From contig NZ_CP095757.1 in the NCBI RefSeq assembly GCF_023093535.1, positions 3,224,001 through 3,288,000 on the forward strand: a stretch of 64,000 nt of DNA, given 5' to 3'. The notes beneath the pieces were generated by a model. That model made no database searches, was not told the origin of the DNA, and was given only the letters and a program-made list of their open reading frames with translations. This DNA is from Halovivax limisalsi. GTDB taxonomy: Archaea; Halobacteriota; Halobacteria; Halobacteriales; Natrialbaceae. The translations under genes were made by a program, and so were the position numbers. Of the stretch, positions 1 through 64,000 are shown piece by piece (the stretch's first letter is position 1; each line of letters opens with the position of its first letter).

Positions 1-403
1 AGTGACAGAACGTCAGGTCGTCGTCGAGCGGCTTTCCGCAGTGGGGACAGGAGGGCGTCGCCTCACCTGACTCCGGCTCGCCCGTGAGTTGCAGCCCCCG
101 CATCCCCGCGTGAATCGCGGCGAACAGGGCGAGAAACGACAGGGTAAATTGCTCGAGCAGACCCGTGTTCGCCTCGATCGTCGCCGAGACCTCGGTGGAG
201 AAGGCCCGGTACTGTGCCACGCTCGAGATCTGTGAGTCGCTCGCGAGCGCCGCGAGTTCGTCGACGGGCAGCAGCAGGGCAATAGAGAGGACGAAGAGCG
301 TCCCGAAGAGAAACGCCTGTACCCAGTCGCGAAGGAGCGCGTGCCCACTCCCCGGAAAGACGAGCGAAAGGGCGGCGGCCGCCAGGGCGCGGATCCAGCT
401 CAT
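1..403 (-). CDS. zinc-ribbon membrane protein (3' end outside window)
   Basis: The first 134 codons are visible; the gene runs off the left edge without a stop. The start ATG at 403-401 opens a hydrophobic N-terminus with residues typical of small haloarchaeal membrane proteins (FPGSGHALLRDWV). There are two hydrophobic stretches near residues 3-50 and a third near 88-103. A CPHCGKPLDDDLTFC zinc-knuckle follows near residue 118. Membrane helices followed by a C-terminal zinc ribbon are common in unnamed Halobacteria families. A TATA-like GGAATTAAC on the minus strand overlaps the end of aroD, so it probably has its own promoter. Function unknown. Confidence 0.7.
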   Translation of the reverse strand, partial: MSWIRALAAAALSLVFPGSGHALLRDWVQAFLFGTLFVLSIALLLPVDELAALASDSQISSVAQYRAFSTEVSATIEANTGLLEQFTLSFLALFAAIHAGMRGLQLTGEPESGEATPSCPHCGKPLDDDLTFCH

Positions 404-434
404 CGGCAGTGGTTGCCGTTCTCACTCGAAGGGG

Positions 435-1124
435 TTAATTCCCTCGTTCCGAACACAATCGCTCGTAAAGCCCGGCGAGTTCGGCGACCGGTAGCTGGCC
501 GGGTGCCGTCGCGCGCTCCGCGTCGACCGGCGCGTAGCCGATCGTCGAGCCGTAGATGGGCGCGACGACGCGCGTGTGCGCCCCCAGTTGCCCCATCGCC
601 ATCGTCGCGACCGACAGGCCGCGCTCGGTCGCCCGCGCCGTCGCCGACAGGAGGGCCAGCGTGTCCGCCGGCGCGTCCGGCGTGACGGCGAGTTTCGCGA
701 CGTCGGCGTGCTCGCTCGCGCGGGCCAGCAGCCGCTCCATCGCCCGCTCGGACGGGGTCGCCTCGAAGTCGTGGACCGACGCGATGACGGCGACGCCGCG
801 CTCGCTCGCCCGTTCGAGGAGCGAGCGGGCCGTCCCGCGCCGGATCGCCGCCAGTTCGACGTCGACGGCCGCGACGGGCTCGACCTCGATCGCGCGTTCG
901 AGGGTGTCGAGCCGATCCGGTCCGCCCGACGCACCGCCCTCCCAGTCGGCCCGGTTGGTCGCGATGATCGGCAGCGGGCCGTCGTACGACCGGAGCGCGG
1001 TCAGGGGATCGTCGGCCAGGTCCAGCCGAAACTCGACGGCGTCGGCGTGCTCGCGAACGGCCGGCGCCGACGCGTCGGCCAGCGTGTCCGTGGCGGCCGC
1101 GAGGACGAACGATTCGAAGTTCAT
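435..1124 (-). CDS. aroD: 3-dehydroquinate dehydratase, type I
   Basis: Converts 3-dehydroquinate to 3-dehydroshikimate in the shikimate pathway (cytosolic). The 229-residue length fits type I AroD. It shows the conserved EFRLDL segment near residue 31, the catalytic His in IASVHDF (about H118), the Schiff-base Lys in VAKLAVTP (about K144), and the C-terminal PIYGSTIGYAPV region. The start MNFESF is preferred over an upstream ATG at 1151, which would add nine atypical residues. It lies 31 bases upstream of the zinc-ribbon membrane gene on the same strand; no functional link is implied. Confidence 0.93.
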   Translation of the reverse strand: MNFESFVLAAATDTLADASAPAVREHADAVEFRLDLADDPLTALRSYDGPLPIIATNRADWEGGASGGPDRLDTLERAIEVEPVAAVDVELAAIRRGTARSLLERASERGVAVIASVHDFEATPSERAMERLLARASEHADVAKLAVTPDAPADTLALLSATARATERGLSVATMAMGQLGAHTRVVAPIYGSTIGYAPVDAERATAPGQLPVAELAGLYERLCSERGN

Positions 1125-1231
1125 ACGGAGATGCGAGGGTCCCGCCGGCAAAAATCGTCGGATCGGCGGTCGGTCGCCCGGCGCGACGGGGTGCGATCGG
1201 GGGAGCCGAGGGGCGAGGTCACTGCACCCGC

Positions 1232-2212
1232 TCAGGCCATCCCGATGGTCTCCTCGGCCTCGAGGAGTTCGTGGTAGCGGTTGCGGATCGTGACCTCGGA
1301 GATGTCGGCGACCTCGCTGACGGCGGCCTGCGTGGTCTTCTCGTTTGTGAGGAGGGCGGCGGCGTACACCGCGGCGGCCGCGAGGCCGACCGGCGACTTG
1401 CCGGAGTGGACGCCCTTCTCCTTGGCGTTCTTCAGGAGCGATCGAGCGCGGTGCTCCGACTCGTCGGAGAGATCCAGGCCCGAGGCGAAGCGCGGCACGT
1501 AGCTCTCGGGGTCGGCGGGCTGGACCTCGAGGCCGAGTTCGCGCACCACGTAGCGGTAGGTGCGGGCGATCTCGTTCTTCTCGACGCGGCTGACGTCGGC
1601 GATTTCGTCGAGCGAACGGGGGACGCCGGCCTGGCGCGCGGCGGCGTAGACGCAGGCCGTCGAGACGCCCTCGATGGATCGGCCGGGGAGCAGATCCTCT
1701 TCGAGCGCGCGGCGGTAGATGACCGACGCCGTCTCGCGGACGTTCGTCGGCAGGCCGACGGCGCTGGCCATGCGGTCGATCTCGCCGAGCGCCTGCTTCA
1801 GGTTGCGCTCCTTGGAGTCACGCGTCCGGAAGCGCTCGTTCCACTTGCGCAGGCGCTGCATCTTCTCGCGCTGGCGAGAGCCGAGCGAGTTGCCGTAGGC
1901 GTCCTTGTTGCGCCAGTCGATGTTGGTCGACAGGCCCTTGTCGTGCATCGTGTTGGTGGTCGGGGCGCCGACGCGGGACTTCTCGTTCTTCTCGCTGGCG
2001 TCGAAGGCGCGCCACTCTGGGCCGCGGTCGACGGAATCCTCGGCGACGACCAGGCCACAGTCCGAACAGACGGTCTCGCCGTGCTCGTCGTCGGCGACGA
2101 GCTGGCCGCTGCACTCGGGGCAGGTGACGTGATCGTGGGTGGATTCGTCTTCGGTCTCGGTCGTTCGTTGTTCGCTACGTCGTACTCGTGTGGACTGTGA
2201 TGCGTTCGTCAT
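1232..2212 (-). CDS. tfb: transcription initiation factor IIB (TFB)
   Basis: General transcription factor that bridges TBP-bound TATA/BRE DNA and RNA polymerase. It is 326 residues long. An N-terminal zinc ribbon (C31, C34, C49, C52) is followed by the B-reader/linker with RNKDAYGNSLGSRQREKMQR, then two cyclin-like repeats (about 120-210 and 215-305) ending in a helix-turn-helix (SEVADISEVTIRNRYHEL). Halobacteria carry several TFB paralogues with partly distinct regulons, so the exact paralogue cannot be assigned here. A TATA-like element lies at 2293-2302, giving a 5' leader of roughly 50 bases, longer than most genes in this window. Confidence 0.95.
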   Translation of the reverse strand: MTNASQSTRVRRSEQRTTETEDESTHDHVTCPECSGQLVADDEHGETVCSDCGLVVAEDSVDRGPEWRAFDASEKNEKSRVGAPTTNTMHDKGLSTNIDWRNKDAYGNSLGSRQREKMQRLRKWNERFRTRDSKERNLKQALGEIDRMASAVGLPTNVRETASVIYRRALEEDLLPGRSIEGVSTACVYAAARQAGVPRSLDEIADVSRVEKNEIARTYRYVVRELGLEVQPADPESYVPRFASGLDLSDESEHRARSLLKNAKEKGVHSGKSPVGLAAAAVYAAALLTNEKTTQAAVSEVADISEVTIRNRYHELLEAEETIGMA

Positions 2213-2876
2213 GCGAGAGGTGTGGCCTGACCGGCTGAACAGGTGCGTCGCGCGGCCAGATTCGTTGCTACCTATGTTTCCAGACGCGTCTCTTAAATAT
2301 TTCGGTATCGTATGGCGCTGAGGCCGGACGCCGTGAAATTCGGCGGGAGGCGAATTCTATTCCGGAAGTTTTTTATTGGAGAATGGACCGCTCGTCGATT
2401 CGACCCGACCGGGATTCGTTTCGACGGCCAGTTGCTCAACAGAATCGACGATATCGGCCACGAGGACGGCGATTACGTTTGCATAATAATATAATCATGG
2501 AGTTTTATAAATGCAATTACCGGAGAAGTTGATCACAGTAAACAAACAGAAATGGGCGTCGGTGGTGGCCGGCTGCTGAAGTGCGCACGGGCGCGAGGAG
2601 CGATCGTGCGCTCGCCAGGGACGGAACCGAGCCGACACCAGCGAAGTATTCCGCCGATGGCCCGGCCGTCCAGCGGGAGGCAGGTCGCGGGCGATGGAGC
2701 GAAGACGACCGACCGAACTCGTCGGTTACCTCCCTGTACCAACGGCGCGGCGGAGAGCGGTAATACGTCACTACGCGGTGCCAATACGAGGGTACCGTCG
2801 GGGAAAACCGCCAGACTGCGGCCGATTTACCGCACGTACCAAACCCCTCAAGGCCTTCGTCGTCCACCCATCGAGT
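2213..2876. other. long intergenic region between tfb and the DUF7123 gene
   Basis: This 664-base gap holds the tfb promoter on the left and an unusually AT-rich block at about 2365-2530. The block contains plus-strand TATA-like strings at 2371-2380 (TTTTTTATTG), about 2482-2494 and 2504-2512 (TTTTATAAA). A 22-codon frame starting at ATG 2511 (MQLPEKLITVNKQKW...) lies there but is not convincing on its own. The right half (2550-2870) is GC-rich with only arginine-rich, non-haloarchaeal-looking open frames. Confidence 0.5.
2293..2302 (-). promoter_or_regulatory. TATA-like box for tfb
   Basis: The minus strand reads CGAAATATTTAAGAG, a good haloarchaeal BRE/TATA match in an AT-rich patch. The expected start of transcription near 2267 leaves a leader of about 55 bases before the tfb ATG. 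Confidence 0.5.
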
Positions 2877-3113
2877 ATGAGTTCCGCGATGGCGAGCACC
2901 CTCTCGGGAAAGCAACACCGCATCCTCGAATACCTCCGCGAACGCGGTCAGACGAAGACGTACTTCAAATCTCGTCTGATCGGCGAAGAACTCGGCATGA
3001 CCGCGAAGGAGGTCGGGTCGAACATCACCAGCCTGCAGGAGGGCGATTTCGACATCGACATCGAGAAGTGGGGCTACTCCTCGAGCACCACCTGGAAAGT
3101 CGAGGTCAACTGA
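2877..3113 (+). CDS. small winged-helix-like protein, DUF7123 family
   Basis: A 78-residue protein recognised as the Halobacteria family DUF7123. It has a helix-rich N-terminus (KQHRILEYLRERGQTKTYFK), a recognition-helix-like segment (GEELGMTAKEVGSNI), and the characteristic ending IEKWGYSSSTTWKVEVN. The fold is probably a small winged helix, suggesting DNA binding, but no target is known. The start is set at ATG 2877 (MSSAMAS); a second in-frame ATG at 2889 is possible. Confidence 0.8.
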   Translation: MSSAMASTLSGKQHRILEYLRERGQTKTYFKSRLIGEELGMTAKEVGSNITSLQEGDFDIDIEKWGYSSSTTWKVEVN

Positions 3114-3139
3114 TCGACGTGCGGACCGACCGTTCGCGA

Positions 3140-3757
3140 TCAGTCCCGGCAGGAATCGTCCGAGTCCTCGCCCGTAGCCGTCCGCTGCCCGACGCCGACG
3201 GCGTCCGATAGCGGCACCGATTCCGGCTCCGCACGTCCGCCGATGGTCAGTTCGCCGTCCGGGCCTTCGACGTACGCGTCGTCCGCGAAGCCGCCCTCGG
3301 CGTGGGGGTGGACCGGGTCGTCGAGCCGGTCGGGCGTCGAGGGCGCCGCCGCGATCGGCCCGGTTTCGAAGTCGCCGAGAGGATCGTCGATCGTGATCCC
3401 CCGCTCCTCGAAGAAGGGCGCGTACCGTTCGTAGTGAGCCTCGAGTTCGTCGGACGGGATCTCCATCATCTCCGTCCAGCCGTGATTGTAGAAGTCGAAG
3501 TTGGCCTGGAGGTGCGTGATCTCCCGCGCCTCGGCCTCGTCGTGGCCCGCCCGGAGCGCGGCCAGGTAGCTGTCCACCGTCACGTCGAAGAGGTCCTCGA
3601 GGTGTTCGCGGCGGTCCTCGGCGTGGTCCGGGTCGGCCTTCCCGAGGAATACCCGCGTGTGGAGGCGGACGAGGCCGCGACGGGCCACCGCTCGAACGCC
3701 GGGGAGTTCCAGTGCCTTGCGGGAGGCGAAGTGACGCGCGTTCTGGCGGAGCTTCAT
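3140..3757 (-). CDS. DUF6149 family protein
   Basis: A 205-residue acidic haloarchaeal protein without predicted membrane segments. The N-terminus MKLRQNARHFASRKALELPG and the centre (EITHLQANFDFYNHGWTEMM, then APSTPDRLDDPVHPHAEGGF) match what I recall of DUF6149. No catalytic motif is evident and function is unknown. It converges on the DUF7123 gene, with 26 bases between the two stops. Confidence 0.75.
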   Translation of the reverse strand: MKLRQNARHFASRKALELPGVRAVARRGLVRLHTRVFLGKADPDHAEDRREHLEDLFDVTVDSYLAALRAGHDEAEAREITHLQANFDFYNHGWTEMMEIPSDELEAHYERYAPFFEERGITIDDPLGDFETGPIAAAPSTPDRLDDPVHPHAEGGFADDAYVEGPDGELTIGGRAEPESVPLSDAVGVGQRTATGEDSDDSCRD

Positions 3758-3856
3758 AGGTCACCGTTCGGTCGCGAGCCACATCAGGGGTTCGACCGCT
3801 CGTCCGTGTCGGAGTCCATCCGCGTAGCCGACGGCCCCGAACCCCCATCGCCGGCT

Positions 3857-3891
3857 ATCCGCGTCGCAGTCCGGGCCATCCGCGTCGCAGT
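3857..3891. repeat. two copies of a 14-mer, period 21
   Basis: ATCCGCGTCGCAGT occurs at 3857-3870 and 3878-3891. A partial copy (ATCCGCGTAGCC) lies near 3819. The same exact 14-mer recurs at 37952-37965 in the thrS leader. Here it sits about 130-165 bases upstream of the oxidoreductase start. Confidence 0.7.
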
Positions 3892-4021
3892 AAGTATTCC
3901 GGATCACGGCCCTACAGCGCCCGTGCGCGGACAGAAACCGCGTATCGTAGGTTCGAGCGCCGTGGGGGCTCGCTATCGGCAGATAGCAACCCACTTTAAC
4001 CCGGCTTTCGAACCAGCGGTC

Positions 4022-5260
4022 ATGAGCGAGTACGTCATTATCGGCGACGGAATCGCGGGCAGTTCCGCCGCCGAAACCCTTCGCGAGGAGGATCCCGACT
4101 CCTCGATCACCGTCATCACGGACGAAGGGGAACCACTGTACAATCGCATCCTGATCAAAGAACACGCCAAGGGAAAGCTGCCCGAAGCGCCGATCTCGAT
4201 CCACGACGAGTCCTGGTACGACGAGCGGGACATCACCCTCTCGCTGAACACCCACGTCACCCGGATCGACACCGACGCGAAGACGGTGCGCACCCACGAG
4301 GGCGAGGAGATCCCCTACGACAAGCTGCTCGTCGCCTCCGGCGGGACGCCGACCCAGCTCCCGGTGCCCAACTCCGACGCCGACGGCATCTACCACTTCT
4401 GGACGTTCCAGGACGCCCGCGGTATCAAGGAGGCCGCCGAGGCGGCCGAGCGGGGCGTCGCCGTCGGGGCCGGTCTGCTGGGCATCGACTTCGCCGCGGT
4501 GATGGGCTCCCAGGACGTCGAGGGCAAGTACCTGATGCGCGGCGATCGCTGGTGGCGCTACGCGCTCTCGGGCGACGGCGCCGAGATCATCCACGACGGG
4601 CTGCGCGAGATGGGCGTCGAACCCGTCTTCGACAGCGGCGTCGATCACTTCGAGGTGGACGACGACGGCCACGTCACCGCCGCCGTCGACCCGAACGACG
4701 AGCGCTACCCCTGCGAGTTCGCCGGCGTCGCCATCGGCCTGACGTTCAACACGGAGTTCCTCCGCGGGACCGACGTCGAGCGCGACGGCGGCATCGCCGT
4801 CGACGAGTTCATGCAGACGGGGGTCGAGGACGTCTACGCCGCGGGCGACATCACCCGCTTTTTCGACACGCTCATCGGCCAAGAGGCCCAGAACGGGTCC
4901 TGGGGGTCGGCCAAGGAACAGGGTCGCGTGGCCGCCGTCAACATGGCCGCCGACGACGAAGCCGAAGGCTTCGAGTGGGTCTCCTCGTACTCGATCACGC
5001 ACTTCGACTTCCCCTTCCTCTCCTTCGGCCACCCGACGGTCGGCGACGACCACGTCGAGCAGCGCTACAGCGAGACCGAGTGGCGCCGCGTCGCCCTGCA
5101 GGACGGGCGGATCGTCGGCGGCGTCCTCATCGGCGACCTCTCCCAGCAGCGGCCGCTCAAACAGCTGATGCGCGAACAGCGCGACGTCCGCGGGCAGACC
5201 GACCGGCTGCTGGACGAGCAGATCGACGTCGACGCCTTCGCACCCGCACAGGAGCAGTAG
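4022..5260 (+). CDS. FAD-dependent NAD(P)H oxidoreductase
   Basis: A 412-residue pyridine-nucleotide-disulfide-oxidoreductase-fold flavoprotein, closest in style to the NirB-like/rubredoxin reductase group. An FAD-binding GDGIAG motif starts at residue 8 and the second Rossmann motif GAGLLG at about 149. The FAD-ribityl site VYAAGDITRF lies near residue 280. There is no CxxC active-site disulfide. The C-terminal ~110 residues form the usual interface domain. TATA-like CTTTAACC at about 3994-4001 sits 27 bases before the ATG, so the mRNA is probably leaderless. The electron acceptor is unknown. Confidence 0.85.
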   Translation: MSEYVIIGDGIAGSSAAETLREEDPDSSITVITDEGEPLYNRILIKEHAKGKLPEAPISIHDESWYDERDITLSLNTHVTRIDTDAKTVRTHEGEEIPYDKLLVASGGTPTQLPVPNSDADGIYHFWTFQDARGIKEAAEAAERGVAVGAGLLGIDFAAVMGSQDVEGKYLMRGDRWWRYALSGDGAEIIHDGLREMGVEPVFDSGVDHFEVDDDGHVTAAVDPNDERYPCEFAGVAIGLTFNTEFLRGTDVERDGGIAVDEFMQTGVEDVYAAGDITRFFDTLIGQEAQNGSWGSAKEQGRVAAVNMAADDEAEGFEWVSSYSITHFDFPFLSFGHPTVGDDHVEQRYSETEWRRVALQDGRIVGGVLIGDLSQQRPLKQLMREQRDVRGQTDRLLDEQIDVDAFAPAQEQ

Positions 5261-5408
5261 CGCCTCGCCGTAACGGGCTGCAACGCCGTGGCGTCGGCGG
5301 CCGCACGGTCCCGCGATTTCCCGCAGGCGTCGACCGAACGGTACCGGATTTATCATATAGGTACCGACTGGACGAACGTGTTATATACGTTCGTCCGTCT
5401 TACGGCGT

Positions 5409-6413
5409 ATGGATTGGGACTCGTACCGGTTCGACCCGACGAACCTCGGATATCTCGGCTTTCTCGCCGCACTCGGCTGGTTCGTCGACTCGTTGCGGCC
5501 GCTCGCGATATTCGGGTTCTTCTTTCTGTTCTGGTTCTGGCCGCTCGGGTCGACGGTGCGGTCGATAGCCTCCCCGGCCGAGGACCCGACCGACTGGATC
5601 CAGCTCGGGGATCGGCGGTATTACGGGACGTACTTCCTCACGATGCTGCCGACGATGGTGAACCCGTACGTGGTGCTGGCCTCGCTCGGACAGATCGGCG
5701 GACAACTCGTGATCCTCGCCCGTTACTCGCTCCGGCTGCCGGGCCCCGAGGACCGAACCCAGACCGTCGACTACCGCCTCCCGTTCGACGGGACCTGGAC
5801 GGTCATCAACGGGAGCGTCCGTCGCGAACACTCCCACTCGTGGTCGATGTACACCCAGCGCTACGCCTACGACTTCCTGATAACCGACGAGCAGGGGCGA
5901 ACTCACCTCGGGGACGGGCGCGAGAACGAGGACTACTACTGTTTCGACGAACCGATCCGGGCACCGGCCGGCGGCGTCGTGGTCGACGTGGCGGACGGCC
6001 ATCGGGACGGGCCGCGGCCGGGCGGGTCGCTCGACGTGTTCCAGCGAGACATCCGCGGAAACTACGTCACGATCGACCACGGTGACGTGTACAGCGTCCT
6101 CGCGCACCTGACCCCGGGTAGTTTCGCCGTCGACGAGGGCCAGCGCGTCGAGCGAGGCGAGCTGATCGGCCGGTGCGGGAACTCGGGGAACTCGACGGAA
6201 CCCCACCTCCACTTTCACGTGCAGGATCACCCCAACTTCTACCTCGGAATGGGGCTTCCGATCGAGTTCGAGCGAGTCCGGATCGAACGGCCGACGGAGG
6301 GGACCACCACGACGGCAGAGCGGGCGTACGTCGAGGCCGGCCAGCGCGTTTCCCACGGCCGCGAGGGTCCGCGTACCGACCGGGAAACGAGGACTGCGAC
6401 CCCGGAGCGATAG
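5409..6413 (+). CDS. membrane-anchored M23 (LytM-like) peptidase family protein
   Basis: A 334-residue protein. Residues 15-50 and about 75-105 are strongly hydrophobic and would anchor it in the membrane. The C-terminal half is an M23/LytM beta domain: IRAPAGGVVVDVADG near 183, YSVLAHL (H233) and the HLHFH signature at 266-270. The usual first zinc motif HxxxD appears instead as QRYAYDF (D155, Arg four residues before it); nearby His141 or His143 might replace the ligand. Archaea lack murein, so the substrate is not a classical peptidoglycan. Confidence 0.8.
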   Translation: MDWDSYRFDPTNLGYLGFLAALGWFVDSLRPLAIFGFFFLFWFWPLGSTVRSIASPAEDPTDWIQLGDRRYYGTYFLTMLPTMVNPYVVLASLGQIGGQLVILARYSLRLPGPEDRTQTVDYRLPFDGTWTVINGSVRREHSHSWSMYTQRYAYDFLITDEQGRTHLGDGRENEDYYCFDEPIRAPAGGVVVDVADGHRDGPRPGGSLDVFQRDIRGNYVTIDHGDVYSVLAHLTPGSFAVDEGQRVERGELIGRCGNSGNSTEPHLHFHVQDHPNFYLGMGLPIEFERVRIERPTEGTTTTAERAYVEAGQRVSHGREGPRTDRETRTATPER

Positions 6414-6469
6414 CGGGGCCCCACCGCCCGTATCGACACGGTTTTGCGTCGGCCGACGAACCCGTACGT

Positions 6470-6886
6470 ATGAACGGCGGCACCGACATGACCCTCGCGT
6501 TCGAGCTGGCCGCGCTCGAGGAACTCGCCTACCCCGAGCAGGTCTTCGAGGACGCCCGCTCGTGGAGTACGTACGTGGGCGTCGTCTCCGAGGAACCGAC
6601 GTACGTCGTGACGAACTTCACGCGCAAGAACCGCATTCGCCAGGACTTCTTCTCCGGCCCACGCGGCAAGAAGGAGAGCCTGGAGGCCGTCAAAGACCAG
6701 TTCGCCACCGAACGACAGGTCTTCATCGGGACGAGCGAGGCGGACGAGGCGCTCGCCGACGAAGTCGACTGGGAGTACCTCTCGATCGAGGACGCCGCCG
6801 ACGCCGCGGACTGGACCGTCGCCGCGTCCGTCGAGGATGACGTTGACGAGACCGAGGCGGGCGAGAAACGCGACGACTGGCCCTGA
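6470..6886 (+). CDS. DUF7124 domain protein
   Basis: A 138-residue acidic protein starting MNGGTDMTLAFELAALEEL. The segment TYVVTNFTRKNRIRQDFFSG followed by PRGKKESLEAV is characteristic of the Halobacteria family I know as DUF7124. It has no membrane segment and no recognised catalytic motif. The C-terminal ~35 residues are low-complexity acidic sequence. It is 56 bases downstream of the M23 gene on the same strand and may be co-transcribed. Confidence 0.8.
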   Translation: MNGGTDMTLAFELAALEELAYPEQVFEDARSWSTYVGVVSEEPTYVVTNFTRKNRIRQDFFSGPRGKKESLEAVKDQFATERQVFIGTSEADEALADEVDWEYLSIEDAADAADWTVAASVEDDVDETEAGEKRDDWP

Positions 6887-7025
6887 TCGACCGTCGCCGG
6901 GCGGCGATCGGCCGACGGCGCCCTTCACCGGGAGAGCCCACGTACTCCGACGCTGCCCGCGTTGGCCGGTCAGTCGTCGTTCCCCAGCGTCACCCTTACG
7001 GGACCACCAACCGAACCCATACCCG

Positions 7026-7559
7026 ATGAGTCAGCCACGCGTCCCGGGCGACGAACCGGACGGCCTCGAGTTGCCCTGCGGCGAGACCCTGGATCCGGGC
7101 GCGGTCGACCTCGGGATGCGCGAGTACCGATGTCCCTGCGGGCAGCGCCACGCGGTCGTCCTCGACGTCCACCCGCCGACGCGCTTCTTTCCGTCGTCCT
7201 TCGTCGACGTCCTTCGCGAGACGATCGAGCCCGAGGACGACTTCGAGGCATTCGGCACGCCGCACCTGCTGGGGATCGTCCTCGAGGAGTTCCCGGACCG
7301 GGTCGCCGTCCACGACGCCGAGGGCGACGGCGGCGTCGGCTACGCGATGCTGTGGGTCACCGACTTCGACGCCCGCCGCCTCCACGAGATCGTCGTCGAA
7401 CTCGTCGTCGAACTGATGGACCACGCGGTGAGTCACGCCGACGACGACGCGACGATCGCCCAGTTCGAGACACAGCTCGCCCAGTTCGACGTGGAGACGT
7501 TCGTCGAGGAGTATCGAGGGATCAGGGATTTCGATTCGCCCGGCGATCGGCGGGTGTGA
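7026..7559 (+). CDS. DUF5815 family protein
   Basis: A 177-residue Halobacteria-specific protein. The N-terminal part has LPCGE and RCPCGQRH, three Cys that could bind a metal together with His. The middle reads FEAFGTPHLLGIVLEEFPD and the helical C-terminus VVELVVELMDHAVSHADDD. These match DUF5815 as I remember it. Function unknown. It is followed by a 260-base gap holding the carB promoter. Confidence 0.8.
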   Translation: MSQPRVPGDEPDGLELPCGETLDPGAVDLGMREYRCPCGQRHAVVLDVHPPTRFFPSSFVDVLRETIEPEDDFEAFGTPHLLGIVLEEFPDRVAVHDAEGDGGVGYAMLWVTDFDARRLHEIVVELVVELMDHAVSHADDDATIAQFETQLAQFDVETFVEEYRGIRDFDSPGDRRV

Positions 7560-7756
7560 CCGGCGAGATTCCGCTTCGCGGCCGGCGCGAGCAACCGCGC
7601 CGCCGGACCGTCGTTCGACTCGCTCGACCGTTCTTCGGCCTGTTCCCCGGTCGCGAGCGAGCAGCCCCGAACCGGACGGCGGCACCATCCTCGCGACGCT
7701 CGGCTCGGACAGCGAGCGGCGGGCGAGATCCCGGATCGTGCGAATTTCGAAAATCT

Positions 7757-7773
7757 GTTACGGGTTTCGTAAC
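7757..7773. repeat. inverted repeat upstream of the carB promoter
   Basis: GTTACG-ggttt-CGTAAC is a perfect 6-bp inverted repeat ending about 12 bases before the carB TATA-like box, a position suited to a regulator site. Confidence 0.45.
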
Positions 7774-7784
7774 GTATCGTGGGG

Positions 7785-7791
7785 CTTATTA
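7785..7791 (+). promoter_or_regulatory. TATA-like box for carB
   Basis: CTTATTA about 30 bases before the carB ATG, consistent with a very short or absent leader. Confidence 0.4.
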
Positions 7792-7819
7792 CGATGTACG
7801 AACTTCGAACGGACGACCA

Positions 7820-10800
7820 ATGGCATCCGCGCACAACCGAACCGGGGACGAGCCGGACGGGCGCACGATCCTGCTCATCGGCAGCGGCCCGATCCAGATC
7901 GGGCAGGCGGCGGAGTTCGACTACTCCGGCGCCCAGGCCTGTCGGGCGCTGCAGGAGGAAGGCGCCCGCGTCGTCCTCGTCAACTCGAATCCCGCGACGA
8001 TCATGACCGACCCGGAGATGGCGGACCGGGTCTACATCGAACCGATCACGACCGAGGCGATCGCCGAGATCATCCGCGAGGAAGAGCCCGACGGCGTCAT
8101 CGCCGGCCTCGGCGGCCAGACCGGCCTCAACGTCACCGCCGAGCTCGCCGAGGAGGGCGTCCTCGAGAAGTACGACGTCGAGATCATGGGCACGCCGCTC
8201 GACACCATCTACGCGACCGAGGATCGCGACCTCTTCCGCCAGCGCATGGAGTCGATCGGCCAGCCCGTCCCGGCCTCGACGACGATCACGCTCGACGAGG
8301 GCGAGGACGTCGCCTCGCTCACCGAGGACGACCTCCGCGAGCGCGTCGAAGCGGCCGTCGACGCGGTCGGCGGCCTCCCGGTCATCGCGCGGACCACCTA
8401 CACCCTCGGCGGCTCCGGGTCGGGCGTCGTCGAGGAGATGGACGAGTTGATCGAGCGCGTGCGCAAGGGCCTGCGCCTCTCGCGCAACGGCGAGGTGCTC
8501 ATCACGGAGTCGATCGCGGGCTGGATCGAACTCGAGTACGAGGTGATGCGCGACGCCGACGACTCCTGCATCATCATCTGCAACATGGAGAACCTGGATC
8601 CGATGGGGATCCACACCGGCGAGTCCACCGTCGTCACGCCCTCCCAGGTCATCCCGGACGACGGCCACCAGGAGATGCGCACCGCGGCGCTGGACGTCAT
8701 CCGCGACCTCGGGATCCAGGGCGGCTGTAACATCCAGTTCGCCTGGCACGACGACGGCACGCCCGGCGGCGAGTACCGCGTCGTGGAGGTCAACCCCCGC
8801 GTCTCGCGCTCCTCCGCGCTGGCCTCGAAGGCGACCGGCTACCCGATCGCGCGCGTCACGGCGAAGGTCGCGCTCGGAAAGCGCCTCCACGAGATCGAAA
8901 ACGAGATCACGGGCCAGACGACCGCCGCCTTCGAACCCGCGATCGATTACGTCGTCACGAAGGTGCCGCGCTGGCCCATCGACAAGTTCGACGACGTCGA
9001 CTTCGAGCTGACGACGGCGATGAAGTCGACCGGCGAGGCGATGGCCATCGGCCGCACCTTCGAAGAGAGCCTGCTGAAGGCGCTCAGGTCCTCGGAGTAC
9101 GAACCCAGCGTCGACTGGGAGGACGTCGACGACGCGACGCTTTCGGCCGAGTACCTCGAACGGCCGTCGCCGGACCGCCCGTACGCCATGATCGAGGCCT
9201 TCGACCGCGGCTTTTCGGTCGAGGAACTGTGTGACCTGACCGGCATTCACGAGTGGTACGTCGAGCGCTTCGAGCGGATCGCCCACGCCGACGCGCTCGC
9301 CCGCGACGGGGAGTTCGCCGAGGCGGCGATCGCGGGCCGGACGAACGACGCGATCGCCGCGACCGCCGGCGCCGACGTCGAGTCGGTCGAAGCGGAGGTT
9401 CCCGGCCGATCCTACAAGCAGGTCGACACCTGCGCCGGCGAGTTCGAGGCCGAGACGCCGTACTACTACTCGGCGCGCCAGTCGGAGTTCGCGAGCGCGG
9501 CCGTTCCGGGCGCCGGCAGTGCGGGAAGCGCAGGCGACGGTACCCCGAGTGAGGACGATCGCGTCTCTCGGCTCGCCAGCGAACTCGAGATCGATCCGGA
9601 CGTCGAGAGCGTGGTCGTCGTCGGCGGCGGCCCGATCCGGATCGGCCAGGGCGTGGAGTTCGACTACTGCGCGGTTCACGCCGTCCAGGCGCTGCGCGAA
9701 CTGGGGATCGACGCCCACGTCGTGAACAACAACCCCGAGACGGTCTCAACGGACTACGACACCTCCGACGGCCTGTTCTTCGAGCCGATCACGGCCGAGG
9801 AGGTCGCCGACGTCGCCGAGGCGACCGGCGCCGACGGCGTGATGGTCCAGTTCGGCGGCCAGACCTCCGTCAACATCGGCGAACCGCTGGAGGACGAGCT
9901 GGCACGCCGTGACCTCGACTGTGAAATCATGGGCACCGGCGTCGAGGCGATGGACCTCGCGGAGGACCGCGACCGCTTCAACGCCCTGATGGACGAGCTG
10001 GGCATCGCCCAGCCCGACGGCGGCTCCGCGACCTCCCTCGAGGAGGCGCTCGAACTCGCCCACGAGATCGGCTACCCGGTGCTCGTCCGGCCCTCCTACG
10101 TCCTCGGCGGCCGCGCGATGGAGATCGTCTACGACGACGCCGAACTCGAGGAGTACATCGAGGAGGCCGTCCGCGTCAGCCCGGACAAGCCGATCCTCGT
10201 CGACGAGTTCCTCGAGGACGCCGTCGAGCTGGACGTCGACGCCGTCGCGGACGGCGAGGACGTCCTCATCGGCGGCATCATGGAACACGTCGAGAGCGCG
10301 GGCGTCCACTCCGGCGATTCGGCGTGTATGATCCCGCCGCGCTCGCTCGGGCGCGACGTCAACCGCCGCGTCCGCGAGGTCGCAGAGGAGATCGCGCGCG
10401 GGCTGGACACCGTCGGGCTGCTCAACGTCCAGCTGGCCGTCAAGGACGAAGACGTGTACGTCCTCGAGGCGAACCCGCGCTCATCGCGCACGGTGCCGTT
10501 CATCTCGAAGGCGACCGGCGTCCCGATCGCGAAGATCGCCGCGCAGGTGATGGCCGGCAACTCGCTCGCGGAACTCGACGTCACCGAGCAGGTACCCGAA
10601 CAGACCTCGATCAAGGAGGTCGTCCTGCCGTTCGACCGCCTGCCGGGCTCCGACCCGCGCCTCGGCCCCGAGATGAAGTCGACGGGCGAGGTCATGGGGA
10701 CCGCCGACACGTTCGGCAAGGCCTACGAGAAGGCCCAGTCGGCCGCCGGAAACGAGATCCCCGAGTCGGGGACGATGGTCCTCGACCTGGCCGACGGCGC

Positions 10801-11104
10801 CTTCCCCGACCCCGACAGCGAGGCCGGCGAAGCCCTGGTCGAGGGCTTTACCGAGTACTACGAGTTCTCGGACGCGGTCGACCTGATCGAGGCGACCAAG
10901 CGCGGCGAGATCGACCTGATCGTCTCCGGCAAACGCGACCTGCTGAGCACCGCCGTCGAGGAGGAGGTACCGTACTTCTCGACCGAAGAAGCCGCCTCGG
11001 CCGCGCTCGAAGCCCGCGAACTGAGGGACGAACCGATCGACGTCGCGGCCATCGGCGACCGTCCGCAGCGCGACGAGTACTGGGGCCAGCCGAAAGGCGA
11101 GTGA
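7820..11104 (+). CDS. carB: carbamoyl-phosphate synthase large subunit
   Basis: Uses glutamine-derived ammonia, bicarbonate and two ATP to make carbamoyl phosphate for pyrimidines and arginine. It is 1094 residues with the internal duplication typical of CarB: ILLIGSGPIQIGQAAEFDYS near residue 16 is mirrored by VVVGGGPIRIGQGVEFDYC near residue 595. Each half is followed by ATP-grasp motifs (EVNPRVSRSSALASKATGYP; EANPRSSRTVPFISKATGVP). The C-terminal allosteric MGS-like domain ends the protein. A Gly/Ala/Ser-rich insert around residues 558-575 links the halves. The small subunit CarA is not adjacent, so it must be encoded elsewhere. Confidence 0.97.
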   Translation: MASAHNRTGDEPDGRTILLIGSGPIQIGQAAEFDYSGAQACRALQEEGARVVLVNSNPATIMTDPEMADRVYIEPITTEAIAEIIREEEPDGVIAGLGGQTGLNVTAELAEEGVLEKYDVEIMGTPLDTIYATEDRDLFRQRMESIGQPVPASTTITLDEGEDVASLTEDDLRERVEAAVDAVGGLPVIARTTYTLGGSGSGVVEEMDELIERVRKGLRLSRNGEVLITESIAGWIELEYEVMRDADDSCIIICNMENLDPMGIHTGESTVVTPSQVIPDDGHQEMRTAALDVIRDLGIQGGCNIQFAWHDDGTPGGEYRVVEVNPRVSRSSALASKATGYPIARVTAKVALGKRLHEIENEITGQTTAAFEPAIDYVVTKVPRWPIDKFDDVDFELTTAMKSTGEAMAIGRTFEESLLKALRSSEYEPSVDWEDVDDATLSAEYLERPSPDRPYAMIEAFDRGFSVEELCDLTGIHEWYVERFERIAHADALARDGEFAEAAIAGRTNDAIAATAGADVESVEAEVPGRSYKQVDTCAGEFEAETPYYYSARQSEFASAAVPGAGSAGSAGDGTPSEDDRVSRLASELEIDPDVESVVVVGGGPIRIGQGVEFDYCAVHAVQALRELGIDAHVVNNNPETVSTDYDTSDGLFFEPITAEEVADVAEATGADGVMVQFGGQTSVNIGEPLEDELARRDLDCEIMGTGVEAMDLAEDRDRFNALMDELGIAQPDGGSATSLEEALELAHEIGYPVLVRPSYVLGGRAMEIVYDDAELEEYIEEAVRVSPDKPILVDEFLEDAVELDVDAVADGEDVLIGGIMEHVESAGVHSGDSACMIPPRSLGRDVNRRVREVAEEIARGLDTVGLLNVQLAVKDEDVYVLEANPRSSRTVPFISKATGVPIAKIAAQVMAGNSLAELDVTEQVPEQTSIKEVVLPFDRLPGSDPRLGPEMKSTGEVMGTADTFGKAYEKAQSAAGNEIPESGTMVLDLADGAFPDPDSEAGEALVEGFTEYYEFSDAVDLIEATKRGEIDLIVSGKRDLLSTAVEEEVPYFSTEEAASAALEARELRDEPIDVAAIGDRPQRDEYWGQPKGE

Positions 11105-11169
11105 GGGCAATCGACTAGTTCTAAGCACTTCGCAGCCACTCGCGTTCCCTTTCGATCCGTTTCCGCTAC

Positions 11170-11175
11170 TTTTTT
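11170..11175 (+). terminator. T-run after carB
   Basis: Six consecutive T about 65 bases after the carB stop and before the next gene; U-rich tracts terminate archaeal transcription. Confidence 0.35.
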
Positions 11176-11216
11176 GAGCCGTCCGCCCGTACAGACGGGT
11201 GGAGGTGAGCATCGAC

Positions 11217-11456
11217 ATGAAGAGAGTCATCCGAACCCTTCCTGGTTTCGCGCGACTGCGACGGTTCGTCGAGACGGTCACCCGCTGGGACCTGCTGCTG
11301 GCGATCATCCCGCTGGCGTTCGCCAGCGCGGCGACGGCCAGCAAGACGTTCGGCGTACCGCTCGAGTCGGCGATGCTCGCCGCTAGCGCGATCGGCCTGC
11401 TCACGCTTCTCGACGGTCTCTTCCTGCGCCCGCCGAACGGGCTACAGGGAGCGTGA
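11217..11456 (+). CDS. small two-helix membrane protein
   Basis: A 79-residue protein, MKRVIRTLPGFARLRRFVET..., with a basic N-terminus and two hydrophobic helices at about 28-46 and 53-70. A Shine-Dalgarno-like GGAGGTG lies 7-9 bases before ATG 11217, which decides this start over the GTG at 11199. Similar small basic/hydrophobic proteins are widespread in Halobacteria without assigned function. Confidence 0.65.
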   Translation: MKRVIRTLPGFARLRRFVETVTRWDLLLAIIPLAFASAATASKTFGVPLESAMLAASAIGLLTLLDGLFLRPPNGLQGA

Positions 11457-11555
11457 GGTTGCTCTGAACATCGCTACCCAAGTCTGCAGTACGGATTTTC
11501 TCGGATCCGATCGGACGTTGCGAACCGGTCCGGAGAACATCCCAGCACAAAGGCC

Positions 11556-11577
11556 TTGTATACTGCGTCGTATACAA
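11556..11577. promoter_or_regulatory. palindromic operator overlapping the vapBC promoter
   Basis: TTGTATAC-tgcgtc-GTATACAA is a perfect 8-bp inverted repeat ending five bases before the vapB ATG (11583). The left arm falls where the TATA box of a leaderless gene should be. Autorepression by VapB or VapBC binding there would block TBP directly. Confidence 0.6.
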
Positions 11578-11582
11578 CGAGT

Positions 11583-11795
11583 ATGAGCAAGAGCATTCGA
11601 GTCGAGGAAGACACCCACGCTGCGCTCGCAGCGTTAAAGGGCGAAGACGAAACGTTCGATTCGCTTCTGACGAGATTACTGGAAGAGCGTCGCGAACGAG
11701 TACGAGAAGGTGCAGGCCTCTGGGAAGGGACCGATGCGGCCGAGAAAGCTCGCGAGGCTCGAAGTGAGATGAAGCAGGGCGTTGGGAATCGATGA
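11583..11795 (+). CDS. vapB: VapB-family antitoxin
   Basis: A 70-residue antitoxin partner of the overlapping PIN toxin. The N-terminus MSKSIRVEEDTHAALAALKG has a DNA-binding strand-helix pattern typical of haloarchaeal VapB. The C-terminus (EGAGLWEGTDAAEKAREARS) is the helical toxin-neutralising tail. It ends in an ATGA overlap with vapC. The leaderless-looking promoter carries a perfect palindrome, indicating conditional autoregulation. Confidence 0.85.
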   Translation: MSKSIRVEEDTHAALAALKGEDETFDSLLTRLLEERRERVREGAGLWEGTDAAEKAREARSEMKQGVGNR

Positions 11796-12184
11796 CGGTC
11801 TACGATAGTAGCGTTCTCATCGACTACCTCGATGGGTCCCCCGAGGCGCTTTCGTACGTCGAATCAAATTTAGACGACCGTGCAATCGGCCCGCCGCTGG
11901 TCGTATTCGAAGTGTACCAAGGTGAAGTATACCGGTCCGGACCGCCTGATTTCGATGCCGTCGATCGGGCACTGGAATGGGTAACTGTCGTGAACGCGTC
12001 GTCGGAACTCGCTCGAACGACGGCCGAACTGCAAACGGAACTCATGGAACTGGGACAACCGCTCGCAGCGCGTGATGCGCTTATCGCCGGGTTCGCACTG
12101 GTCAACGACGACCGACTCGTCGTCAGTGACGACGATTTCGACGTTTCGGGGATGACCGACCTACTCGACGTGGACTTTCTGTGA
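11792..12184 (+). CDS. vapC: VapC toxin, PIN-domain ribonuclease
   Basis: A 130-residue PIN domain. The expected acidic metal ligands are visible: D5 in VYDSSVLIDYL, E40 in VVFEVYQGE, D95 in AARDALIAG, and D113-D115 near SDDDFD. PIN toxins cleave RNA, often tRNA or rRNA, when freed of VapB. It overlaps vapB by four bases, so the pair is translationally coupled. Base composition here is less GC-rich than the flanking carB and folCP genes, as expected of a mobile module. Confidence 0.9.
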   Translation: MTVYDSSVLIDYLDGSPEALSYVESNLDDRAIGPPLVVFEVYQGEVYRSGPPDFDAVDRALEWVTVVNASSELARTTAELQTELMELGQPLAARDALIAGFALVNDDRLVVSDDDFDVSGMTDLLDVDFL

Positions 12185-12291
12185 ACGGCGGTGACGAGGC
12201 GTTCGACAGAGCTGCCGGAGAAACACAACTACTCGGACGAGAATCGCCTCAATTTCAACACGCTAAAGCGATCCTGGACTGATCCTCCCGT

Positions 12292-14925
12292 ATGGAGTAC
12301 CACGAGGCGGCCGATCGGCTCTACGATCTCGGCCGGTTCGGCATTCGCCCGGGGACGGCGTCGACGGCGGACTTGCTCGCCCACCTCGACGATCCCCACG
12401 AGTCGGTCGACGCGATCCAGATCGCGGGCTCGAACGGGAAGGGCTCGACGGCCCGAATGCTCGAGTCCGTCCTCCGGGAGGCGGGCTACACCGTCGGCCT
12501 CTACACCTCGCCCCATCTGGAGGACATGCGAGAGCGCGTCCGCGTCGACGGGCGCGAAATTCCGAAGGCCGCGGTGACCGAATTCGTCGAGACGTGCGGC
12601 GCGTACCTCACGGAACGGGGCGCGGACGGCGCCTCGCCAACGTTCTTCGAGACGACGACGGCGATGGCGCTGTGGCACTTCGCGCGCGAGGGCGTCGACT
12701 TCGCCGTGCTCGAGGTCGGCATCGGCGGCGAGAAGGACGCCACCAGCGTCGTCGACCCGGTCGCGGGCGCCGTGACGAGCGTCGCACTCGAACACACGGA
12801 CGTCCTCGGCGATACGATCGAGGAGATCGCCCGCGACGTGGCCCACGTCGCCCCGTCGGTCGACGGAGCGGGGGAGGAACGGGACGCAGGGAACTCGAAC
12901 GCGACCGACGGCAACGCCCTCGTGACGGCCGCCGACGGCGCGGCGCTCGCGGCGATCCGCGACGTCGCGGGCGAGGTGGTGACGGTCGGCGACGGCGTCG
13001 ACCCGTCCGACGACGCCGACGCGCGGCCCGACGTCCACGTCACCTACGACGGGCGGGTTTCACACGTCGAGGCCGCGGTGACGATCGACCTGTCCGACCA
13101 TCCGGTTCGGCCCCGGGCTGATCCCGTCGAGAGTCGGATGGCGGCGATCGGCGCCCACCAGGCCGAGAACGCGGGCGTAGCGGTCACGCTGGCGCGCCAG
13201 CTGGCAGCCGTCTCGGACGAGGAGATCCGCGGCGGCCTGCGCGGCGCGCACTGGCCCGGCCGCTTCGAGGTGATGGACGACGCGCCGCTGGTCGTCCTCG
13301 ACGGCGCGCACAACCCCGCGGGGTGTGCGCGTTTGACGTCGACGCTCTCGACGTTCGACTACGACGACCTGCACCTCGTCGTCGGCGCGATGAGCGACAA
13401 GGACTACGCCGAGATGATCGCGTCGTTGCCGACGCCCGACGCCGCGATCGCCTGCCGACCGACCAACGAGCGGGCGGTCGATCCCGCGGTGCTGGCCAGG
13501 GTCTTCGAGCGCGAAGGCGTCGCCGACGTGCGGACGATCTCGGCCGTGCGCGACGCGTTCGAGGCGGCGCTCGCGGATGCAAAGGCTGGCGACGCGGTCG
13601 TCGTCGCCGGCTCGCTGTACGCCATCGCCGAGGCGCGCACGCACTACACGCTCACGGGCGCCCAGACCCGCGTTCGGGACCTCAGGGACGCGCGGCGGAC
13701 CCTGGAACGTGCGAACGTGACCGAGAAGGGCGTCTGGCGGATGCGCGGAAAGGCCGTCCACCGGATGGTCCGCCTGCGAGTACAGGAGCGCCAGGCCGCC
13801 TACCTCAAACAGGAGCTGTTGAGCCTCGGCGGCGAGTGCGCCATCTCCGGCCTCCAGCGCGAGGAGCAACTCGTCGAGGCCGTCTGCACGGCCACGCTCT
13901 CGCAGTTCAAACGCCTCGTCGCGAAACTCGACGCCCAGCCGTACGGCCTCGCCGCCCTCGGCGAGGAGATTCGCCGGACGCTCGGGTTCGGTGACGGTGG
14001 ACGGGACAGCGACGACGACAGCCAGGTCGGCGCCGGGAGATCCGGCGGCCCCGACCCGCACGGGATCGACGTCACCGGCACGTCCTACCCGTGGGGAGAG
14101 GCACCGGCCGTGATGGGTATCCTGAACGTCACGCCCGACAGCTTCCACGACGGCGGCGAGTACGACTCGGTCGACGACGCGGTGGCGCGCGCCGAGGCGA
14201 TGGTCGCGGCGGGCGCGTCGATCGTCGACGTCGGCGGCGAGTCGACCCGGCCGGGCGCGGAGCCGGTGCCGATCGACGAGGAGATCGACCGCGTCGTCCC
14301 CGTCATCGAGCGTACCCGGGATCTCGACGCGGCCATCTCGATCGACACGCGCAAGGCCGCGGTCGCGGAAGCCGCGCTCGAGGCGGGCGCGGAGATCGTC
14401 AACGACGTCTCCGGGCTGGCCGACCCCGAGATGCGCTTCGTCGCCGCCGAGCACGACGCTTCACTCGTCGTGATGCACAGCCTCGACGCGCCCGTCGATC
14501 CGGACCGCGAGGCGACCTACGACGACGTCGTCGGGGACGTCCTCCGGGACCTCTCGGAGACGGTCTTGCTGGCCGAGCGAGCCGGTCTCGACCGCGAGCG
14601 GATCGTCGTCGACCCCGGCCTCGGCTTCGGGAAGTCGAAACCCGAGGAGTTCGAACTCCTCGATCGACTCGAGGAGTTCCGGGCGCTTGGCTGTCCGATC
14701 CTCGTCGGCCACTCCCAGAAGTCGATGTACGACTGGGTGGGCCGGGCGGCCGGCGAGCGCCTGGAGTCGACCGTCGCCGCGACGGCGCTCGCGATCGACC
14801 GCGGCGCCGACGTCGTCCGCGTCCACGACGTCCCCGAGAACGTCGCCGCCGTCGAGACGGCGCTGGCGACGCGGGATCCGATCGGCTACGCCGAGCGTCG
14901 GCGGGAGCGGGGTGACGGGGAATGA
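12292..14925 (+). CDS. folCP: bifunctional folylpolyglutamate synthase / dihydropteroate synthase
   Basis: Joins two folate steps in one 877-residue chain. Residues 1-430 are FolC-like, with the P-loop GSNGKGS at 46-52 and YTSPHLEDMRERV near 71. From M608 on it is dihydropteroate synthase: MGILNVTPDSFHDGG, VDVGGESTRPGAEP, ISIDTRKAAV, VNDVSGL, DPGLGFGKS and VGHSQKSM. Between them, about residues 440-595 form an extra helical region not explained by either enzyme. FolC-FolP fusions are known in Haloferax and relatives. The last four bases overlap the next gene's ATG. Confidence 0.95.
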   Translation: MEYHEAADRLYDLGRFGIRPGTASTADLLAHLDDPHESVDAIQIAGSNGKGSTARMLESVLREAGYTVGLYTSPHLEDMRERVRVDGREIPKAAVTEFVETCGAYLTERGADGASPTFFETTTAMALWHFAREGVDFAVLEVGIGGEKDATSVVDPVAGAVTSVALEHTDVLGDTIEEIARDVAHVAPSVDGAGEERDAGNSNATDGNALVTAADGAALAAIRDVAGEVVTVGDGVDPSDDADARPDVHVTYDGRVSHVEAAVTIDLSDHPVRPRADPVESRMAAIGAHQAENAGVAVTLARQLAAVSDEEIRGGLRGAHWPGRFEVMDDAPLVVLDGAHNPAGCARLTSTLSTFDYDDLHLVVGAMSDKDYAEMIASLPTPDAAIACRPTNERAVDPAVLARVFEREGVADVRTISAVRDAFEAALADAKAGDAVVVAGSLYAIAEARTHYTLTGAQTRVRDLRDARRTLERANVTEKGVWRMRGKAVHRMVRLRVQERQAAYLKQELLSLGGECAISGLQREEQLVEAVCTATLSQFKRLVAKLDAQPYGLAALGEEIRRTLGFGDGGRDSDDDSQVGAGRSGGPDPHGIDVTGTSYPWGEAPAVMGILNVTPDSFHDGGEYDSVDDAVARAEAMVAAGASIVDVGGESTRPGAEPVPIDEEIDRVVPVIERTRDLDAAISIDTRKAAVAEAALEAGAEIVNDVSGLADPEMRFVAAEHDASLVVMHSLDAPVDPDREATYDDVVGDVLRDLSETVLLAERAGLDRERIVVDPGLGFGKSKPEEFELLDRLEEFRALGCPILVGHSQKSMYDWVGRAAGERLESTVAATALAIDRGADVVRVHDVPENVAAVETALATRDPIGYAERRRERGDGE

Positions 14926-15653
14926 CGACGAACGCGAACGACGGAAGCGATGAACGTGACGCACGCGGTGATCGCGACGACACCGACGCACGCGACGACA
15001 CGATCGAACAGCGCCGGCAGGTTCGCGAGGGGTACGACGAACTGGCGACCGCCTACGCCGACGAGCGCGACCAGGATCCCGACGAGCTCGCGCTCGTCGA
15101 GGAGCTGTTCGACCGGATCGACGAGCAGGCCCCGCGCGTGCTCGACGCCGGCTGTGGCGACGGCCGTGCGGCGTCGCGACCGCTCGCCGAACTGGGCGCC
15201 GGCGTGGTCGGACTGGATGTCTCCCGGTCGCAACTCGAGCTGGCGAGCGAGACGTTCGACGAGGTCGGCGCGGAACGCGCGGATGGCAACGTGCCAGAGC
15301 GCGTCCAGGGCGACCTGACGGGCTTGCCGTTCGAGACGGACTCGTTCGACGGGATCTGCGCGCTGCACTCGATCATCCACGTCCCGACGGGCGAACACGA
15401 GGCCGTCCTGGCCGAGTTCGCCCGCGTGCTCGACGCGGGCGGCTGGCTCCTCCTGACGACCGGCACCGGCGCCTGGGAGGGCGAGAATCCGGACTGGCTC
15501 GACGGCGGCGCCGCGATGCGCTGGAGCTTCCACGACGCGGCGTGGACCCGCGAAACGCTCGAAGCGGTCGGCTTCACCGTCGCGGACGCCCGCACCATCG
15601 GCGACGAACTCGGCGGCGGGGAGTGGCGCTACCTGCTCGCGCGGCGGGAGTGA
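14922..15653 (+). CDS. class I SAM-dependent methyltransferase
   Basis: A 243-residue protein. After an acidic 35-residue N-terminus come YDELATAYADERD, motif I LDAGCGDGRAASRPLAELG near residue 74, the acidic motif II VVGLDVSRSQLELA, and motif IV DSFDGICALHSIIHVP. This is the COG2226/Methyltransf_11 type acting on small molecules or quinone-like substrates; the substrate is not known. It overlaps the folCP stop by ATGA, so it is translationally coupled, hinting at a pterin-related role that remains speculative. Confidence 0.85.
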   Translation: MTTNANDGSDERDARGDRDDTDARDDTIEQRRQVREGYDELATAYADERDQDPDELALVEELFDRIDEQAPRVLDAGCGDGRAASRPLAELGAGVVGLDVSRSQLELASETFDEVGAERADGNVPERVQGDLTGLPFETDSFDGICALHSIIHVPTGEHEAVLAEFARVLDAGGWLLLTTGTGAWEGENPDWLDGGAAMRWSFHDAAWTRETLEAVGFTVADARTIGDELGGGEWRYLLARRE

Positions 15654-16010
15654 GCGCGGAATCGGATTCGGTAGGGTGACGAAGCCCTTCGACCCGGAAT
15701 CAGAGTTGTATCGCTGACCAGGGTAGAACAGTTCGTCTTCAGGCCCGGAACCTTCCCGAAACCAGGGATTGTTTTCCGCGATAGTATCCAGTAACTATAT
15801 GTAATGTCGCGATAATTGTCACGACGGAAGCCGCGTCCGAACGGGTACGAAATGCCCGGGGTGCAGGGACACCCAGGGCGTGGCTTCCAATTCCCCATGT
15901 GGGATTTTGGTCGCCATGATTGCAAACACGCTACCGAGACAAAAAGGTCTCGCCGGGTTGTGGTACCGACAGCGAAAGCTCTGCTCGTTTCTGGCTTCGA
16001 AATCTACGAG
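15654..16010. other. AT-richer intergenic region without a recognisable protein gene
   Basis: The composition drops relative to neighbours. No frame gives a haloarchaeal-looking protein. The region contains a plus-strand TATA-like CTATATG (15794-15800), the structured element at 15826-15888 listed separately, a short hairpin at 15893-15903 and a T-run at 15905-15908. Confidence 0.5.
15822..15908 (+). ncRNA. candidate structured small RNA (three-way junction)
   Basis: Bases 15826-15838 pair continuously with 15876-15888 (13 bp including two G-U wobbles). They enclose two further hairpins: 15842-15846/15854-15858 with a 7-base loop and 15859-15863/15870-15874 with a 6-base loop. The G-U pairs exist only in the plus-strand RNA. 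A TATA-like box at 15794-15800 predicts a start near 15822, and a CCC/GGG hairpin plus TTTT (15893-15908) could end the transcript. It does not match a tRNA or an RNA family I recognise. Confidence 0.35.
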
Positions 16011-16292
16011 ATGCGTCGTTTTTGTGGAGGGATCGCAGTGACGAGAGCACCAGTCGAGCCATCCGACGAGCGGACGTGCTACCGGTGCGATCGATCGCTC
16101 ACCGACGGCCACTGGATTCGCCTCTCCGCGGAACACGGCGGGCGGTGCGCGAACGCGTTCGAGGACGTCTCGCGGCACCTCTGCGGGGACTGCGCGGCCG
16201 GCATCGGGATGCTAGAAATCTGCAGGAGCGTATTCGAAGGGGCTCGAACCGATAGCGGCGCAGCACGCGATCCGATCAAGTCGCGTCGGTAG
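16011..16292 (+). CDS. small Cys-rich, zinc-finger-like protein
   Basis: A 93-residue protein of unknown function. The core is CYRCDRSLTDGHWIRLSAE followed by HLCGDCAAGIGML: two CxxC pairs about 35 residues apart that probably bind one zinc, like small treble-clef or rubredoxin-type knuckles. The start is ATG 16011; a GTG at 16038 is the alternative. It overlaps the convergent DUF6498-like gene by 17 bases at the 3' ends. The promoter is unclear; it may be read from the candidate RNA unit upstream. Confidence 0.5.
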   Translation: MRRFCGGIAVTRAPVEPSDERTCYRCDRSLTDGHWIRLSAEHGGRCANAFEDVSRHLCGDCAAGIGMLEICRSVFEGARTDSGAARDPIKSRR

Positions 16293-17106
16293 GCTCGGCG
16301 TCCGTCGGCTCGGTTTCATCCGGCGGCGCCGGTTCGTACGGAACGAACCACTTCGTGAAACAGCCATCTGTCTGCCCGCGGCCAATTCGAAGGAGCGCGA
16401 CATCGACGGCCGCCTTTCCGCCGACGCCGACGACGAAGACGGTCGCCTGCGTGAATAGCACGTTCCCGGTGAGCCGCGGAATCGTCGTAAGGAACGTTCC
16501 AACGATCAGTGCGACGAACCAGAACGCGCTCGCCCGTCCCGAAAACTCGGCGAGCATGGCCGCGGAGAACCGCTCGTACTGGCATCCGCCGAAGAATTCT
16601 CGGCTGATGACCGCGGCGTGTACGACGAACAGAACGATGGCCACGGAGAGGCCACCAGGGGAATACGCCATCCGAACCGCCGAAAACACCGCTCTGACCT
16701 CGGGTTGAGCAGGAAGACTGACCGCTGGGTTCGTGTATTCGAGAAACAGTCTCGACGTGAGGGACCAAAATCCGAGCGTCAGAACCAGATTGAGCGGGAG
16801 GAGCCGAAGATTTCGATACCGGATCGGCGGAAAGTGGTCGAAGATGCTGAGCGAGCCCTCACGCTTTGGAAACGGAATCATTCCAGCGTGCATTCGCCCC
16901 GCTTTATCTGCGACACGAGACGGCTGTTGGCCAAACACCAGCAGAACGTTATAGAACGCAATTATGAGTCCGATATCGATCCAGTAGACGAACATCGCCT
17001 CGTAAAACGTCCACTCGAGACCGACGAATCCCGCCAGCGGACACAGGTTCACCAGCACGATGACCAGTGTGGTCGACCGAAGCGACGTCTCGAAGCGCCT
17101 GGCCAT
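16276..17106 (-). CDS. DUF6498-like multi-pass membrane protein
   Basis: A 276-residue protein with about six hydrophobic segments (near 12-32, 38-58, 102-122, 153-170, 192-210, 216-235). The start LVNLCPLAGFVGLEWTFYEA and the FVYWIDIGLIIAFYNVLLVF segment resemble the DUF6498 family. The function of that family is unknown. The hydrophilic C-terminal tail is acidic (DETEPTDAEPTDAT). Codon usage is less GC-biased than surrounding housekeeping genes, which may indicate acquisition. Confidence 0.65.
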   Translation of the reverse strand: MARRFETSLRSTTLVIVLVNLCPLAGFVGLEWTFYEAMFVYWIDIGLIIAFYNVLLVFGQQPSRVADKAGRMHAGMIPFPKREGSLSIFDHFPPIRYRNLRLLPLNLVLTLGFWSLTSRLFLEYTNPAVSLPAQPEVRAVFSAVRMAYSPGGLSVAIVLFVVHAAVISREFFGGCQYERFSAAMLAEFSGRASAFWFVALIVGTFLTTIPRLTGNVLFTQATVFVVGVGGKAAVDVALLRIGRGQTDGCFTKWFVPYEPAPPDETEPTDAEPTDAT

Positions 17107-17135
17107 TCGGCCGGCTATTTCTCACACCCTGGCAT

Positions 17136-17150
17136 AAGATAAACTATCTT
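17136..17150. promoter_or_regulatory. palindrome at the DUF6498-like gene promoter
   Basis: AAGATA-aac-TATCTT is a perfect inverted repeat coinciding with a minus-strand TATA-like AGTTTATCTTATG upstream of the ATG at 17106; promoter and possible operator. Confidence 0.4.
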
Positions 17151-17250
17151 CGGCTAGCGCCTGATTAGCGCGGTGTCCCCGATGGGCGCAGGTGAGGCTG
17201 TGAATGTAGAAACCAGTCCGCAGAAGCTAGATACACGCAGTCGAATTCGC

Positions 17251-18315
17251 TCAGCCGATCAATCCACATTCCTCGCGCAGCCGATCGTACAGCCCTCGGT
17301 ACTGCTCGCGCACCTCGCGGCGATCGAATTCGGCGAACCCGTCGTCGAAGTCCCGCCGCTCCAGGTCGCCCGCGCTGACGATGGCGTCGGTGAGTTCCGT
17401 CTCGCTGGTCGTCCGGAAGCCCCGCTCGCGGCCCTCGACGAGTTCGTGGCCGCTCGAGTCGACGTGGTACTCGACGACGCCGACGCAGCCGCAGGAAAGC
17501 GCCCAGGCGAGTTCCGTCGGGAAGAGGCAGTACTCGGCGGTCTGGGCGAAGACGTGGCCGGCGCGGTAGATGGCGATGCGCTCGTCGCGGTCGGCCGGGC
17601 CGACGAAGGTGACCCGATCCTCGATTCGGAGGTCGCTCACCATCTCCTCGTACATCTCGCGATGCGGGCCGTCGCCGACGACGGTGGCGGTCCAGTCGCG
17701 ATCGCGCAGCTCCGCCAGCGCGAGGAGGACGCTCTCGAGGTTGGCGCCCTCGTCGAGCCGCCGGCTGTAGACGACGTCCGTCTCGGATGCGGGGTCGACC
17801 GATCGGATCCGATCGAGGTCGATCGGGTCGGGGATCACGGTGACGTCGTCGCCGTCGGCCCCGCGTTCGCGCGCCCAGGTGCGGACCAGTCGCGACGGCG
17901 TGACGACGGCGTCCGCTCGTCTGGCGGCCTTGCGGTAGTCCGCCGGGTCGCCGTGACCGTCCGAGCCCGGCCACTCGGCGACCAGCGGGATCCGCGAGAG
18001 GGTCGTCCCCCAGCCGGCCGCCGTCACCTGTTTGGGGCGGTGAGCGGCGGCGTGGACGACGTCCGGCCCCAGCCGGCGGAGCGCCACCGGCAGGCGCCAC
18101 AGGAACGACCGGCCGGCGTCGCGGTCGGGAACGACGCCGTGGTAGGTGATCCCCGCCTCGGCGACGACGTCGCGCTCGTCCGGCCACCACCTCGCACACA
18201 GGACGTGGACGTCGAACCCGCCGTCGGCGAGTAACTCGAGGACCGACTGGAACCGGGTAGTCGCCGCCGTTCGCTCGTGGTGGACGGTCCTGAGCGAGAC
18301 GGCTGCGACGCGCAT
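17251..18315 (-). CDS. GT4-family glycosyltransferase
   Basis: A 354-residue GT-B fold glycosyltransferase. The N-terminal domain begins MRVAAVSLRTVHHERTAATT with a split-substrate loop. The linker has VVTPSRLVRTWARE and VIPDPIDLDRI. The donor domain has VVYSRRLDEGANLESVLLAL and the ATVVGDGPHREMYEEM segment typical of GT4. The C-terminal acceptor signature is somewhat relaxed (LFPTELAWALSCGCVGVVEY). It probably transfers a nucleotide-activated sugar to a lipid or glycan. There is no surface-glycan cluster around it. Confidence 0.85.
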   Translation of the reverse strand: MRVAAVSLRTVHHERTAATTRFQSVLELLADGGFDVHVLCARWWPDERDVVAEAGITYHGVVPDRDAGRSFLWRLPVALRRLGPDVVHAAAHRPKQVTAAGWGTTLSRIPLVAEWPGSDGHGDPADYRKAARRADAVVTPSRLVRTWARERGADGDDVTVIPDPIDLDRIRSVDPASETDVVYSRRLDEGANLESVLLALAELRDRDWTATVVGDGPHREMYEEMVSDLRIEDRVTFVGPADRDERIAIYRAGHVFAQTAEYCLFPTELAWALSCGCVGVVEYHVDSSGHELVEGRERGFRTTSETELTDAIVSAGDLERRDFDDGFAEFDRREVREQYRGLYDRLREECGLIG

Positions 18316-18400
18316 TGTCGGCGGCCACGGAGCGACGGGGCATAAATTCACGGCATTCGTCGCGGCCGACAGGTCACCGCCGCGCCAGGTCGCACGCCCC

Positions 18401-18934
18401 CTACTCCTCGCGGATTTCGATCGTCGTCTCGTCCGTGAGGCCCCGGCGCGCCGGCGACTCGACGTTCACCGCGACGCCGAGTTCGTACGTCCCGACAGGG
18501 GCGGGTTCCCACTCCGACTCGCTCACTTGGAAGCGCCCGTCCCAGCCGCGTACGAAGCGTTTTCGCTCGCCGCGCCCGAGCGTGAACGCCCGCGGCTCGT
18601 CGGTTCGCTCCGCCCGGTCGTACCTCGCCGCACCCTCGTGGCCGTCGACGCGCCACGTCCACAGCACGGGAGAGACCGTCGGTATCGTCACGGGGAACGG
18701 CATCGAATTCCGCAGCGTGACGGCGAAAGGGAGGCGCTCGCCGACCGCGGCGTGGTCCCGTCCGGCCTCGACCCTAATCGAGATCGCCCGGTAGCGGAGC
18801 CGATCGGGGAGGAGCAGTCGACTCGCGCTCGCCGCGGGGATCGAGCGAAACGATTCCGGTTCGGCCTCGCGCCGGCCGGGGGTGAAGGGCGTCTCGTCGC
18901 GTTCGACCGCCGCCGACTCGTAGATCCGGCGCAT
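18401..18934 (-). CDS. conserved protein of the peptide transporter operon, possibly BsuPI-like
   Basis: A 177-residue soluble protein whose ATG overlaps the stop of the upstream ABC ATPase by one base (TGATG), so it is the last gene of that operon. Residues 50-170 look like an all-beta Ig-type domain: PFAVTLRNSMPFPVTIPTV, a VLWTWRVDG strand, and FTLGRGERKRFVRGWDG followed by APVGTYELGV. This layout resembles the BsuPI (intracellular proteinase inhibitor) domain, but I assign that with low confidence. No signal peptide is seen. Confidence 0.65.
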   Translation of the reverse strand: MRRIYESAAVERDETPFTPGRREAEPESFRSIPAASASRLLLPDRLRYRAISIRVEAGRDHAAVGERLPFAVTLRNSMPFPVTIPTVSPVLWTWRVDGHEGAARYDRAERTDEPRAFTLGRGERKRFVRGWDGRFQVSESEWEPAPVGTYELGVAVNVESPARRGLTDETTIEIREE

Positions 18935-20442
18935 CAGTCGGTCGCACCCCCGCCCGTCCCGGTCTCGCGGTCCGCGTCGACGCCACCGTCCGTCCCGGTC
19001 TCGCGGAACGCCTCGCCGTCGTAGCGGTCGTCGTAGAGCAGGCACGCGATCCGGTGGATCTCGCCCGTCGGATAGTGATCGGGCGGGTGGACCTCGCAGG
19101 GCGATTCGAAGGCGCCGTCGAGGTGCGCGGCCGCCGCGTCGAGCTCCCCGGCCGAAAGCAGGTCGATCGCCTCGCGAAGCGCGTCCTCGGCGTCCGGGTC
19201 CTCGAGACGGGCCGGTAGCGAGAACTCCTCGCGGACGAGTTCGTCGAGGCGGTCGCGCGAGATCGTCTCCGGATCGATGGGTTCGACCGCCTCTGCGGCC
19301 GGATCACCGGCGGTTGCGGCCGGCCCCTTCTGCCGGGCATCCTCCACGGCGGTCACCGCGTCGAGCCCCTCGGCGTCGCGCAATCGGAGTTTGAGGTTCA
19401 TCACCTCGCGCCAGACCGGCTGTTCGAGGTCGTACTCGGCGGGCTGGATGACGCGCGGACACCGGGTGTGGAATCGGCATCCCGAGGGCGGGTCGATCGG
19501 CGAGGGGACGTCGCCAGGCAGGATGATCTGGTCGGCCTCCCAGCGCGGATCGGGTTCCGGGATCGCCGAGAGCAGCGCCTCGGTGTAGGGGTGGTACGGC
19601 GGGGCGAAGACCTCCGCGGTCGTGCCGATCTCGGCGATCTCGCCGAGGTACATCACGCCGATGCGGTCGGAGATGTGCTCGACGACGGAGAGGTCGTGGG
19701 CGATGAAGACGTACGAGAGGTCGAACTCGTCCTGGAGGTCCTCGAGCAGGTTGAGGATCTGGGCCTGGACGGAGACGTCGAGCGCGCTGACCGGTTCGTC
19801 GCAGACGATCACCTCCGGGTCGACGGCGAGCGCGCGGGCGATCCCGATGCGCTGGCGCTGCCCGCCGGAGAACTCGTGGGGGTAGCGGTCGGTGTGACTC
19901 GGGTTCAGCCCCACGATCTCGAGGAGTTCGTAGACCCGGTCGGTTCGAGCTCGCCCCTCGGCGATGTCGTGGATGTCGAGCGGTTCGCCGACGATGTCGC
20001 CGACGGTCAGGCGCGGATTCAGGCTCGAGAACGGGTCCTGGAAGATGTACTGGAGGTCCCGCCGGAGCTCGCGAATCCGCCCGTCCGAGGCGCTCGTCAG
20101 TTCCTCGCCGCGGTAGTAGACCTCGCCGGCGGTGGGTTCGACCAGTTGTAACAGCGCGCGGCCGAGGGTGGTCTTCCCGCAGCCGCTCTCGCCGACGATG
20201 CCGAGCGTCTCGCCGGCGTAGAGTTCGAGGTCGACGCCGTCGACCGCCTTCACCGTCCGCTCGCGGCCGAGCAGGCGGTCGACGAACCCGCTCGAGGCGT
20301 CGAAGTACTTCGTCAGCCCCTCGGCCGAGAGCAGCGGTTCCTCGCCCGTTCGATCGGCGATCCCGTCGGCGGCGGACCCGTCGAGCGTGTACTCGGCCGT
20401 CTCGTCGCCCGGCCCGGGGTCGGGCGCGTCTGCGCTACCCAT
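18934..20442 (-). CDS. peptide ABC transporter ATPase, DppF/OppF family
   Basis: A 502-residue ATP-binding subunit of a peptide importer. Walker A is GESGCGKTT (about residue 84), the Q-loop QYIFQDPFSSLNPR, the signature SGGQRQRIGIARAL, and Walker B VIVCDEPVSALDVS. The oligo_HPY tail starts SGCRFHTRCP and ends ACLLYDD, but about 130 residues are inserted between these parts (MNLKLRLRDAE through LDGAFESPCEVHPPD), making it longer than typical DppF. The start is MGSADAPDPG at 20442, 35 bases after the DppD-like stop. Confidence 0.9.
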   Translation of the reverse strand: MGSADAPDPGPGDETAEYTLDGSAADGIADRTGEEPLLSAEGLTKYFDASSGFVDRLLGRERTVKAVDGVDLELYAGETLGIVGESGCGKTTLGRALLQLVEPTAGEVYYRGEELTSASDGRIRELRRDLQYIFQDPFSSLNPRLTVGDIVGEPLDIHDIAEGRARTDRVYELLEIVGLNPSHTDRYPHEFSGGQRQRIGIARALAVDPEVIVCDEPVSALDVSVQAQILNLLEDLQDEFDLSYVFIAHDLSVVEHISDRIGVMYLGEIAEIGTTAEVFAPPYHPYTEALLSAIPEPDPRWEADQIILPGDVPSPIDPPSGCRFHTRCPRVIQPAEYDLEQPVWREVMNLKLRLRDAEGLDAVTAVEDARQKGPAATAGDPAAEAVEPIDPETISRDRLDELVREEFSLPARLEDPDAEDALREAIDLLSAGELDAAAAHLDGAFESPCEVHPPDHYPTGEIHRIACLLYDDRYDGEAFRETGTDGGVDADRETGTGGGATD

Positions 20443-20477
20443 TCCGCCCACCTCGCTCGCGTCGGGCGGCCTCGGCG

Positions 20478-21569
20478 CTACCCATTCTGCCCACCCCGAT
20501 CCTGTCGGGCGTCGTCGATCGGCTCCGACTCGTCCGGGGGTCGCTCCTCGACGTGGACCTCGTAGTCGAGGCCCTCGGTCAGGTCGCCGGTGTACTCGAG
20601 GCAGGCCGCGGTGTGGCCGCGCGATGCGGGCGCCGCCTCGCCGGTCTCGACGTCGGCCAGCGGCGGCTCTTTCCGGGGACAGATCTCCTCGGCGTATGGA
20701 CACCGGGGGTGGAAGCTACAGCCGGAGGGCAGTTCGACGAGGTCGGGCATCGTCCCCGGAATCGTCTGGAGGCGATCGCTCGTCTCGCCGACGCGCGGGA
20801 TCGAACTCATCAGCCCGACGGTGTAGGGGTGTTTGGGATCGTAGTAGAGCTCGTCGACGGTCGCCTTCTCGACCGGCTTGCCCGCGTACATCACGAGCAC
20901 GCGGTCGCAGACCTTCGCGATGACGCCCAGGTCGTGGGTGATCAGCTGGACGGCCGTATCGTACTCGTCGGCCAGTCCCTCGATCAGGTCGAGGATCTGG
21001 GCCTCGATCGTGACGTCGAGCGCGGTCGTCGGCTCGTCGCAGATGAGCAGGTCGGGATCGCACGAGAGCGCGATCGCGATGACCGCGCGCTGTTGCATCC
21101 CGCCGGAGAACTCGTGGGGGTAGTCGTCGTAGCGCGTCTCGGCCTCGGGGATGCCGACGTCGTCGAGCAGGCGGATCGCCCGGGCCCTGGCGGCCTCGCG
21201 GTCGTAGTCGAGGTGGTGGCGGATCGACTCGGCGATCTGCTCGCCGACGGTGTAGACCGGGTTGAGCGCCGTCTGGGCGTCCTGGAAGATCATGGCGATG
21301 CGATTCCCCCGGACGTCGCGCATCTCGCGCTCGCTCAACTCGAGCAGGTCCCGGCCGTCGAAGACGATCTCGCCGTCGACGATGCGGCCGGGGTCGTCGA
21401 TCAGGCGGAGGAGCGAGAGGGCGGTGACGCTCTTGCCGGCGCCGCTCTCGCCGACGACGCCGAATTTCTCGCCGGCGTCGATCTCGAAGGAGAGGCCGTC
21501 GACGGCACTGACGACGCCCGCCGGGGTGTAGAACTCGACGGAGAGATCGCGCACCTCGAGCAGGGCCAT
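20478..21569 (-). CDS. peptide ABC transporter ATPase, DppD/OppD family
   Basis: A 363-residue ABC ATPase: Walker A GESGAGKSVTALSLLRLI, Q-loop MIFQDAQTALNPVY, signature SGGMQQRAVIAIAL, Walker B LLICDEPTTALDVT, H-loop ITHDLG, and the oligo_HPY tail SGCSFHPRCPYAEEICP with the terminal Cys in HTAACLEY. The ATG overlaps the permease stop by one base (TGATG), so it is translationally coupled to the DppC-like gene. It pairs with the DppF-like ATPase downstream to power uptake. Confidence 0.92.
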   Translation of the reverse strand: MALLEVRDLSVEFYTPAGVVSAVDGLSFEIDAGEKFGVVGESGAGKSVTALSLLRLIDDPGRIVDGEIVFDGRDLLELSEREMRDVRGNRIAMIFQDAQTALNPVYTVGEQIAESIRHHLDYDREAARARAIRLLDDVGIPEAETRYDDYPHEFSGGMQQRAVIAIALSCDPDLLICDEPTTALDVTIEAQILDLIEGLADEYDTAVQLITHDLGVIAKVCDRVLVMYAGKPVEKATVDELYYDPKHPYTVGLMSSIPRVGETSDRLQTIPGTMPDLVELPSGCSFHPRCPYAEEICPRKEPPLADVETGEAAPASRGHTAACLEYTGDLTEGLDYEVHVEERPPDESEPIDDARQDRGGQNG

Positions 21570-22624
21570 CAGCCGCCACCTCCCTGGACGGCGACCCCGC
21601 CCTGCTGGGCGTCGAGCGCGTCGTTGATCCCGTCGCCGATGAGGTTCATCGCCATCACGAACAGGAAGATCGCGAGGCCGGGGAAGACCGTCGCCCACCA
21701 GGGGATCGACCCGGTCGGCCCGGCGATGAGCGTCTCCCGGGTCGCGTCGAGCATGGTGCCCCACTCGGGCGTGCCCGGGTCGAAACCGACGCCGAGGAAG
21801 CCCAGCGCCGCGACGCCGATGACGACCGTGCCGACGCTGAGCGAGGCCTGGACGACGACCGGGGCGAGGGCGTTTGGCACGACGTGTCTGAAGATGATCG
21901 ACCGATCGCGCGCGCCCAGCGCCTTCGCCGCGAGGACGTACTCGTTCTGCTTGACCGAGAGGACCTCGCCGCGGATGATGCGGGCGTAGGAGGCCCAGCC
22001 CACGAGCGTGAACGCGGCGACGAGTTGCCAGTAGCCCCCGCCGAGCATGGCGACGATGATCAGCGCCAGCACCAGGCCGGGGAACGCGAAGATGAGGTCG
22101 ACGAAGCGCATCAGCACCTCGTCGACCCACCCGCCGAAGTAGCCCGAGATGCTTCCGTAGACGATGCCGAAGCTGGCCGTCAGGAGGACGACGACGAAGC
22201 CGATCGAGATGCTGTACCGGCCGCCGTAGAGCACCCGCGTGAAGAGGTCCCGACCCGTCTCGTCGGTCCCGAACGGATGCTGCCACGAGGGCGGCGCGTA
22301 GATGCCCGCGTCCGAGCCGTAGAAGGCGACGATGTCCGAGGGGCTGTACGGCGCGATGGCGTAGGGCTGGACGGTCACGCCGGCGACCTCGATCGGGCGG
22401 GCGAAGATCGCCAGCAGCGACATGACGAGGACCACGAACAGGCCGAGCATGGCGCTGCGGTTGCGGACGAATCGGCGGAGCGCCCGTCGCCAGCGACCGA
22501 GCGTCTCCTCGCCGGCGTCCTCGCTCCAGTCCGAGAGCGGTTCGCGTTCGATCACGCGTTCCGGCTCGAATCCCTCGATTCGAATCCGGCCGCGTTCGTT
22601 CGGAACGTATCGTTCGGTAGCCAT
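21569..22624 (-). CDS. peptide ABC transporter permease, DppC/OppC family
   Basis: A 351-residue inner permease. A cytoplasmic N-terminus of about 55 residues (including the OppC_N region FVRNRSAMLGLFVVLVMSLL) precedes six membrane helices. The coupling EAA motif is in GARDRSIIFRHVVPNALAPV. The conserved HPFGTDETGRDLFTRVLYGG segment is typical of DppC. It follows the DppB-like gene after nine bases. Confidence 0.92.
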   Translation of the reverse strand: MATERYVPNERGRIRIEGFEPERVIEREPLSDWSEDAGEETLGRWRRALRRFVRNRSAMLGLFVVLVMSLLAIFARPIEVAGVTVQPYAIAPYSPSDIVAFYGSDAGIYAPPSWQHPFGTDETGRDLFTRVLYGGRYSISIGFVVVLLTASFGIVYGSISGYFGGWVDEVLMRFVDLIFAFPGLVLALIIVAMLGGGYWQLVAAFTLVGWASYARIIRGEVLSVKQNEYVLAAKALGARDRSIIFRHVVPNALAPVVVQASLSVGTVVIGVAALGFLGVGFDPGTPEWGTMLDATRETLIAGPTGSIPWWATVFPGLAIFLFVMAMNLIGDGINDALDAQQGGVAVQGGGG

Positions 22625-22633
22625 AGTGTGATC

Positions 22634-23590
22634 TCAGTACTCGTCTCTGATGCGCGGGTCGAGCAGCGCGTAGGCGATGTCGGCGAGCAGGTTCGCCAGG
22701 ATGATCGCGACGCCGGTGAACAGGGTGATCGCCAGGATGAGGTCGATCTGGCGCGCCTGGATCGCGGTAATGAACTCCCGGCCCAGCCCAGGCCAGCTGA
22801 AGACCACCTCGACGACGACCGACCCGGAGATGATGCTCGCGGTGAGGAAGGCGGCGACCGTCGCGACCGAGATCAGCGAGTTGCGGAGGACGTGTTTGAG
22901 TACGACCGTCCGCTCGGGCAGCCCCTTCGCTCGCGCGGCCGTCACGTAGTCCCGGTTGAGCTGCTCGGTCATCGACGAGCGCATGATCCGCATCAGGATG
23001 GCCGACGAGGCGGTCCCGATGGTGAGCCCCGGCAGGATCAGGTACCACAGCATGTCCGGGTGGTACAGCGGCTCGCGCGGCGCCAGCACCGGCCAGTAGC
23101 CCAGGATGACGGCGAAGATCAGGATCAACAGGAGGCCGAGCCAGAAGTTCGGGATCGAGATGCCCGAGAGGGCGATGACCCGGCTCACGTCGTCGCCCAG
23201 CTGGTCCTTGTTGACCGCCGCGTAGATGCCGGTCGGAATGGCGATCACGATCGCGAACACCCAGCCGAAGAGCCCCAGGGCGATCGTCTCGGGCAGGCGC
23301 GCCCAGACGATGTCCGAAACTGGGCGGTTCGTTCCGATCACCTCCCCGAAGTCGCCCCGGACGACGCCCGCGAGCCAGTCGACGTACTGTACCCAGATGG
23401 GGCGATTCAAGCCGTACTGGCGGCGTATCTGGGTCTCCTGGGCGCTCGTGATGTCCGGGTTCAGCGCGACCATCTGACTCACCGGGTCGCCCGGCGTGAG
23501 GTGGACGAGCGCGAACGTCACCACCGAAACCCCGAGCAGCAGGGGGATCGTGACGACGATCCGCTTGGCGACGAAGCGTCTGAGACTCAT
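22634..23590 (-). CDS. peptide ABC transporter permease, DppB/OppB family
   Basis: A 318-residue permease starting MSLRRFVAKRIVVTIPLLLG, the usual DppB opening, followed by FALVHLTPGDPVSQMVALN. The EAA loop is RAKGLPERTVVLKHVLRNSL. Six membrane helices are evident. It sits 114 bases downstream of the substrate-binding protein gene in the same direction. Confidence 0.92.
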   Translation of the reverse strand: MSLRRFVAKRIVVTIPLLLGVSVVTFALVHLTPGDPVSQMVALNPDITSAQETQIRRQYGLNRPIWVQYVDWLAGVVRGDFGEVIGTNRPVSDIVWARLPETIALGLFGWVFAIVIAIPTGIYAAVNKDQLGDDVSRVIALSGISIPNFWLGLLLILIFAVILGYWPVLAPREPLYHPDMLWYLILPGLTIGTASSAILMRIMRSSMTEQLNRDYVTAARAKGLPERTVVLKHVLRNSLISVATVAAFLTASIISGSVVVEVVFSWPGLGREFITAIQARQIDLILAITLFTGVAIILANLLADIAYALLDPRIRDEY

Positions 23591-23704
23591 GTCGATAGGG
23601 CGTGTGCGTCGGTCGGGGTCGGGACGGATCCGAATCGGTCGCAGGCGTCGGCGATCGGCGCTCGCGACCGCTCGGTCGTGTGGTCGGGGGTCGGTGCGGC
23701 GCGA

Positions 23705-25645
23705 TCAGTTGCGGTCGATGTAGGTTATCTGCTGGTCCATCGGGTTCCAGAGGCCGTAACTCAGCAGCCCCGTGACGAACGGGTACATGTTGTAGCCGTA
23801 GAGCGCGGCGTCGTCGAGCGCGGCCGTCTGGAGTTCGAAGTCGACGATCGAGTTCGCGTTGATCTCGACGAAGCGCTGCCAGAGTTCGTCGTAGCGCTGG
23901 GCTCGCAGCTGGGGATCGTCGACGATTTCGATGCCGTACTGGGCGGCGTCCATCTGCTCGACGAAGTCCTCGGGCAGCGAGCCCGGCGGGATGTTCCCGT
24001 TACAGCACTCGAGGAACTGGTTCGGGTGGTGGATCGCCTCGACGAAGCTGTGCGGGTTGAACGTCCCCGAGAGGCCCACCATCGCGACGTTACCCTGCGT
24101 GTAGTACTCCGGATCGAACAGGATGCCGACGAACGTGGTGAGGTCGCCGGGCGTCTCCAGGGTGGCGTCGAAGAGGTTCGACGCGTTGAGCGACTCGACG
24201 ATGAACTGGGCCTTCCGGACGCGGTCGTCGTTGTCCGAATTCGTCTGGAAGGTGACGGAGATCGGCGGCTCGACGCCGGCCTCCTGGAGGAGTTCCTGGG
24301 CCCGTTGCGGGTCGTACTCGTTGTACGGCCGGAGATTCTCGACGAGCTGATCGTAGTCGGTCGTCCCGACGTCAGCGGCGAGTTCCGGCAGCGGCGCCCA
24401 GGCTTCCTCGGCCCAGCCCTGTTCGATCGTCTCGACGATGTTCGTTCGCGGAATCAGGTGGTTGATGGCCCGCCTGACCCGCCTGTCGTCGAACGGTTCC
24501 ACGGTGACCGGGAACTGGACGAACAGGTACGACCCGCCCGAGGTCGTCGGGACGCGAAAGCCGTCGGCCCGGTCGAAGCTGGTCTTCTGATCCGCGGTCA
24601 GGTTGTACGTCAGATCGAGTTCGCCGGTTTCGAGGGCCGCCGCCCGGGTCGAGTCCTCGGGGACGATCTCCATCTCGATCGCGTCGATGACGGGACTCGC
24701 CGGGAACGCGTCGGGGCCGTCCCACCACTCCTTCGAATCGAGGCCGAGTTGCTCCATCCAGTAGTTCTCGTTGCGCGAGACGGTGATGAAGTTCTGCTCC
24801 TCGTACTCCTCGAAGACCCACGGGCCCGTGCCGACGGGCGGGTTGCCCTCGATCGGATCCCAGTCGCCGAGCGGGATGTCGGTTTGCATCGAGGGGTACA
24901 CCGGCCAGATGTTGTCGAGTTCCGCCTCCGCGTCGGGCACCTGCGCGTAGATGCTGACCGTGTAGTCGTCCTCCGCGACGGCGTGCAGGAACTGGTCGAA
25001 GACCTGCCCCGCGTTCGCGGACTGCTCCCAGCGCTCGTAGGACTGGACGACGTTCTCGGCGGTGAGTTCCTCGCCGTTGTGGAACTCGATCCCCACGTGG
25101 ATCTGGTAGCGATACTGCATCCCGAAGGTGCCGTCCTCGACGGCGTCACCCGCCTCGTCCACCGTCAGCACCTGCGCCTCGTCGTCCTCGGCGAGGTCGA
25201 TGTTCGGGTGGATCGCCACGACCTGCTCGTCGGCGACGGGCGCCCCGTCCTCGATCGGGACGGTGGTCATGTACTCCTCGTAGGCCGATCGATCAATGGC
25301 CTGCGTCTCGACGAGTTCGTACGACGAGGCCAGCCAGGGGTAGATCCGCCCGGCGGCGTCGGTCGCCACCAGGGACTCCCAGAACAGGTTGTGGACGATC
25401 GAGGCCGGCGCCTCGACGCTCTGAGGTTGATCGAACGTGTCCGGATCGAGTACGAGGCCGACCCGGAGCGTCCCGCCCTCGACGATGTCCGCCGGATCGA
25501 CCTCGACGCGATCGCGGACCGGATCGAGGTCGCCGTCGTCCTGTGCCGAGAACCCCGGGACCCCCGCGAGCCCGGCCACGCTCGCCCCGCCGACCATTCC
25601 GAGTACCCGCCGCCGCGTCGACGACAGGAAGCCACCGTGTGACAT
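23705..25645 (-). CDS. Tat-exported extracellular solute-binding protein, family 5
   Basis: A 646-residue substrate-binding protein of the dipeptide/oligopeptide ABC importer. The N-terminus MSHGGFLSSTRRRVLGMVGG is a twin-arginine signal peptide followed by a hydrophobic Ala/Gly stretch. No lipobox Cys is visible, so it is not an obvious lipoprotein. SBP_bac_5 features follow: VEGGTLRVGLVLDPDTFDQP, WPLASSYE-like and DIPLGDWDPIEGNPPVGTGP segments. It is the first gene of the operon; ligands could be peptides or other compounds handled by this family. The start was chosen at the Tat motif. Confidence 0.92.
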   Translation of the reverse strand: MSHGGFLSSTRRRVLGMVGGASVAGLAGVPGFSAQDDGDLDPVRDRVEVDPADIVEGGTLRVGLVLDPDTFDQPQSVEAPASIVHNLFWESLVATDAAGRIYPWLASSYELVETQAIDRSAYEEYMTTVPIEDGAPVADEQVVAIHPNIDLAEDDEAQVLTVDEAGDAVEDGTFGMQYRYQIHVGIEFHNGEELTAENVVQSYERWEQSANAGQVFDQFLHAVAEDDYTVSIYAQVPDAEAELDNIWPVYPSMQTDIPLGDWDPIEGNPPVGTGPWVFEEYEEQNFITVSRNENYWMEQLGLDSKEWWDGPDAFPASPVIDAIEMEIVPEDSTRAAALETGELDLTYNLTADQKTSFDRADGFRVPTTSGGSYLFVQFPVTVEPFDDRRVRRAINHLIPRTNIVETIEQGWAEEAWAPLPELAADVGTTDYDQLVENLRPYNEYDPQRAQELLQEAGVEPPISVTFQTNSDNDDRVRKAQFIVESLNASNLFDATLETPGDLTTFVGILFDPEYYTQGNVAMVGLSGTFNPHSFVEAIHHPNQFLECCNGNIPPGSLPEDFVEQMDAAQYGIEIVDDPQLRAQRYDELWQRFVEINANSIVDFELQTAALDDAALYGYNMYPFVTGLLSYGLWNPMDQQITYIDRN

Positions 25646-26024
25646 ACACCCACGATACAGGCCGACGGGTAGTGTAAATCTAATTAAATTTATCGTGAAC
25701 GCGCGTTCCCATATTTTAACAGTCGCGATCGCCGGCACGGGTTGCCGGAACGGAGCGCCTACCCCGGCGTACGCCGGGCCGATATGACGTACGAAACCGA
25801 TACAGCCAGGGTATGGGGCGCTTACAGCGGTAACCGGACGGTCCGGCCGCACGCACTCCATCGAGCGACCGACGGGCGCCCATCGCCGGGCGGGATGGAC
25901 GTCGATCCGCCCGGCGCGCGGGCGTGAACCGTCCGCCACGAGCGGAGTTCGGCCACCGCTCGGCCGACCCGACGAACCCGCCGCCTCCGGAACACATAGG
26001 GCCGTTCGTCGCCAGGCAGGAGAC
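25646..26024. other. divergent intergenic region
   Basis: This 379-base region holds the importer promoter on the left (with a second AT-rich string ATATTTTAAC near 25711) and a GC-rich right half upstream of the S9 peptidase. No additional gene is seen. Confidence 0.5.
25681..25708 (-). promoter_or_regulatory. promoter of the peptide importer operon with adjacent palindrome
   Basis: The minus strand has a TATA element GATAAATTTAATTA at 25694-25681. Abutting it upstream is a perfect 12-bp palindrome GAACGCGCGTTC (25697-25708), in the BRE position and suited to a repressor. Confidence 0.5.
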
Positions 26025-27890
26025 GTGCCAGCCTACGACATCGAACGCTACCTCAACGTCCGATCGGCCGGGGGTGCATCGTTCGGCCCCGACGGCGAAC
26101 GCCTCTCGTTCCTGCTGAACACCACGGGAACGAACCAGGTGTGGACGCTCGACGGCCCCGAGCGCTGGCCCGAGCAGCGGACCTTCTACGACGAGCGCGT
26201 CACCTTCGCCTCGTGGTCGCCCGAGCGCCCGGAATTCGTCTTCGGCATGGACGAGGGCGGCAACGAGCGCGCCCAGCTCTACCGCCTCGACGCGGAAACC
26301 GGCCGGATCGAGAATCTCACCGACCGCCCGGACGCCAAACACCGCTGGGGCGGCTGGAGCCACGACGGCGACTGCTTCGCCTTCGCTTCGAACCGCCGCG
26401 ACGAGGCCGTCTTCGACGTCTACGTCCAGGGTCGCGACGAGACGGGCGACGCCGCGACGATGGTCTACGAAGGCGACGGCTGGCTCTCGCCCGCCGGCTG
26501 GAGCCCGGACGACTCGCGCCTGCTCGTCTCGGAGGCCCACGCGAGCTTCGACCAAGACCTCCACGTGCTCGATCTCGAGACGGGAGAGCTGGACCACCTC
26601 ACGCCCCACGACGGCGACGTTCGCTACCAGAGCGCCAGCTGGGCCCCCGACGGCGACGGGCTCTACCTCGTCACCGACCAGGAGACCGACACCCTCTCGC
26701 TCGCGTACCTCGACCTCGACGAAGCGCGCGCCGCGGCCCGCGACGGCGCCGAGTCGACCCCGCTCACCGTCCTCGAGGACGGCGACGGCTGGAACGTCGA
26801 CGGGATCGCGCTCGACGACGACTCCGGCCGGTTCGTCTACTCGCGCAACGTCGAGGGCTACACCGAACTGACGGTCGGCGAACTCGACGATACGGATCCA
26901 ACCGCGTTCGAGACCTTTCCCGAGCCCGACCTTCCCGGGGGCGTCGCCGGCGGCGTCTCGTTCGATCCCGACGCCGAGCGCTTCGCCTGCACGGCGACGG
27001 GCGACACCACCAACGCGAACGTCTGGGTCGTCGACGTCGAGACCGGCGACGCCGAGCGCTGGACCGACGCCCCGACCGCGGGCATCCCCCGCGAGACGTT
27101 CGACGAATCGGAGCTGGTTCACGTCGAGAGCTTCGACGAACTCGCGGTGCCCGGCTTCCTCACGCTGCCGCAGGGTGCGAACGAAGACGCGAGGACGAGT
27201 GCCGAGGACGGCGCACCCGTCATCGTGGACATCCACGGCGGGCCCGAGAGCCAGCGCCGACCCTCCTTCTCCGGCGTCAAGCAGTACTTCCTCGATCGCG
27301 GCTACGCCTACTTCGAGCCCAACGTCCGCGGCTCCTCGGGCTACGGTACCGAGTACGCGAGCCTCGACGACGCGGAGAATCGCATGGACTCGGTCGCCGA
27401 CGTCGCGGCCTGCGTCGAGTGGCTGTCCGACCAGGCGGCGGTCGACCCCGACCGCATCGCCTGCATGGGCGGCTCTTACGGCGGGTTCATGGTGCTCGCC
27501 GCGCTCACCGAGTACCCCCACCTGTGGGCCGCCGGCGTCGACGTCGTCGGCATCGCCAACTTCGTCACCTTCCTCGAGAACACGGGCGACTGGCGCCGCT
27601 CGCTGCGCGAGGCGGAGTACGGCTCGCTCGAGGACGATCGCGAGTTCCTCGAATCCATCTCGCCGATCAACCACGTCGACGAGATCGAGGCGCCGCTGTT
27701 CGTCCTCCACGGCGAGAACGACCCGCGCGTCCCCGTCGGCGAGGCCGAACAGATCGTCGAGGAAGCCCGCGAACGCGGCGTTCCCACCCGCAAGCTGATC
27801 TTCCCGGACGAGGGCCACGGCTTCAGCAAGCTCGAGAACCGCATCGAGGCCTACTCCCAGGTGTCGGACTTCCTCGGCGAACACGTGTAG
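26025..27890 (+). CDS. S9 family (prolyl oligopeptidase-like) serine peptidase
   Basis: A 621-residue two-domain enzyme. An N-terminal beta-propeller (WD/TolB-like repeats such as LSPAGWSPDDSRLLVSEAH) occupies about 1-380. It is followed by an alpha/beta hydrolase domain with VDIHGGPESQRRPSF, the nucleophile S484 in MGGSYGGFM, Asp in HGENDPRVPV and His in DEGHGFSK. It is an acylaminoacyl-peptidase/oligopeptidase type that degrades short peptides in the cytosol, fitting its position next to a peptide importer. It starts at GTG 26025; no in-frame ATG is available nearby. Confidence 0.9.
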   Translation: MPAYDIERYLNVRSAGGASFGPDGERLSFLLNTTGTNQVWTLDGPERWPEQRTFYDERVTFASWSPERPEFVFGMDEGGNERAQLYRLDAETGRIENLTDRPDAKHRWGGWSHDGDCFAFASNRRDEAVFDVYVQGRDETGDAATMVYEGDGWLSPAGWSPDDSRLLVSEAHASFDQDLHVLDLETGELDHLTPHDGDVRYQSASWAPDGDGLYLVTDQETDTLSLAYLDLDEARAAARDGAESTPLTVLEDGDGWNVDGIALDDDSGRFVYSRNVEGYTELTVGELDDTDPTAFETFPEPDLPGGVAGGVSFDPDAERFACTATGDTTNANVWVVDVETGDAERWTDAPTAGIPRETFDESELVHVESFDELAVPGFLTLPQGANEDARTSAEDGAPVIVDIHGGPESQRRPSFSGVKQYFLDRGYAYFEPNVRGSSGYGTEYASLDDAENRMDSVADVAACVEWLSDQAAVDPDRIACMGGSYGGFMVLAALTEYPHLWAAGVDVVGIANFVTFLENTGDWRRSLREAEYGSLEDDREFLESISPINHVDEIEAPLFVLHGENDPRVPVGEAEQIVEEARERGVPTRKLIFPDEGHGFSKLENRIEAYSQVSDFLGEHV

Positions 27891-27968
27891 GAGCCGCTGA
27901 AATGCAGCTACGTCGGAGCGAGATACCGCACGTCTCGGCTGCGACAGCTACCACACCGCGATCGTACA

Positions 27969-28349
27969 TCAGTGCTCCTCCGCCCCGTCACCGGTTCCTT
28001 CCACCTCTTCGAGGTCGGGTAACTCCTCGTCCCAGCCCTGATTCCGATCGTAGTAGTCGTCAGCGAATTCGGTCGCGACCGTATCCAGTCCGATACTGCT
28101 CGCGGCGTTGGCGTCGTAACCGTCGGGGTCGATTGCCCAATACACGCCCTTGTGACGGACGAATCCGCGGGACTCGAGTCGAGCGAGCGTGGTGCCGACG
28201 CTACCGCGCGGAATGTCGAGTTCCTCGGCGAGTTCGGTCGTTCGGAACCCCGTCTCCGGGTTCGCAGCCAGAAACTCGAGGATTCGACGGCCGTTCGTCT
28301 CCTCTCGCGGCAGATCCGTCGGTTGATACTGCTCGAAGTCGACGGGCAC
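27969..28349 (-). CDS. winged-helix (MarR/TrmB-like) transcriptional regulator
   Basis: A 126-residue DNA-binding protein. The winged helix covers about residues 18-70: ILEFLAANPETGFRTTELAE, then the recognition helix PRGSVGTTLARLESRGFVRH and the wing KGVYWAI. The acidic C-terminus carries no ligand domain I recognise. A leaderless GTG start (28349) is preferred because AT-rich TATA-like sequence (CTTACAAAC) lies about 22 bases before it; an ATG at 28400 would add 17 residues inside that promoter. It is divergent from the two-gene ABC exporter, its likely target. Confidence 0.75.
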   Translation of the reverse strand: MPVDFEQYQPTDLPREETNGRRILEFLAANPETGFRTTELAEELDIPRGSVGTTLARLESRGFVRHKGVYWAIDPDGYDANAASSIGLDTVATEFADDYYDRNQGWDEELPDLEEVEGTGDGAEEH

Positions 28350-28478
28350 GTGTAACTGTTTGTAAGAGAATGTAAAAGACGTTGTGGTCAGTGCGGTCAT
28401 CAATTGCGACGCGGCCCCGGCTCGGTTCCAGCGGGCGGCCCTCGCTCGCGCACGTGTCGGCGCGGCTAAATGTAGGGG

Positions 28479-28485
28479 TTTTAAG
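28479..28485 (+). promoter_or_regulatory. TATA-like box for the ABC exporter
   Basis: GTTTTAAG about 30 bases before the ATPase ATG at 28513, indicating a leaderless or nearly leaderless mRNA. Confidence 0.45.
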
Positions 28486-28512
28486 CGGTGCGTGCGGTGT
28501 AGTTTCAGCCGA

Positions 28513-29496
28513 ATGCCAGCTATCGAGACGACCGGACTCACCAAGCGCTTCGGCGAGGACGTCGTCGCCGTCGACGACCTCGACCTGACCGTCGAGGAGG
28601 GGGAGGTCTTCGGCTTCCTCGGCCCCAACGGCGCGGGCAAGTCGACGACGATCAACGTCCTCCTGGATTTCGTCCGCCCGACGGCGGGTAGCGCGCGAGT
28701 CCTCGGCCGCGACGCGCAGGACGAATCGGCCGCGATCCGGCGACGGATCGGCGTCCTCCCCGAGGGCGCGGAACTGTACGACCGGCTGACCGGCCGCGAG
28801 CACCTCGCCTGGATCGCCCGAACGAACGGGGTCGCCGAGACGGTCGACATCGACGCGACGCTCGATCGCGTCGGGCTCCCCCCGGACGAGGGCTCGCGGC
28901 CGGTCGGCGGCTACTCGAAGGGGATGGCCCAGCGGCTCGCGTTCGGGATGGCCATCCTCGGCGATCCGGAGCTGCTGATCCTCGATGAACCCTCCTCGGG
29001 ACTGGACCCGACCGGCATGCAGGAGCTGCGGGCGATCATCCGCGAGGAGGCCGAGACGGGAACGACCGTCTTCTTCTCGAGTCACATCCTGGGCGAGGTC
29101 GAGGCCGTCTGCGACCGCCTCGGGATCATGAACGAGGGCCGACTCGTCGCGACCGGCACGCTCGACGCGCTCCGGGACGACCTCGATCTGGACGCGTCGG
29201 TCAGCCTCGAAGTCGACGCGGTCCCGGACGACCTCGATCTCGCGTCGGTCGACGGCGTCCGCGCGGTCGAGGCGGACGGGACGACCCTCACCGTTTCGGT
29301 CGACGACCCGACCCGGAAGATCGACGCGATCCGCCGCGTCGACGAGCGGGCCACCGTCCGCGACGTCCGCTCGACGGACACCTCGCTCGAACAGCTGTTC
29401 AACACCTACACCGGCAACGGCGCGGCGGAGCCGGATTCGTCGGCGGCCGATTCCGCCGGTAACGGCGCCGAGACGGCGGCAGAGGTGGGCCGATGA
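28513..29496 (+). CDS. ABC exporter ATP-binding subunit
   Basis: A 327-residue ATPase of the CcmA/DrrA type. Walker A is GPNGAGKST (about residue 38), signature YSKGMAQRLAFGMAI, Walker B LLILDEPSSGLDP, and H-loop FFSSHILGE. The C-terminal part (residues ~220-300) is the usual DrrA-type regulatory tail ending SLEQLFNTYTG, followed by a low-complexity acidic end. It overlaps the permease gene by ATGA. Substrate unknown. Confidence 0.9.
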   Translation: MPAIETTGLTKRFGEDVVAVDDLDLTVEEGEVFGFLGPNGAGKSTTINVLLDFVRPTAGSARVLGRDAQDESAAIRRRIGVLPEGAELYDRLTGREHLAWIARTNGVAETVDIDATLDRVGLPPDEGSRPVGGYSKGMAQRLAFGMAILGDPELLILDEPSSGLDPTGMQELRAIIREEAETGTTVFFSSHILGEVEAVCDRLGIMNEGRLVATGTLDALRDDLDLDASVSLEVDAVPDDLDLASVDGVRAVEADGTTLTVSVDDPTRKIDAIRRVDERATVRDVRSTDTSLEQLFNTYTGNGAAEPDSSAADSAGNGAETAAEVGR

Positions 29497-30347
29497 GCGT
29501 CGCCGACGTCGTCTCCAAGGACATCCTCGACGTCCGTCGTGCGAAGATCATCTGGGCCGTCGCCGGCCTCTACACGCTCGTCACGGCCGCCTTCGTCTAC
29601 TGGGGGACGGAAGCCCAGCCGCCCGACGGCTGGTCGGGCGTCTACATGGCCCTGTGGAACTTCGCGTTCGTCGGCGCGCTGTTCGTCCCGGCGATCGCCC
29701 TCGTCGCCGCCTACCTCGCCGTCGCCGGAGAGCGCGAGTCGGGCAGCATCAAGTACCTCCTCTCGACGCCGATCCGCCGACGCGACGTCGTCCTCGGCAA
29801 GTACGTCTCCCGCGCGGCGGTCGTCGCCGTCTCACTGATCGTCGCGTTCGTCGTCGCCGCGGCCCTCGCACTCGTCTGGTTCGACGAGTTCCCGGCCGAC
29901 GTCTTCGTCGGCCTGTCGCTGCTCACGATCGTCTTCGCGCTCGCCTACGTCGCGATCGCGATCACCGTCTCCGCGACGACGGCCAGCCGGTCCCGCGCGA
30001 TGGGCGGCGCCCTCGCCGTCTACTTCGTGACGAACCTGCTGATCCTGTTCGGGCAGCTCTCAATCCTCGGCGCCCTGCAGTACGCGTTGAACGATCTCCT
30101 CGGGCTCGGCGTCGGCGACCAGCCGATCCAGTTCGTCGGATTGCTCATCAGTCCGACGCAAGCGTACCTCGCCTCGACCACGCTCGCGTTTCCGGACGAC
30201 CTCGTCGCCGCCATGCCCAACGCCGGCGATCCCGCCGATCTGGTGTGGTACCTCCAGCCCGAGACCGCACTCGCGATCCTGCTCGCCTGGACCGTCGTCC
30301 CGCTCGCCCTCGGCGTCCGGCAGTTCGAACGTGCGGATCTGGGGTGA
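29493..30347 (+). CDS. ABC exporter permease (ABC-2 type)
   Basis: A 284-residue membrane subunit with about six helices. It begins MSVADVVSKDILDVRRAKII; the conserved GERESGSIKYLLSTPIRRRD followed by VVLGKYVSR is typical of the ABC-2 NosY-like permease family. It is coupled to the preceding ATPase by a 4-base overlap. Such pairs export drugs, lipids or peptides, or serve maturation systems; no neighbouring gene specifies which. Confidence 0.9.
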   Translation: MSVADVVSKDILDVRRAKIIWAVAGLYTLVTAAFVYWGTEAQPPDGWSGVYMALWNFAFVGALFVPAIALVAAYLAVAGERESGSIKYLLSTPIRRRDVVLGKYVSRAAVVAVSLIVAFVVAAALALVWFDEFPADVFVGLSLLTIVFALAYVAIAITVSATTASRSRAMGGALAVYFVTNLLILFGQLSILGALQYALNDLLGLGVGDQPIQFVGLLISPTQAYLASTTLAFPDDLVAAMPNAGDPADLVWYLQPETALAILLAWTVVPLALGVRQFERADLG

Positions 30348-30374
30348 AGGTACGGCCACGTCTCGATCGAATCG

Positions 30375-31436
30375 CTATCCGATCACGCCGGTCTTCCTCG
30401 CGACCTCGCGGGCGGCGTCGGCGTCCATCCCGTCGCCGAGGATGGTGTAGCGATCGCGGATCTCGTGGCAGGTCGTCAGCGCCTCGATCACGATCTCGTC
30501 GTCGATGCCGAGCTCGGCGGCCGTCGTCGGCGCGTCGATGCTCTCCAGGGCGTTGCGAATGTCCAGCCAGAATCCCTTCTCGCCGCCGTGGAGGTAGGCG
30601 GTCATGATCGAGCCGACGCCGACCTGGTGGCCGTGGAGGGCCGCGCCGGGGGCCAGTCGGTCGAGCTGGTGGGAGAAGAGGTGCTCGGCGCCGCTGGCCG
30701 GTCGCGAGGAGTCGGCGATCGACATCGCGACGCCCGAGGAGACCAGCGCCTTCGTGACGATCCAGGCGGCCTCCTCGAGACCGGGGCGGACCGAGTCGGC
30801 GTTGTCGACGAGGATCTCGGCGGTCATCTCCGAGAGCGCGCCGGCGAAGCCGGAGTACTCGACGTTCTTCAGCCGGTGGGCCAGGCGCCAGTCCATCACC
30901 GCGGTGTAGTTCGAGATGATGTCCGCACAGCCGGCGGTGGTGAGCCGCCAGGGCGCCTCCGCCAGGATGCCCGTGTCCGCGACGACCGCCAGCGGCGGCT
31001 TGGCGGCGACGCTGTGGCGAGTGTCGCCCTCCGGCACAGATCCCCGGTTCGAGACGATCCCGTCGTGACTCGCGGCCGTCGGCACCGAGCAAAAGCCGAT
31101 CGAGCAGTGATGACTCGCCATCTTCGCGATGTCGATGGCCTTCCCGCCGCCGACGCCGATCAGGTACGCGGCTTCCTCGGCCTCGACGGTCTCGATGACC
31201 CGCTCGACTTCGTCGAACGAGGCCGTCTCGACGGTCACCATCGCCGGGTCGATCCCGGCCGCCTCGAAGTCCGCGACGATCGGATCGGCCGCCACCTCGC
31301 GCGGCGTCGGACTGGTCACGATCAGGGGTCGGCCGTCGAGGTGCAGGTCCTCGACGACCGGGACGACCTCCTCGAGCACGCCGTGGCCCACCACGACGTT
31401 GCGCGGCAGGCGGATCCACGAGGACTTCTCGAACAT
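30375..31436 (-). CDS. egsA: sn-glycerol-1-phosphate dehydrogenase
   Basis: Reduces dihydroxyacetone phosphate to sn-glycerol-1-phosphate with NAD(P)H, setting the archaeal stereochemistry of membrane lipids. It is 353 residues long. The nucleotide-binding site is GVGGGKAIDIAKMAS, and substrate/metal region motifs are SVPTAASHDGIVSNRGSVP, ADIISNYTAVMDW (metal Asp), SGAEHLFSHQLD (metal His) and LHGHQVGVGSI (metal His). A TATA-like box lies at 31459-31465 (GTTTAAT, minus strand), 26 bases before the ATG, so it is probably leaderless. Confidence 0.96.
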   Translation of the reverse strand: MFEKSSWIRLPRNVVVGHGVLEEVVPVVEDLHLDGRPLIVTSPTPREVAADPIVADFEAAGIDPAMVTVETASFDEVERVIETVEAEEAAYLIGVGGGKAIDIAKMASHHCSIGFCSVPTAASHDGIVSNRGSVPEGDTRHSVAAKPPLAVVADTGILAEAPWRLTTAGCADIISNYTAVMDWRLAHRLKNVEYSGFAGALSEMTAEILVDNADSVRPGLEEAAWIVTKALVSSGVAMSIADSSRPASGAEHLFSHQLDRLAPGAALHGHQVGVGSIMTAYLHGGEKGFWLDIRNALESIDAPTTAAELGIDDEIVIEALTTCHEIRDRYTILGDGMDADAAREVARKTGVIG

Positions 31437-31458
31437 ACCGCCACAGAGTCACCGATGC

Positions 31459-31465
31459 ATTAAAC
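31459..31465 (-). promoter_or_regulatory. TATA-like box for egsA
   Basis: The minus strand CGTTTAATGC lies about 26 bases before the egsA ATG. Confidence 0.45.
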
Positions 31466-31527
31466 GTGTTTCCCGTGTCCGCGGACGCAGGCAGCTTCGC
31501 ACCTCACTGGTCCGAGCGCCGATCCGG

Positions 31528-32799
31528 TCACTCGCCGGTCGAACCGACCGTCGGCACCTCGACCGGCGGCTCCCAGGCCAGGATCGCGAGCGATCCGACC
31601 ACCAGGACGCCGCCGGCCAGCGACAGCGCGGCGGTCGGCGAGACGAGGTCGGAGAGCACGCCGCTGCCCAGCTGGAAGGGGATCACGGTGAGCGCGCTCA
31701 CCATCGCCATCGCGCTCAGGACGGTCGCCCGGCCGAGCGTCTCGACCCGATCGTTGACGTACTGGCCGGCGAGGACGCGCGTCGGCTCGACGACACCCCA
31801 GCCGACGAAGAGCGCCACGAACGCGAGGGCCGGCACGGCGGCCATCCCCAGGAGCAACCCGCCGACGAGCAGGGGCGCGAGGACGAACCACCGGCCCAAC
31901 CCGATCCGATCGCGGAGCAGGTCGATGCGATAGCTCACGGCCGCGGAGGCGAGGTTGATCGCCGCGTAGAACCCGCCGAGCAGCGTCTCGACGTTCTCGG
32001 GCGAGACGGCGAGTTCGAAGGCGCCACCTCCCGGGAACGGAACGACCAGGGTGACGTCGATCCCGAGTTCAGCCAGGGTCGCCTCGAAGACCGGCTGGAG
32101 GAAGATGAACACGAGGTAGGTGACCGCCGAGAAGAGCACGAAGTAGTACACGATGAACGACCGGAGGCGACGCTGCCCGAGGGCCTCGCGGGTGACCTCG
32201 ATCGCCTCCCGCAGCCCCAGTTCGCTCGATCCGCTCTCCCGGTAGGTCTCCGGTTCGGACAGCGTGAGGATGACGAGCGCGCCGAGACCGGTGAACACGG
32301 CCGCGGCGAGGAACGGCAGCGCGAGGTCGATCCCGCCGAGGTAGCCGCCGACGAGCGAGGCGCCGACGCCGGCGGCGAGCGCGATCGACTGGCCGCGGCC
32401 CCGAATTCGGGTGAAGGCGTCCGTCTCGTCGGTGTCCGCGAGCGTCTCGTACACCCAGGCGTCCTCCGTCCCCGACCGGAAGTTGTAACCCAGCGACCAG
32501 CAGACGAACAGGATCGCGAACGCCACCGCGGAGCTCGCGAGCGCGAGGCCGACCAGCGTCGCGGCGATGAGGACCGTCCCGACCAGCAGGCTGTTGCGCC
32601 GCCCGATGCGGTCGCCGACGTAGCCCGTCGGGATCTCGCCGAGGACGGTCGTCAGGTTGTACAGCGCCTCGAAGAGCACGATGTGGGTGAACGACAGGCC
32701 CTGCGAGAGAACGTAGAGGTACATGATCGGCCGGTAGAACTCGACCGCCTCCGTCGCCTTGAACAGGTAGTACCGCGCGACGGCTCCCGCCTTCGCCAT
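31528..32799 (-). CDS. MFS transporter
   Basis: A 423-residue protein with about twelve hydrophobic helices. The MFS loop 2-3 signature appears as GYVGDRIGRRNSLLVGTVLI. The N-terminal RYYLFKATEAVEFYRPIMYL resembles archaeal and Bacillus MFS proteins of the tetracycline-resistance-like or sugar subfamilies. The start MAKAGAV at 32799 is chosen because longer frames upstream are arginine-rich and non-acidic. Substrate unknown. Confidence 0.85.
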   Translation of the reverse strand: MAKAGAVARYYLFKATEAVEFYRPIMYLYVLSQGLSFTHIVLFEALYNLTTVLGEIPTGYVGDRIGRRNSLLVGTVLIAATLVGLALASSAVAFAILFVCWSLGYNFRSGTEDAWVYETLADTDETDAFTRIRGRGQSIALAAGVGASLVGGYLGGIDLALPFLAAAVFTGLGALVILTLSEPETYRESGSSELGLREAIEVTREALGQRRLRSFIVYYFVLFSAVTYLVFIFLQPVFEATLAELGIDVTLVVPFPGGGAFELAVSPENVETLLGGFYAAINLASAAVSYRIDLLRDRIGLGRWFVLAPLLVGGLLLGMAAVPALAFVALFVGWGVVEPTRVLAGQYVNDRVETLGRATVLSAMAMVSALTVIPFQLGSGVLSDLVSPTAALSLAGGVLVVGSLAILAWEPPVEVPTVGSTGE

Positions 32800-33005
32800 G
32801 CCCAGGCCCTTCGAGTGTGGTGGCCTAAAGGCATCGAACGCGGCAGGGGAAGGAGGTGGCAGAGCACCATCACGAACCCCGAATACCGTCGCGAAGTCGG
32901 TCAGTCCGACGTACCATCGCGAACCCGGCGCACTGCCTCGGGCCACGCACAAAGTCGTCCATCGACGGCCCAAGGGCCAAGCCGCTCCGCGTGGCAGCCA
33001 GTCAC

Positions 33006-33629
33006 ATGATGTTCGACGACAGAGCGGACGCCGGCCGAAGGCTCGCGGCGGAACTCGACCGTCGCGACGTCGAGGCCGACGTCGTCCTCGGTATTCCCCG
33101 CGGCGCGCTCCCCGTCGCACGGCCCGTCGCCGATCGGCTCGACGCGGACCTCGACGTCATCGTCGCCTCGAAACTCGGCGCCCCCGGCAATCCGGAACTC
33201 GCGATCGGCGCCGCCGGCAGCGACGGCGCCGTCTGGCGCAACGACGCGCTGATCGAGCAGCTCGACGTCTCCGAGGCGTACTTCGAGCGCGAACGCGAAC
33301 GAGAGGCCGACGCCGCGCGAACGAAGCTCGAACGCTATCGCGGCACGACTGACCTGCCGGCTCTGGAGGGCAGACACGTCGTCGTGGTCGACGACGGCGT
33401 CGCGACCGGCGCGACGGCCAGGGCCTGTCTCCGGCAGGTTCGCGAGCGCGACCCCGCCTCGGTCACGCTCGCCGTTCCCGTCTCGTCGCCGCGGGCGGCC
33501 GACGAACTGGCCGACGAAGCCGACGCGGTCGTCGCGCTCGAGACGCCCCAGAGCTTCCGGGCCGTCGGGCAGTTCTACCGGCGGTTCCCCCAGGTCAGTG
33601 ACGACGAAGCGATGGACTATCTCGAGTGA
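33006..33629 (+). CDS. phosphoribosyltransferase family protein
   Basis: A 207-residue type I PRTase fold. VLGIPRGALPVARPVADRL is at the N-terminal side, and the PRPP-binding loop is VVVVDDGVATGATARACLRQ. The C-terminal hood is short (FYRRFPQVSDDEAMDYL). Members often act as uracil/xanthine-type PRTases or as regulators in Halobacteria, and are frequently found beside stress or hydrolase genes. The base specificity cannot be read from sequence. Two adjacent ATGs (33006, 33009) are possible starts. Confidence 0.8.
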   Translation: MMFDDRADAGRRLAAELDRRDVEADVVLGIPRGALPVARPVADRLDADLDVIVASKLGAPGNPELAIGAAGSDGAVWRNDALIEQLDVSEAYFEREREREADAARTKLERYRGTTDLPALEGRHVVVVDDGVATGATARACLRQVRERDPASVTLAVPVSSPRAADELADEADAVVALETPQSFRAVGQFYRRFPQVSDDEAMDYLE

Positions 33630-33770
33630 GTTGCCGGCGAAACGGGGCTCCCTCGAGCGAGTAGCCGACGGACGGTGACGTCGAGTGGGTAGCCGACAGA
33701 AAGGCGTGTGCCCCGCTCGACTCTCGCGAACGGGGACGGCATCGGCGCCGATCGGGGTCACGCTGCAGCC

Positions 33771-34436
33771 TCAGTCGTCGACGGCCTCCTCGTCGATGAC
33801 GTCGATGGGGATCCCGGCTCCCGGTCCGGCCCCGCGCTTCGAATCGCCGAAGCCGGCGCTGAGGACGCGGGTGAGGGCCTCCTCGACGTCCTCGTCGAGT
33901 TCGTCGACGCGGTGGCTCTCGACCTCGACGACGAAGCCGGTCGTGATGTTCGGCGACGTCGGCAGGAAGAGGATCTCGCGGCCGTCATCGGCCGTCTTTC
34001 CGGTCCGAAAGGCCGTCATCCGCAAGCCCTCCCAGACCTCGAGTTTGACTGGCTCCTGCAAGCTCTCCTGTTCGCCGAACGCGGTCTCCGCGGCCATCTT
34101 CGAGGCGTTGTACACGACGCGGAGGCCCGGCAGGCGGTTCGCGAGGTTGTCGACGACGCGTTCGACGAGGCCGCCGACCGTCGTTCGCATCAGGTACCCG
34201 ATCGCGAAGACGAGGATGACGAGCACCGACAGCGTCACGAGCACGCGGACGAGGTCGGCGAGCTGGCTCGCGGCGTCGGAGGTGCCGAGGATCCCCTCGA
34301 GAAGCTGATCGGAGACGATGAACGTGGGCGTGACCGAGGCGATAAAGCCGTAGAGCCAGAAGAGGACGAACAGACAGATCAGCACCGGCCCGAGAACGAC
34401 GAGGCCGCTCGCAAAATCTCGCTTCCACGAGGTCAT
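33771..34436 (-). CDS. DUF502 family membrane protein
   Basis: A 221-residue protein with two membrane helices (about 10-32 and 60-85). DUF502 features follow: GYLMRTTVGGLVERVVDNL, LPGLRVVYNASKMAAETAF, and TGKTADDGREILFLPTSPNITTG-type sequence around the family's conserved Pro-Thr-Thr-Pro-like loop. The C-terminus is soluble and acidic. DUF502 proteins are widespread in bacteria and archaea; their role is not established. Confidence 0.85.
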   Translation of the reverse strand: MTSWKRDFASGLVVLGPVLICLFVLFWLYGFIASVTPTFIVSDQLLEGILGTSDAASQLADLVRVLVTLSVLVILVFAIGYLMRTTVGGLVERVVDNLANRLPGLRVVYNASKMAAETAFGEQESLQEPVKLEVWEGLRMTAFRTGKTADDGREILFLPTSPNITTGFVVEVESHRVDELDEDVEEALTRVLSAGFGDSKRGAGPGAGIPIDVIDEEAVDD

Positions 34437-34609
34437 ACCCGAGGGGACTCACCCGACGACTATGAGCGTGTCCATTTCGTGACAGGGAGACCCGAATCGC
34501 ACACCGCGCCCAGGCGCGATCAGGGCTCGAAGGCGGTCCCGAGCGCGCAGCGCGGACGGTCCGATCAGTGACAGGGCGGCCCCGAACGTACGCAGCGCGC
34601 CAGGGTCAC

Positions 34610-35449
34610 TCAGCGACCGAGCACGGCCCGAAGCGCGAACAGGAGGTTCTCCTTGCGTTCGCGAACCCGGCGGTAGAAGTACGAGAACCACTTGTCGCCG
34701 TAGGGGGCGTACTGCCAGACTTCGTAGCCCCGATCGACGAGGTCGTACTGGGCGTCCTCGCGAACGCCCATCAGCATCTGGATCTCGAAGTCGGTGCCGT
34801 ACTCGTCGTGGAGGTCTGTCGCGTAGTCGATCATCGCGGGGTCGTGACTGCCGACGGCGATCCCGCCCTCGAAGTGTTCGAACGCGTAGGCGAGCAAGTC
34901 GCGATAGGCCTCGTCGACGCGCGATTTCTCCTTGTGGGCGATCGATTTCGGTTCGTCGTAGGCGCCCTTGACGAACCTGACCTTGCCGGGGACGTCCGCG
35001 AGGCGTTCGATATCCTCGCGGGTCCGTTCGAGATTCGCCTGGACGCAGACGCCGACGCCGCCGTCGTGCTTGCGCGCGAGATCCTCGTAGACGTCGAGCG
35101 TGACGTCGGTCGTCGTGTGGTCCTCCATGTCGATCCAGACGAAGACGTCGCGCGCGGCGGCGTGGTCGACGATGTCGGTGACGAGCTCCCGGAACGCGTC
35201 GCCGCCGAGGTCGAGCCCCAGTTGCGAGGGCTTGATCGAGATGCACGCCGAGAGCCCGGCTTCGTCGATCCGGTCGACGAGATCGCGGTAGGCGGCGGCG
35301 TCGGCTTCGGCCGGTTCGCGCTCGTCGTAGTGTTCGCCGAGGAGGTTCAGGATGACCGAGACGTTGCGCTGGTTGAGCTCGCGGGCGTGGTCGATCGCCG
35401 ACTCCGGCGACTCGCCGGCGACGAACCGACTCGCGATCGGGGGTAACAT
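34610..35449 (-). CDS. proline dehydrogenase
   Basis: A 279-residue monofunctional FAD-dependent ProDH that oxidises proline to pyrroline-5-carboxylate. TIM-barrel features are visible: SACISIKPSQLGLDL near 68, FVWIDMEDHTTTDVTLDVYE, VQANLERTREDI, VRFVKGAYDEPKSIA, IQMLMGVREDAQYDLV and the substrate-binding YFYRRVRERKEN near the C-terminus. Length and motifs match the short bacterial/archaeal PutB-like form. P5C dehydrogenase is not adjacent. Confidence 0.92.
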   Translation of the reverse strand: MLPPIASRFVAGESPESAIDHARELNQRNVSVILNLLGEHYDEREPAEADAAAYRDLVDRIDEAGLSACISIKPSQLGLDLGGDAFRELVTDIVDHAAARDVFVWIDMEDHTTTDVTLDVYEDLARKHDGGVGVCVQANLERTREDIERLADVPGKVRFVKGAYDEPKSIAHKEKSRVDEAYRDLLAYAFEHFEGGIAVGSHDPAMIDYATDLHDEYGTDFEIQMLMGVREDAQYDLVDRGYEVWQYAPYGDKWFSYFYRRVRERKENLLFALRAVLGR

Positions 35450-35655
35450 ACGGGAGACATTCGAGGCCGGCTATTTGTGCGTTGATACTCGGCGGTACGC
35501 GTGACGCCGAGACGGCATCGGCGGACCGATACGAGCCGGTTGCCGTCTCGTGTCGTCGGACTGGATCCGGTGAAACCCGACGTCGGACCGCCCTTGCGAC
35601 GCTGGTCGAACGTGGCGTCAGGATCTCGCGATCGGTCCCGTCGCGAGTGAGTGCC

Positions 35656-35661
35656 GTTAAG
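35656..35661 (+). promoter_or_regulatory. TATA-like box for carS
   Basis: GTTAAG about 29 bases before the carS ATG. Confidence 0.35.
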
Positions 35662-35687
35662 AGGGGGCGGTCCGTGCGTCGCCGGTA

Positions 35688-36233
35688 ATGGGAGTGCTCT
35701 CGACGATCGTCGTCGCGTTCTGGGTGATGCTGCCCGCGTACGTGCCGAACAATGCGGCCGTGCTGGCCGGCGGCGGGCGTCCGATCGACGGCGGTCGCAC
35801 GTGGGGCGAGTCGAGGCTGCTCGGCGACGGCAAGACCTGGCGCGGGACGGCCGTCGGGACGGCGGTCGGGACCGGACTGGCGGTCGTGTTGAACGCGATC
35901 GCGGGCGACATCGGTTCGGTGCTGGGGACGACGCTGCCGACGTTTCCCCTCGCGGTCGCGCTCGCATTGCCGTTCGGCGCCATGTGCGGCGACATCGCAG
36001 CCTCGTTCCTGAAGCGCCGGACCGGGCGGCGGCGAGGCGCCCCGTTCCCCGTCGTCGACCAGCTCGACTTCGTCGTGCTCGCGCTCGCGTTCGCGTTCGT
36101 CGCCGCGCCCGGCTGGTTCCGCGAGACGTTCACGATCGAGGTGCTCGCAGCCGTCCTCGTCCTCACGCCGATCCTGCACGTCGGGACGAACGTCATCGCC
36201 TACTGGCTCGGGTTCAAAGACGAGCCGTGGTGA
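35688..36233 (+). CDS. carS: CDP-2,3-bis-(O-geranylgeranyl)-sn-glycerol synthase
   Basis: Transfers CMP from CTP to the diether phosphatidate analogue to give CDP-archaeol, the precursor of archaeal polar lipids. A 181-residue integral membrane protein with four to five helices. Signature elements: MLPAYVPNNAAVLAGGGRPI, LLGDGKTWRGTAVGT, PFGAMCGDIAASFLKRRTG and VVDQLDFVVLAL. The C-terminal LTPILHVGTNVIAYWLG is also family-typical. It lies about 4.3 kb from egsA, which acts early in the same pathway. Confidence 0.95.
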   Translation: MGVLSTIVVAFWVMLPAYVPNNAAVLAGGGRPIDGGRTWGESRLLGDGKTWRGTAVGTAVGTGLAVVLNAIAGDIGSVLGTTLPTFPLAVALALPFGAMCGDIAASFLKRRTGRRRGAPFPVVDQLDFVVLALAFAFVAAPGWFRETFTIEVLAAVLVLTPILHVGTNVIAYWLGFKDEPW

Positions 36234-36297
36234 CCAGGCCGGGCGTTCGGCCGTTCGATCAGTTCCACGGAGACCGTCTCAGGGAAGCTCCGACGGA

Positions 36298-37098
36298 CTA
36301 TCGTCCGGAGTCGGGCGAGTCGATCCGGAGCTGCCCGACGAACGATACCGTGTCGTCGACCGTTCGCTCGAACCAGGGATCGTCCTGAAAGAAGAAGTGA
36401 TCGCCCGAGGGCGTCCGGAGTTCGACGTCCACGCCGGCGAGCCGGAGTGCGTCGCGATAGGCGCGCGTCTCGCGCAACGTGAGCCACTCGTCCTCGGTAC
36501 CGTGATACAGGCGGGCCGGCGGGTGGTCCGGCGTCACTCGTTCGCGCGGCGAGGCCTCCCGGTATCGCTCCGCGATGGCCGACGGCGGACCGCCCATGAA
36601 CTCCGCCGTCTCTCCATCCTCGCGCGCGCCGAGGAGATCGTACGGACCCGCGAAGCCGATGAGACCGTCGACCCCGCACCGCTCGTCACCGAACGCGTCG
36701 TCCGGCGGGGGAGTATCGTTCGGCGCGGCGGCGGTCAACGCGGCGAGGTGCGCGCCGGCGGAGTGACCACAGAGCACGACCCGTCTCGGTCGTCGGCCCG
36801 CGGGTGACGCCGCCCTGGTCCACCGGACGGCGCTTTTGACGTCTTTCAGGGCGGCCGGGTAGGTGGCGTCGCCGGCGAGCCGATAGTCGACCGTGACCGC
36901 GGGGATCCCCCGCGCAGCCAGCGCGCGAGCGCGCTCCGCGAAGAACGAGCGCTCGCCGCGGTTCCAGACACCGCCGTGGACCAACAGGATCGTCGTGTCG
37001 AGTCGCTCACTCGCCGGCGGCAGGTACGTAGTTGCGAACAGGTCGCGCTCCTCGGTACGCTTGAACCGGATTTCCCGGTCGACCGTGACGTCGCTCAC
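36298..37098 (-). CDS. alpha/beta hydrolase (esterase/lipase family)
   Basis: A 266-residue hydrolase of the COG0657/BD-FAE type. LLVHGGVWNRGER carries the HGG(V)W oxyanion motif, the nucleophile elbow is LCGHSAGAHLAAL, and the acid/His end includes YHGTEDEWLTL and SGDHFFF. The start is uncertain: GTG at 37098 (MSDVTVDREIRF) has TATA-like CATTTC 28 bases upstream, whereas ATG 37179 would add 27 Arg-rich residues. Substrate unknown. Confidence 0.8.
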   Translation of the reverse strand: MSDVTVDREIRFKRTEERDLFATTYLPPASERLDTTILLVHGGVWNRGERSFFAERARALAARGIPAVTVDYRLAGDATYPAALKDVKSAVRWTRAASPAGRRPRRVVLCGHSAGAHLAALTAAAPNDTPPPDDAFGDERCGVDGLIGFAGPYDLLGAREDGETAEFMGGPPSAIAERYREASPRERVTPDHPPARLYHGTEDEWLTLRETRAYRDALRLAGVDVELRTPSGDHFFFQDDPWFERTVDDTVSFVGQLRIDSPDSGR

Positions 37099-37182
37099 GT
37101 GCCGATTCGTGACAGAAGAACGTGAAATGCGTTCCGACCGACGGAGAGATGTGGTCGGCCCCGGTCGGGTGCGTTCCACACC

Positions 37183-37190
37183 GTTTATCT
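37183..37190 (+). promoter_or_regulatory. TATA-like box for pyrE
   Basis: GTTTATCT centred about 27 bases before the pyrE ATG; leaderless mRNA expected. Confidence 0.5.
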
Positions 37191-37213
37191 CGGTCGACTG
37201 AATCGCTTCGCGT

Positions 37214-37747
37214 ATGACGGATCAGGACCTCATCGACGCGCTCCGAGACGCGGAGGCCGTCGAGTTCGGCGAATTCGAGCTGTCCCACGGCGGGACGAGC
37301 GAGTACTACGTCGACAAGTACCGCTTCGAGACGGATCCGGCGTGTCTGTCTGCGATCGCGAACGCCTTCGCGGATCGGCTGGACGCGGACGACACACTCG
37401 GCGGCGTCGCGCTCGGCGGCGTCCCGCTGGCGGCGGCGACGAGCGTCGCCGCGGACGTCCCCTACGTCATCGCGCGCAAGCAGCGCAAGGAGTACGGGAC
37501 GGGGAACCTGATCGAGGGCCGCCTGGAGGAAGGCGAGTCGGTCGTCGTGGTCGAGGACATCGTGACGACGGGAACCAGCCTGGTCGAGGCCGTCGAGGCG
37601 CTCCGCGAAGCGGGCGCGACGGTCGAGCGCGCGCTCGTCGTCGTCGACCGCGAGGAGGGCGGCCGAGAGGCGGTCGAGGAGGCCGGCGTCGAAATGGAGG
37701 CCCTCGTCACGGCCAGCGAGTTACTCGCCGACGCCGACCGCCAGTAG
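37214..37747 (+). CDS. pyrE: orotate phosphoribosyltransferase
   Basis: Joins orotate and PRPP to form OMP in de novo pyrimidine synthesis. It is 177 residues: [20 protein letters not shown] near 22, [19 protein letters not shown], the conserved [15 protein letters not shown] segment with catalytic Lys/Arg, and the PRPP loop [20 protein letters not shown]. The length matches archaeal PyrE, which is widely used as a genetic marker in haloarchaea. carB of the same pathway is 26 kb away. Confidence 0.96.
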
Positions 37748-37851
37748 GTGTCACAGCAGTTCTCCCGCGGGACGTCCGACGGCCTCGCCGACGGTCCGAA
37801 CACCGATCGGATCGCGCGTCGGTCGCCCGGCCTGCGGACGGCACCAAAATG

Positions 37852-37859
37852 TTTTTAAG
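37852..37859 (+). promoter_or_regulatory. TATA-like box for the thrS transcript
   Basis: TTTTTAAG preceded by a purine-rich BRE-like CCAAAATG. Transcription is expected to begin near 37880, just before a short open frame. Confidence 0.6.
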
Positions 37860-37884
37860 TCGGTCGGAATTACGCGTAGTCACG

Positions 37885-37926
37885 ATGGTAGGTGTCCGCT
37901 TTACAGGGCCGTTCGCCCGCTTCTAA
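37885..37926 (+). CDS. 13-residue leader peptide frame upstream of thrS
   Basis: ATG 37885 opens a 13-codon frame, MVGVRFTGPFARF, ending at TAA 37924-37926. It lies about 29 bases after a strong TATA-like box, exactly where a leaderless frame would begin. It contains one Thr codon (ACA) and other codons rare in this GC-rich genome (GTA, GGG). Bases 37887-37894 (GGTAGGTG), starting in the ATG itself, can pair perfectly with 37929-37936 (CACCTACC) just after the stop. The frame may therefore control thrS by coupling translation to RNA folding; this is inference. Confidence 0.45.
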   Translation: MVGVRFTGPFARF

Positions 37927-37936
37927 CTCACCTACC
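37887..37936 (+). promoter_or_regulatory. thrS leader hairpin
   Basis: A perfect 8-bp inverted repeat, GGTAGGTG...CACCTACC, encloses the whole leader frame, with a 34-base loop. Forming it would hide the leader start codon; a translating ribosome would open it. Confidence 0.5.
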
Positions 37937-38025
37937 GTCCGCTGTGTCGCAATCCGCGTCGCAGTGGGCGGTCCGCGCGGACGCCGATCCGGGCTTCTCA
38001 CCGAAGTACCACACCGATACGTCCC

Positions 38026-39972
38026 ATGTCAGCATCAGATTCACAGCCACAGATAGCGGTCGTACTGCCAGACGGATCAGAGCTCTCGGTCGACCCCGGC
38101 GCGACCGTCGAGGACTGCGCCTACGAGATCGGTCCCGGCCTCGGGCGCGACACCGTCGCCGGCAAACTCGACGGCGAGCTCGTCGCCAAGGAGGAGCCGG
38201 TCTACGACGGAGCGGCCCTCGAGATCGTCACCGAGGGGTCCGACGAGTACCTCCGGGTCATGCGCCACTCCGCCGCCCACGCGCTGGCCCAGGCCGTCGA
38301 GCGCCGCTTCGGCGAGGACGTCCAGCTCGCCATCGGTCCGCCGACCGACGACGGCTTCTACTACGACTTCGACGAGCTCGACGTCGACGAGGACGACCTC
38401 CCCGAACTCGAGGCCGAGATCGAGAAGATCGTCGACGCAGACTACGACATCGAACGCGAGGAGGTCTCGATCGCGGCGGCCGAGGAGCGCCTGGCCGACG
38501 AGCCCTACAAGCTCGAACTCCTCGAGGAACTGGCCGACGAGGGCGAGACGGTCACCTTCTACCGCCAGGGCGAGTGGGAGGACCTCTGTGCCGGCCCGCA
38601 CGTCGACTCGACGGGCGAGATCGGCGCCGTGAAACTCCTCGAGATCGCCGGCGCCTACTGGCGCGGCGACGAGGACAACCCGATGCAGACCCGCATCTAC
38701 GGTACCGCCTTCGAGAGCGAGAGCGACCTCGAGGACTTCCTGGAACGCCGCGAGGAGGCCAAAGAGCGCGACCACCGCAAGATCGGCCGCGAGATGGACC
38801 TCTTCTCGATCCAGGACGTCACGGGTCCCGGCCTCCCGCTGTATCACCCGCCGGGCAAGCGCATCCTGCGCGAACTCTCGGGCTTCGTCGAGGAACTCAA
38901 CGAGGACGCGGGCTACGAGTACGTCGAGACGCCCCACCTCTTCAAGACCGACCTCTGGAAGCAGTCGGGCCACTACGACAACTACCGGGAGGACATGTTC
39001 GTCTTCGAACTCGGCGACGACGAGTTCGGTCTGAAGCCGATGAACTGTCCGGGTCACGCCTCGATCTTCGAGGACCACTCCTGGAGTTACCGCGACCTGC
39101 CCGTCCGGTACGCCGAGAACGGCAAGGTCTACCGCAAGGAACAGCGGGGCGAACTCTCCGGGCTCTCGCGCGTCTGGGCGTTCACGATCGACGACGGCCA
39201 CCTCTTCGTCCGCCCGGACCAGATCGAAGCCGAGGTCGAGGCGATCATGGACGCCATCGACGAGGTGCTCTCGACGTTCGATCTCGAGTACGAGGTGGCG
39301 CTGGCCACGCGCCCCGAGAAGTCCGTCGGCAGCGACGAGATCTGGGAGCGCGCCGAGTCCCAGCTCGAGTCCGTCCTCGAACGTCGGAAGATGGACTACG
39401 ACCTGGAGGCCGGCGACGGCGCCTTCTACGGCCCGAAAATCGACTTCGCCTTCGAGGACGCGATCGGACGCAGCTGGGACGGCCCGACCGTCCAGCTGGA
39501 CTTCAACATGCCCGAGCGCTTCGACCTGTCCTACGTCGGCGAGGACAACGAGGAACACCGGCCCGTCATGATCCACCGCGCGCTCTACGGCAGCTACGAG
39601 CGCTTCTTCATGATGCTCATCGAGCACTACGAAGGCAACTTCCCGTTCTGGCTCGCGCCCGAACAGGTGCGCGTGCTCCCCATCTCAGACGACAATCTGG
39701 GCTACGCCCACCGGGTCGCCAACGAGTTCGAGGAGTTCCGCGTCGAGGTCGACCACTCCGACGCCACGCTCGGCCGAAAGATCCGCGCCGCCCACGACGA
39801 CCGCGTCCCCTACCAGATCATCGTCGGCGACGACGAGGCGGCCGAGGGGACGATCTCGGTCCGGGATCGTTTCGAGGACCAGGAGGAGGACGTCGCGATC
39901 GAGGACTTCCGCTCACATCTCGTAGGGGAGCGCGACGAGAAACGGACGGAGCCGGACTTCTTGCAGGACTGA
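38026..39972 (+). CDS. thrS: threonine--tRNA ligase
   Basis: Charges tRNA-Thr. At 648 residues it has the bacterial-type domain order: N-terminal TGS ([21 protein letters not shown]), the editing/SAD domain with [15 protein letters not shown] and [17 protein letters not shown], the class II catalytic core ([11 protein letters not shown] with zinc ligand C341; [18 protein letters not shown]) and the anticodon-binding domain ([18 protein letters not shown]). Halobacteria use this bacterial-type enzyme. The start is ATG 38026, about 100 bases after the leader frame. Confidence 0.96.
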
Positions 39973-40164
39973 GACAGTGTCCCGCTGGGGTGAGCCACAT
40001 CCCGCCATCCACGTCAGCGCGAGCGGCCGGAGCCGGCAGAGAATTCCTGCACGGCGGTCTGGACAGCGACGCGGCCACAACCGCCGATCGGTTGGCTGTG
40101 TCGGCCCTCTCAGAGTGGCCAGCCTCCCACTTCGCTCAGAAAAGCGGACCGGTTGGTCCGGTCG

Positions 40165-43100
40165 CTACGCGGGCCCGCGGAGGGTTGCGGGGCCGGTGAG
40201 CGCGAGACCAGCAGTCGACGACGAACACGCCTGACGCTGGAGCGTCGCCGTCGAGCCGTCGGCGGGCCCGACGAACCGCTCACAGACCTGGGAACCGTCC
40301 GCAGCCGTGGCGGTGAGTTCGATCTCGTACTCGTCGCCGTCGGCGTAATACTCGTAGGGCGACTCGGACCCGGACGTGGCGCTGAACTCGGCCATAATCG
40401 ATCCGGTGTCGAGATTCGTCACCGTCACGGTCGCGCTCTGGGCGTCGGCGACGGCCCAGTCGATGCCGAATTCCGCGTAGCCGTAGGTACCGGTGGTGCT
40501 CTCGTCGGTCACCTCGAAGGTCTCGATCGACGGCGCGTCGCCGACATCGCCCTCGACGGTGACGGTCTGGGCGGGCCCGTCGCCCACGCGGATCGACCGT
40601 TCGCCGGGGTTGTCGAGCGTCAGCGTAACCGCGGCGGTCGTGCCGGACGATACGGGGCCCTGGACGTCGATGGTATCGACCTGCTGACCGTCGACGTACA
40701 CCGGAATGGATCCGCTCTCGTCTGCGTCGGTGTACAGCGCTTCGACGGTAACCTCGTCACCGGGAGCGACGGACGCGTTGGGGACGATGGTCCCGAACAA
40801 CCGAATCGTCGACTGGCCAACGGAACTCTCCATTGGCTGTTCGACGCCACCATCGACGATTCGGACCGATTCGGATCCGTTCGCGCTCGTGTCGAAGTTG
40901 TAGAAACGGTAGCTGGAGTCGGTCGTATTCCGATACCGAATCTGGTAGGAGCCGCTGAGTTCGAGTCCCGGCTGGCTACCGGGGACGAACTCGCCGTCAG
41001 TAGTCGTCTGGTCCTCGACCTCAAACCGCTGATTGTCGGTATCGAGGGCCGGTTTCACCGTGACGGCGAGGGTCCTGTTGGCGACCGGTTGGCCATTCTC
41101 GTCGACGACATCGATCGTCACTGGCTCCGCGTCGGTCGGTAACTGACCAGGTGCCTCGGCAGTGCCAAGGGCGTGCAGGTCCGGGATGCCGTCTCGCGGG
41201 AATGACTCCCCGCCACTGGCTTCCTGAAGAAAGCCAACGCTGTAGTTGTTCCAGCCGGTCTTGCGGTCGAAGATCGAGTTCTGAACGCCGGTGACGACGT
41301 CTGTCGACCACGTAGTCGCGTTCGGATACGTGTAGCTGTGAACCCCGAAGATTGGGTCGCTGTCTATCAGACCAGTTTCGGGATGGAGATTACTCGCGTT
41401 GAACTGCACAAACGGCTCCCAAACCGAACTGGTGAACACGACCCCAGAGTCCACTGCTACTTGCGGAAGGGTTCCAGAGACGGTCTCCGTCTGTGTGAAG
41501 TCGTACTTCTCGGGATTGTTGTCGTAGGCCGGCCGGTTTTCGCCCTCGACGTAGGTCGCGTAGAAGTTGTCGAGGGACTCGCCGGTGACCGCTTCGTAGG
41601 CGGCGGTGAGGTTCTCTCCATCGTTCAGCCGGGCGAAGACGTCCTCAAACGACCGCTGGCCGTCAGTCGCCTCGATGACGCGGCTGTCGATGGCGTTGAT
41701 CACGTCCGACCCGTGCGTGTAATCCGGCCCCCCTATACCTGACCACTCGCCGTTTACCAGATCGACCGGGTTGCCGGGGTTGTGCGCTCGCGCGTCGTCG
41801 TAGGACTTGCCGCCGTACCTGAACGTTGCCTTGCCCTCGTAGAACTCCGCGATCGCTTCCTTCTCCCAGTTTTTGACCGACGCACTCTGACGGGTGTGGA
41901 CGTACTCGTGGATCATGGTCGAGGGGTCGGACTTGAACCAGAACCTGTTGCTGCCCGCTAATCCACCCGGACCGTTCACGTCGCCCGGGACGCCGAACCC
42001 GGTCACGTTCATGGTCGTACCGACCTCGAAGTCCTCAGACATCGTCGTCAGCGCCTCCAGCAGCTGCTGGGGCGGTTCCTCGATGTCCGCATGATCCGCA
42101 ACGACGAGGGTGATGGTCTGCTTCGTGGTCGTCTCGCTCACTCGCTCGTGGGGACCGAGGTAGACGTACCCACCCCCGACTGTCACGTCGGTGGTCGCGG
42201 TCCGGTTTCTCACGGCCAACACGTGGCTTCGTTCGTCGTGGTTCAGATCGTCGAAGAACGCCCAGTCGGCGGTGATCCCCCGACTATCCTTATTCAGGTC
42301 GATCTGTTTCTGGATAGTTACCGACGCCTGCTCGGTCGCTGCATCGGCGGTGACGGTTTCACCGTCGACCGACAGGCCGGTCGTGTCGGTGATCGTGACG
42401 GACGAGCTGTCCAGCTCCGAGAGTATCGCCTCGAAGTCGCCGGCAGCGCCGAGGTCGTACGCGACCGTCATCTCGACCGTTTCGGGTTCCGACGGCAGGA
42501 GGTCGTACGCCTCGGTGATCGAAACCTCCGATCCGAGGACATTGAAGCTGCCGGCGAGAACGCCGTTGACCCGAAGGGAGGTCCAGTTTACCTGCGGCTC
42601 GTCGTAGGTCGTCGCGAGCGTCACTGCCCGTTTCGCTCCAGCGTCGACGGTGACGGTCGCGTTATCGAGCGGCTGGTCGCTGTCCTCTTCGGTCAGCACC
42701 AGTTCTTTCGTGCCGGCCGCCGAGCCGATGTTCTCGACGGTCGCCTGGACCTCGATCTGTTCCCCGACCATGTAACCTGACTGCCCGTCGGGGAGGGAGG
42801 CGTTCACGACGCTGATGTCGGCCTCGTCGGGACGCGTCACGTCGATACTGACGGTCTGGCCGTCGACCGTGATGTTCTGCGTGCCGGCCGATTCGTAGGT
42901 TCGTTCGATCGAGGCGGTCCGCGTCCGGTTCGGCAGCACGGCGACCTCCTTCGTCACGGGTTCGTCGAGTCCGTCGCCGGTGAACTCGACGGTGGCGTTG
43001 TCGTAGGCGTCGCCGGTGTTGGTGTACTCGGCGGTGACCTCGACTGCGTCGCCCACAGTGATCTCCGTATCGGAGGCCCGAAGGTCGGCCAGTTGAACGT

Positions 43101-44193
43101 TGGGCTGGCCGTTCTCGACGCAGTCGCGGTTGGTGAAGTCGGCCGTACCGTCACTGTATCCGAGCGCTTGCTCGCAGAGCGTCGTGCCGTCGGCGGTGGT
43201 TGCCTCGACGGTCACCGCCATCGGATTGTCGAACCGAAACTCCTTGATGTACTGGTCGACGCCGGATTGACCGGAAAATTCGGCCGAGTCGCCGGTCCGG
43301 AGATTCTCGACTGTCACGGTAGTGTCCGTGATCGAACTACCCTGGACGGCCCACTCGACGGTAAGGTTCGTCTCGGCGTTGCGGATAAAGCCGGCTTCCT
43401 CACTGTCGTCGGTCACCGAGAGCGTGTCGATGGCCGGCCCATCCGCGGGCGGGGCGACGGTAACCGTGCCGGCGGTCGTGCCGTCGACGGCGACGGTGTA
43501 CTCGCCCTCGGCGTCGAAGGTCCGATCGAAGGAGACGGTCGTATTCTCCTCGGGCGCGAGCGTGAGCTGCTGGCTATCGACGACGGTCCCGTCGACCAGC
43601 AACTCGGCGGTCGTCGTTCCCTCCGCGGTTCCGGTGTTCGCGTAGTCGGCCGCGACGGTGACGACCTCGCCGACGGTCACCGCCTGCTCGGTGAGGGTCA
43701 CGCCGGTCTGTTCGATGGCGGGCTGGCCACCCTCGCTGCAGTCCTCGAACTCGAGGTTGTCGGTGCCGTCGGCGGGGCCGACGTAGCGCTGACACTGGGT
43801 GGGCCCGTCGCCGGTGACGGTCAGTTCGATCTCGTACTGATCGCCGTCGGTGTAGTACTCGACGGGCGATTCCGATCCCGACGCGCCGGAATACTCCGCG
43901 ACGACCGAGTCGGTGTCGAGATTCGTGACGGTAACCTGGACCGTGTCACCGGACTCGGCGTCGACCGTCCAGTCGATACTGAACTGCGCGTAGCCGTAGT
44001 ACCCGGTGTAACTCTCGTCGACGACCTCGAAGGTCTCGATCGGTCCGGTCGTCGACGAGGCCACGTCTTCCTGGGCAGTGGACTGGCCGAGGTCGACATC
44101 GGCGAGACCGACGCCGACGAACCCCGTCATCAGTACTGTGCCGGTCAACAGCAGTATTGCAATGCCGTATATCCTGTCTCTATTAGTCTTCAT
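40165..44193 (-). CDS. large secreted protein with Ig-like repeats and an HEXXH metallopeptidase-like core
   Basis: A 1342-residue protein with a Sec-type signal peptide (residues 1-31, IYGIAILLLTGTVLMTGFVG). A ~100-residue module occurs three times (about 51-152, 254-358, 1221-1323), each ending in two Cys 18-19 residues apart. The first and last copies are very alike (IETFEV.DES..G.YGYA; SGSESP.EYY.DGD.YEIEL). CARDB-like Ig domains lie at ~155-245, 364-555 and ~1143-1213. The centre has HEYVH at 762-766 followed by WEKEAIAEFYEG, giving a likely third zinc ligand at E779. No C-terminal anchor is seen. Confidence 0.85.
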   Translation of the reverse strand: MKTNRDRIYGIAILLLTGTVLMTGFVGVGLADVDLGQSTAQEDVASSTTGPIETFEVVDESYTGYYGYAQFSIDWTVDAESGDTVQVTVTNLDTDSVVAEYSGASGSESPVEYYTDGDQYEIELTVTGDGPTQCQRYVGPADGTDNLEFEDCSEGGQPAIEQTGVTLTEQAVTVGEVVTVAADYANTGTAEGTTTAELLVDGTVVDSQQLTLAPEENTTVSFDRTFDAEGEYTVAVDGTTAGTVTVAPPADGPAIDTLSVTDDSEEAGFIRNAETNLTVEWAVQGSSITDTTVTVENLRTGDSAEFSGQSGVDQYIKEFRFDNPMAVTVEATTADGTTLCEQALGYSDGTADFTNRDCVENGQPNVQLADLRASDTEITVGDAVEVTAEYTNTGDAYDNATVEFTGDGLDEPVTKEVAVLPNRTRTASIERTYESAGTQNITVDGQTVSIDVTRPDEADISVVNASLPDGQSGYMVGEQIEVQATVENIGSAAGTKELVLTEEDSDQPLDNATVTVDAGAKRAVTLATTYDEPQVNWTSLRVNGVLAGSFNVLGSEVSITEAYDLLPSEPETVEMTVAYDLGAAGDFEAILSELDSSSVTITDTTGLSVDGETVTADAATEQASVTIQKQIDLNKDSRGITADWAFFDDLNHDERSHVLAVRNRTATTDVTVGGGYVYLGPHERVSETTTKQTITLVVADHADIEEPPQQLLEALTTMSEDFEVGTTMNVTGFGVPGDVNGPGGLAGSNRFWFKSDPSTMIHEYVHTRQSASVKNWEKEAIAEFYEGKATFRYGGKSYDDARAHNPGNPVDLVNGEWSGIGGPDYTHGSDVINAIDSRVIEATDGQRSFEDVFARLNDGENLTAAYEAVTGESLDNFYATYVEGENRPAYDNNPEKYDFTQTETVSGTLPQVAVDSGVVFTSSVWEPFVQFNASNLHPETGLIDSDPIFGVHSYTYPNATTWSTDVVTGVQNSIFDRKTGWNNYSVGFLQEASGGESFPRDGIPDLHALGTAEAPGQLPTDAEPVTIDVVDENGQPVANRTLAVTVKPALDTDNQRFEVEDQTTTDGEFVPGSQPGLELSGSYQIRYRNTTDSSYRFYNFDTSANGSESVRIVDGGVEQPMESSVGQSTIRLFGTIVPNASVAPGDEVTVEALYTDADESGSIPVYVDGQQVDTIDVQGPVSSGTTAAVTLTLDNPGERSIRVGDGPAQTVTVEGDVGDAPSIETFEVTDESTTGTYGYAEFGIDWAVADAQSATVTVTNLDTGSIMAEFSATSGSESPYEYYADGDEYEIELTATAADGSQVCERFVGPADGSTATLQRQACSSSTAGLALTGPATLRGPA

Positions 44194-44752
44194 CCATCGA
44201 GAATTCTAATTAGAACTAACTTAAGTGGAAGGTTTTTTGATTGTTTTGGGAGATAATATCATGGGCCAACGACCCCCACGAGTGCAGCACTGAGGAGAGA
44301 CGAGTACGGAGCGAATTTCGGCGTCATCAGGCAGCGGAGAACCGACCGAAAGCGGCGTACATCCTCGTCGAACGTATCGAGTCCCTTACTTTCATAGTCA
44401 CTACTCCGATAACAAAATCATCATTTAAACGAGAGGTTTGTTTATTTCCCACTATTGGAACAAATAGAGAGGAGTGCGAAAACTCGGGCGGGCGCCGCCC
44501 GACGGGACGTATGCGGGGGAGCGACGGCGGGACGTTCGCCGCTCCACGCAGGCGGAGTCGGAAGGCCGACGATCAGTGACGAGCGAGGACACCGACTGGA
44601 ATCCGGCGGGCCGGTCGGATTCTGAGACGTGATCCTCGTACAGACCGTCGACGGGACTGACTACGGGTACCGATCGGAGACCCCGGAACCGTCCGCCCGA
44701 TCGCGTGGCTGGACCCAGCCGTATCGCCTCCCGATCCGACCGACGACTGGCG
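44194..44752. other. AT-rich intergenic region
   Basis: Apart from the promoter of the large secreted protein, it contains an AT-rich stretch at 44390-44475 (with TTTAAACG and GTTTATTTCC strings) and a strong hairpin CGGGCGG-GCG-CCGCCCG at 44485-44501. A minus-strand 22-codon frame starting near 44397 (MKVRDSIRSTRMYAAF...) has a TATA-like string 28 bases before it, but nothing else supports it as a gene. Confidence 0.45.
44220..44225 (-). promoter_or_regulatory. TATA-like box for the large secreted protein
   Basis: Minus-strand CACTTAAGTTAG, centred about 29 bases before the ATG at 44193; leaderless mRNA expected. Confidence 0.5.
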
Positions 44753-45268
44753 CTACTCCAGATACGGTGTTTCGATATCGCCGTCGACGTCGATGATCGC
44801 GTTGATGCGGCGAGTGATTCCGTCGAAGAGGGAGATGAGCGGAGCGAGGAGTCGTTCGACGAGTCGAACCGGACCGGCGATCGTCAGCGCCCACTCTTCG
44901 GCGTGTGCGAGGCCGTACGCTTTCGGAACGATCTCGCCGAATATCAGGATCAGGAAGCTCGTGAGGACGGTGGTCGCGACGACGGCCGGTCCGGGCTGGA
45001 GGTAGCTCGCGACCAGCAGCGTCATGATACTCGAAATCGCGATGTTGACGACGTTGTTCCCGACCAGCAACGTCACGAGCAGGCGATGGGGATCCGCGTA
45101 CAGGTCGTCGAGAACCGCGGCCCGGTCGTCGCCGGCCGTCGCCTGCGATTCGATCCACGCCGGCGACAGCGAGAAGACGGCCGTCTCCGAACTCGAGAAG
45201 AACGCGCTCACCGAGAGGAGCACCACGATCGCGACGCTTCCGGCGGTCAGAACGAGGACGCTGCTCAT
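44753..45268 (-). CDS. DUF21 (CNNM-type) membrane protein lacking CBS domains
   Basis: A 171-residue protein corresponding to the DUF21/CNNM transmembrane domain: FFSSSETAVFSLSPAWIES, VTLLVGNNVVNIAISSIMT, LTSFLILIFGEIVPKAYGLAH. Three to four membrane helices. Full-length relatives carry a CBS pair and a CorC_HlyC domain involved in Mg2+ transport; this one stops right after the membrane domain (GDIETPYLE), and no CBS-like sequence continues in any frame downstream. It may be a natural short form rather than a truncation. Confidence 0.85.
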   Translation of the reverse strand: MSSVLVLTAGSVAIVVLLSVSAFFSSSETAVFSLSPAWIESQATAGDDRAAVLDDLYADPHRLLVTLLVGNNVVNIAISSIMTLLVASYLQPGPAVVATTVLTSFLILIFGEIVPKAYGLAHAEEWALTIAGPVRLVERLLAPLISLFDGITRRINAIIDVDGDIETPYLE

Positions 45269-45382
45269 GACCGTCCACTGGCGGGACGGCCCATCAACCC
45301 GTCGCTATACGGTGGGATGGGACGGGCGGCCGATAGCGTTCCCGTGGCCGCCCGAAGGCGACCGTGGACCGGTGCCGCCGGG

Positions 45383-45817
45383 CTACCGGACGATCGTCAC
45401 CGGGACGGGCGAGCGCCGGGTCACCGTCTCCGCGACGCTGCCGAGCAGGATCCGGCGGGCGCCGGTCCGGCCGTGACTGCCGATGACGACGTGGTCGACG
45501 TCGTGATCCTCCACGTAGTCGATGATGGATCGCGAGACGCTGCCGACGACGTGGTCGGTCTCGATCTCGCGACCCGCCTCGGCGGCGCGGTCGCGGGCCT
45601 CGTCGAGCAGGGACTCGGAGCGTTCGGTCTGCTGGTCCATGATGGCGTCGTAGTTGGCCATGGCGCCGCCGTCCATCCCGGTCGCCGCGTAGAAATCCGC
45701 CGGGTCGATCACGTGCAGGACCGTGATCGTCGCGTCCGGATGCTCCTCGAGCGCGAAGTCGAGCGCGTCGCTCGAGCGCTCGGAATCGTCGAACGGAACG
45801 AGTACGTGGTCGGACAT
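45383..45817 (-). CDS. universal stress protein (UspA family)
   Basis: A 144-residue single Usp domain. It begins MSDHVLVPFDDSERSSDALD; the ATP-binding C-terminal signature is VVIGSHGRTGARRILLGSVA followed by SPVPVTIVR. The G-x2-G-x9-G(S/T) pattern is intact, so it is probably an ATP-binding form. A TATA-like GTTTATCT at 45848-45841 lies 27 bases before the ATG (leaderless), which fixes this start over longer Arg-rich frames. Confidence 0.92.
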   Translation of the reverse strand: MSDHVLVPFDDSERSSDALDFALEEHPDATITVLHVIDPADFYAATGMDGGAMANYDAIMDQQTERSESLLDEARDRAAEAGREIETDHVVGSVSRSIIDYVEDHDVDHVVIGSHGRTGARRILLGSVAETVTRRSPVPVTIVR

Positions 45818-45840
45818 GCTAGCACGTTGGCGCCGCGATG

Positions 45841-45848
45841 AGATAAAC
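45841..45848 (-). promoter_or_regulatory. TATA-like box for the Usp gene
   Basis: Minus-strand GTTTATCT, 27 bases before the start codon. Confidence 0.5.
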
Positions 45849-45975
45849 GCTGGTCTCGATTTCACGGTCGCGAGAAGCGTCTCGGTTCGCTCACGCTGCG
45901 GCCGCCACTCCCGGCCCATCTCGGCCGCCGCTCGTCGACGTAGCGAGTGGGAAAATCACGTCGCAATACCGGCGA

Positions 45976-46551
45976 TCAGTCGCCGTGGTTCGACGGGCGG
46001 ACCTTCTCGGCGCCCTTCCCGCGGGTGCGCAGGCCGCGGTTGGTCTTGCCGGCGTTGGTCAGGCCGCGGAACGCGCGGTTCTTCTGGTCGGCTCCGCAGA
46101 TCCAGTTGAGGTCGTCGTCGTTCTCGATGGCCGGGTGCTCGGGATCGAGGAGGATGACCTCGAACCACTTCTGGGAGCCGTCCTCACCGACCCAGTAGCT
46201 GGCCAGCACCCGGAGGTTCGGGTACTTGCGGGAGACGCGCTCCTCGCCGATCCGCTGGATGTTCTTGCGCCGTCCGATACGGTTGACGCCCTGGCGCTTG
46301 GTGCGCCGGCCGGCCGTAAAGCGCTCCTTTCGGGCGGTCCCCTTGCGCACGGAGACGCGGGCGAGGACGACCCCCTGCTTGGCCTTGTAACCGAGTTCGC
46401 GCGCCTTGTCCAGACGCGTCGGGCGCTCGATGCGCTCGATGGCGCCCTGTTTGCGCCACTCCTGTTTGCGTTGCCACTGTAGTTCCCCGAGTTTCCCGTC
46501 GTCGGGGTCCTTCCAGGCCTCCTTGATGTGGGAGTAGAAGCTTCGTGCCAT
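45976..46551 (-). CDS. rpl15e: 50S ribosomal protein L15e
   Basis: A 191-residue archaeal/eukaryotic-type large-subunit protein, basic unlike its neighbours. It starts MARSFYSHIKEAWKDPDDG; conserved blocks are WRKQGAIERIERPTRLDKAR, GVVLARVSVRKGTARKERFT, SRKYPNLRVLASYWVGEDGS and the C-terminal NAGKTNRGLRTRGKGAEKVR. ATG 46551 is used; an ATG three codons upstream is in frame but unusual for the family. Confidence 0.97.
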   Translation of the reverse strand: MARSFYSHIKEAWKDPDDGKLGELQWQRKQEWRKQGAIERIERPTRLDKARELGYKAKQGVVLARVSVRKGTARKERFTAGRRTKRQGVNRIGRRKNIQRIGEERVSRKYPNLRVLASYWVGEDGSQKWFEVILLDPEHPAIENDDDLNWICGADQKNRAFRGLTNAGKTNRGLRTRGKGAEKVRPSNHGD

Positions 46552-46733
46552 GTGTGTCACCGCGGGCGTTCACTGGTTCAGACCGCACGCGCGGTCCACA
46601 TCCCGACCCGTGACGTGTGTCGAACGGGTGCCCGCTGGTGCCCGCCGCCCAGCGTAGCTATCGGGAGTACCCACCGTCGTTTCATAAGGGCTTCGAAGCA
46701 CCGACGCTCGCGGCCGGCCAGCGCAACGCCGCG

Positions 46734-48401
46734 TCAGTACCGCTCGACCCAGTCGTCGAACCGACGCCACCGACCGGGCGAACGGACCACCAGCGCGACG
46801 AGACACGTGATCGCGACGATCACGAACCGGCGGTCGACCGCGGCCGCGAGTCCGAGCCAGATCGGGATCGAGAGCGCGATCGCCTGCAGCCGTGACATCG
46901 CCTGGACGCTGCGGGCCAGGGGACTCACCCCCGAGAGCGAACCCCGCACCGATCCGGCTGGCAGCGACCCGCCCGCGAGCACCACCACGGCGAGGACCGT
47001 CAGGCCGATTGCGACGGGCGCGAGCGAGGAGTCGACGGCCGAGCCGACCATTCGCGACGCGCCGAGCGCACCGACGGCGAGTACGCCCCCGACGGCGACG
47101 ACGAGGGCAGTGAGACCGGCGTGGCTCCTGGCCGGTTCCACGCCGGCGTCGGCGCCGACCGCCGACCGCATCGACAGCCCGTGCGTCCCGAGATCCCAGA
47201 CGAGCACCGTCGCGGCGACCCCGGCGACGACGCCGACCGGGTGGAGGCCGGCGATCGAGCCGATCACCGTCCCGCCGAACAGCGAGCAGGCGGCCAGGCC
47301 GACGAGCCGCCGACGCCACGCGTTCGAGGCGAGCCGCCGCGTCACGCGACGGGGAAGCCCCAGCCGCAGCGCGACCACCACGATCCACGCGCTCGCACTG
47401 AGGGTGGTCGCGAGCGGGGCCACGGTCGCACCGTCCGTCGTCCGTCCCCCCACGAGGACCCCGACGGATACGATCGCACCGCCCGCCGCCCCCGCCAGCG
47501 TCCCCAGCGGGACCGGTTCGAGCCACGCTCTGCAACCCGGTTCGAGAATGCGGGCCGCCGAGAGTGCGAGCATCGCCGCGATGCTCGCGAGACCGAGCGT
47601 CACCGGCCACCCGCTCGTCAGCGCGGCGGCGACGAGGTGGCCGACCGGATCCAGCGCGACGAGGGCCGAATCGATCGCACGCCGAACCGTGGCGTCGGTC
47701 CAGACATAGCCGTACACGATCAGAGCTATCGGGACGACGACGTACCACTCGCGCATCCGGTCGTACCACGCCGTCGACGACGAGACCGAGTAGCCCCGCC
47801 TGGCGAGTATCGCGCGAGTCGTCTCCGTCGACGTCAGTACGACGAATCCGAGCAGGGCGAGGGCTGGCAGCGTCAGGAGCGCCATCGACGGGGTTCGACT
47901 CACTCGCTGGGGCAGGGTGCGGAAGACGATCAGCGCCCCATCGAAGAGGTGACCGGCCAGTGCGAGTGCGAGGATCGGCGTGAGGAGGCCGACGGCGAGG
48001 GCGGCCTGGCGGACGCTCGAGGAGAGCGCCGCTCGAAACGAATCGGCCGGGACGAGCGCACAGCCCGCACTAGTGACGGCGAGCGACGCCGTCGCGACCG
48101 CGCCGAACGCGATCAGCGGGCTGACGGCGGCGCGCGAGCCGATCCCGCCGACTACCAGCGCGACGCTCGCGCCGGTTCCCAGGAGCCCGGCAACCGTCGC
48201 GAGAGTTCCGAACAATCGATCGCGTATCCGCCCGCGCGCGAGAAGCCAGCAGCCGCCGACGAAACTCACCCCCGCGCCCACGGCGAGCAGTGCGAGCGAC
48301 CCCGCACCGCTCCCGACGCCGAGGACGAGCGCGATACAGACGACGAGGACGAACAGCAACGGCGAGCGAGCCGGCCTCGCGAGCAGCCCGGAATCGCTCA
48401 C
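46734..48401 (-). CDS. DUF7519 family membrane protein
   Basis: A 555-residue, very hydrophobic protein with about fourteen membrane-spanning segments and short acidic loops, last gene of the DUF4129-DUF7269-DUF58 operon. I assign DUF7519 from memory of this conserved Halobacteria cluster and from its position. It starts at GTG 48401 (MSDSGLLARPARS), overlapping the DUF58 stop by four bases (GTGA). No catalytic motif is evident; it could be the membrane platform of the cluster. Confidence 0.7.
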   Translation of the reverse strand: MSDSGLLARPARSPLLFVLVVCIALVLGVGSGAGSLALLAVGAGVSFVGGCWLLARGRIRDRLFGTLATVAGLLGTGASVALVVGGIGSRAAVSPLIAFGAVATASLAVTSAGCALVPADSFRAALSSSVRQAALAVGLLTPILALALAGHLFDGALIVFRTLPQRVSRTPSMALLTLPALALLGFVVLTSTETTRAILARRGYSVSSSTAWYDRMREWYVVVPIALIVYGYVWTDATVRRAIDSALVALDPVGHLVAAALTSGWPVTLGLASIAAMLALSAARILEPGCRAWLEPVPLGTLAGAAGGAIVSVGVLVGGRTTDGATVAPLATTLSASAWIVVVALRLGLPRRVTRRLASNAWRRRLVGLAACSLFGGTVIGSIAGLHPVGVVAGVAATVLVWDLGTHGLSMRSAVGADAGVEPARSHAGLTALVVAVGGVLAVGALGASRMVGSAVDSSLAPVAIGLTVLAVVVLAGGSLPAGSVRGSLSGVSPLARSVQAMSRLQAIALSIPIWLGLAAAVDRRFVIVAITCLVALVVRSPGRWRRFDDWVERY

Positions 48402-49645
48402 GAGCGCCACCCCCGCTCCGCGCGATCGAGCGCGATCTGCAACGGTTCGTCGGGCGACCAGTCGACGACGTGGATGCCCGCCTCGCGGAGCGACGCGAGG
48501 CGGTCGTCCCGGAGAACACCGATGACGGTGCCGCCCGGCGTCTCCGGGATCACCGCCGGGGAAACGACCGTCACGTCGTGGCCGAACGCCGCGAACCGGC
48601 GACTCGCCGCGACCGGATCGTCGTCGAGCAACGGCGAACAGACGAGGAGGTGGGTCTTCTCGGACAGGTGGCGACAGCAGCGCTCGATGTCTCGACGTCC
48701 GTTCTCGAGCCAGCCGGAGTGACCGAACGAGCGCTCCCACGTCCCGTCGAGGAATCGGTCGAGCCGCGCTCGCTGTGGGCGACCGACACCCGGCAGGAGG
48801 TAGTGTCCTCGCCCGCCGAACAGTGCCGCACCGACCCGATTGTCGTCGTCGAGCAGGCTCGTCGCCAGGGCACGCGTCGCCCGTCGACACAGGGCGCGCG
48901 CCGTGTGTTCGCCCGCACGGCGACGGACCGCCGCGCTCGCGCGGGCGTCGGCGAGACAGACCACCGCGACGGCCCGATCCTGGCGATACTCGACCGTCGA
49001 GAGGGTGCCGGAGCGAGCCAGCCCGCGCCAGTCGATGCGGTTGACCGGATCCATCGGCTGGTACGGGCGCGTCCCGTAGAATTCGATGCCCTCGCCACCC
49101 GCCTCGCCGTCGAGTCGACCCGCGTACCCGATCGTCCGGCCGGCGAGCGGGACGCGTTCCACGTCGTCTTCGACCCGGATCGTCCGGGCTGCCGGATACG
49201 TCTCGACCGTCGAGTCGCTGCCGGAGACGGCCGTCGTCTCGACTGTCACGTCGCCGAACGCGGCCTCGCCGCGGCGCGGTCTGACGTCGTACTCGACGGT
49301 TACCGTTTCGCCGGGGGGCAGGGAGGCAGCCCCCCGCGCCTCGCCGTCGATCGCGTGGGACTCGGGCGGGCTGTCGGTGATCCGGACGTCCGGCAGAACC
49401 GCCGACCCCTCGTTCCGAACCGACAGCGATACCGAGAGCGTCTCGCCCGGCGACGGGCGATCCGGTTCGATCGTTCGCTCGACGGCGAGCGCCGGCGACG
49501 ACGCCGTTCCGACGCTGGTGTACGTCGCGTACGTGATCCCCACGAGCGAGGCGGCGAACAGCGCCGGATTACCGAGGAGGAGTCCAGTCCCGCTGGCTAC
49601 CAGCGCGACGGCGAGACCCGCCCAGAACCGCCGTTGGTCGGTCAC
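48398..49645 (-). CDS. DUF58 domain protein
   Basis: A 415-residue protein. Two N-terminal membrane helices (about 7-45) are followed by an Ig-like segment (LSVSLSVRNEGSAVLPDVRI) and the DUF58 signature YQPMDPVNRIDWRGLARSG. The C-terminal vWA-like part has VVCLADARASAAVRRRAGEH. DUF58 proteins partner MoxR AAA+ ATPases in chaperone-like systems. It starts at GTG 49645 in a GTGA overlap with the DUF7269 gene. No MoxR gene is found within the window. Confidence 0.88.
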   Translation of the reverse strand: MTDQRRFWAGLAVALVASGTGLLLGNPALFAASLVGITYATYTSVGTASSPALAVERTIEPDRPSPGETLSVSLSVRNEGSAVLPDVRITDSPPESHAIDGEARGAASLPPGETVTVEYDVRPRRGEAAFGDVTVETTAVSGSDSTVETYPAARTIRVEDDVERVPLAGRTIGYAGRLDGEAGGEGIEFYGTRPYQPMDPVNRIDWRGLARSGTLSTVEYRQDRAVAVVCLADARASAAVRRRAGEHTARALCRRATRALATSLLDDDNRVGAALFGGRGHYLLPGVGRPQRARLDRFLDGTWERSFGHSGWLENGRRDIERCCRHLSEKTHLLVCSPLLDDDPVAASRRFAAFGHDVTVVSPAVIPETPGGTVIGVLRDDRLASLREAGIHVVDWSPDEPLQIALDRAERGWRS

Positions 49646-50391
49646 CGAATCGCCTCCCGGGAGCGAGATGTCGCGTCGGCCCCCGAATCGTCCGTCGCCG
49701 TCTCCCCGACGCCCGTCGGCTCGACGCGCCCCGACGCGTCGACTGTCCCGGCGGAATCGTCCGGCGCACGAGATCGGTTCGGTGACGCGGCGTCCGTCCT
49801 CGCGCCCGCTCGTGGCCGAACGGCATCGGTCGCCGTCTTCGACGTCGAGATGCCCCGTCGTCGGTCGAGTTCGTCGATCGCGGCTCGCAGGCATCGCCGG
49901 TATCCCCGGCCGGTGAGCCAGTCGCGAAGGCGCATGGCCGGCGGTCGATGATCCCTCCGGGCCAGGAGCGTCGCCGCGCGCGGGTCCGCCGTCCACGTCC
50001 CGTCGCGAATCCGCTCGCGGGCGGCGGCCGGAGGCAGTCCCTCGGCCCGCTCCAGCGTCGTCTGAACCGCCCGTTCGACCTTGATCTCGATCCGCGTTCT
50101 GGTTCCAGCCCCGAAATCGGTCCCGTCCCGAATTCGCTGGTCGATCCAATTCCCCACGACGCCGCGCAAACTCGTCCGGCGCTCCCGCTCATCAGGGTCC
50201 GTCTCTGCGACGCGCGACGCGAGCGGTCCGTGTCGAACCCAGACGAAGAGACCGAGTCCGACCGCGAGCAACCCGGGACCGTACACACCGATCGTCCGGA
50301 GCGGCGCCGGCGGCGGACCGATCGGTGCCACCAGCACGGCCCCCGCCGCGCCGAGGATGAGCACGCTGACGGGCACCGAGAGCCCCCTCAC
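49642..50391 (-). CDS. DUF7269 family protein
   Basis: A 249-residue protein with two N-terminal membrane helices (about 5-25, 33-50) and a long hydrophilic, charged remainder. The middle (WIDQRIRDGTDFGAGTRTRI) and GRGYRRCLRAAIDELDRRRG match the family I know between DUF4129 and DUF58 genes in Halobacteria. The C-terminal ~65 residues are low-complexity. It starts at GTG 50391 overlapping the DUF4129 stop (GTGA). Confidence 0.75.
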   Translation of the reverse strand: MRGLSVPVSVLILGAAGAVLVAPIGPPPAPLRTIGVYGPGLLAVGLGLFVWVRHGPLASRVAETDPDERERRTSLRGVVGNWIDQRIRDGTDFGAGTRTRIEIKVERAVQTTLERAEGLPPAAARERIRDGTWTADPRAATLLARRDHRPPAMRLRDWLTGRGYRRCLRAAIDELDRRRGISTSKTATDAVRPRAGARTDAASPNRSRAPDDSAGTVDASGRVEPTGVGETATDDSGADATSRSREAIR

Positions 50392-51386
50392 GACCGATCA
50401 CCTCCCGTCGCCGCCCGGATCGCCGCGTAGGCGGCGCGCGCTCGATCGAGATCGGCCGAACCGTCCGATGCGGCCCCGTATCGGACCCGTTCGAACGTTT
50501 CGGTGAGCGTCTCGACCGCGTCTTCCGGTGAGCCGCGCTCGACGGCGACGGTCGCACACTCCCGCGGCGTCCGAACGGACCGCCGACGCAGCGGCAATTC
50601 GGCGACGAATCGCTGCCACACCCCCTCGACCGAGGCCGGTTCGGCCGGCCGATCCGACGCGTTCTCGGCCGGATCCACCGTCGATCGCGCCCGCCGTCGC
50701 GACCGACCGGCCGACGTCGTCGATCGATTCGACCGATCGGACGATCGGACCAACGTGAGCCACTGTCTCGGGCGAAACAGCCCGCCGGTCGGCAGGGACG
50801 GCCACCGGATGGTCGAGCTGACGGATCCCACGCCGGTAGCGACGAGGCGTCCGAGACCGCGACTCGCCCGCCGGAGCCCGGCGCCGAATCGTCCGACTCC
50901 CCTGACAGCGGCGATGGTCGCGAGCATCGTGCTCCGCGGAATGCGCCGAATTCGGAACCTTAGGCCCCGCGGGCCGGTCGGGCCGATCGCACCGCCGTCC
51001 GTCTCGTCGCGCGACAGCCCGTTGCGACCGACGTGCAGCGCCACGGCTACGACGAGCGCCAGCAGACCGAACCCGCGGAGCAAGTCGGACCCGTCCAGGT
51101 CCTGGTCGGTTCCGTCGCCTGCGACGTCTCGCTCGCTCCGATCCGTCCCCTCGTCGTGACTCTCCGCCTCCTCGGACTCGTCCGTCGGCTCATCGCTCGC
51201 AGTCGATTCACCGTTCGCTGTCGATCCCTCAGTCTCTCCCGGTTCGTCCGGCGGTGTCACGTCGATCGGTTCGGCGCCGCCGCCGAAGTCGAGGCCGCCG
51301 ATCCCCGCGGCCGGGAACAAACTCGCGCCGAAAACGACGGCCACCAGACAGAGGCCGAAGACGAGAATGGGACGCTCCTGGATCAC
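50388..51386 (-). CDS. DUF4129 domain membrane protein
   Basis: A 332-residue protein, first gene of the four-gene cluster. Helices at about 8-27 and 103-122 flank an acidic low-complexity loop (EPTDESEEAESHDEGTDRSE). The C-terminal DUF4129 domain contains VWQRFVAELPLRRRSVRTPRE and the ending FERVRYGAA. It probably starts at GTG 51386 (MIQERPILVFGLCLV): a TATA-like AAATAATTAT at 51420-51411 lies 29 bases upstream, consistent with a leaderless transcript for the operon. Confidence 0.8.
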   Translation of the reverse strand: MIQERPILVFGLCLVAVVFGASLFPAAGIGGLDFGGGAEPIDVTPPDEPGETEGSTANGESTASDEPTDESEEAESHDEGTDRSERDVAGDGTDQDLDGSDLLRGFGLLALVVAVALHVGRNGLSRDETDGGAIGPTGPRGLRFRIRRIPRSTMLATIAAVRGVGRFGAGLRRASRGLGRLVATGVGSVSSTIRWPSLPTGGLFRPRQWLTLVRSSDRSNRSTTSAGRSRRRARSTVDPAENASDRPAEPASVEGVWQRFVAELPLRRRSVRTPRECATVAVERGSPEDAVETLTETFERVRYGAASDGSADLDRARAAYAAIRAATGGDRS

Positions 51387-51721
51387 GGTGCGTCTTGCAA
51401 TGGCACCAACATAATTATTTGTATCGGATCGATACCTTCCGAGAAGGGAGTAATTGATGGAAATGAAGAGGGCTGCAGTCAGGGGGGTTCGGCTACCGGC
51501 GACCGTCGTCGACACCGTACCTCGGAGCGTCATCGAGGCGGGTGTCGGGAACGTCGGCGACCGGACCGCACGGACGGATGTCCGCGCCACCGTACGATCC
51601 GGCGACCCGACGATCCAAACGGGACTCGCCGCGGCGCAACGGGCTCGCAATTGGCGAGGCGGAATCACGGCTGAGCGGGACAGACCGGGCGGAGTGACGG
51701 ACGCGCCACGAGATTGGAAGC
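51387..51721. other. divergent intergenic region
   Basis: It holds the promoter of the DUF4129 operon at its left end. The remaining 300 bases upstream of the M48 gene show no clear gene. An arginine-rich plus-strand frame running into the M48 start is not protein-like for this organism. Confidence 0.45.
51411..51420 (-). promoter_or_regulatory. TATA-like box of the DUF4129-DUF58 operon
   Basis: Minus-strand AAATAATTAT about 29 bases before GTG 51386. Confidence 0.5.
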
Positions 51722-52753
51722 ATGAATGATCGCCTCACGGTCCGGCTCGCCGCGACGCTCGGGCTGGTTCTGACCATCGACCTGCTGCTCGCGGCCGGAC
51801 TCGTCGTGTTGCTGGAACCGTGGGTAACGCCGACGTTCGCGCGAATCGGCATCACGTCGACGGTGGGATTCGTCTCGCTCACGCTCTGTGTCGTCCTGGT
51901 CCTGGTCGCGATGCAGATCCGGTACACCCGACGAGAACTGCTCGCCGAGGCGAACGCCAGCGTGGCCAGGGCGGACGACCGCGAGCTCAAGGAACGGCTC
52001 ACCCGACTCGCCGTGCAGGCGGACATGCCGGTCCCCTCGATCGCGATCGCGGACACCGCCGCCGGAAACAGCATGGCGATCGGGGGTTTCGGGGCCGGGA
52101 CCGTCGTCCTGAGCCGTGGGCTCCTCGAAACGCTCGCGGACGACGAACTCGACGCCGTGCTGGCACACGAACTCGTCCACCTCAAGAATCGAGACGCCGT
52201 CGTGATGACGGTCGCGACGTTCGTCCCGGCGCTGGTCGCCAACGAGTACTCGCCGTTCGACGGGCTGCCCCGTTACAGTAAACCGGCGACCGTCGGCGCA
52301 CTCGCACTTCTCGCGACCGTCCTCGCCGGAACGGTTCTCGACGCGCCGGTCGTCACGCCCGCCGGGTTCCTGCAGTTCCTCGTCGCAACGGCGGTAACGG
52401 TCGGCGTCGGTGGGGTCGTCCTCGGGATCCTCGCGGCCGCGACCGCGCTGACCGCCGGTTCGCTCTCTCGCTGTCGCGAGTTCGTGGCCGATCGCGGTGG
52501 CAGTCGGTTGACCGGCGATCCGGCGGCCCTCGCCAGCGCCCTCGAGACGCTCGCGCGCGCCGACGATCGACCGTCGAGCGACAAACGCCACGCCGTCCGA
52601 CAGTTCTGTCTCCTCCCGTACGGCTTCGACGTGCCGACCGAAACCGCCGGCGGGATCGGGTCGGGGCTGGAGATTCGAACCCATCCGCCCGTCGAAAAAC
52701 GGATCGATCGGTTGCGCGAACAGGTACGCCGAATCGAAACCGGGACGACCTAG
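51722..52753 (+). CDS. htpX: M48 family membrane zinc metalloprotease (HtpX-like)
   Basis: A 343-residue membrane protease for quality control of membrane proteins. Two N-terminal helices (about 8-32, 44-66), then NSMAIGGFGAGTVVLSRGLL and the zinc site HELVH at 149-153; two further helices (about 190-215, 222-245) and the third ligand E253 in CREFVADRGG. The C-terminal THPPVEKRIDRLRE matches HtpX proteins. It converges on the next gene with a 4-base stop overlap. Confidence 0.92.
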   Translation: MNDRLTVRLAATLGLVLTIDLLLAAGLVVLLEPWVTPTFARIGITSTVGFVSLTLCVVLVLVAMQIRYTRRELLAEANASVARADDRELKERLTRLAVQADMPVPSIAIADTAAGNSMAIGGFGAGTVVLSRGLLETLADDELDAVLAHELVHLKNRDAVVMTVATFVPALVANEYSPFDGLPRYSKPATVGALALLATVLAGTVLDAPVVTPAGFLQFLVATAVTVGVGGVVLGILAAATALTAGSLSRCREFVADRGGSRLTGDPAALASALETLARADDRPSSDKRHAVRQFCLLPYGFDVPTETAGGIGSGLEIRTHPPVEKRIDRLREQVRRIETGTT

Positions 52754-53286
52754 CTCCCGAACGCCGGCAATCGGTTTCTAACTCGCGCGGGCACGACGCC
52801 GTTGACGGTCGCGAACGTCGCGCCGAGGACCAGACCGTAGACCAGGTGACCGATGGCGAAGATGACCGCCGCGACGAACTCGCCCGCAGCCCCCGAAATC
52901 GGCACCAGCGACAGCGGGAGCGAAGCGACGCCGGCCCGCTCCATGGCGATCGGGAACACGAGGCCGCCGGCGACGATACCGATAAAGGCCCCGTATACGA
53001 GTCCGACGATCGCAAAGTCGACGAACGCGGTCACGTTTCGACGAACCGGCCGTCGCGAGAGGAGTCCGGCGAAGAGGAGGCCGAATCCGAGGCTCACGAG
53101 CAAGTGCATCAGCCAGCCCAGGCCGATCGAATCGAGCGGGACCGGCGCGAGGCCCGCAAAGACCGCGATCAGGTCCGCCCCCACGTGCAATATCACGCCC
53201 ATCGCGATCCCCGCGACGATCCCGGCGATCACGCCGCCACCCCAGACGCCGACGCCGTCGTACTGTGGAATGGTATCGATGCTCAT
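52750..53286 (-). CDS. conserved haloarchaeal membrane protein
   Basis: A 178-residue protein with five hydrophobic segments (about 20-45, 58-78, 93-118, 130-150, 152-168). The Gly-rich first helix GGGVIAGIVAGIAMGVILH and the paired FGLLFAGLLSRRPVRRN are the most distinctive features. I do not recognise the family. The start MSIDTIPQYDG at 53286 is supported by TATA-like CGCTATTTG about 28 bases upstream. Confidence 0.7.
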   Translation of the reverse strand: MSIDTIPQYDGVGVWGGGVIAGIVAGIAMGVILHVGADLIAVFAGLAPVPLDSIGLGWLMHLLVSLGFGLLFAGLLSRRPVRRNVTAFVDFAIVGLVYGAFIGIVAGGLVFPIAMERAGVASLPLSLVPISGAAGEFVAAVIFAIGHLVYGLVLGATFATVNGVVPARVRNRLPAFGS

Positions 53287-53651
53287 GTCCGTCGCTACGC
53301 GTTCGATCGACAAATAGCGATTACCTATTCAGCACCAGTGACGCGACCGGGGTCGGGGGTGACCGGGTCGGCTGGTCCACGCATCCCGCTTCAGCGGTCG
53401 ACTCGGCGTCCGGGCGCCGGTCGACCGCCGTCCGTCGCGGCGTCTGTCCACCGTTCGACGCGGATTACGGCTCACGCCGAACGAACCCGAGACGGTGAAT
53501 TTTGTATAGCGATATTCAATACATGTGAAGGGCGAACCACGCCCCCATATAAAGAAACGGGCGCGAAACCGCGGCACCAAAAGCGGCGGCGCTCGCTGCG
53601 GGCATCGACGTCTCGAACGGACCGCGGCGTTCAGGTCGCGCCGACGGACCG
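53287..53651. other. intergenic region with an AT-rich block
   Basis: The left end holds the promoter of the membrane protein (TATA-like near 53312-53317, minus strand). An isolated AT-rich block at about 53497-53525 (TTTTGTATAGCGATATTCAATAC) resembles a promoter, but only arginine-rich frames follow on either strand. Confidence 0.45.
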
Positions 53652-54551
53652 TTATCCGGCGATCGATTCGAACGAGCCGGATCGAACGTCCGTCGCGATC
53701 GCGTCCGTCGTCCAGTCCGGGATCACACCCGGGTACTTCCGCTCGAAGTACCCGACGAGATTGTCCACGTCCCGCCGAAGAAACTCGTCGGCGTTCGGGT
53801 GGTCGGTCGGGACGGCCTGGGGCCAGTCGAAGACGGTCACGCCGCTCTCGTCGACGAAGACGTTGTACTCGCTCATGTCGGCGTGCACGTAGCCGATATC
53901 GTACGCGCGCGCGAGCTCCGACAGCAACAGGTCGAGCACGCCGACGACCTGTCCGTCCTCGAGCGCCGCCCGCGAGAGTTCGACGCCCGCCATCCGTTCC
54001 ATCACGATCGCGTGTCGATTCTGTTCGATCGGTCGCGGGACCGAGACGTCCGGATAGAGCGTCTCCAGGATCTCGTACTCTCGCTCGGCCGCCTTTCTGG
54101 CGGTGTAGAGCCAGGAGACGTGTTCGCGATCGGACGTGTAGTCGCGCTCTTTGTTCACCTCGCGGAAATTGGTGTAGCCCTCGCGGTGGTACTTCAGCGC
54201 GAGCGGTTTGTAGGATTTGACCTCGTAGACGTCGCTCTCCTTACCCACTCCCAGGGGCGAACCGAATTCCGCGACCGCGTCGCGTTCGACCAGCGCGCGG
54301 AGCGCGAGCGCGTCGTAGCCCTCGAACTGCAGGGTATAGCCCTCGTACTGGATCGTCTTCTTCTCGATCAGACCCCGTTTCAGACAGCGTTCGAGACGGT
54401 AGTCCACCTCCTCGGGCGTGAGACTCGCGAATTCGGGGAGTTTCTCGCGGTTGACCCACTCGGAAAAGCGCATCCCCTGCTCGACGCCCGAGAGGAGATA
54501 GAAGTCCTCGTCGTCGAGTTCCGGAAGGAGGGACGCGACGTTTCGAACCAT
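53652..54551 (-). CDS. rio2: RIO2-type serine/threonine protein kinase
   Basis: A 299-residue RIO2 kinase, which acts in small-subunit ribosome maturation. An N-terminal winged helix (about 1-85) precedes the RIO domain: the ATP loop GSPLGVGKESDVYEV, catalytic Lys in LALKYHREG, the RIO2 flexible loop NFREVNKERDYTSDREH, the catalytic segment GYVHADMSEYNVFVD and metal-binding VFDWPQAV. A TATA-like TTTTTACC at 54580-54573 lies 26 bases before the ATG. Confidence 0.95.
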   Translation of the reverse strand: MVRNVASLLPELDDEDFYLLSGVEQGMRFSEWVNREKLPEFASLTPEEVDYRLERCLKRGLIEKKTIQYEGYTLQFEGYDALALRALVERDAVAEFGSPLGVGKESDVYEVKSYKPLALKYHREGYTNFREVNKERDYTSDREHVSWLYTARKAAEREYEILETLYPDVSVPRPIEQNRHAIVMERMAGVELSRAALEDGQVVGVLDLLLSELARAYDIGYVHADMSEYNVFVDESGVTVFDWPQAVPTDHPNADEFLRRDVDNLVGYFERKYPGVIPDWTTDAIATDVRSGSFESIAG

Positions 54552-55193
54552 ACCGCGCCTAACGGACCGAGTGGTAAAAAGCGCGCGACCGAAACGCCCG
54601 TAGCGAGGCGTTCTGCCACCACGAACCCCACAGGACGACGGCGGTGGCCCCTCTACAACACTGACCGGTTCCGTTTCAGACGGCGGAGAAACCGTTCGAC
54701 CGATGCCACCTCACATCGAACGAGTCGTCCGATACTGGCGATCTCGGTCGATCGACCGACCGGACCGACCGGGTGCCGTCCCCCTCTTGGCCCGAGAACC
54801 AGCTGCGTTCGCTCGTCCGTCACCCTGGCTGCCCCGGTACCGAATGTCGAGGTCACGCGGTCGAACCGTCCGGCCAACCTCGCGGCGTAGCTCCGCAGCG
54901 GTGGGCGCGTAATCGGCCCACCGCGGCGAGGGCGGTTCGTCCGTCCCGAGCACCGCCAGCGACGGCGAATCGCCAAATGTAAACCGTATAACGCGATATC
55001 AAATGGGGATCGGAGGTCGGGGATACGGTCGAAGGGACGATGCGGATCCGGAGACGGCGAGTCCGGGCAGGCTGGCCGTGCCGCCGGATGCCGCGAGATT
55101 CGCCTCGCAAGGTCCGCTCCGATCCGCTGGAGCGGCGGTACGGAAGGGCGACGGAGTGAGAGACCGAAGACGACGAAGGGAGCCCGGCGTCGT
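54552..55193. other. long intergenic region
   Basis: No convincing gene. It contains an AT-rich block at about 54975-55003 (minus strand GATATCGCGTTATACGG) and a hairpin CCGCTCC-gatccgct-GGAGCGG at 55114-55135. A minus-strand 80-codon frame from GTG 54953 to 54711 (MLGTDEPPSPRWADYAPTAA...) starts about 30 bases after that AT block; its first half looks protein-like but the rest is arginine-rich, so it is not listed as a gene. Confidence 0.4.
54573..54580 (-). promoter_or_regulatory. TATA-like box for rio2
   Basis: Minus-strand TTTTTACC, 26 bases before the start codon. Confidence 0.45.
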
Positions 55194-55658
55194 CTACGCG
55201 TACTCGCGCAGCAGTTCGGCCCGCTCGTCGCGGCCGAGACGGTCGTACGCGATCGCCTCGTACGAGAGGGAGAGTACCGGAACCGGCTCGCCGGCGAGGG
55301 AGACGTACTCGCGGTGGGCGCTCACGTCCACTGGCGGCTCCCACTCGCCGTCCACGCGCTTCTGGAGATCGCCCATCACCTCGACGCGAACGCCATCCAG
55401 TTCGAACGCGCCGAAGTGCGAACGGATCGTCGACGATTCCGCGACCGAGACGGGATCGACGACCGCGTCCGAGAAACGCACCTCGATCTCGTACGCACCC
55501 GCTTCCGTCGTCTGTACGTCCACGTCGTCTGGGTCGAGCGGGACGCCCTGCAGCGCGAAACTGGTGCTACCGGTCAGCGCCCACTCGATCGAGGCGTCGG
55601 CGAGGCGATCACGAAGCGTTCGCACCGCCTCGCGAGTCGCAGGATCGAGCCGGGTCAT
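55194..55658 (-). CDS. nucleotidyltransferase-fold protein
   Basis: A 154-residue protein with a minimal nucleotidyltransferase core: helix then ALTGSTSFALQGVPLDPDD with the GS(T)S motif and a DxD-like DDVDVQT pair, plus a later acidic strand VRVEVMGDL. It resembles MNT/AbiEii-like or DUF-type nucleotidyltransferase domains found in small archaeal proteins. No HEPN partner is adjacent. The start MTRLDPATREA at 55658 is preferred; an ATG at 55724 would give a longer form. Confidence 0.7.
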   Translation of the reverse strand: MTRLDPATREAVRTLRDRLADASIEWALTGSTSFALQGVPLDPDDVDVQTTEAGAYEIEVRFSDAVVDPVSVAESSTIRSHFGAFELDGVRVEVMGDLQKRVDGEWEPPVDVSAHREYVSLAGEPVPVLSLSYEAIAYDRLGRDERAELLREYA

Positions 55659-55761
55659 CGGACAGAGTTCGTTCCGTCGCCGGAAAAGAGAGGTGGTGCC
55701 GGATTCGTTCACCGCGATGGGCATCGGAATGTCTTTGCCCGTACCGGGTGAACGGTCATCC

Positions 55762-56592
55762 ATGACGGAACTCGCAGACCCGGAGTGGCGGCTCATTCGG
55801 GACGATCCGCGGCCGGGGGCGACGCAGATGGCCCTCGAAGAGGTCGCGGTGCGGACGGCACACGAGGCGGACGTCCGGACGGTACGGACCTACGGCTGGG
55901 AGCCGAGCACCCTCTCGCTGGGCTATCGACAGGAGGCCTCGAGCGTCGACTGGGAGTTCTGCGAACGCGAGGGCATCGACGTGACGCGCCGCCAGACCGG
56001 CGGTGGCGGCATCTATCACGATCGATACGCCGACATCTCGTACACGATCGTCGCGCCCGCCGAAGAGGTGCCGGGCGACCTGATGGAGTGTTACGCCCTG
56101 TTTTGCGAACCGATCCTCGACGCGCTGGACCGAATGGGGCTGGACGCGGACTTCGCCGAGGTACCGAAGGCCTCGATCCACCGGCCCTCGTGCTACCTGC
56201 GAGACGTCAACCCCGCCCACGACGTCGTCGTTCACCCCGCAGACGGCGGACCGTCGCTGAAGGTCAGCGGGAACGCCCAGTATCGCCGTCGCGACGCCGT
56301 CATCCAGCACGGCTCGATCAGCTTCGACCGCGAACCCGAGCACCACCTCGGCGTCTTCGCCGATCACGACGTCTCCGTCGAGCGGTTCGACGAGCGGGTC
56401 GGTTGTATTACGGACGAGTGCGACCTCGTCCGCGACGAGGCAGTCTCGATCCTCGGCGACGCGCTCGGCGAGTGGTGCGACGCCGACGAGGGGTCGTGGT
56501 CGGCGGACGAACTGGCGGCGGCGCGCGAACTCGCAGCGAAGAAGTACGACGCCGAGGCATGGGTCGAACACCGCGAGACGCCGACGCCCTGA
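55762..56592 (+). CDS. lipoate--protein ligase family protein
   Basis: A 276-residue biotin/lipoate ligase catalytic-fold protein (LplA/LipM-like). GATQMALEEVAVRTA at the N-terminus; the RRQTGGGGIYHDRYADISYT loop is the RRxxGGG(A)VxHD lipoyl-AMP motif; catalytic Lys in LKVSGNAQYRRRDAVIQHGS. The C-terminus is short (no separate LplA accessory domain visible here), as in octanoyl-transferase-like members, so ligase versus transferase activity is open. It is divergent from the nucleotidyltransferase gene with about 100 bases between starts. Confidence 0.85.
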   Translation: MTELADPEWRLIRDDPRPGATQMALEEVAVRTAHEADVRTVRTYGWEPSTLSLGYRQEASSVDWEFCEREGIDVTRRQTGGGGIYHDRYADISYTIVAPAEEVPGDLMECYALFCEPILDALDRMGLDADFAEVPKASIHRPSCYLRDVNPAHDVVVHPADGGPSLKVSGNAQYRRRDAVIQHGSISFDREPEHHLGVFADHDVSVERFDERVGCITDECDLVRDEAVSILGDALGEWCDADEGSWSADELAAARELAAKKYDAEAWVEHRETPTP

Positions 56593-56730
56593 TCGTCGGC
56601 ACCGACGCCCCGATCGTGCGCCCGTAGTGTTGGATCCGGCGGATCGCACCGTTTCCGCCAGCCCGAGGAACCACCGGCGGGCGTAGCTGGCTTCGATACG
56701 CCTATGGGTCCGCCGTTCGCAGGGTACGCT

Positions 56731-57600
56731 ATGCAGGTAGGCGCACACGTCTCCATCTCCGGATCGCGCGTCTCCTCCGACGAGGAGACGCCCCCGTACG
56801 ACGACATTCGCAACGCCGTCCCTCGACAGCTCGCCTTCGGCGGCAACTGCGGGCAGATCTTCACCACCTCGCCCCAGGTGTGGGCCGAGCCCGAGATCGA
56901 CGACGAGGCCGCGGCCGGCTTTCGCGAGGCGAGCGACGAGCAGCTCGACGGGCCGTGGGTGATCCACTCCTCGTACCTAGTCAACCTCTGTACGCCGAAG
57001 GACGACCTGCGCGAAAAGTCGCTGTCGTCGCTGCAGGCCGAACTCGACGCGGCCGCGAAACTCGGCATCCCCTACGTAAACACGCATCTAGGAGCCCACA
57101 CCGGCGCCGGCGTCGAGGGCGGCCTCGACAACGCGGCGAGCGCGATCGACGAACTCGACGTTCCCGACGGCGTCCGGCTCCTGATCGAGTCCGACGCCGG
57201 CAGCGGCACCAAGCTCGGCGGCGAGTTCGCCCACCTCGCGGGGATCATCGACCGGACCGAGACCGACATCGGGGTCTGCATCGACACGGCCCACACCCTG
57301 GTCGCGGGCAACGACCTCACGACCCCCGAGGCGGTCGACGAGACGATCGGTCGCTTCGACGACGAGGTCGGCCTGGAGTACCTCGAGTACGTCCACCTCA
57401 ACGACTCGAAACACGACGTCGGGACCCACAAGGACGAACACGCCCACGTCGGCGAGGGTTACATCGGCGAGGACGGCATGCGCGCGATCGTCAACCACCC
57501 CGACCTGCGCGACCTCCCGTTCGCCCTCGAGACGCCCACCGAGGACGGTCGCGGCTTCGCCTGGAATATCGAGAAGACGAAGCAGTTGCGCGAAGACTGA
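56731..57600 (+). CDS. nfo: endonuclease IV (AP endonuclease)
   Basis: A 289-residue TIM-barrel DNA repair enzyme that cuts 5' of abasic sites with three zinc ions. [12 protein letters not shown] start, [93 protein letters not shown] and [14 protein letters not shown] carry the His/Asp/Glu ligands of the family. ATG 56731 is used; an in-frame ATG at 56704 would add nine residues. Confidence 0.95.
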
Positions 57601-57686
57601 TCGGCGACGCCGTCACGATCGGCTGCGGTCGGACGAACCGTCCGATAACCGACTCGTTTTTGTCCACGCTGCCTCAACGCAGGAGC

Positions 57687-58499
57687 GTGCGCGAGTTCTC
57701 CGCCGACTACCTTCGCCGGACGCGCGAGGGCATGTGGGACGACTCACGAGCGGCTCTGTCCGGGCTCTCGCTGGACGACCGCGAGCGGGTGCTCGACGTC
57801 GGCTGCGGAACGGGCGAGCTCAGTCGCGTGCTCGCCGAGGAGGTCCCGGCTGACGGCCAGGTAGTCGGCTGCGACGCGGACGCGGGCTTGCTCGATCGCG
57901 CCGCCGAGTTCGTCCCCGTCGTCGCCGGCGACGCCACGCGGCTCCCGTTTGCGGACGGTTCGTTCGATCTCGTCGTCTGTCAGGCGTTGCTCATCAACCT
58001 TCCCGAACCGGCCGCAGCCGTCGCCGAGTTCGCTCGCGTCTCCTCGGAGTTGGTCGCGGCGATCGAACCGGACAACGCCGCGGTGGAGATCGACTCGAGC
58101 GTCGAAGCGGAGTCAGCGCTGGCCGATCGAGCGCGGCGGGCGTACCTCGACGGCGTCGAGACGGACGTGTCCCTCGGTGAGAAGGCGCGCTCGGTCTTCG
58201 AGGCGGCGGGCGTCGAGGTAATCAAAACCGCCCGGTACGACCGGATCAGAACGACCGAACCGCCGTACGATGCCGACGCGGTCCGCGCCGCGAAACGGAA
58301 GGTCTCCGGCGCGGGTCTGGCCGACGACCGCGAGACGATGCTCGACGGCTCGTTGACGACCGAGGGCTACGACGACCTGCGGACCGCGTGGCGCGGGATG
58401 GGCCGATCGGTCGTCGAGCAGATGCGCGAGGGCGAGTATCGCCGCACCGAGACCGTCCCGTTTCACGTTACGATCGGCCGCGTGACCGATGCCGGTTGA
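57687..58499 (+). CDS. class I SAM-dependent methyltransferase
   Basis: A 270-residue methyltransferase of the UbiE/Methyltransf_11 type. FSADYLRRTREGMWDDSR near the start, motif I VLDVGCGTGELSRVLAEEVP, motif II VVGCDADAGLLDRA, motif IV PFADGSFDLVVCQALLINLP. The C-terminal ~110 residues are an added helical region with YDDLRTAWRGMGRSVVEQM. The start is GTG 57687, preceded by AGGAG at 57681-57685. Substrate unknown. Confidence 0.85.
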   Translation: MREFSADYLRRTREGMWDDSRAALSGLSLDDRERVLDVGCGTGELSRVLAEEVPADGQVVGCDADAGLLDRAAEFVPVVAGDATRLPFADGSFDLVVCQALLINLPEPAAAVAEFARVSSELVAAIEPDNAAVEIDSSVEAESALADRARRAYLDGVETDVSLGEKARSVFEAAGVEVIKTARYDRIRTTEPPYDADAVRAAKRKVSGAGLADDRETMLDGSLTTEGYDDLRTAWRGMGRSVVEQMREGEYRRTETVPFHVTIGRVTDAG

Positions 58500-58550
58500 C
58501 GCGTTCGCCGGTCGCGACCGACGACGGTGACGAGGGACAGAACACCACGT

Positions 58551-58572
58551 AAACGCCATTTTTTCGGCGTTT
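58551..58572. terminator. hairpin with T-run between convergent genes
   Basis: AAACGCC-atttttttc-like loop-GGCGTTT: a perfect 7-bp stem whose loop carries six T, lying between the methyltransferase stop (58499) and the DUF7095 stop (58598). It could serve both directions. Confidence 0.45.
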
Positions 58573-58597
58573 GCGCCGGCCAAAGGGACGGTCGCGC

Positions 58598-59248
58598 TCA
58601 GACGACGTCGCCGCGAACCGTCGCGCCGACCTGGTCCGCTCGCCAGTCGCGCAGGTCCGTCGCGGCGCGTTCTGCTTCGGCCTCGTCCATGCCGAGCATC
58701 TCGAGGGCGTCCGAAAGCGTCGGCATCGCGAACGCGCTCTCGCGGAGTTTTGCGAACGCTTCGGGCGACCGCGTGCCGTCGATCCAGAGGCAGACGCCGC
58801 GGGGATCGAGCAGCTGGGTGTAGTCCTCGCGCATGCGGGCGCCACGGAGGCGTTGCGTGACGTTATCCTCGAACGAGGCGTTGCAGACTTCGAGGTGGAT
58901 CGGCTCGTCACCGTCGAGCAGGTGCGCGGCGAGACAGCGCTCGGGCGCGACGTGGCCGTGTTCGTTCGCCCGCACGTACTCGGGGTGGGTTTCGGCCCAC
59001 TCGGCGTCGACGGCCGTGCCGACGCCCCGGACGCCGTGTTCTTCGTAATACGCCTCCGAAGCCCCCTCGTCGTTCGAGAGGTGGATGTCCTTCGTGAGGT
59101 AGACGTCGAGGCGGTCGATCGGGTCGAGACCGATCGCCAGATCGCCGTATACCCAGAGTTCCCGTACGGGAACGGGCATCGGCTCGGTCTCGACGGTCTC
59201 GACGAGGCGTTCGACGCGATCGACCGCTTCCGCCCGCTCGAATCCCAT
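58598..59248 (-). CDS. DUF7095 family protein
   Basis: A 216-residue cytosolic acidic protein recognised as the Halobacteria family DUF7095: VPVRELWVYGDLAIGLDPID, RLDVYLTKDIHLS, EPIHLEVCNASFEDNVTQRL and LLDPRGVCLWIDGTRSPEA. The YGDLAIGLDPIDRLDVY stretch resembles a degenerate nucleotidyltransferase-like G-D pattern, but no activity is known. ATG 59248 gives the family's usual MGFERAEA start. Confidence 0.8.
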   Translation of the reverse strand: MGFERAEAVDRVERLVETVETEPMPVPVRELWVYGDLAIGLDPIDRLDVYLTKDIHLSNDEGASEAYYEEHGVRGVGTAVDAEWAETHPEYVRANEHGHVAPERCLAAHLLDGDEPIHLEVCNASFEDNVTQRLRGARMREDYTQLLDPRGVCLWIDGTRSPEAFAKLRESAFAMPTLSDALEMLGMDEAEAERAATDLRDWRADQVGATVRGDVV

Positions 59249-59349
59249 CGCGAATCCCTAGGTGCGCCGGCGGCAAACGGGTTCCGGTCGGTGGACGGGA
59301 TCGGTCGATTCGGGAGTCGCCGCGGGGGAGCAGGTCGACGAACGCACAC

Positions 59350-59356
59350 CTTTTAG
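59350..59356 (+). promoter_or_regulatory. TATA-like box for the alpha/beta hydrolase
   Basis: CTTTTAG, 28 bases before ATG 59381. Confidence 0.4.
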
Positions 59357-59380
59357 CGGTCGGTCGACGAAGACGGGACC

Positions 59381-60115
59381 ATGCGAAACCGGGTGTTCAA
59401 CGACGAGGGCGAAGACGATCTCGTCTTCGTCATGGGCTGGGGGAATCGCTTCACGCACGAGAACGTCAGCTGGCTGATCGGGACGCTCTCGAACGCGGGC
59501 TACCGGGTCCACGCGTTCGAACTCCCCACCGACATCGACGATTTCAAAGCCGATTGGGTGGAGCCGGTCGCGGAGTACGTCCACGACTTGGAACCCTACC
59601 AGTTGCTCTCACACAGCGCCGGCGGCCTGATCGCGCAGGCGATCGACGGCGCCGAGAACCACGTCTACCTCGCCCCGTTCTGGGGGTACGGGTCGATGTG
59701 GTACGACGAGGCGCTCGACCTGGCCGCGGCGATTCCGAGCGACTTTCCCTTCCTCCCCGTCCGCGGGCTGGACCGCGACGCGCTCGGCTCGAAGGCGACC
59801 GATCACCAGCTCGCGACCCAGCCGCGGTGGGTGTCGCCGGCGTTCGTCCGCGAAACGCTCCACGCCCAGCGGACGACCCTCGAGATCGACCACGACGCCG
59901 TGGTCTTCTGTTCGCTGCGCGACCCCGTCGTCGACCTGGCCGCGATCGGCGAGCGCGTGCCTCCCGAACACGTCGTCCTCTACGACGGCGGCCACGAACT
60001 CTTCTCCAGCGAGTCTCGAGATCGCTACGTCGATCCGCTGCTCTCGGCGCTCACCGACGGCGCCGACGCCGTCGAAGACTGGGCGGCGGTGCCCCCGGTG
60101 GCGCGACCGGCCTGA
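59381..60115 (+). CDS. alpha/beta hydrolase
   Basis: A 244-residue hydrolase: FVMGWGNRFTHENVSWLI near 16, nucleophile elbow LLSHSAGGLIAQA, acid region FCSLRDPVVDL and His in YDGGHELFSSES. The compact form without an evident lid resembles haloarchaeal hydrolases of unknown substrate. TATA-like CTTTTAG at about 59350-59356 lies 28 bases before the ATG. Confidence 0.85.
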   Translation: MRNRVFNDEGEDDLVFVMGWGNRFTHENVSWLIGTLSNAGYRVHAFELPTDIDDFKADWVEPVAEYVHDLEPYQLLSHSAGGLIAQAIDGAENHVYLAPFWGYGSMWYDEALDLAAAIPSDFPFLPVRGLDRDALGSKATDHQLATQPRWVSPAFVRETLHAQRTTLEIDHDAVVFCSLRDPVVDLAAIGERVPPEHVVLYDGGHELFSSESRDRYVDPLLSALTDGADAVEDWAAVPPVARPA

Positions 60116-60254
60116 AGACGGCCCGACGCTGGCGTGTCGAGAACCGCGCCGTCGATCGCACCGGGCCAGGGGACACCGCTCGAGGCGTCTCGGCGGCCCC
60201 GTCGTCGCGTCGGACGGGTATCGAGCGGTTTCAGACACGATCCACCGGCGTCCT

Positions 60255-60273
60255 ACGACAGTCGAACTGTCGT
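60255..60273. repeat. perfect inverted repeat upstream of ncsA
   Basis: ACGACAGT-CGA-ACTGTCGT, an 8-bp perfect palindrome with a 3-base centre, 140 bases before ncsA. The rest of the 296-base gap shows no gene. Confidence 0.5.
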
Positions 60274-60411
60274 CGGACACCCGCCGCAGCCGGTCCCGGC
60301 GTTCGGACGGTACCCGGACAACCGTTGGACGGGCAACCGCGACCGGTCGTGCCAGGCCGCGGGCTGCGCGGAACGAAACGGGTTTCCGCGGGCGTTTGCT
60401 AGACGGATCCG

Positions 60412-61377
60412 ATGGAGTGCGATCGATGCGACGCGGAGGCGGTCATGCACGCGGCCTACTCGGGGGCGCACCTCTGTGACGATCACCTTCGGAAGTCGAT
60501 CGAGAAGCGGGTTCGCCGGCGGGTTCGACGGGACGGGCTCGTCTCGCAGGAGGCGAGTCCCGAGAACCCACAAACGTGGGTCATCGGCCTCTCTGGGGGC
60601 AAGGACAGCGTCGTGCTCACGCACATTCTCCACGAGACCTTCGCCGCGGATCCGCGGATCGAACTCGTCGGGCTGACGATCCACGAGGGCATCGAGGGCT
60701 ATCGCGACAAGAGCGTCGCGGCCTGCGTCGAACTGGCCGACGAGCTCGGAATTGCCCACGAACTCGTCACCTACGAGGACGAGTACGGCGTCCAAATGGA
60801 CGACGTCGTCGAGGACGACCCCGAGAACATGGCCGCCTGCGCCTACTGCGGCGTCTTTCGCCGCGACGCCCTCTCCCGTTACGCAGAGGAGCTGGGTGCG
60901 GACCTGTTACTGACCGGGCACAACTTAGACGACGAGGCCCAGACGGCCCTGATGAACGTCCTCGAGGGCGACGTCGCCCAGATCGCAAAGCACTTCGACG
61001 CGAGCCTCGGCCCGCTCGAGGATCGCGCGGACCAGGACGACTTCGTCGCCCGCGCGAAGCCGCTCCGGGACGTGCCGGAGAAGGAAGTCGCCCTCTACGC
61101 CCACCTCGCGGATCTGCCCGCCCACATCACCGAATGTCCCCACGCGAGCGAGGCCTACCGCGGCGAGATCCAGGAATTGCTCTACGAGTTAGAGGAGAAC
61201 CACCCGGGCACCCGCCACTCGATCATGGCCGGCTACGAGGAACTGGCCGATATCGCCGCGGATCACTACGGCGGAGAGTCGAGCGTCGAACTCACCGAGT
61301 GTCCGCAATGTGGGTCGACGACCTCCGCCGCAGGGGATCGCTGCCGGAAGTGTGCGCTACTGGATGCGCTGGCCTGA
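60412..61377 (+). CDS. ncsA: tRNA 2-thiolation protein NcsA (TtuA/Ncs6 family)
   Basis: A 321-residue PP-loop ATPase that adenylates tRNA and inserts sulfur at wobble uridine, in haloarchaea working with the ubiquitin-like SAMP2. An N-terminal zinc knuckle (CDRCDAEAVM...HLCDDH) precedes the PP-loop GLSGGKDSVVL at 59-69. The catalytic CAYCGVFRRDAL pair, LLTGHNLDDEAQTALMNVL, TECPHA, and a C-terminal zinc finger (CPQCGSTTSAAGDRCRKC) complete the family set. Confidence 0.95.
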   Translation: MECDRCDAEAVMHAAYSGAHLCDDHLRKSIEKRVRRRVRRDGLVSQEASPENPQTWVIGLSGGKDSVVLTHILHETFAADPRIELVGLTIHEGIEGYRDKSVAACVELADELGIAHELVTYEDEYGVQMDDVVEDDPENMAACAYCGVFRRDALSRYAEELGADLLLTGHNLDDEAQTALMNVLEGDVAQIAKHFDASLGPLEDRADQDDFVARAKPLRDVPEKEVALYAHLADLPAHITECPHASEAYRGEIQELLYELEENHPGTRHSIMAGYEELADIAADHYGGESSVELTECPQCGSTTSAAGDRCRKCALLDALA

Positions 61378-61422
61378 GTTCGCACGATCGGACGAATCGT
61401 CCGTAAACGGAACGCAATCTAC

Positions 61423-61959
61423 TCACACGCCGACGAAGACGCGGCTGAGCCCCAGGACGCCGTAGGCCGCCCCGACGAGTAACAGCATGTAACAGCAGTT
61501 TCCGACGCCGGCGGCGACCGCGTAGGATCGTCGCGGATGGGCGCCCAGCCCGGCGACGATCGGCACGACCGTTCGAACGCCGGGCAGGGCCGAACAGAAC
61601 GCGATCCCGTAGACGCCGAACCGGTCGACCTGCCGTTCGACGAGCACCACCCAGCGACGGCCGAGCCAGCGACGGAGGATGCCCGGAACGCGTTCGAGCA
61701 GGTCGCTCGAGACGCGAGTCGCGCCCGGTGACGACTCGTCGGGCGAAACCGTCAGATAGAGGAGCCACTGCCCGATCGTCGCGCCGAGGGCGGACGCCGC
61801 GGTCACCACGGCCAGCGAGAGGGGCGGCGGGGCGACAATCGTGACGTAGCCGACAAAGAACACCGCCGGCTGGAGGAGTTTGCCCAGGACCAGCCCCTCG
61901 CTCACGAAAAAGAGGCCGAACCCGACCGCGATCGCGAGCGATAGAAGGGTCGTATTCAT
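61423..61959 (-). CDS. DedA-family (SNARE-associated) membrane protein
   Basis: A 178-residue integral membrane protein. The family core is seen in the glycine-rich G-x(3)-G segment TAASALGATIGQWLLYLTV, the basic GRRWVVLVERQVDRFGVYG and the proline/arginine motif CSALPGVRTVVPIVAGLGAH. The N- and C-terminal helices complete four membrane spans. DedA proteins are implicated in lipid flipping and membrane homeostasis; here it sits between ncsA and ftsZ2 on the ftsZ2 strand. Confidence 0.8.
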   Translation of the reverse strand: MNTTLLSLAIAVGFGLFFVSEGLVLGKLLQPAVFFVGYVTIVAPPPLSLAVVTAASALGATIGQWLLYLTVSPDESSPGATRVSSDLLERVPGILRRWLGRRWVVLVERQVDRFGVYGIAFCSALPGVRTVVPIVAGLGAHPRRSYAVAAGVGNCCYMLLLVGAAYGVLGLSRVFVGV

Positions 61960-62134
61960 TATCTCTATCGAAAGGTGGTGACAGGAGCCTCCGGGAGAGG
62001 CGTCGACCCGGTTCCCCCTAAAAGAATTGGATTCTCAGTAAGTAGTAGCTATCCTTACTTATCCGCGGTTCCGGGCCGGGTTTGCGTCCGGCAACCGTCG
62101 AACCGTGCGGCGGTCGGTACTCGCCTCGAGCCGG

Positions 62135-63325
62135 TCAGCGTATGACGTCGACGCCGTTGTTGCGCTCGACTTCGTTGCGACCGCCGTCGCTGTGGGCGCC
62201 GCGGCCGCGATCGCGACCGGACTCGACGTTGTTGCTCGCGTCGAAGTCGGCGTCGTTGACGCCCTCGATGCTGGCGCGGGACTTGTCGGCCTGTTTCTGC
62301 GTGGTCGGACCGAGCACCTGCGCGGACTGGACGCCCGTCATGATGGCCATGACGCGCACCTTACCCTTGTAGTTCTCCTGGATCCGCGCGCCCCAGATGA
62401 CGTTCGCGCTGGCCTCGAGGCGCTCGGTGATGTTGTCCGCGATCCCTTCCGCCTCTTTGAGAGTGAGATCGGGGCCGCCGGTGATGTGGACCAGGCCGCC
62501 GGAGGCGCCGCGGTAGTCGACGTCTAACAGCGGGTGGTTCATCGCGTCCTTGACTACCTCCTCCGTCTTGTTCTTGTCCTGGGTCTCCCCGACGAGCATC
62601 ACCGCGACGCCGCCCTGGTTCATGATCGTGGACATGTCCGCGTAGTCCAGATTGATCAGGCTCGGCTGAGTGATCGTCTCGGAGATGCCCTTGACGGTCT
62701 CGGCGATGATCTGGTCCATCACCGAGAACGCCTTGCCGATCGGCAGGTTGGGGACGTAATCGAGCAGCCGGTTGTTGTCCAGTACGATGATCGAATCTGC
62801 GGTCTCGCGCAGCCGTTCGAGGCCCTCCTCGGCCTTGACCGTGCGAGCGCGCTCGACGTTAAAGGGCGTCGAGACCATCCCGACGACGATGGCGCCCTGC
62901 TCCTTGGCGATCTTGGCACACACCGGCGCCGCTCCGGTCCCGGTGCCGCCGCCCATGCCGGCGGTGACGAAGACGAGGTCCGCGTCGCCGAGGACGTCCT
63001 TGATGGTGCTCTGGGCCATCTCCGTGGCGCGCTCGCCCATCGACGGATCGCCGCCGGCGCCGAGGCCGTTCGTCAGCGATTTGCCGACGAGGATCTTCGT
63101 GTCGGCCTCGATCATCTTCAGGTGCTGTTTGTCGGTGTTGATCGCGATCGTGTCGGCCCCCTCGACGCCGATGTTGTACAGCCGGTTGATCGTGTTGTTA
63201 CCGGCGCCGCCGGCCCCGATGATGACGATTCGGGGGTCGCCGAACTCCTCGTCGTCCATCGAGACGTCCATGTCCCGGGCTTCGGCCTCCGCGTTTTCGA
63301 GGGCGTCCTGAACGATGTCTTGCAT
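62135..63325 (-). CDS. ftsZ2: cell division protein FtsZ2
   Basis: A 396-residue tubulin-like GTPase of archaeal division. It starts [20 protein letters not shown], the opening I associate with haloarchaeal FtsZ2. [20 protein letters not shown] near 31, tubulin signature GGGTGTG at 125-131, the T7-loop region [20 protein letters not shown], and the tail [18 protein letters not shown]. FtsZ2 governs constriction, FtsZ1 ring assembly, in Haloferax. It begins two bases after the cdrS stop. The neighbourhood with ncsA also fits ftsZ2. Confidence 0.95.
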
Positions 63326-63327
63326 CG

Positions 63328-63507
63328 TTACACCTTCGCCCAGTTGCGTTTGCCGGTGCGTTCCGGCCGGCTCTCGGCCTGTTCGTTGATCATCTCGCGG
63401 ACGGCCGACCGGATCGCCTCGCTCCGGTTCGGAAACTCGCCCGTTTCGACCAGCTGTTCGACCTCGTCGATTTGCTGCTTCGGAATTCGCAGTGTCACAC
63501 GCTCCAT
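63328..63507 (-). CDS. cdrS: ribbon-helix-helix regulator CdrS
   Basis: A 59-residue RHH protein: the [20 protein letters not shown] strand and helix A, then [20 protein letters not shown]. CdrS is known from Halobacterium and Haloferax as a short RHH regulator co-transcribed with ftsZ2 and controlling its expression. ATG 63507 is 17 codons inside a longer frame; the Haloarchaea-typical MERVTLRIP start is preferred. The long promoter region is rich in repeated GTAAGAC elements, likely its own or a relative's binding sites. Confidence 0.93.
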
Positions 63508-63532
63508 TGTTGTATTCCCCGTTTGGCTTCGA

Positions 63533-63698
63533 GTAAGACGGAGTGCGCCCATCTGCACACCGCGTCTTACACCCGTGAGCCGCCGACGTGGCCGTTTGGA
63601 CCACTTGCGACGGTGTGTAAGACGACCGTCTTACGTGCCTGCTACCAATATTCCGTTACCATATAAATGTACCGGCGGCGTGACCGTTCGCGTCTTAC
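63533..63698. promoter_or_regulatory. array of GTAAGAC/GTCTTAC elements in the cdrS-ftsZ2 promoter
   Basis: Five copies of the heptamer: 63533-63539 and 63617-63623 as GTAAGAC; 63564-63570, 63628-63634 and 63692-63698 as GTCTTAC (plus-strand reading). Two form the perfect palindrome GTAAGACGACCGTCTTAC at 63617-63634. One copy lies upstream of the TATA box and four lie between the TATA box and cdrS. Confidence 0.7.
63661..63668 (-). promoter_or_regulatory. TATA-like box for cdrS-ftsZ2
   Basis: Minus-strand ACATTTATATGG. The predicted start near 63637 leaves a leader of about 130 bases before cdrS; the 18-base palindrome lies at the start site. Confidence 0.5.
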
Positions 63699-64000
63699 GA
63701 CGGTCGAACGTGTGTGACAGTCGGGCAGGGGCAGTTGCCCGCGCGGGGTGAAAAGCAGTCTGGTTCCGACGTCGCACGACCGCATCAGCCCGCGGCGCCG
63801 AGACGGAGTCCGCGTCGAACAACCGGGCCCCGTCAGTGTGGGAGCGACGGCTGGAGCAGGCCGGCACGATGACGGACCCGGCCGGAGCCAGCACGTCGCA
63901 CCGTTGTCGAACGGGCGCCACGAGAGCGAGAGAACTCGTCGACCGGTTAAATCCGCCTGCGGTGACGAATTCACCGGGAGTCCAGAACGTCGGCGGCGGG
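63699..64000. other. right-end region without a recognised gene
   Basis: Only arginine-rich frames are visible on both strands. A TATA-like TTAAAT lies at about 63948-63953. A gene starting beyond the edge, or a frame from GTG 63962 running off the window, cannot be judged. Confidence 0.4.

Follow-up and report, generated by a model that had tools for sequence, protein, structure and literature searches.

The window analysed here, a stretch of 64,000 nucleotides from the 3.9 Mb haloarchaeal chromosome of Halovivax limisalsi, carries thrS at positions 38026-39972. This 648-aa ORF encodes a bacterial-type threonyl-tRNA synthetase (ThrRS) that is 76-93% identical to its relatives in the family Natrialbaceae. 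It is preceded by a leader of 141 nt, and all features of the window described below lie on the plus strand. A T-rich TATA box, TTTTTAAG (37852-37859), stands at leaderless distance from an ATG at 37885 (in the context ACG ATG), and the distance is equal in relatives. This ATG opens an upstream open reading frame (uORF) of 13 codons, MVGVRFTGPFARF followed by the stop codon (37885-37926), which would encode a leader peptide. From the position of the TATA box, transcription is expected to start at 37885 or within about 3 nt of it. By the figure given in PMC4983044, 72% of the protein-coding transcripts of Haloferax volcanii are leaderless, so that translation from a leaderless ATG would be the usual route in a haloarchaeon. 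The frame is enclosed by the halves of a perfect inverted repeat, GGTAGGTG (37887-37894) and CACCTACC (37929-37936), the second of which lies two bases 3′ of the TAA, and 89 bases separate the hairpin end at 37936 from the thrS ATG at 38026. A sequence-only reading of the window had placed the box, the frame and the stem halves correctly to the letter, and its estimate of about 90 bases before thrS agrees with the count.

Conservation of the upstream frame

The upstream regions of 116 loci were compared. Most of them came from the Natrialbaceae, the family of the window, in which loci were collected by their thrS and not by the uORF start pattern; five, from one genus of another family, were found by the exact pattern. 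The uORF was present in all 116 regions, of which 114 fit the start pattern and two (G021 and G076) carry a rebuilt form. Nearly all sampled Natrialbaceae genomes have the element before thrS, normally in one copy per genome. None of the 114 loci departs from ATG GTA GGT GTC at codons 1-4 or from TTT ACA at codons 6-7, even at synonymous sites, and a reversed control pattern gave no match in 391 genomes. The occurrence of the uORF start and TTTACA before thrS is far above chance. The few exact-pattern matches away from thrS had other spacers and were judged to be chance.

Start and frame are kept in the 114 loci. Where the frame has 13 codons (89 loci), its final two sense codons differ at the third position 29 and 17 times, and at the first or the second position 0 or 1 time. 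One Natrialbaceae locus has TGA in place of the TAA stop, with the synonymous CGA TTT just before it. A 3-nt insertion in the uORF preserves the frame, and the distance from the ATG to TTTACA is 15, 18, 24 or 66 nt among lineages, always a multiple of 3. G021 and G076 have lost the original start; a new ATG close to a TATA box takes its place, and from it the rebuilt uORFs (30-31 codons) run in frame into RFTRAxARF. In view of the third-position bias, the stop swap, the whole-codon indels and the rebuilt uORFs, the frame is hard to explain unless it is translated. The coding signature and the keeping of the frame indicate that the thrS leader, like an attenuator, contains a short translated ORF. 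An alignment of relatives, which the sequence-only reading had proposed as a check, thus finds the frame conserved at the codon level, and between families it also finds the compensatory stem changes described below.

Two covariance models, home-made and with E-values that are rough, matched 127 and 138 of the 391 genomes from the class Halobacteria; this sample was drawn and is incomplete, and the genomes are related, so that the counts are not independent events. Matches of the 138-genome model, weak ones included, fall in 46 of the 86 sampled genera. The strong matches that were read all stand before thrS save one, and the weakest are partly chance. The weak matches L255-L259, L261 and L263 are not upstream of thrS and were rejected as thrS elements. 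Representatives of the non-matching genera had a leaderless thrS without uORF in 30 of 30 cases, and the leader device is therefore dispensable in the class.

Helices sharing the start arm

The leader frame and its flank fold into a 54-nt hairpin of −21.9 kcal/mol (z −3.8), and none of 200 shuffles was as stable. Its outer stem, pairing A, joins the uORF start arm (arm 1, GGTAGGTGT, 37887-37895) with the post-stop arm 2 (CACCTACC, 37929-37936) and extends to 10 bp. Since the start arm is invariant within the Natrialbaceae, covariation of pairing A can be judged only between families, where U-A is replaced by C-G, and U-A by G-C or A-U. Examples from other families are GGCAGGUGUC/GACACCUGYC, GGUGACU/AGUCACC and GUCGGUGAUC/GAUCACCGAC. 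In one genome of family f7, an inserted palindrome of about 90 nt lies between the uORF and its post-stop arm (L232:225-380).

A second partner of the start arm was found further downstream. In pairing B, arm 1 is used as GGTGTCCGC (37891-37899, uORF codons 3-5), and GGUGUCCGC pairs with arm 4, GCGGACGCC (37977-37985). Arm 4 covaries with uORF codon 5 in the Natrialbaceae: CGC occurs with GCGGAC, CGT with ACGGAC (8 loci) and TGC with GCAGAC (8 loci), a covariation matched by none of 500 shuffles. Two further helices likewise covary in this family. One is helix 2 (37935-37971), formed by CCGTCCGCTG (37935-37944) and CAGTGGGCGG (37962-37971), in which 6 of 10 pairs are changed on both sides. The other is an inner hairpin, GGGC-CGTTC-GCCC (37906-37918), directly 3′ of the Thr codon, whose stem is kept with U-A and U-G replacements and whose loop is variable.

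Pairings A and B are mutually exclusive because both use arm 1 (overlap 37891-37895). As in attenuators, the leader has predicted exclusive helices that share an arm which a ribosome would cover, A and B not occurring together in every lineage. Genus g20 has lost pairing A and kept pairing B and the uORF; genera g24 and g3 have lost pairing B and kept pairing A. Neither helix is therefore indispensable, and the uORF frame and the Thr codon persist where one or the other is lost. The hairpin noticed in the sequence-only reading is borne out by its stability and its changes between families, and the stem of start arm and post-stop arm stands as described there; the second, exclusive partner at 37977-37985 had been missed. 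That reading saw the geometry as attenuation-like, a leaderless translated leader with its start inside a fold that a ribosome translating it has to open, and the comparison points the same way because this fold is conserved and covarying.

The perfect inverted repeat just 3′ of the TATA box could also be taken for a DNA operator in which GGTAGGTG/CACCTACC binds a dimeric transcription factor. One arm is, however, invariant and the other loose, their spacing is variable, the compensatory pairs are those of RNA and include G-U, and there is a coding signature, all of which makes such an operator scarcely credible. It is also very improbable that the peptide itself is the product, as a functional microprotein or as a sequence-dependent arrest peptide. 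The N-terminal MVGVxFT is constant in the Natrialbaceae, as such a product would have it, but residue 5 (R, Y, C or H) follows the RNA helix, neither residues 8-13 nor the length is constant, and other families read MAGD.FT, MLGD.FT or MYVGDRFT. The conserved codons are moreover fixed at synonymous sites too, which points to RNA or codon identity. An action of the peptide through its sequence, which had been suggested from the window, is at odds with the changes at residue 5 and at residues 8-13, which accompany those of the RNA helices.

The threonine codon and cognate codons before other synthetase genes

The Phe-Thr codons TTT ACA (37900-37905), identical in the 114 loci, are also found in other families, and ACA is the presumed sensor codon. 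It is the only Thr codon of the thrS uORF and, besides the start and GGT, its most conserved codon. Every uORF of the element contains it, including that of L253, in which TTT is changed to GTG. In a count over eight genes of this genome, ACA makes up 1.8% of the Thr codons and TTT 7% of the Phe codons, yet both are fixed in the uORF. A tRNA-Thr(UGU) is present. Direct pairing with this tRNA was rejected as an explanation, since UUACA complements its anticodon loop but any ACA codon would do so. The candidate cognate codon of the leader is this one invariant ACA, and runs of cognate codons were found only in pheS. The lone Thr codon had earlier been read as an argument against amino-acid sensing, which is countered by the near-maximal conservation of ACA and by the cognate uORFs at pheS and metS. 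Comparison among relatives supports translation of the frame, constancy of its Thr codon and, for the RNA, helices of which A and B exclude each other.

Some haloarchaea possess an archaeal-type ThrRS (PF08915 matches). In G330 the element is located upstream of such an archaeal-type ThrRS, the N-terminal domain of which is unrelated, and the element therefore tracks ThrRS function and not one gene family. Three genomes of genus g58 (L287, L293 and L294) have an archaeal-type ThrRS with a distinct leaderless uORF, MSVLF(G/R)TTRGLASF before the stop, which contains two ACA codons in tandem and a GTGTTGT/ACAACAC hairpin. Most of the other archaeal-type ThrRS genes examined were leaderless without uORF. 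The Natrialbaceae genomes G038 and G039 (L286 and L280) have a leaderless archaeal-type ThrRS and no match to bacterial-type thrS.

A TATA-proximal leaderless uORF that ends in GFGFFFAR, or a close variant, before its stop precedes pheS in 25 of 29 genomes from six families. It is 24-29 codons long, with one of 41 (L406-L435), and in L430 it starts at about 596536 on the minus strand of G000:C1 and ends in the Phe run. The Phe content of the pheS uORFs is 12.9%, versus 2.9% in the genome sample. Many pheS loci have a GC-rich hairpin directly after the Phe run and spanning the stop, in the position of a counterpart to the inner hairpin after the thrS Thr codon. For H. volcanii, Table 2 of PMC4983044 lists uORFs mapped by dRNA-seq before pheS (26 aa) and before a tryptophan--tRNA ligase (23 aa). 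In part of the Natrialbaceae, metS also has a conserved leaderless uORF with a late Met codon (...SMRMRR, ...SMRT or ...LMRM before the stop; upstream regions L335-L364, G000:C1 ~1888696, minus strand). It is followed 3′ by a conserved CCGGTCATACGG with CAT in the loop and then by a second promoter-like box, CCGGCGGGTTTTACGCCC, proximal to metS. Only 28 of 921 gene-like ORFs in 1.26 Mb of scanned genome were preceded by such uORFs, and 3 of these are aminoacyl-tRNA synthetase (aaRS) genes (Fisher p ~0.0008, with seven aaRS genes in the scanned part, an approximate count).

Bacterial-type ThrRS is the class of enzyme that autoregulates in E. coli, and an RNA operator to which ThrRS or some other protein binds, with an overlapping uORF that is not the sensor, would suit the several stable helices and the invariant, non-coding-like GGTG and TTTACA, conserved down to their synonymous sites. 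Such an operator is nevertheless quite unlikely, given the clear coding signature and the frame kept in the rebuilt uORFs, and given that the element also stands upstream of the unrelated archaeal-type ThrRS. Among the covarying helices, judged by eye only, no likeness to an anticodon arm was recognised, and pheS and metS share cognate-codon uORFs and not a common structure.

A putative leader-peptide device and known systems

We propose, as a reasonably probable reading, that the thrS leader works as a leader-peptide device in which the ribosome is the sensor and which adjusts ThrRS synthesis to charged tRNA-Thr. Transcription would start at or beside the uORF ATG, and a ribosome would enter the leaderless uORF, open the start-arm helix and reach the rare ACA with the GC-rich hairpin just ahead. 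By geometry, a ribosome with ACA in its A site should cover about nt 1-33, arm 1 included, and meet the inner hairpin at its front. When little tRNA-Thr is charged, it would pause on this codon and bury arm 1, so that neither pairing A nor pairing B could form; if Thr-tRNA is plentiful, it would reach the stop, and the freed arm 1 would re-pair. The resulting fold would set thrS output. Ribosome stalling, the response to threonine and the direction of this response are what we infer from the layout.

Candidate routes to the output are aCPSF1/FttA transcript termination or coupling, reinitiation or access to the start, and mRNA stability. There is no U-tract between the uORF and thrS, where the longest T run is 2, which leaves the leader without a classical archaeal terminator. 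When arm 1 was masked in the model, the accessibility of the thrS start stayed practically unchanged (0.60 to 0.57). An SD-like role of GGTAGGTG with sequestration of the thrS start was rejected, as modelling gave no change in the Natrialbaceae. Neither a terminator nor an RBS-masking output helix was found in the thrS leader, which for this reason is described as working like an attenuator and is not filed as a member of that class. Family f7 (L233, L240 and others), unlike the Natrialbaceae, has an SD-like GGAGGTG of thrS in a hairpin that follows closely on the uORF helix; masking the start arm in the model does not free this SD-like element. Natrialbaceae thrS has no SD, which, together with the missing output switch in the models, might suggest that the uORF tunes initiation only. 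Leaderless 5′ entry would then compete with or feed thrS reinitiation without any sensing, the start arm hiding the 5′ AUG and the hairpin setting the rate. This is not a likely explanation, as it fails to account for the fixed rare Thr codon, for the Phe codons upstream of pheS and for the Met codons upstream of metS.

For the leader-peptide device, the parallels invite a wider claim, to which we give an even chance: that Halobacteria control thrS, pheS, metS and perhaps trpS by leaderless cognate-codon leader peptides, class-wide and with terminator-free output. Textbooks treat leader-peptide attenuation as a bacterial mechanism, and the present data suggest that archaea too sense amino-acid supply via leader peptides. 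No description of archaeal aaRS leader-peptide attenuation was found in the literature searched, which covered few subscription papers, and the novelty is provisional. The conserved and covarying thrS leader and the pheS and metS parallels make archaeal leader-peptide sensing directly testable. They also raise the questions of how the position of a ribosome may control a gene without helix-driven transcription termination, and of what leaderless initiation contributes.

T-box leaders likewise place aaRS genes under amino-acid control through a cognate (specifier) codon in the leader. Unlike there, the codon of the thrS leader sits in a translated frame, and a cmscan of positions 37700-38100 against Rfam, T-box model included, found nothing at E-values up to 5. 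The translational operator of E. coli thrS is likewise a structured thrS leader, which resembles tRNA-Thr, is bound by ThrRS and lacks a uORF, whereas the haloarchaeal element has a uORF with a Thr codon and also precedes a non-homologous ThrRS. In mycobacteria, leaderless uORFs with cysteine codons control downstream genes. They share with the thrS leader the leaderless uORF, the cognate codons and the control of a downstream gene, and differ in being bacterial and in their codons, RNA and gene set; for their uORF and leaderless context see PMC4633059. The uORFs in long 5′-UTRs of H. volcanii are, in the same way, small frames upstream of pheS and of a tryptophan--tRNA ligase (Table 2 of PMC4983044), and the part of that study concerned with them treats them as small proteins, without cognate codons, structure, conservation or the thrS case. 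Bacterial attenuators (trp, his and E. coli pheST/pheM) differ from the thrS leader, which is archaeal, has a leaderless uORF start inside a helix and a single Thr codon, and shows no detected intrinsic terminator or evident RBS switch. They likewise have a short translated ORF with a cognate codon before the gene, and alternative helices with one arm in common, which a ribosome on this codon would cover. In E. coli pheST the target is an aaRS, as for the thrS leader, and haloarchaeal pheS even has the Phe run.
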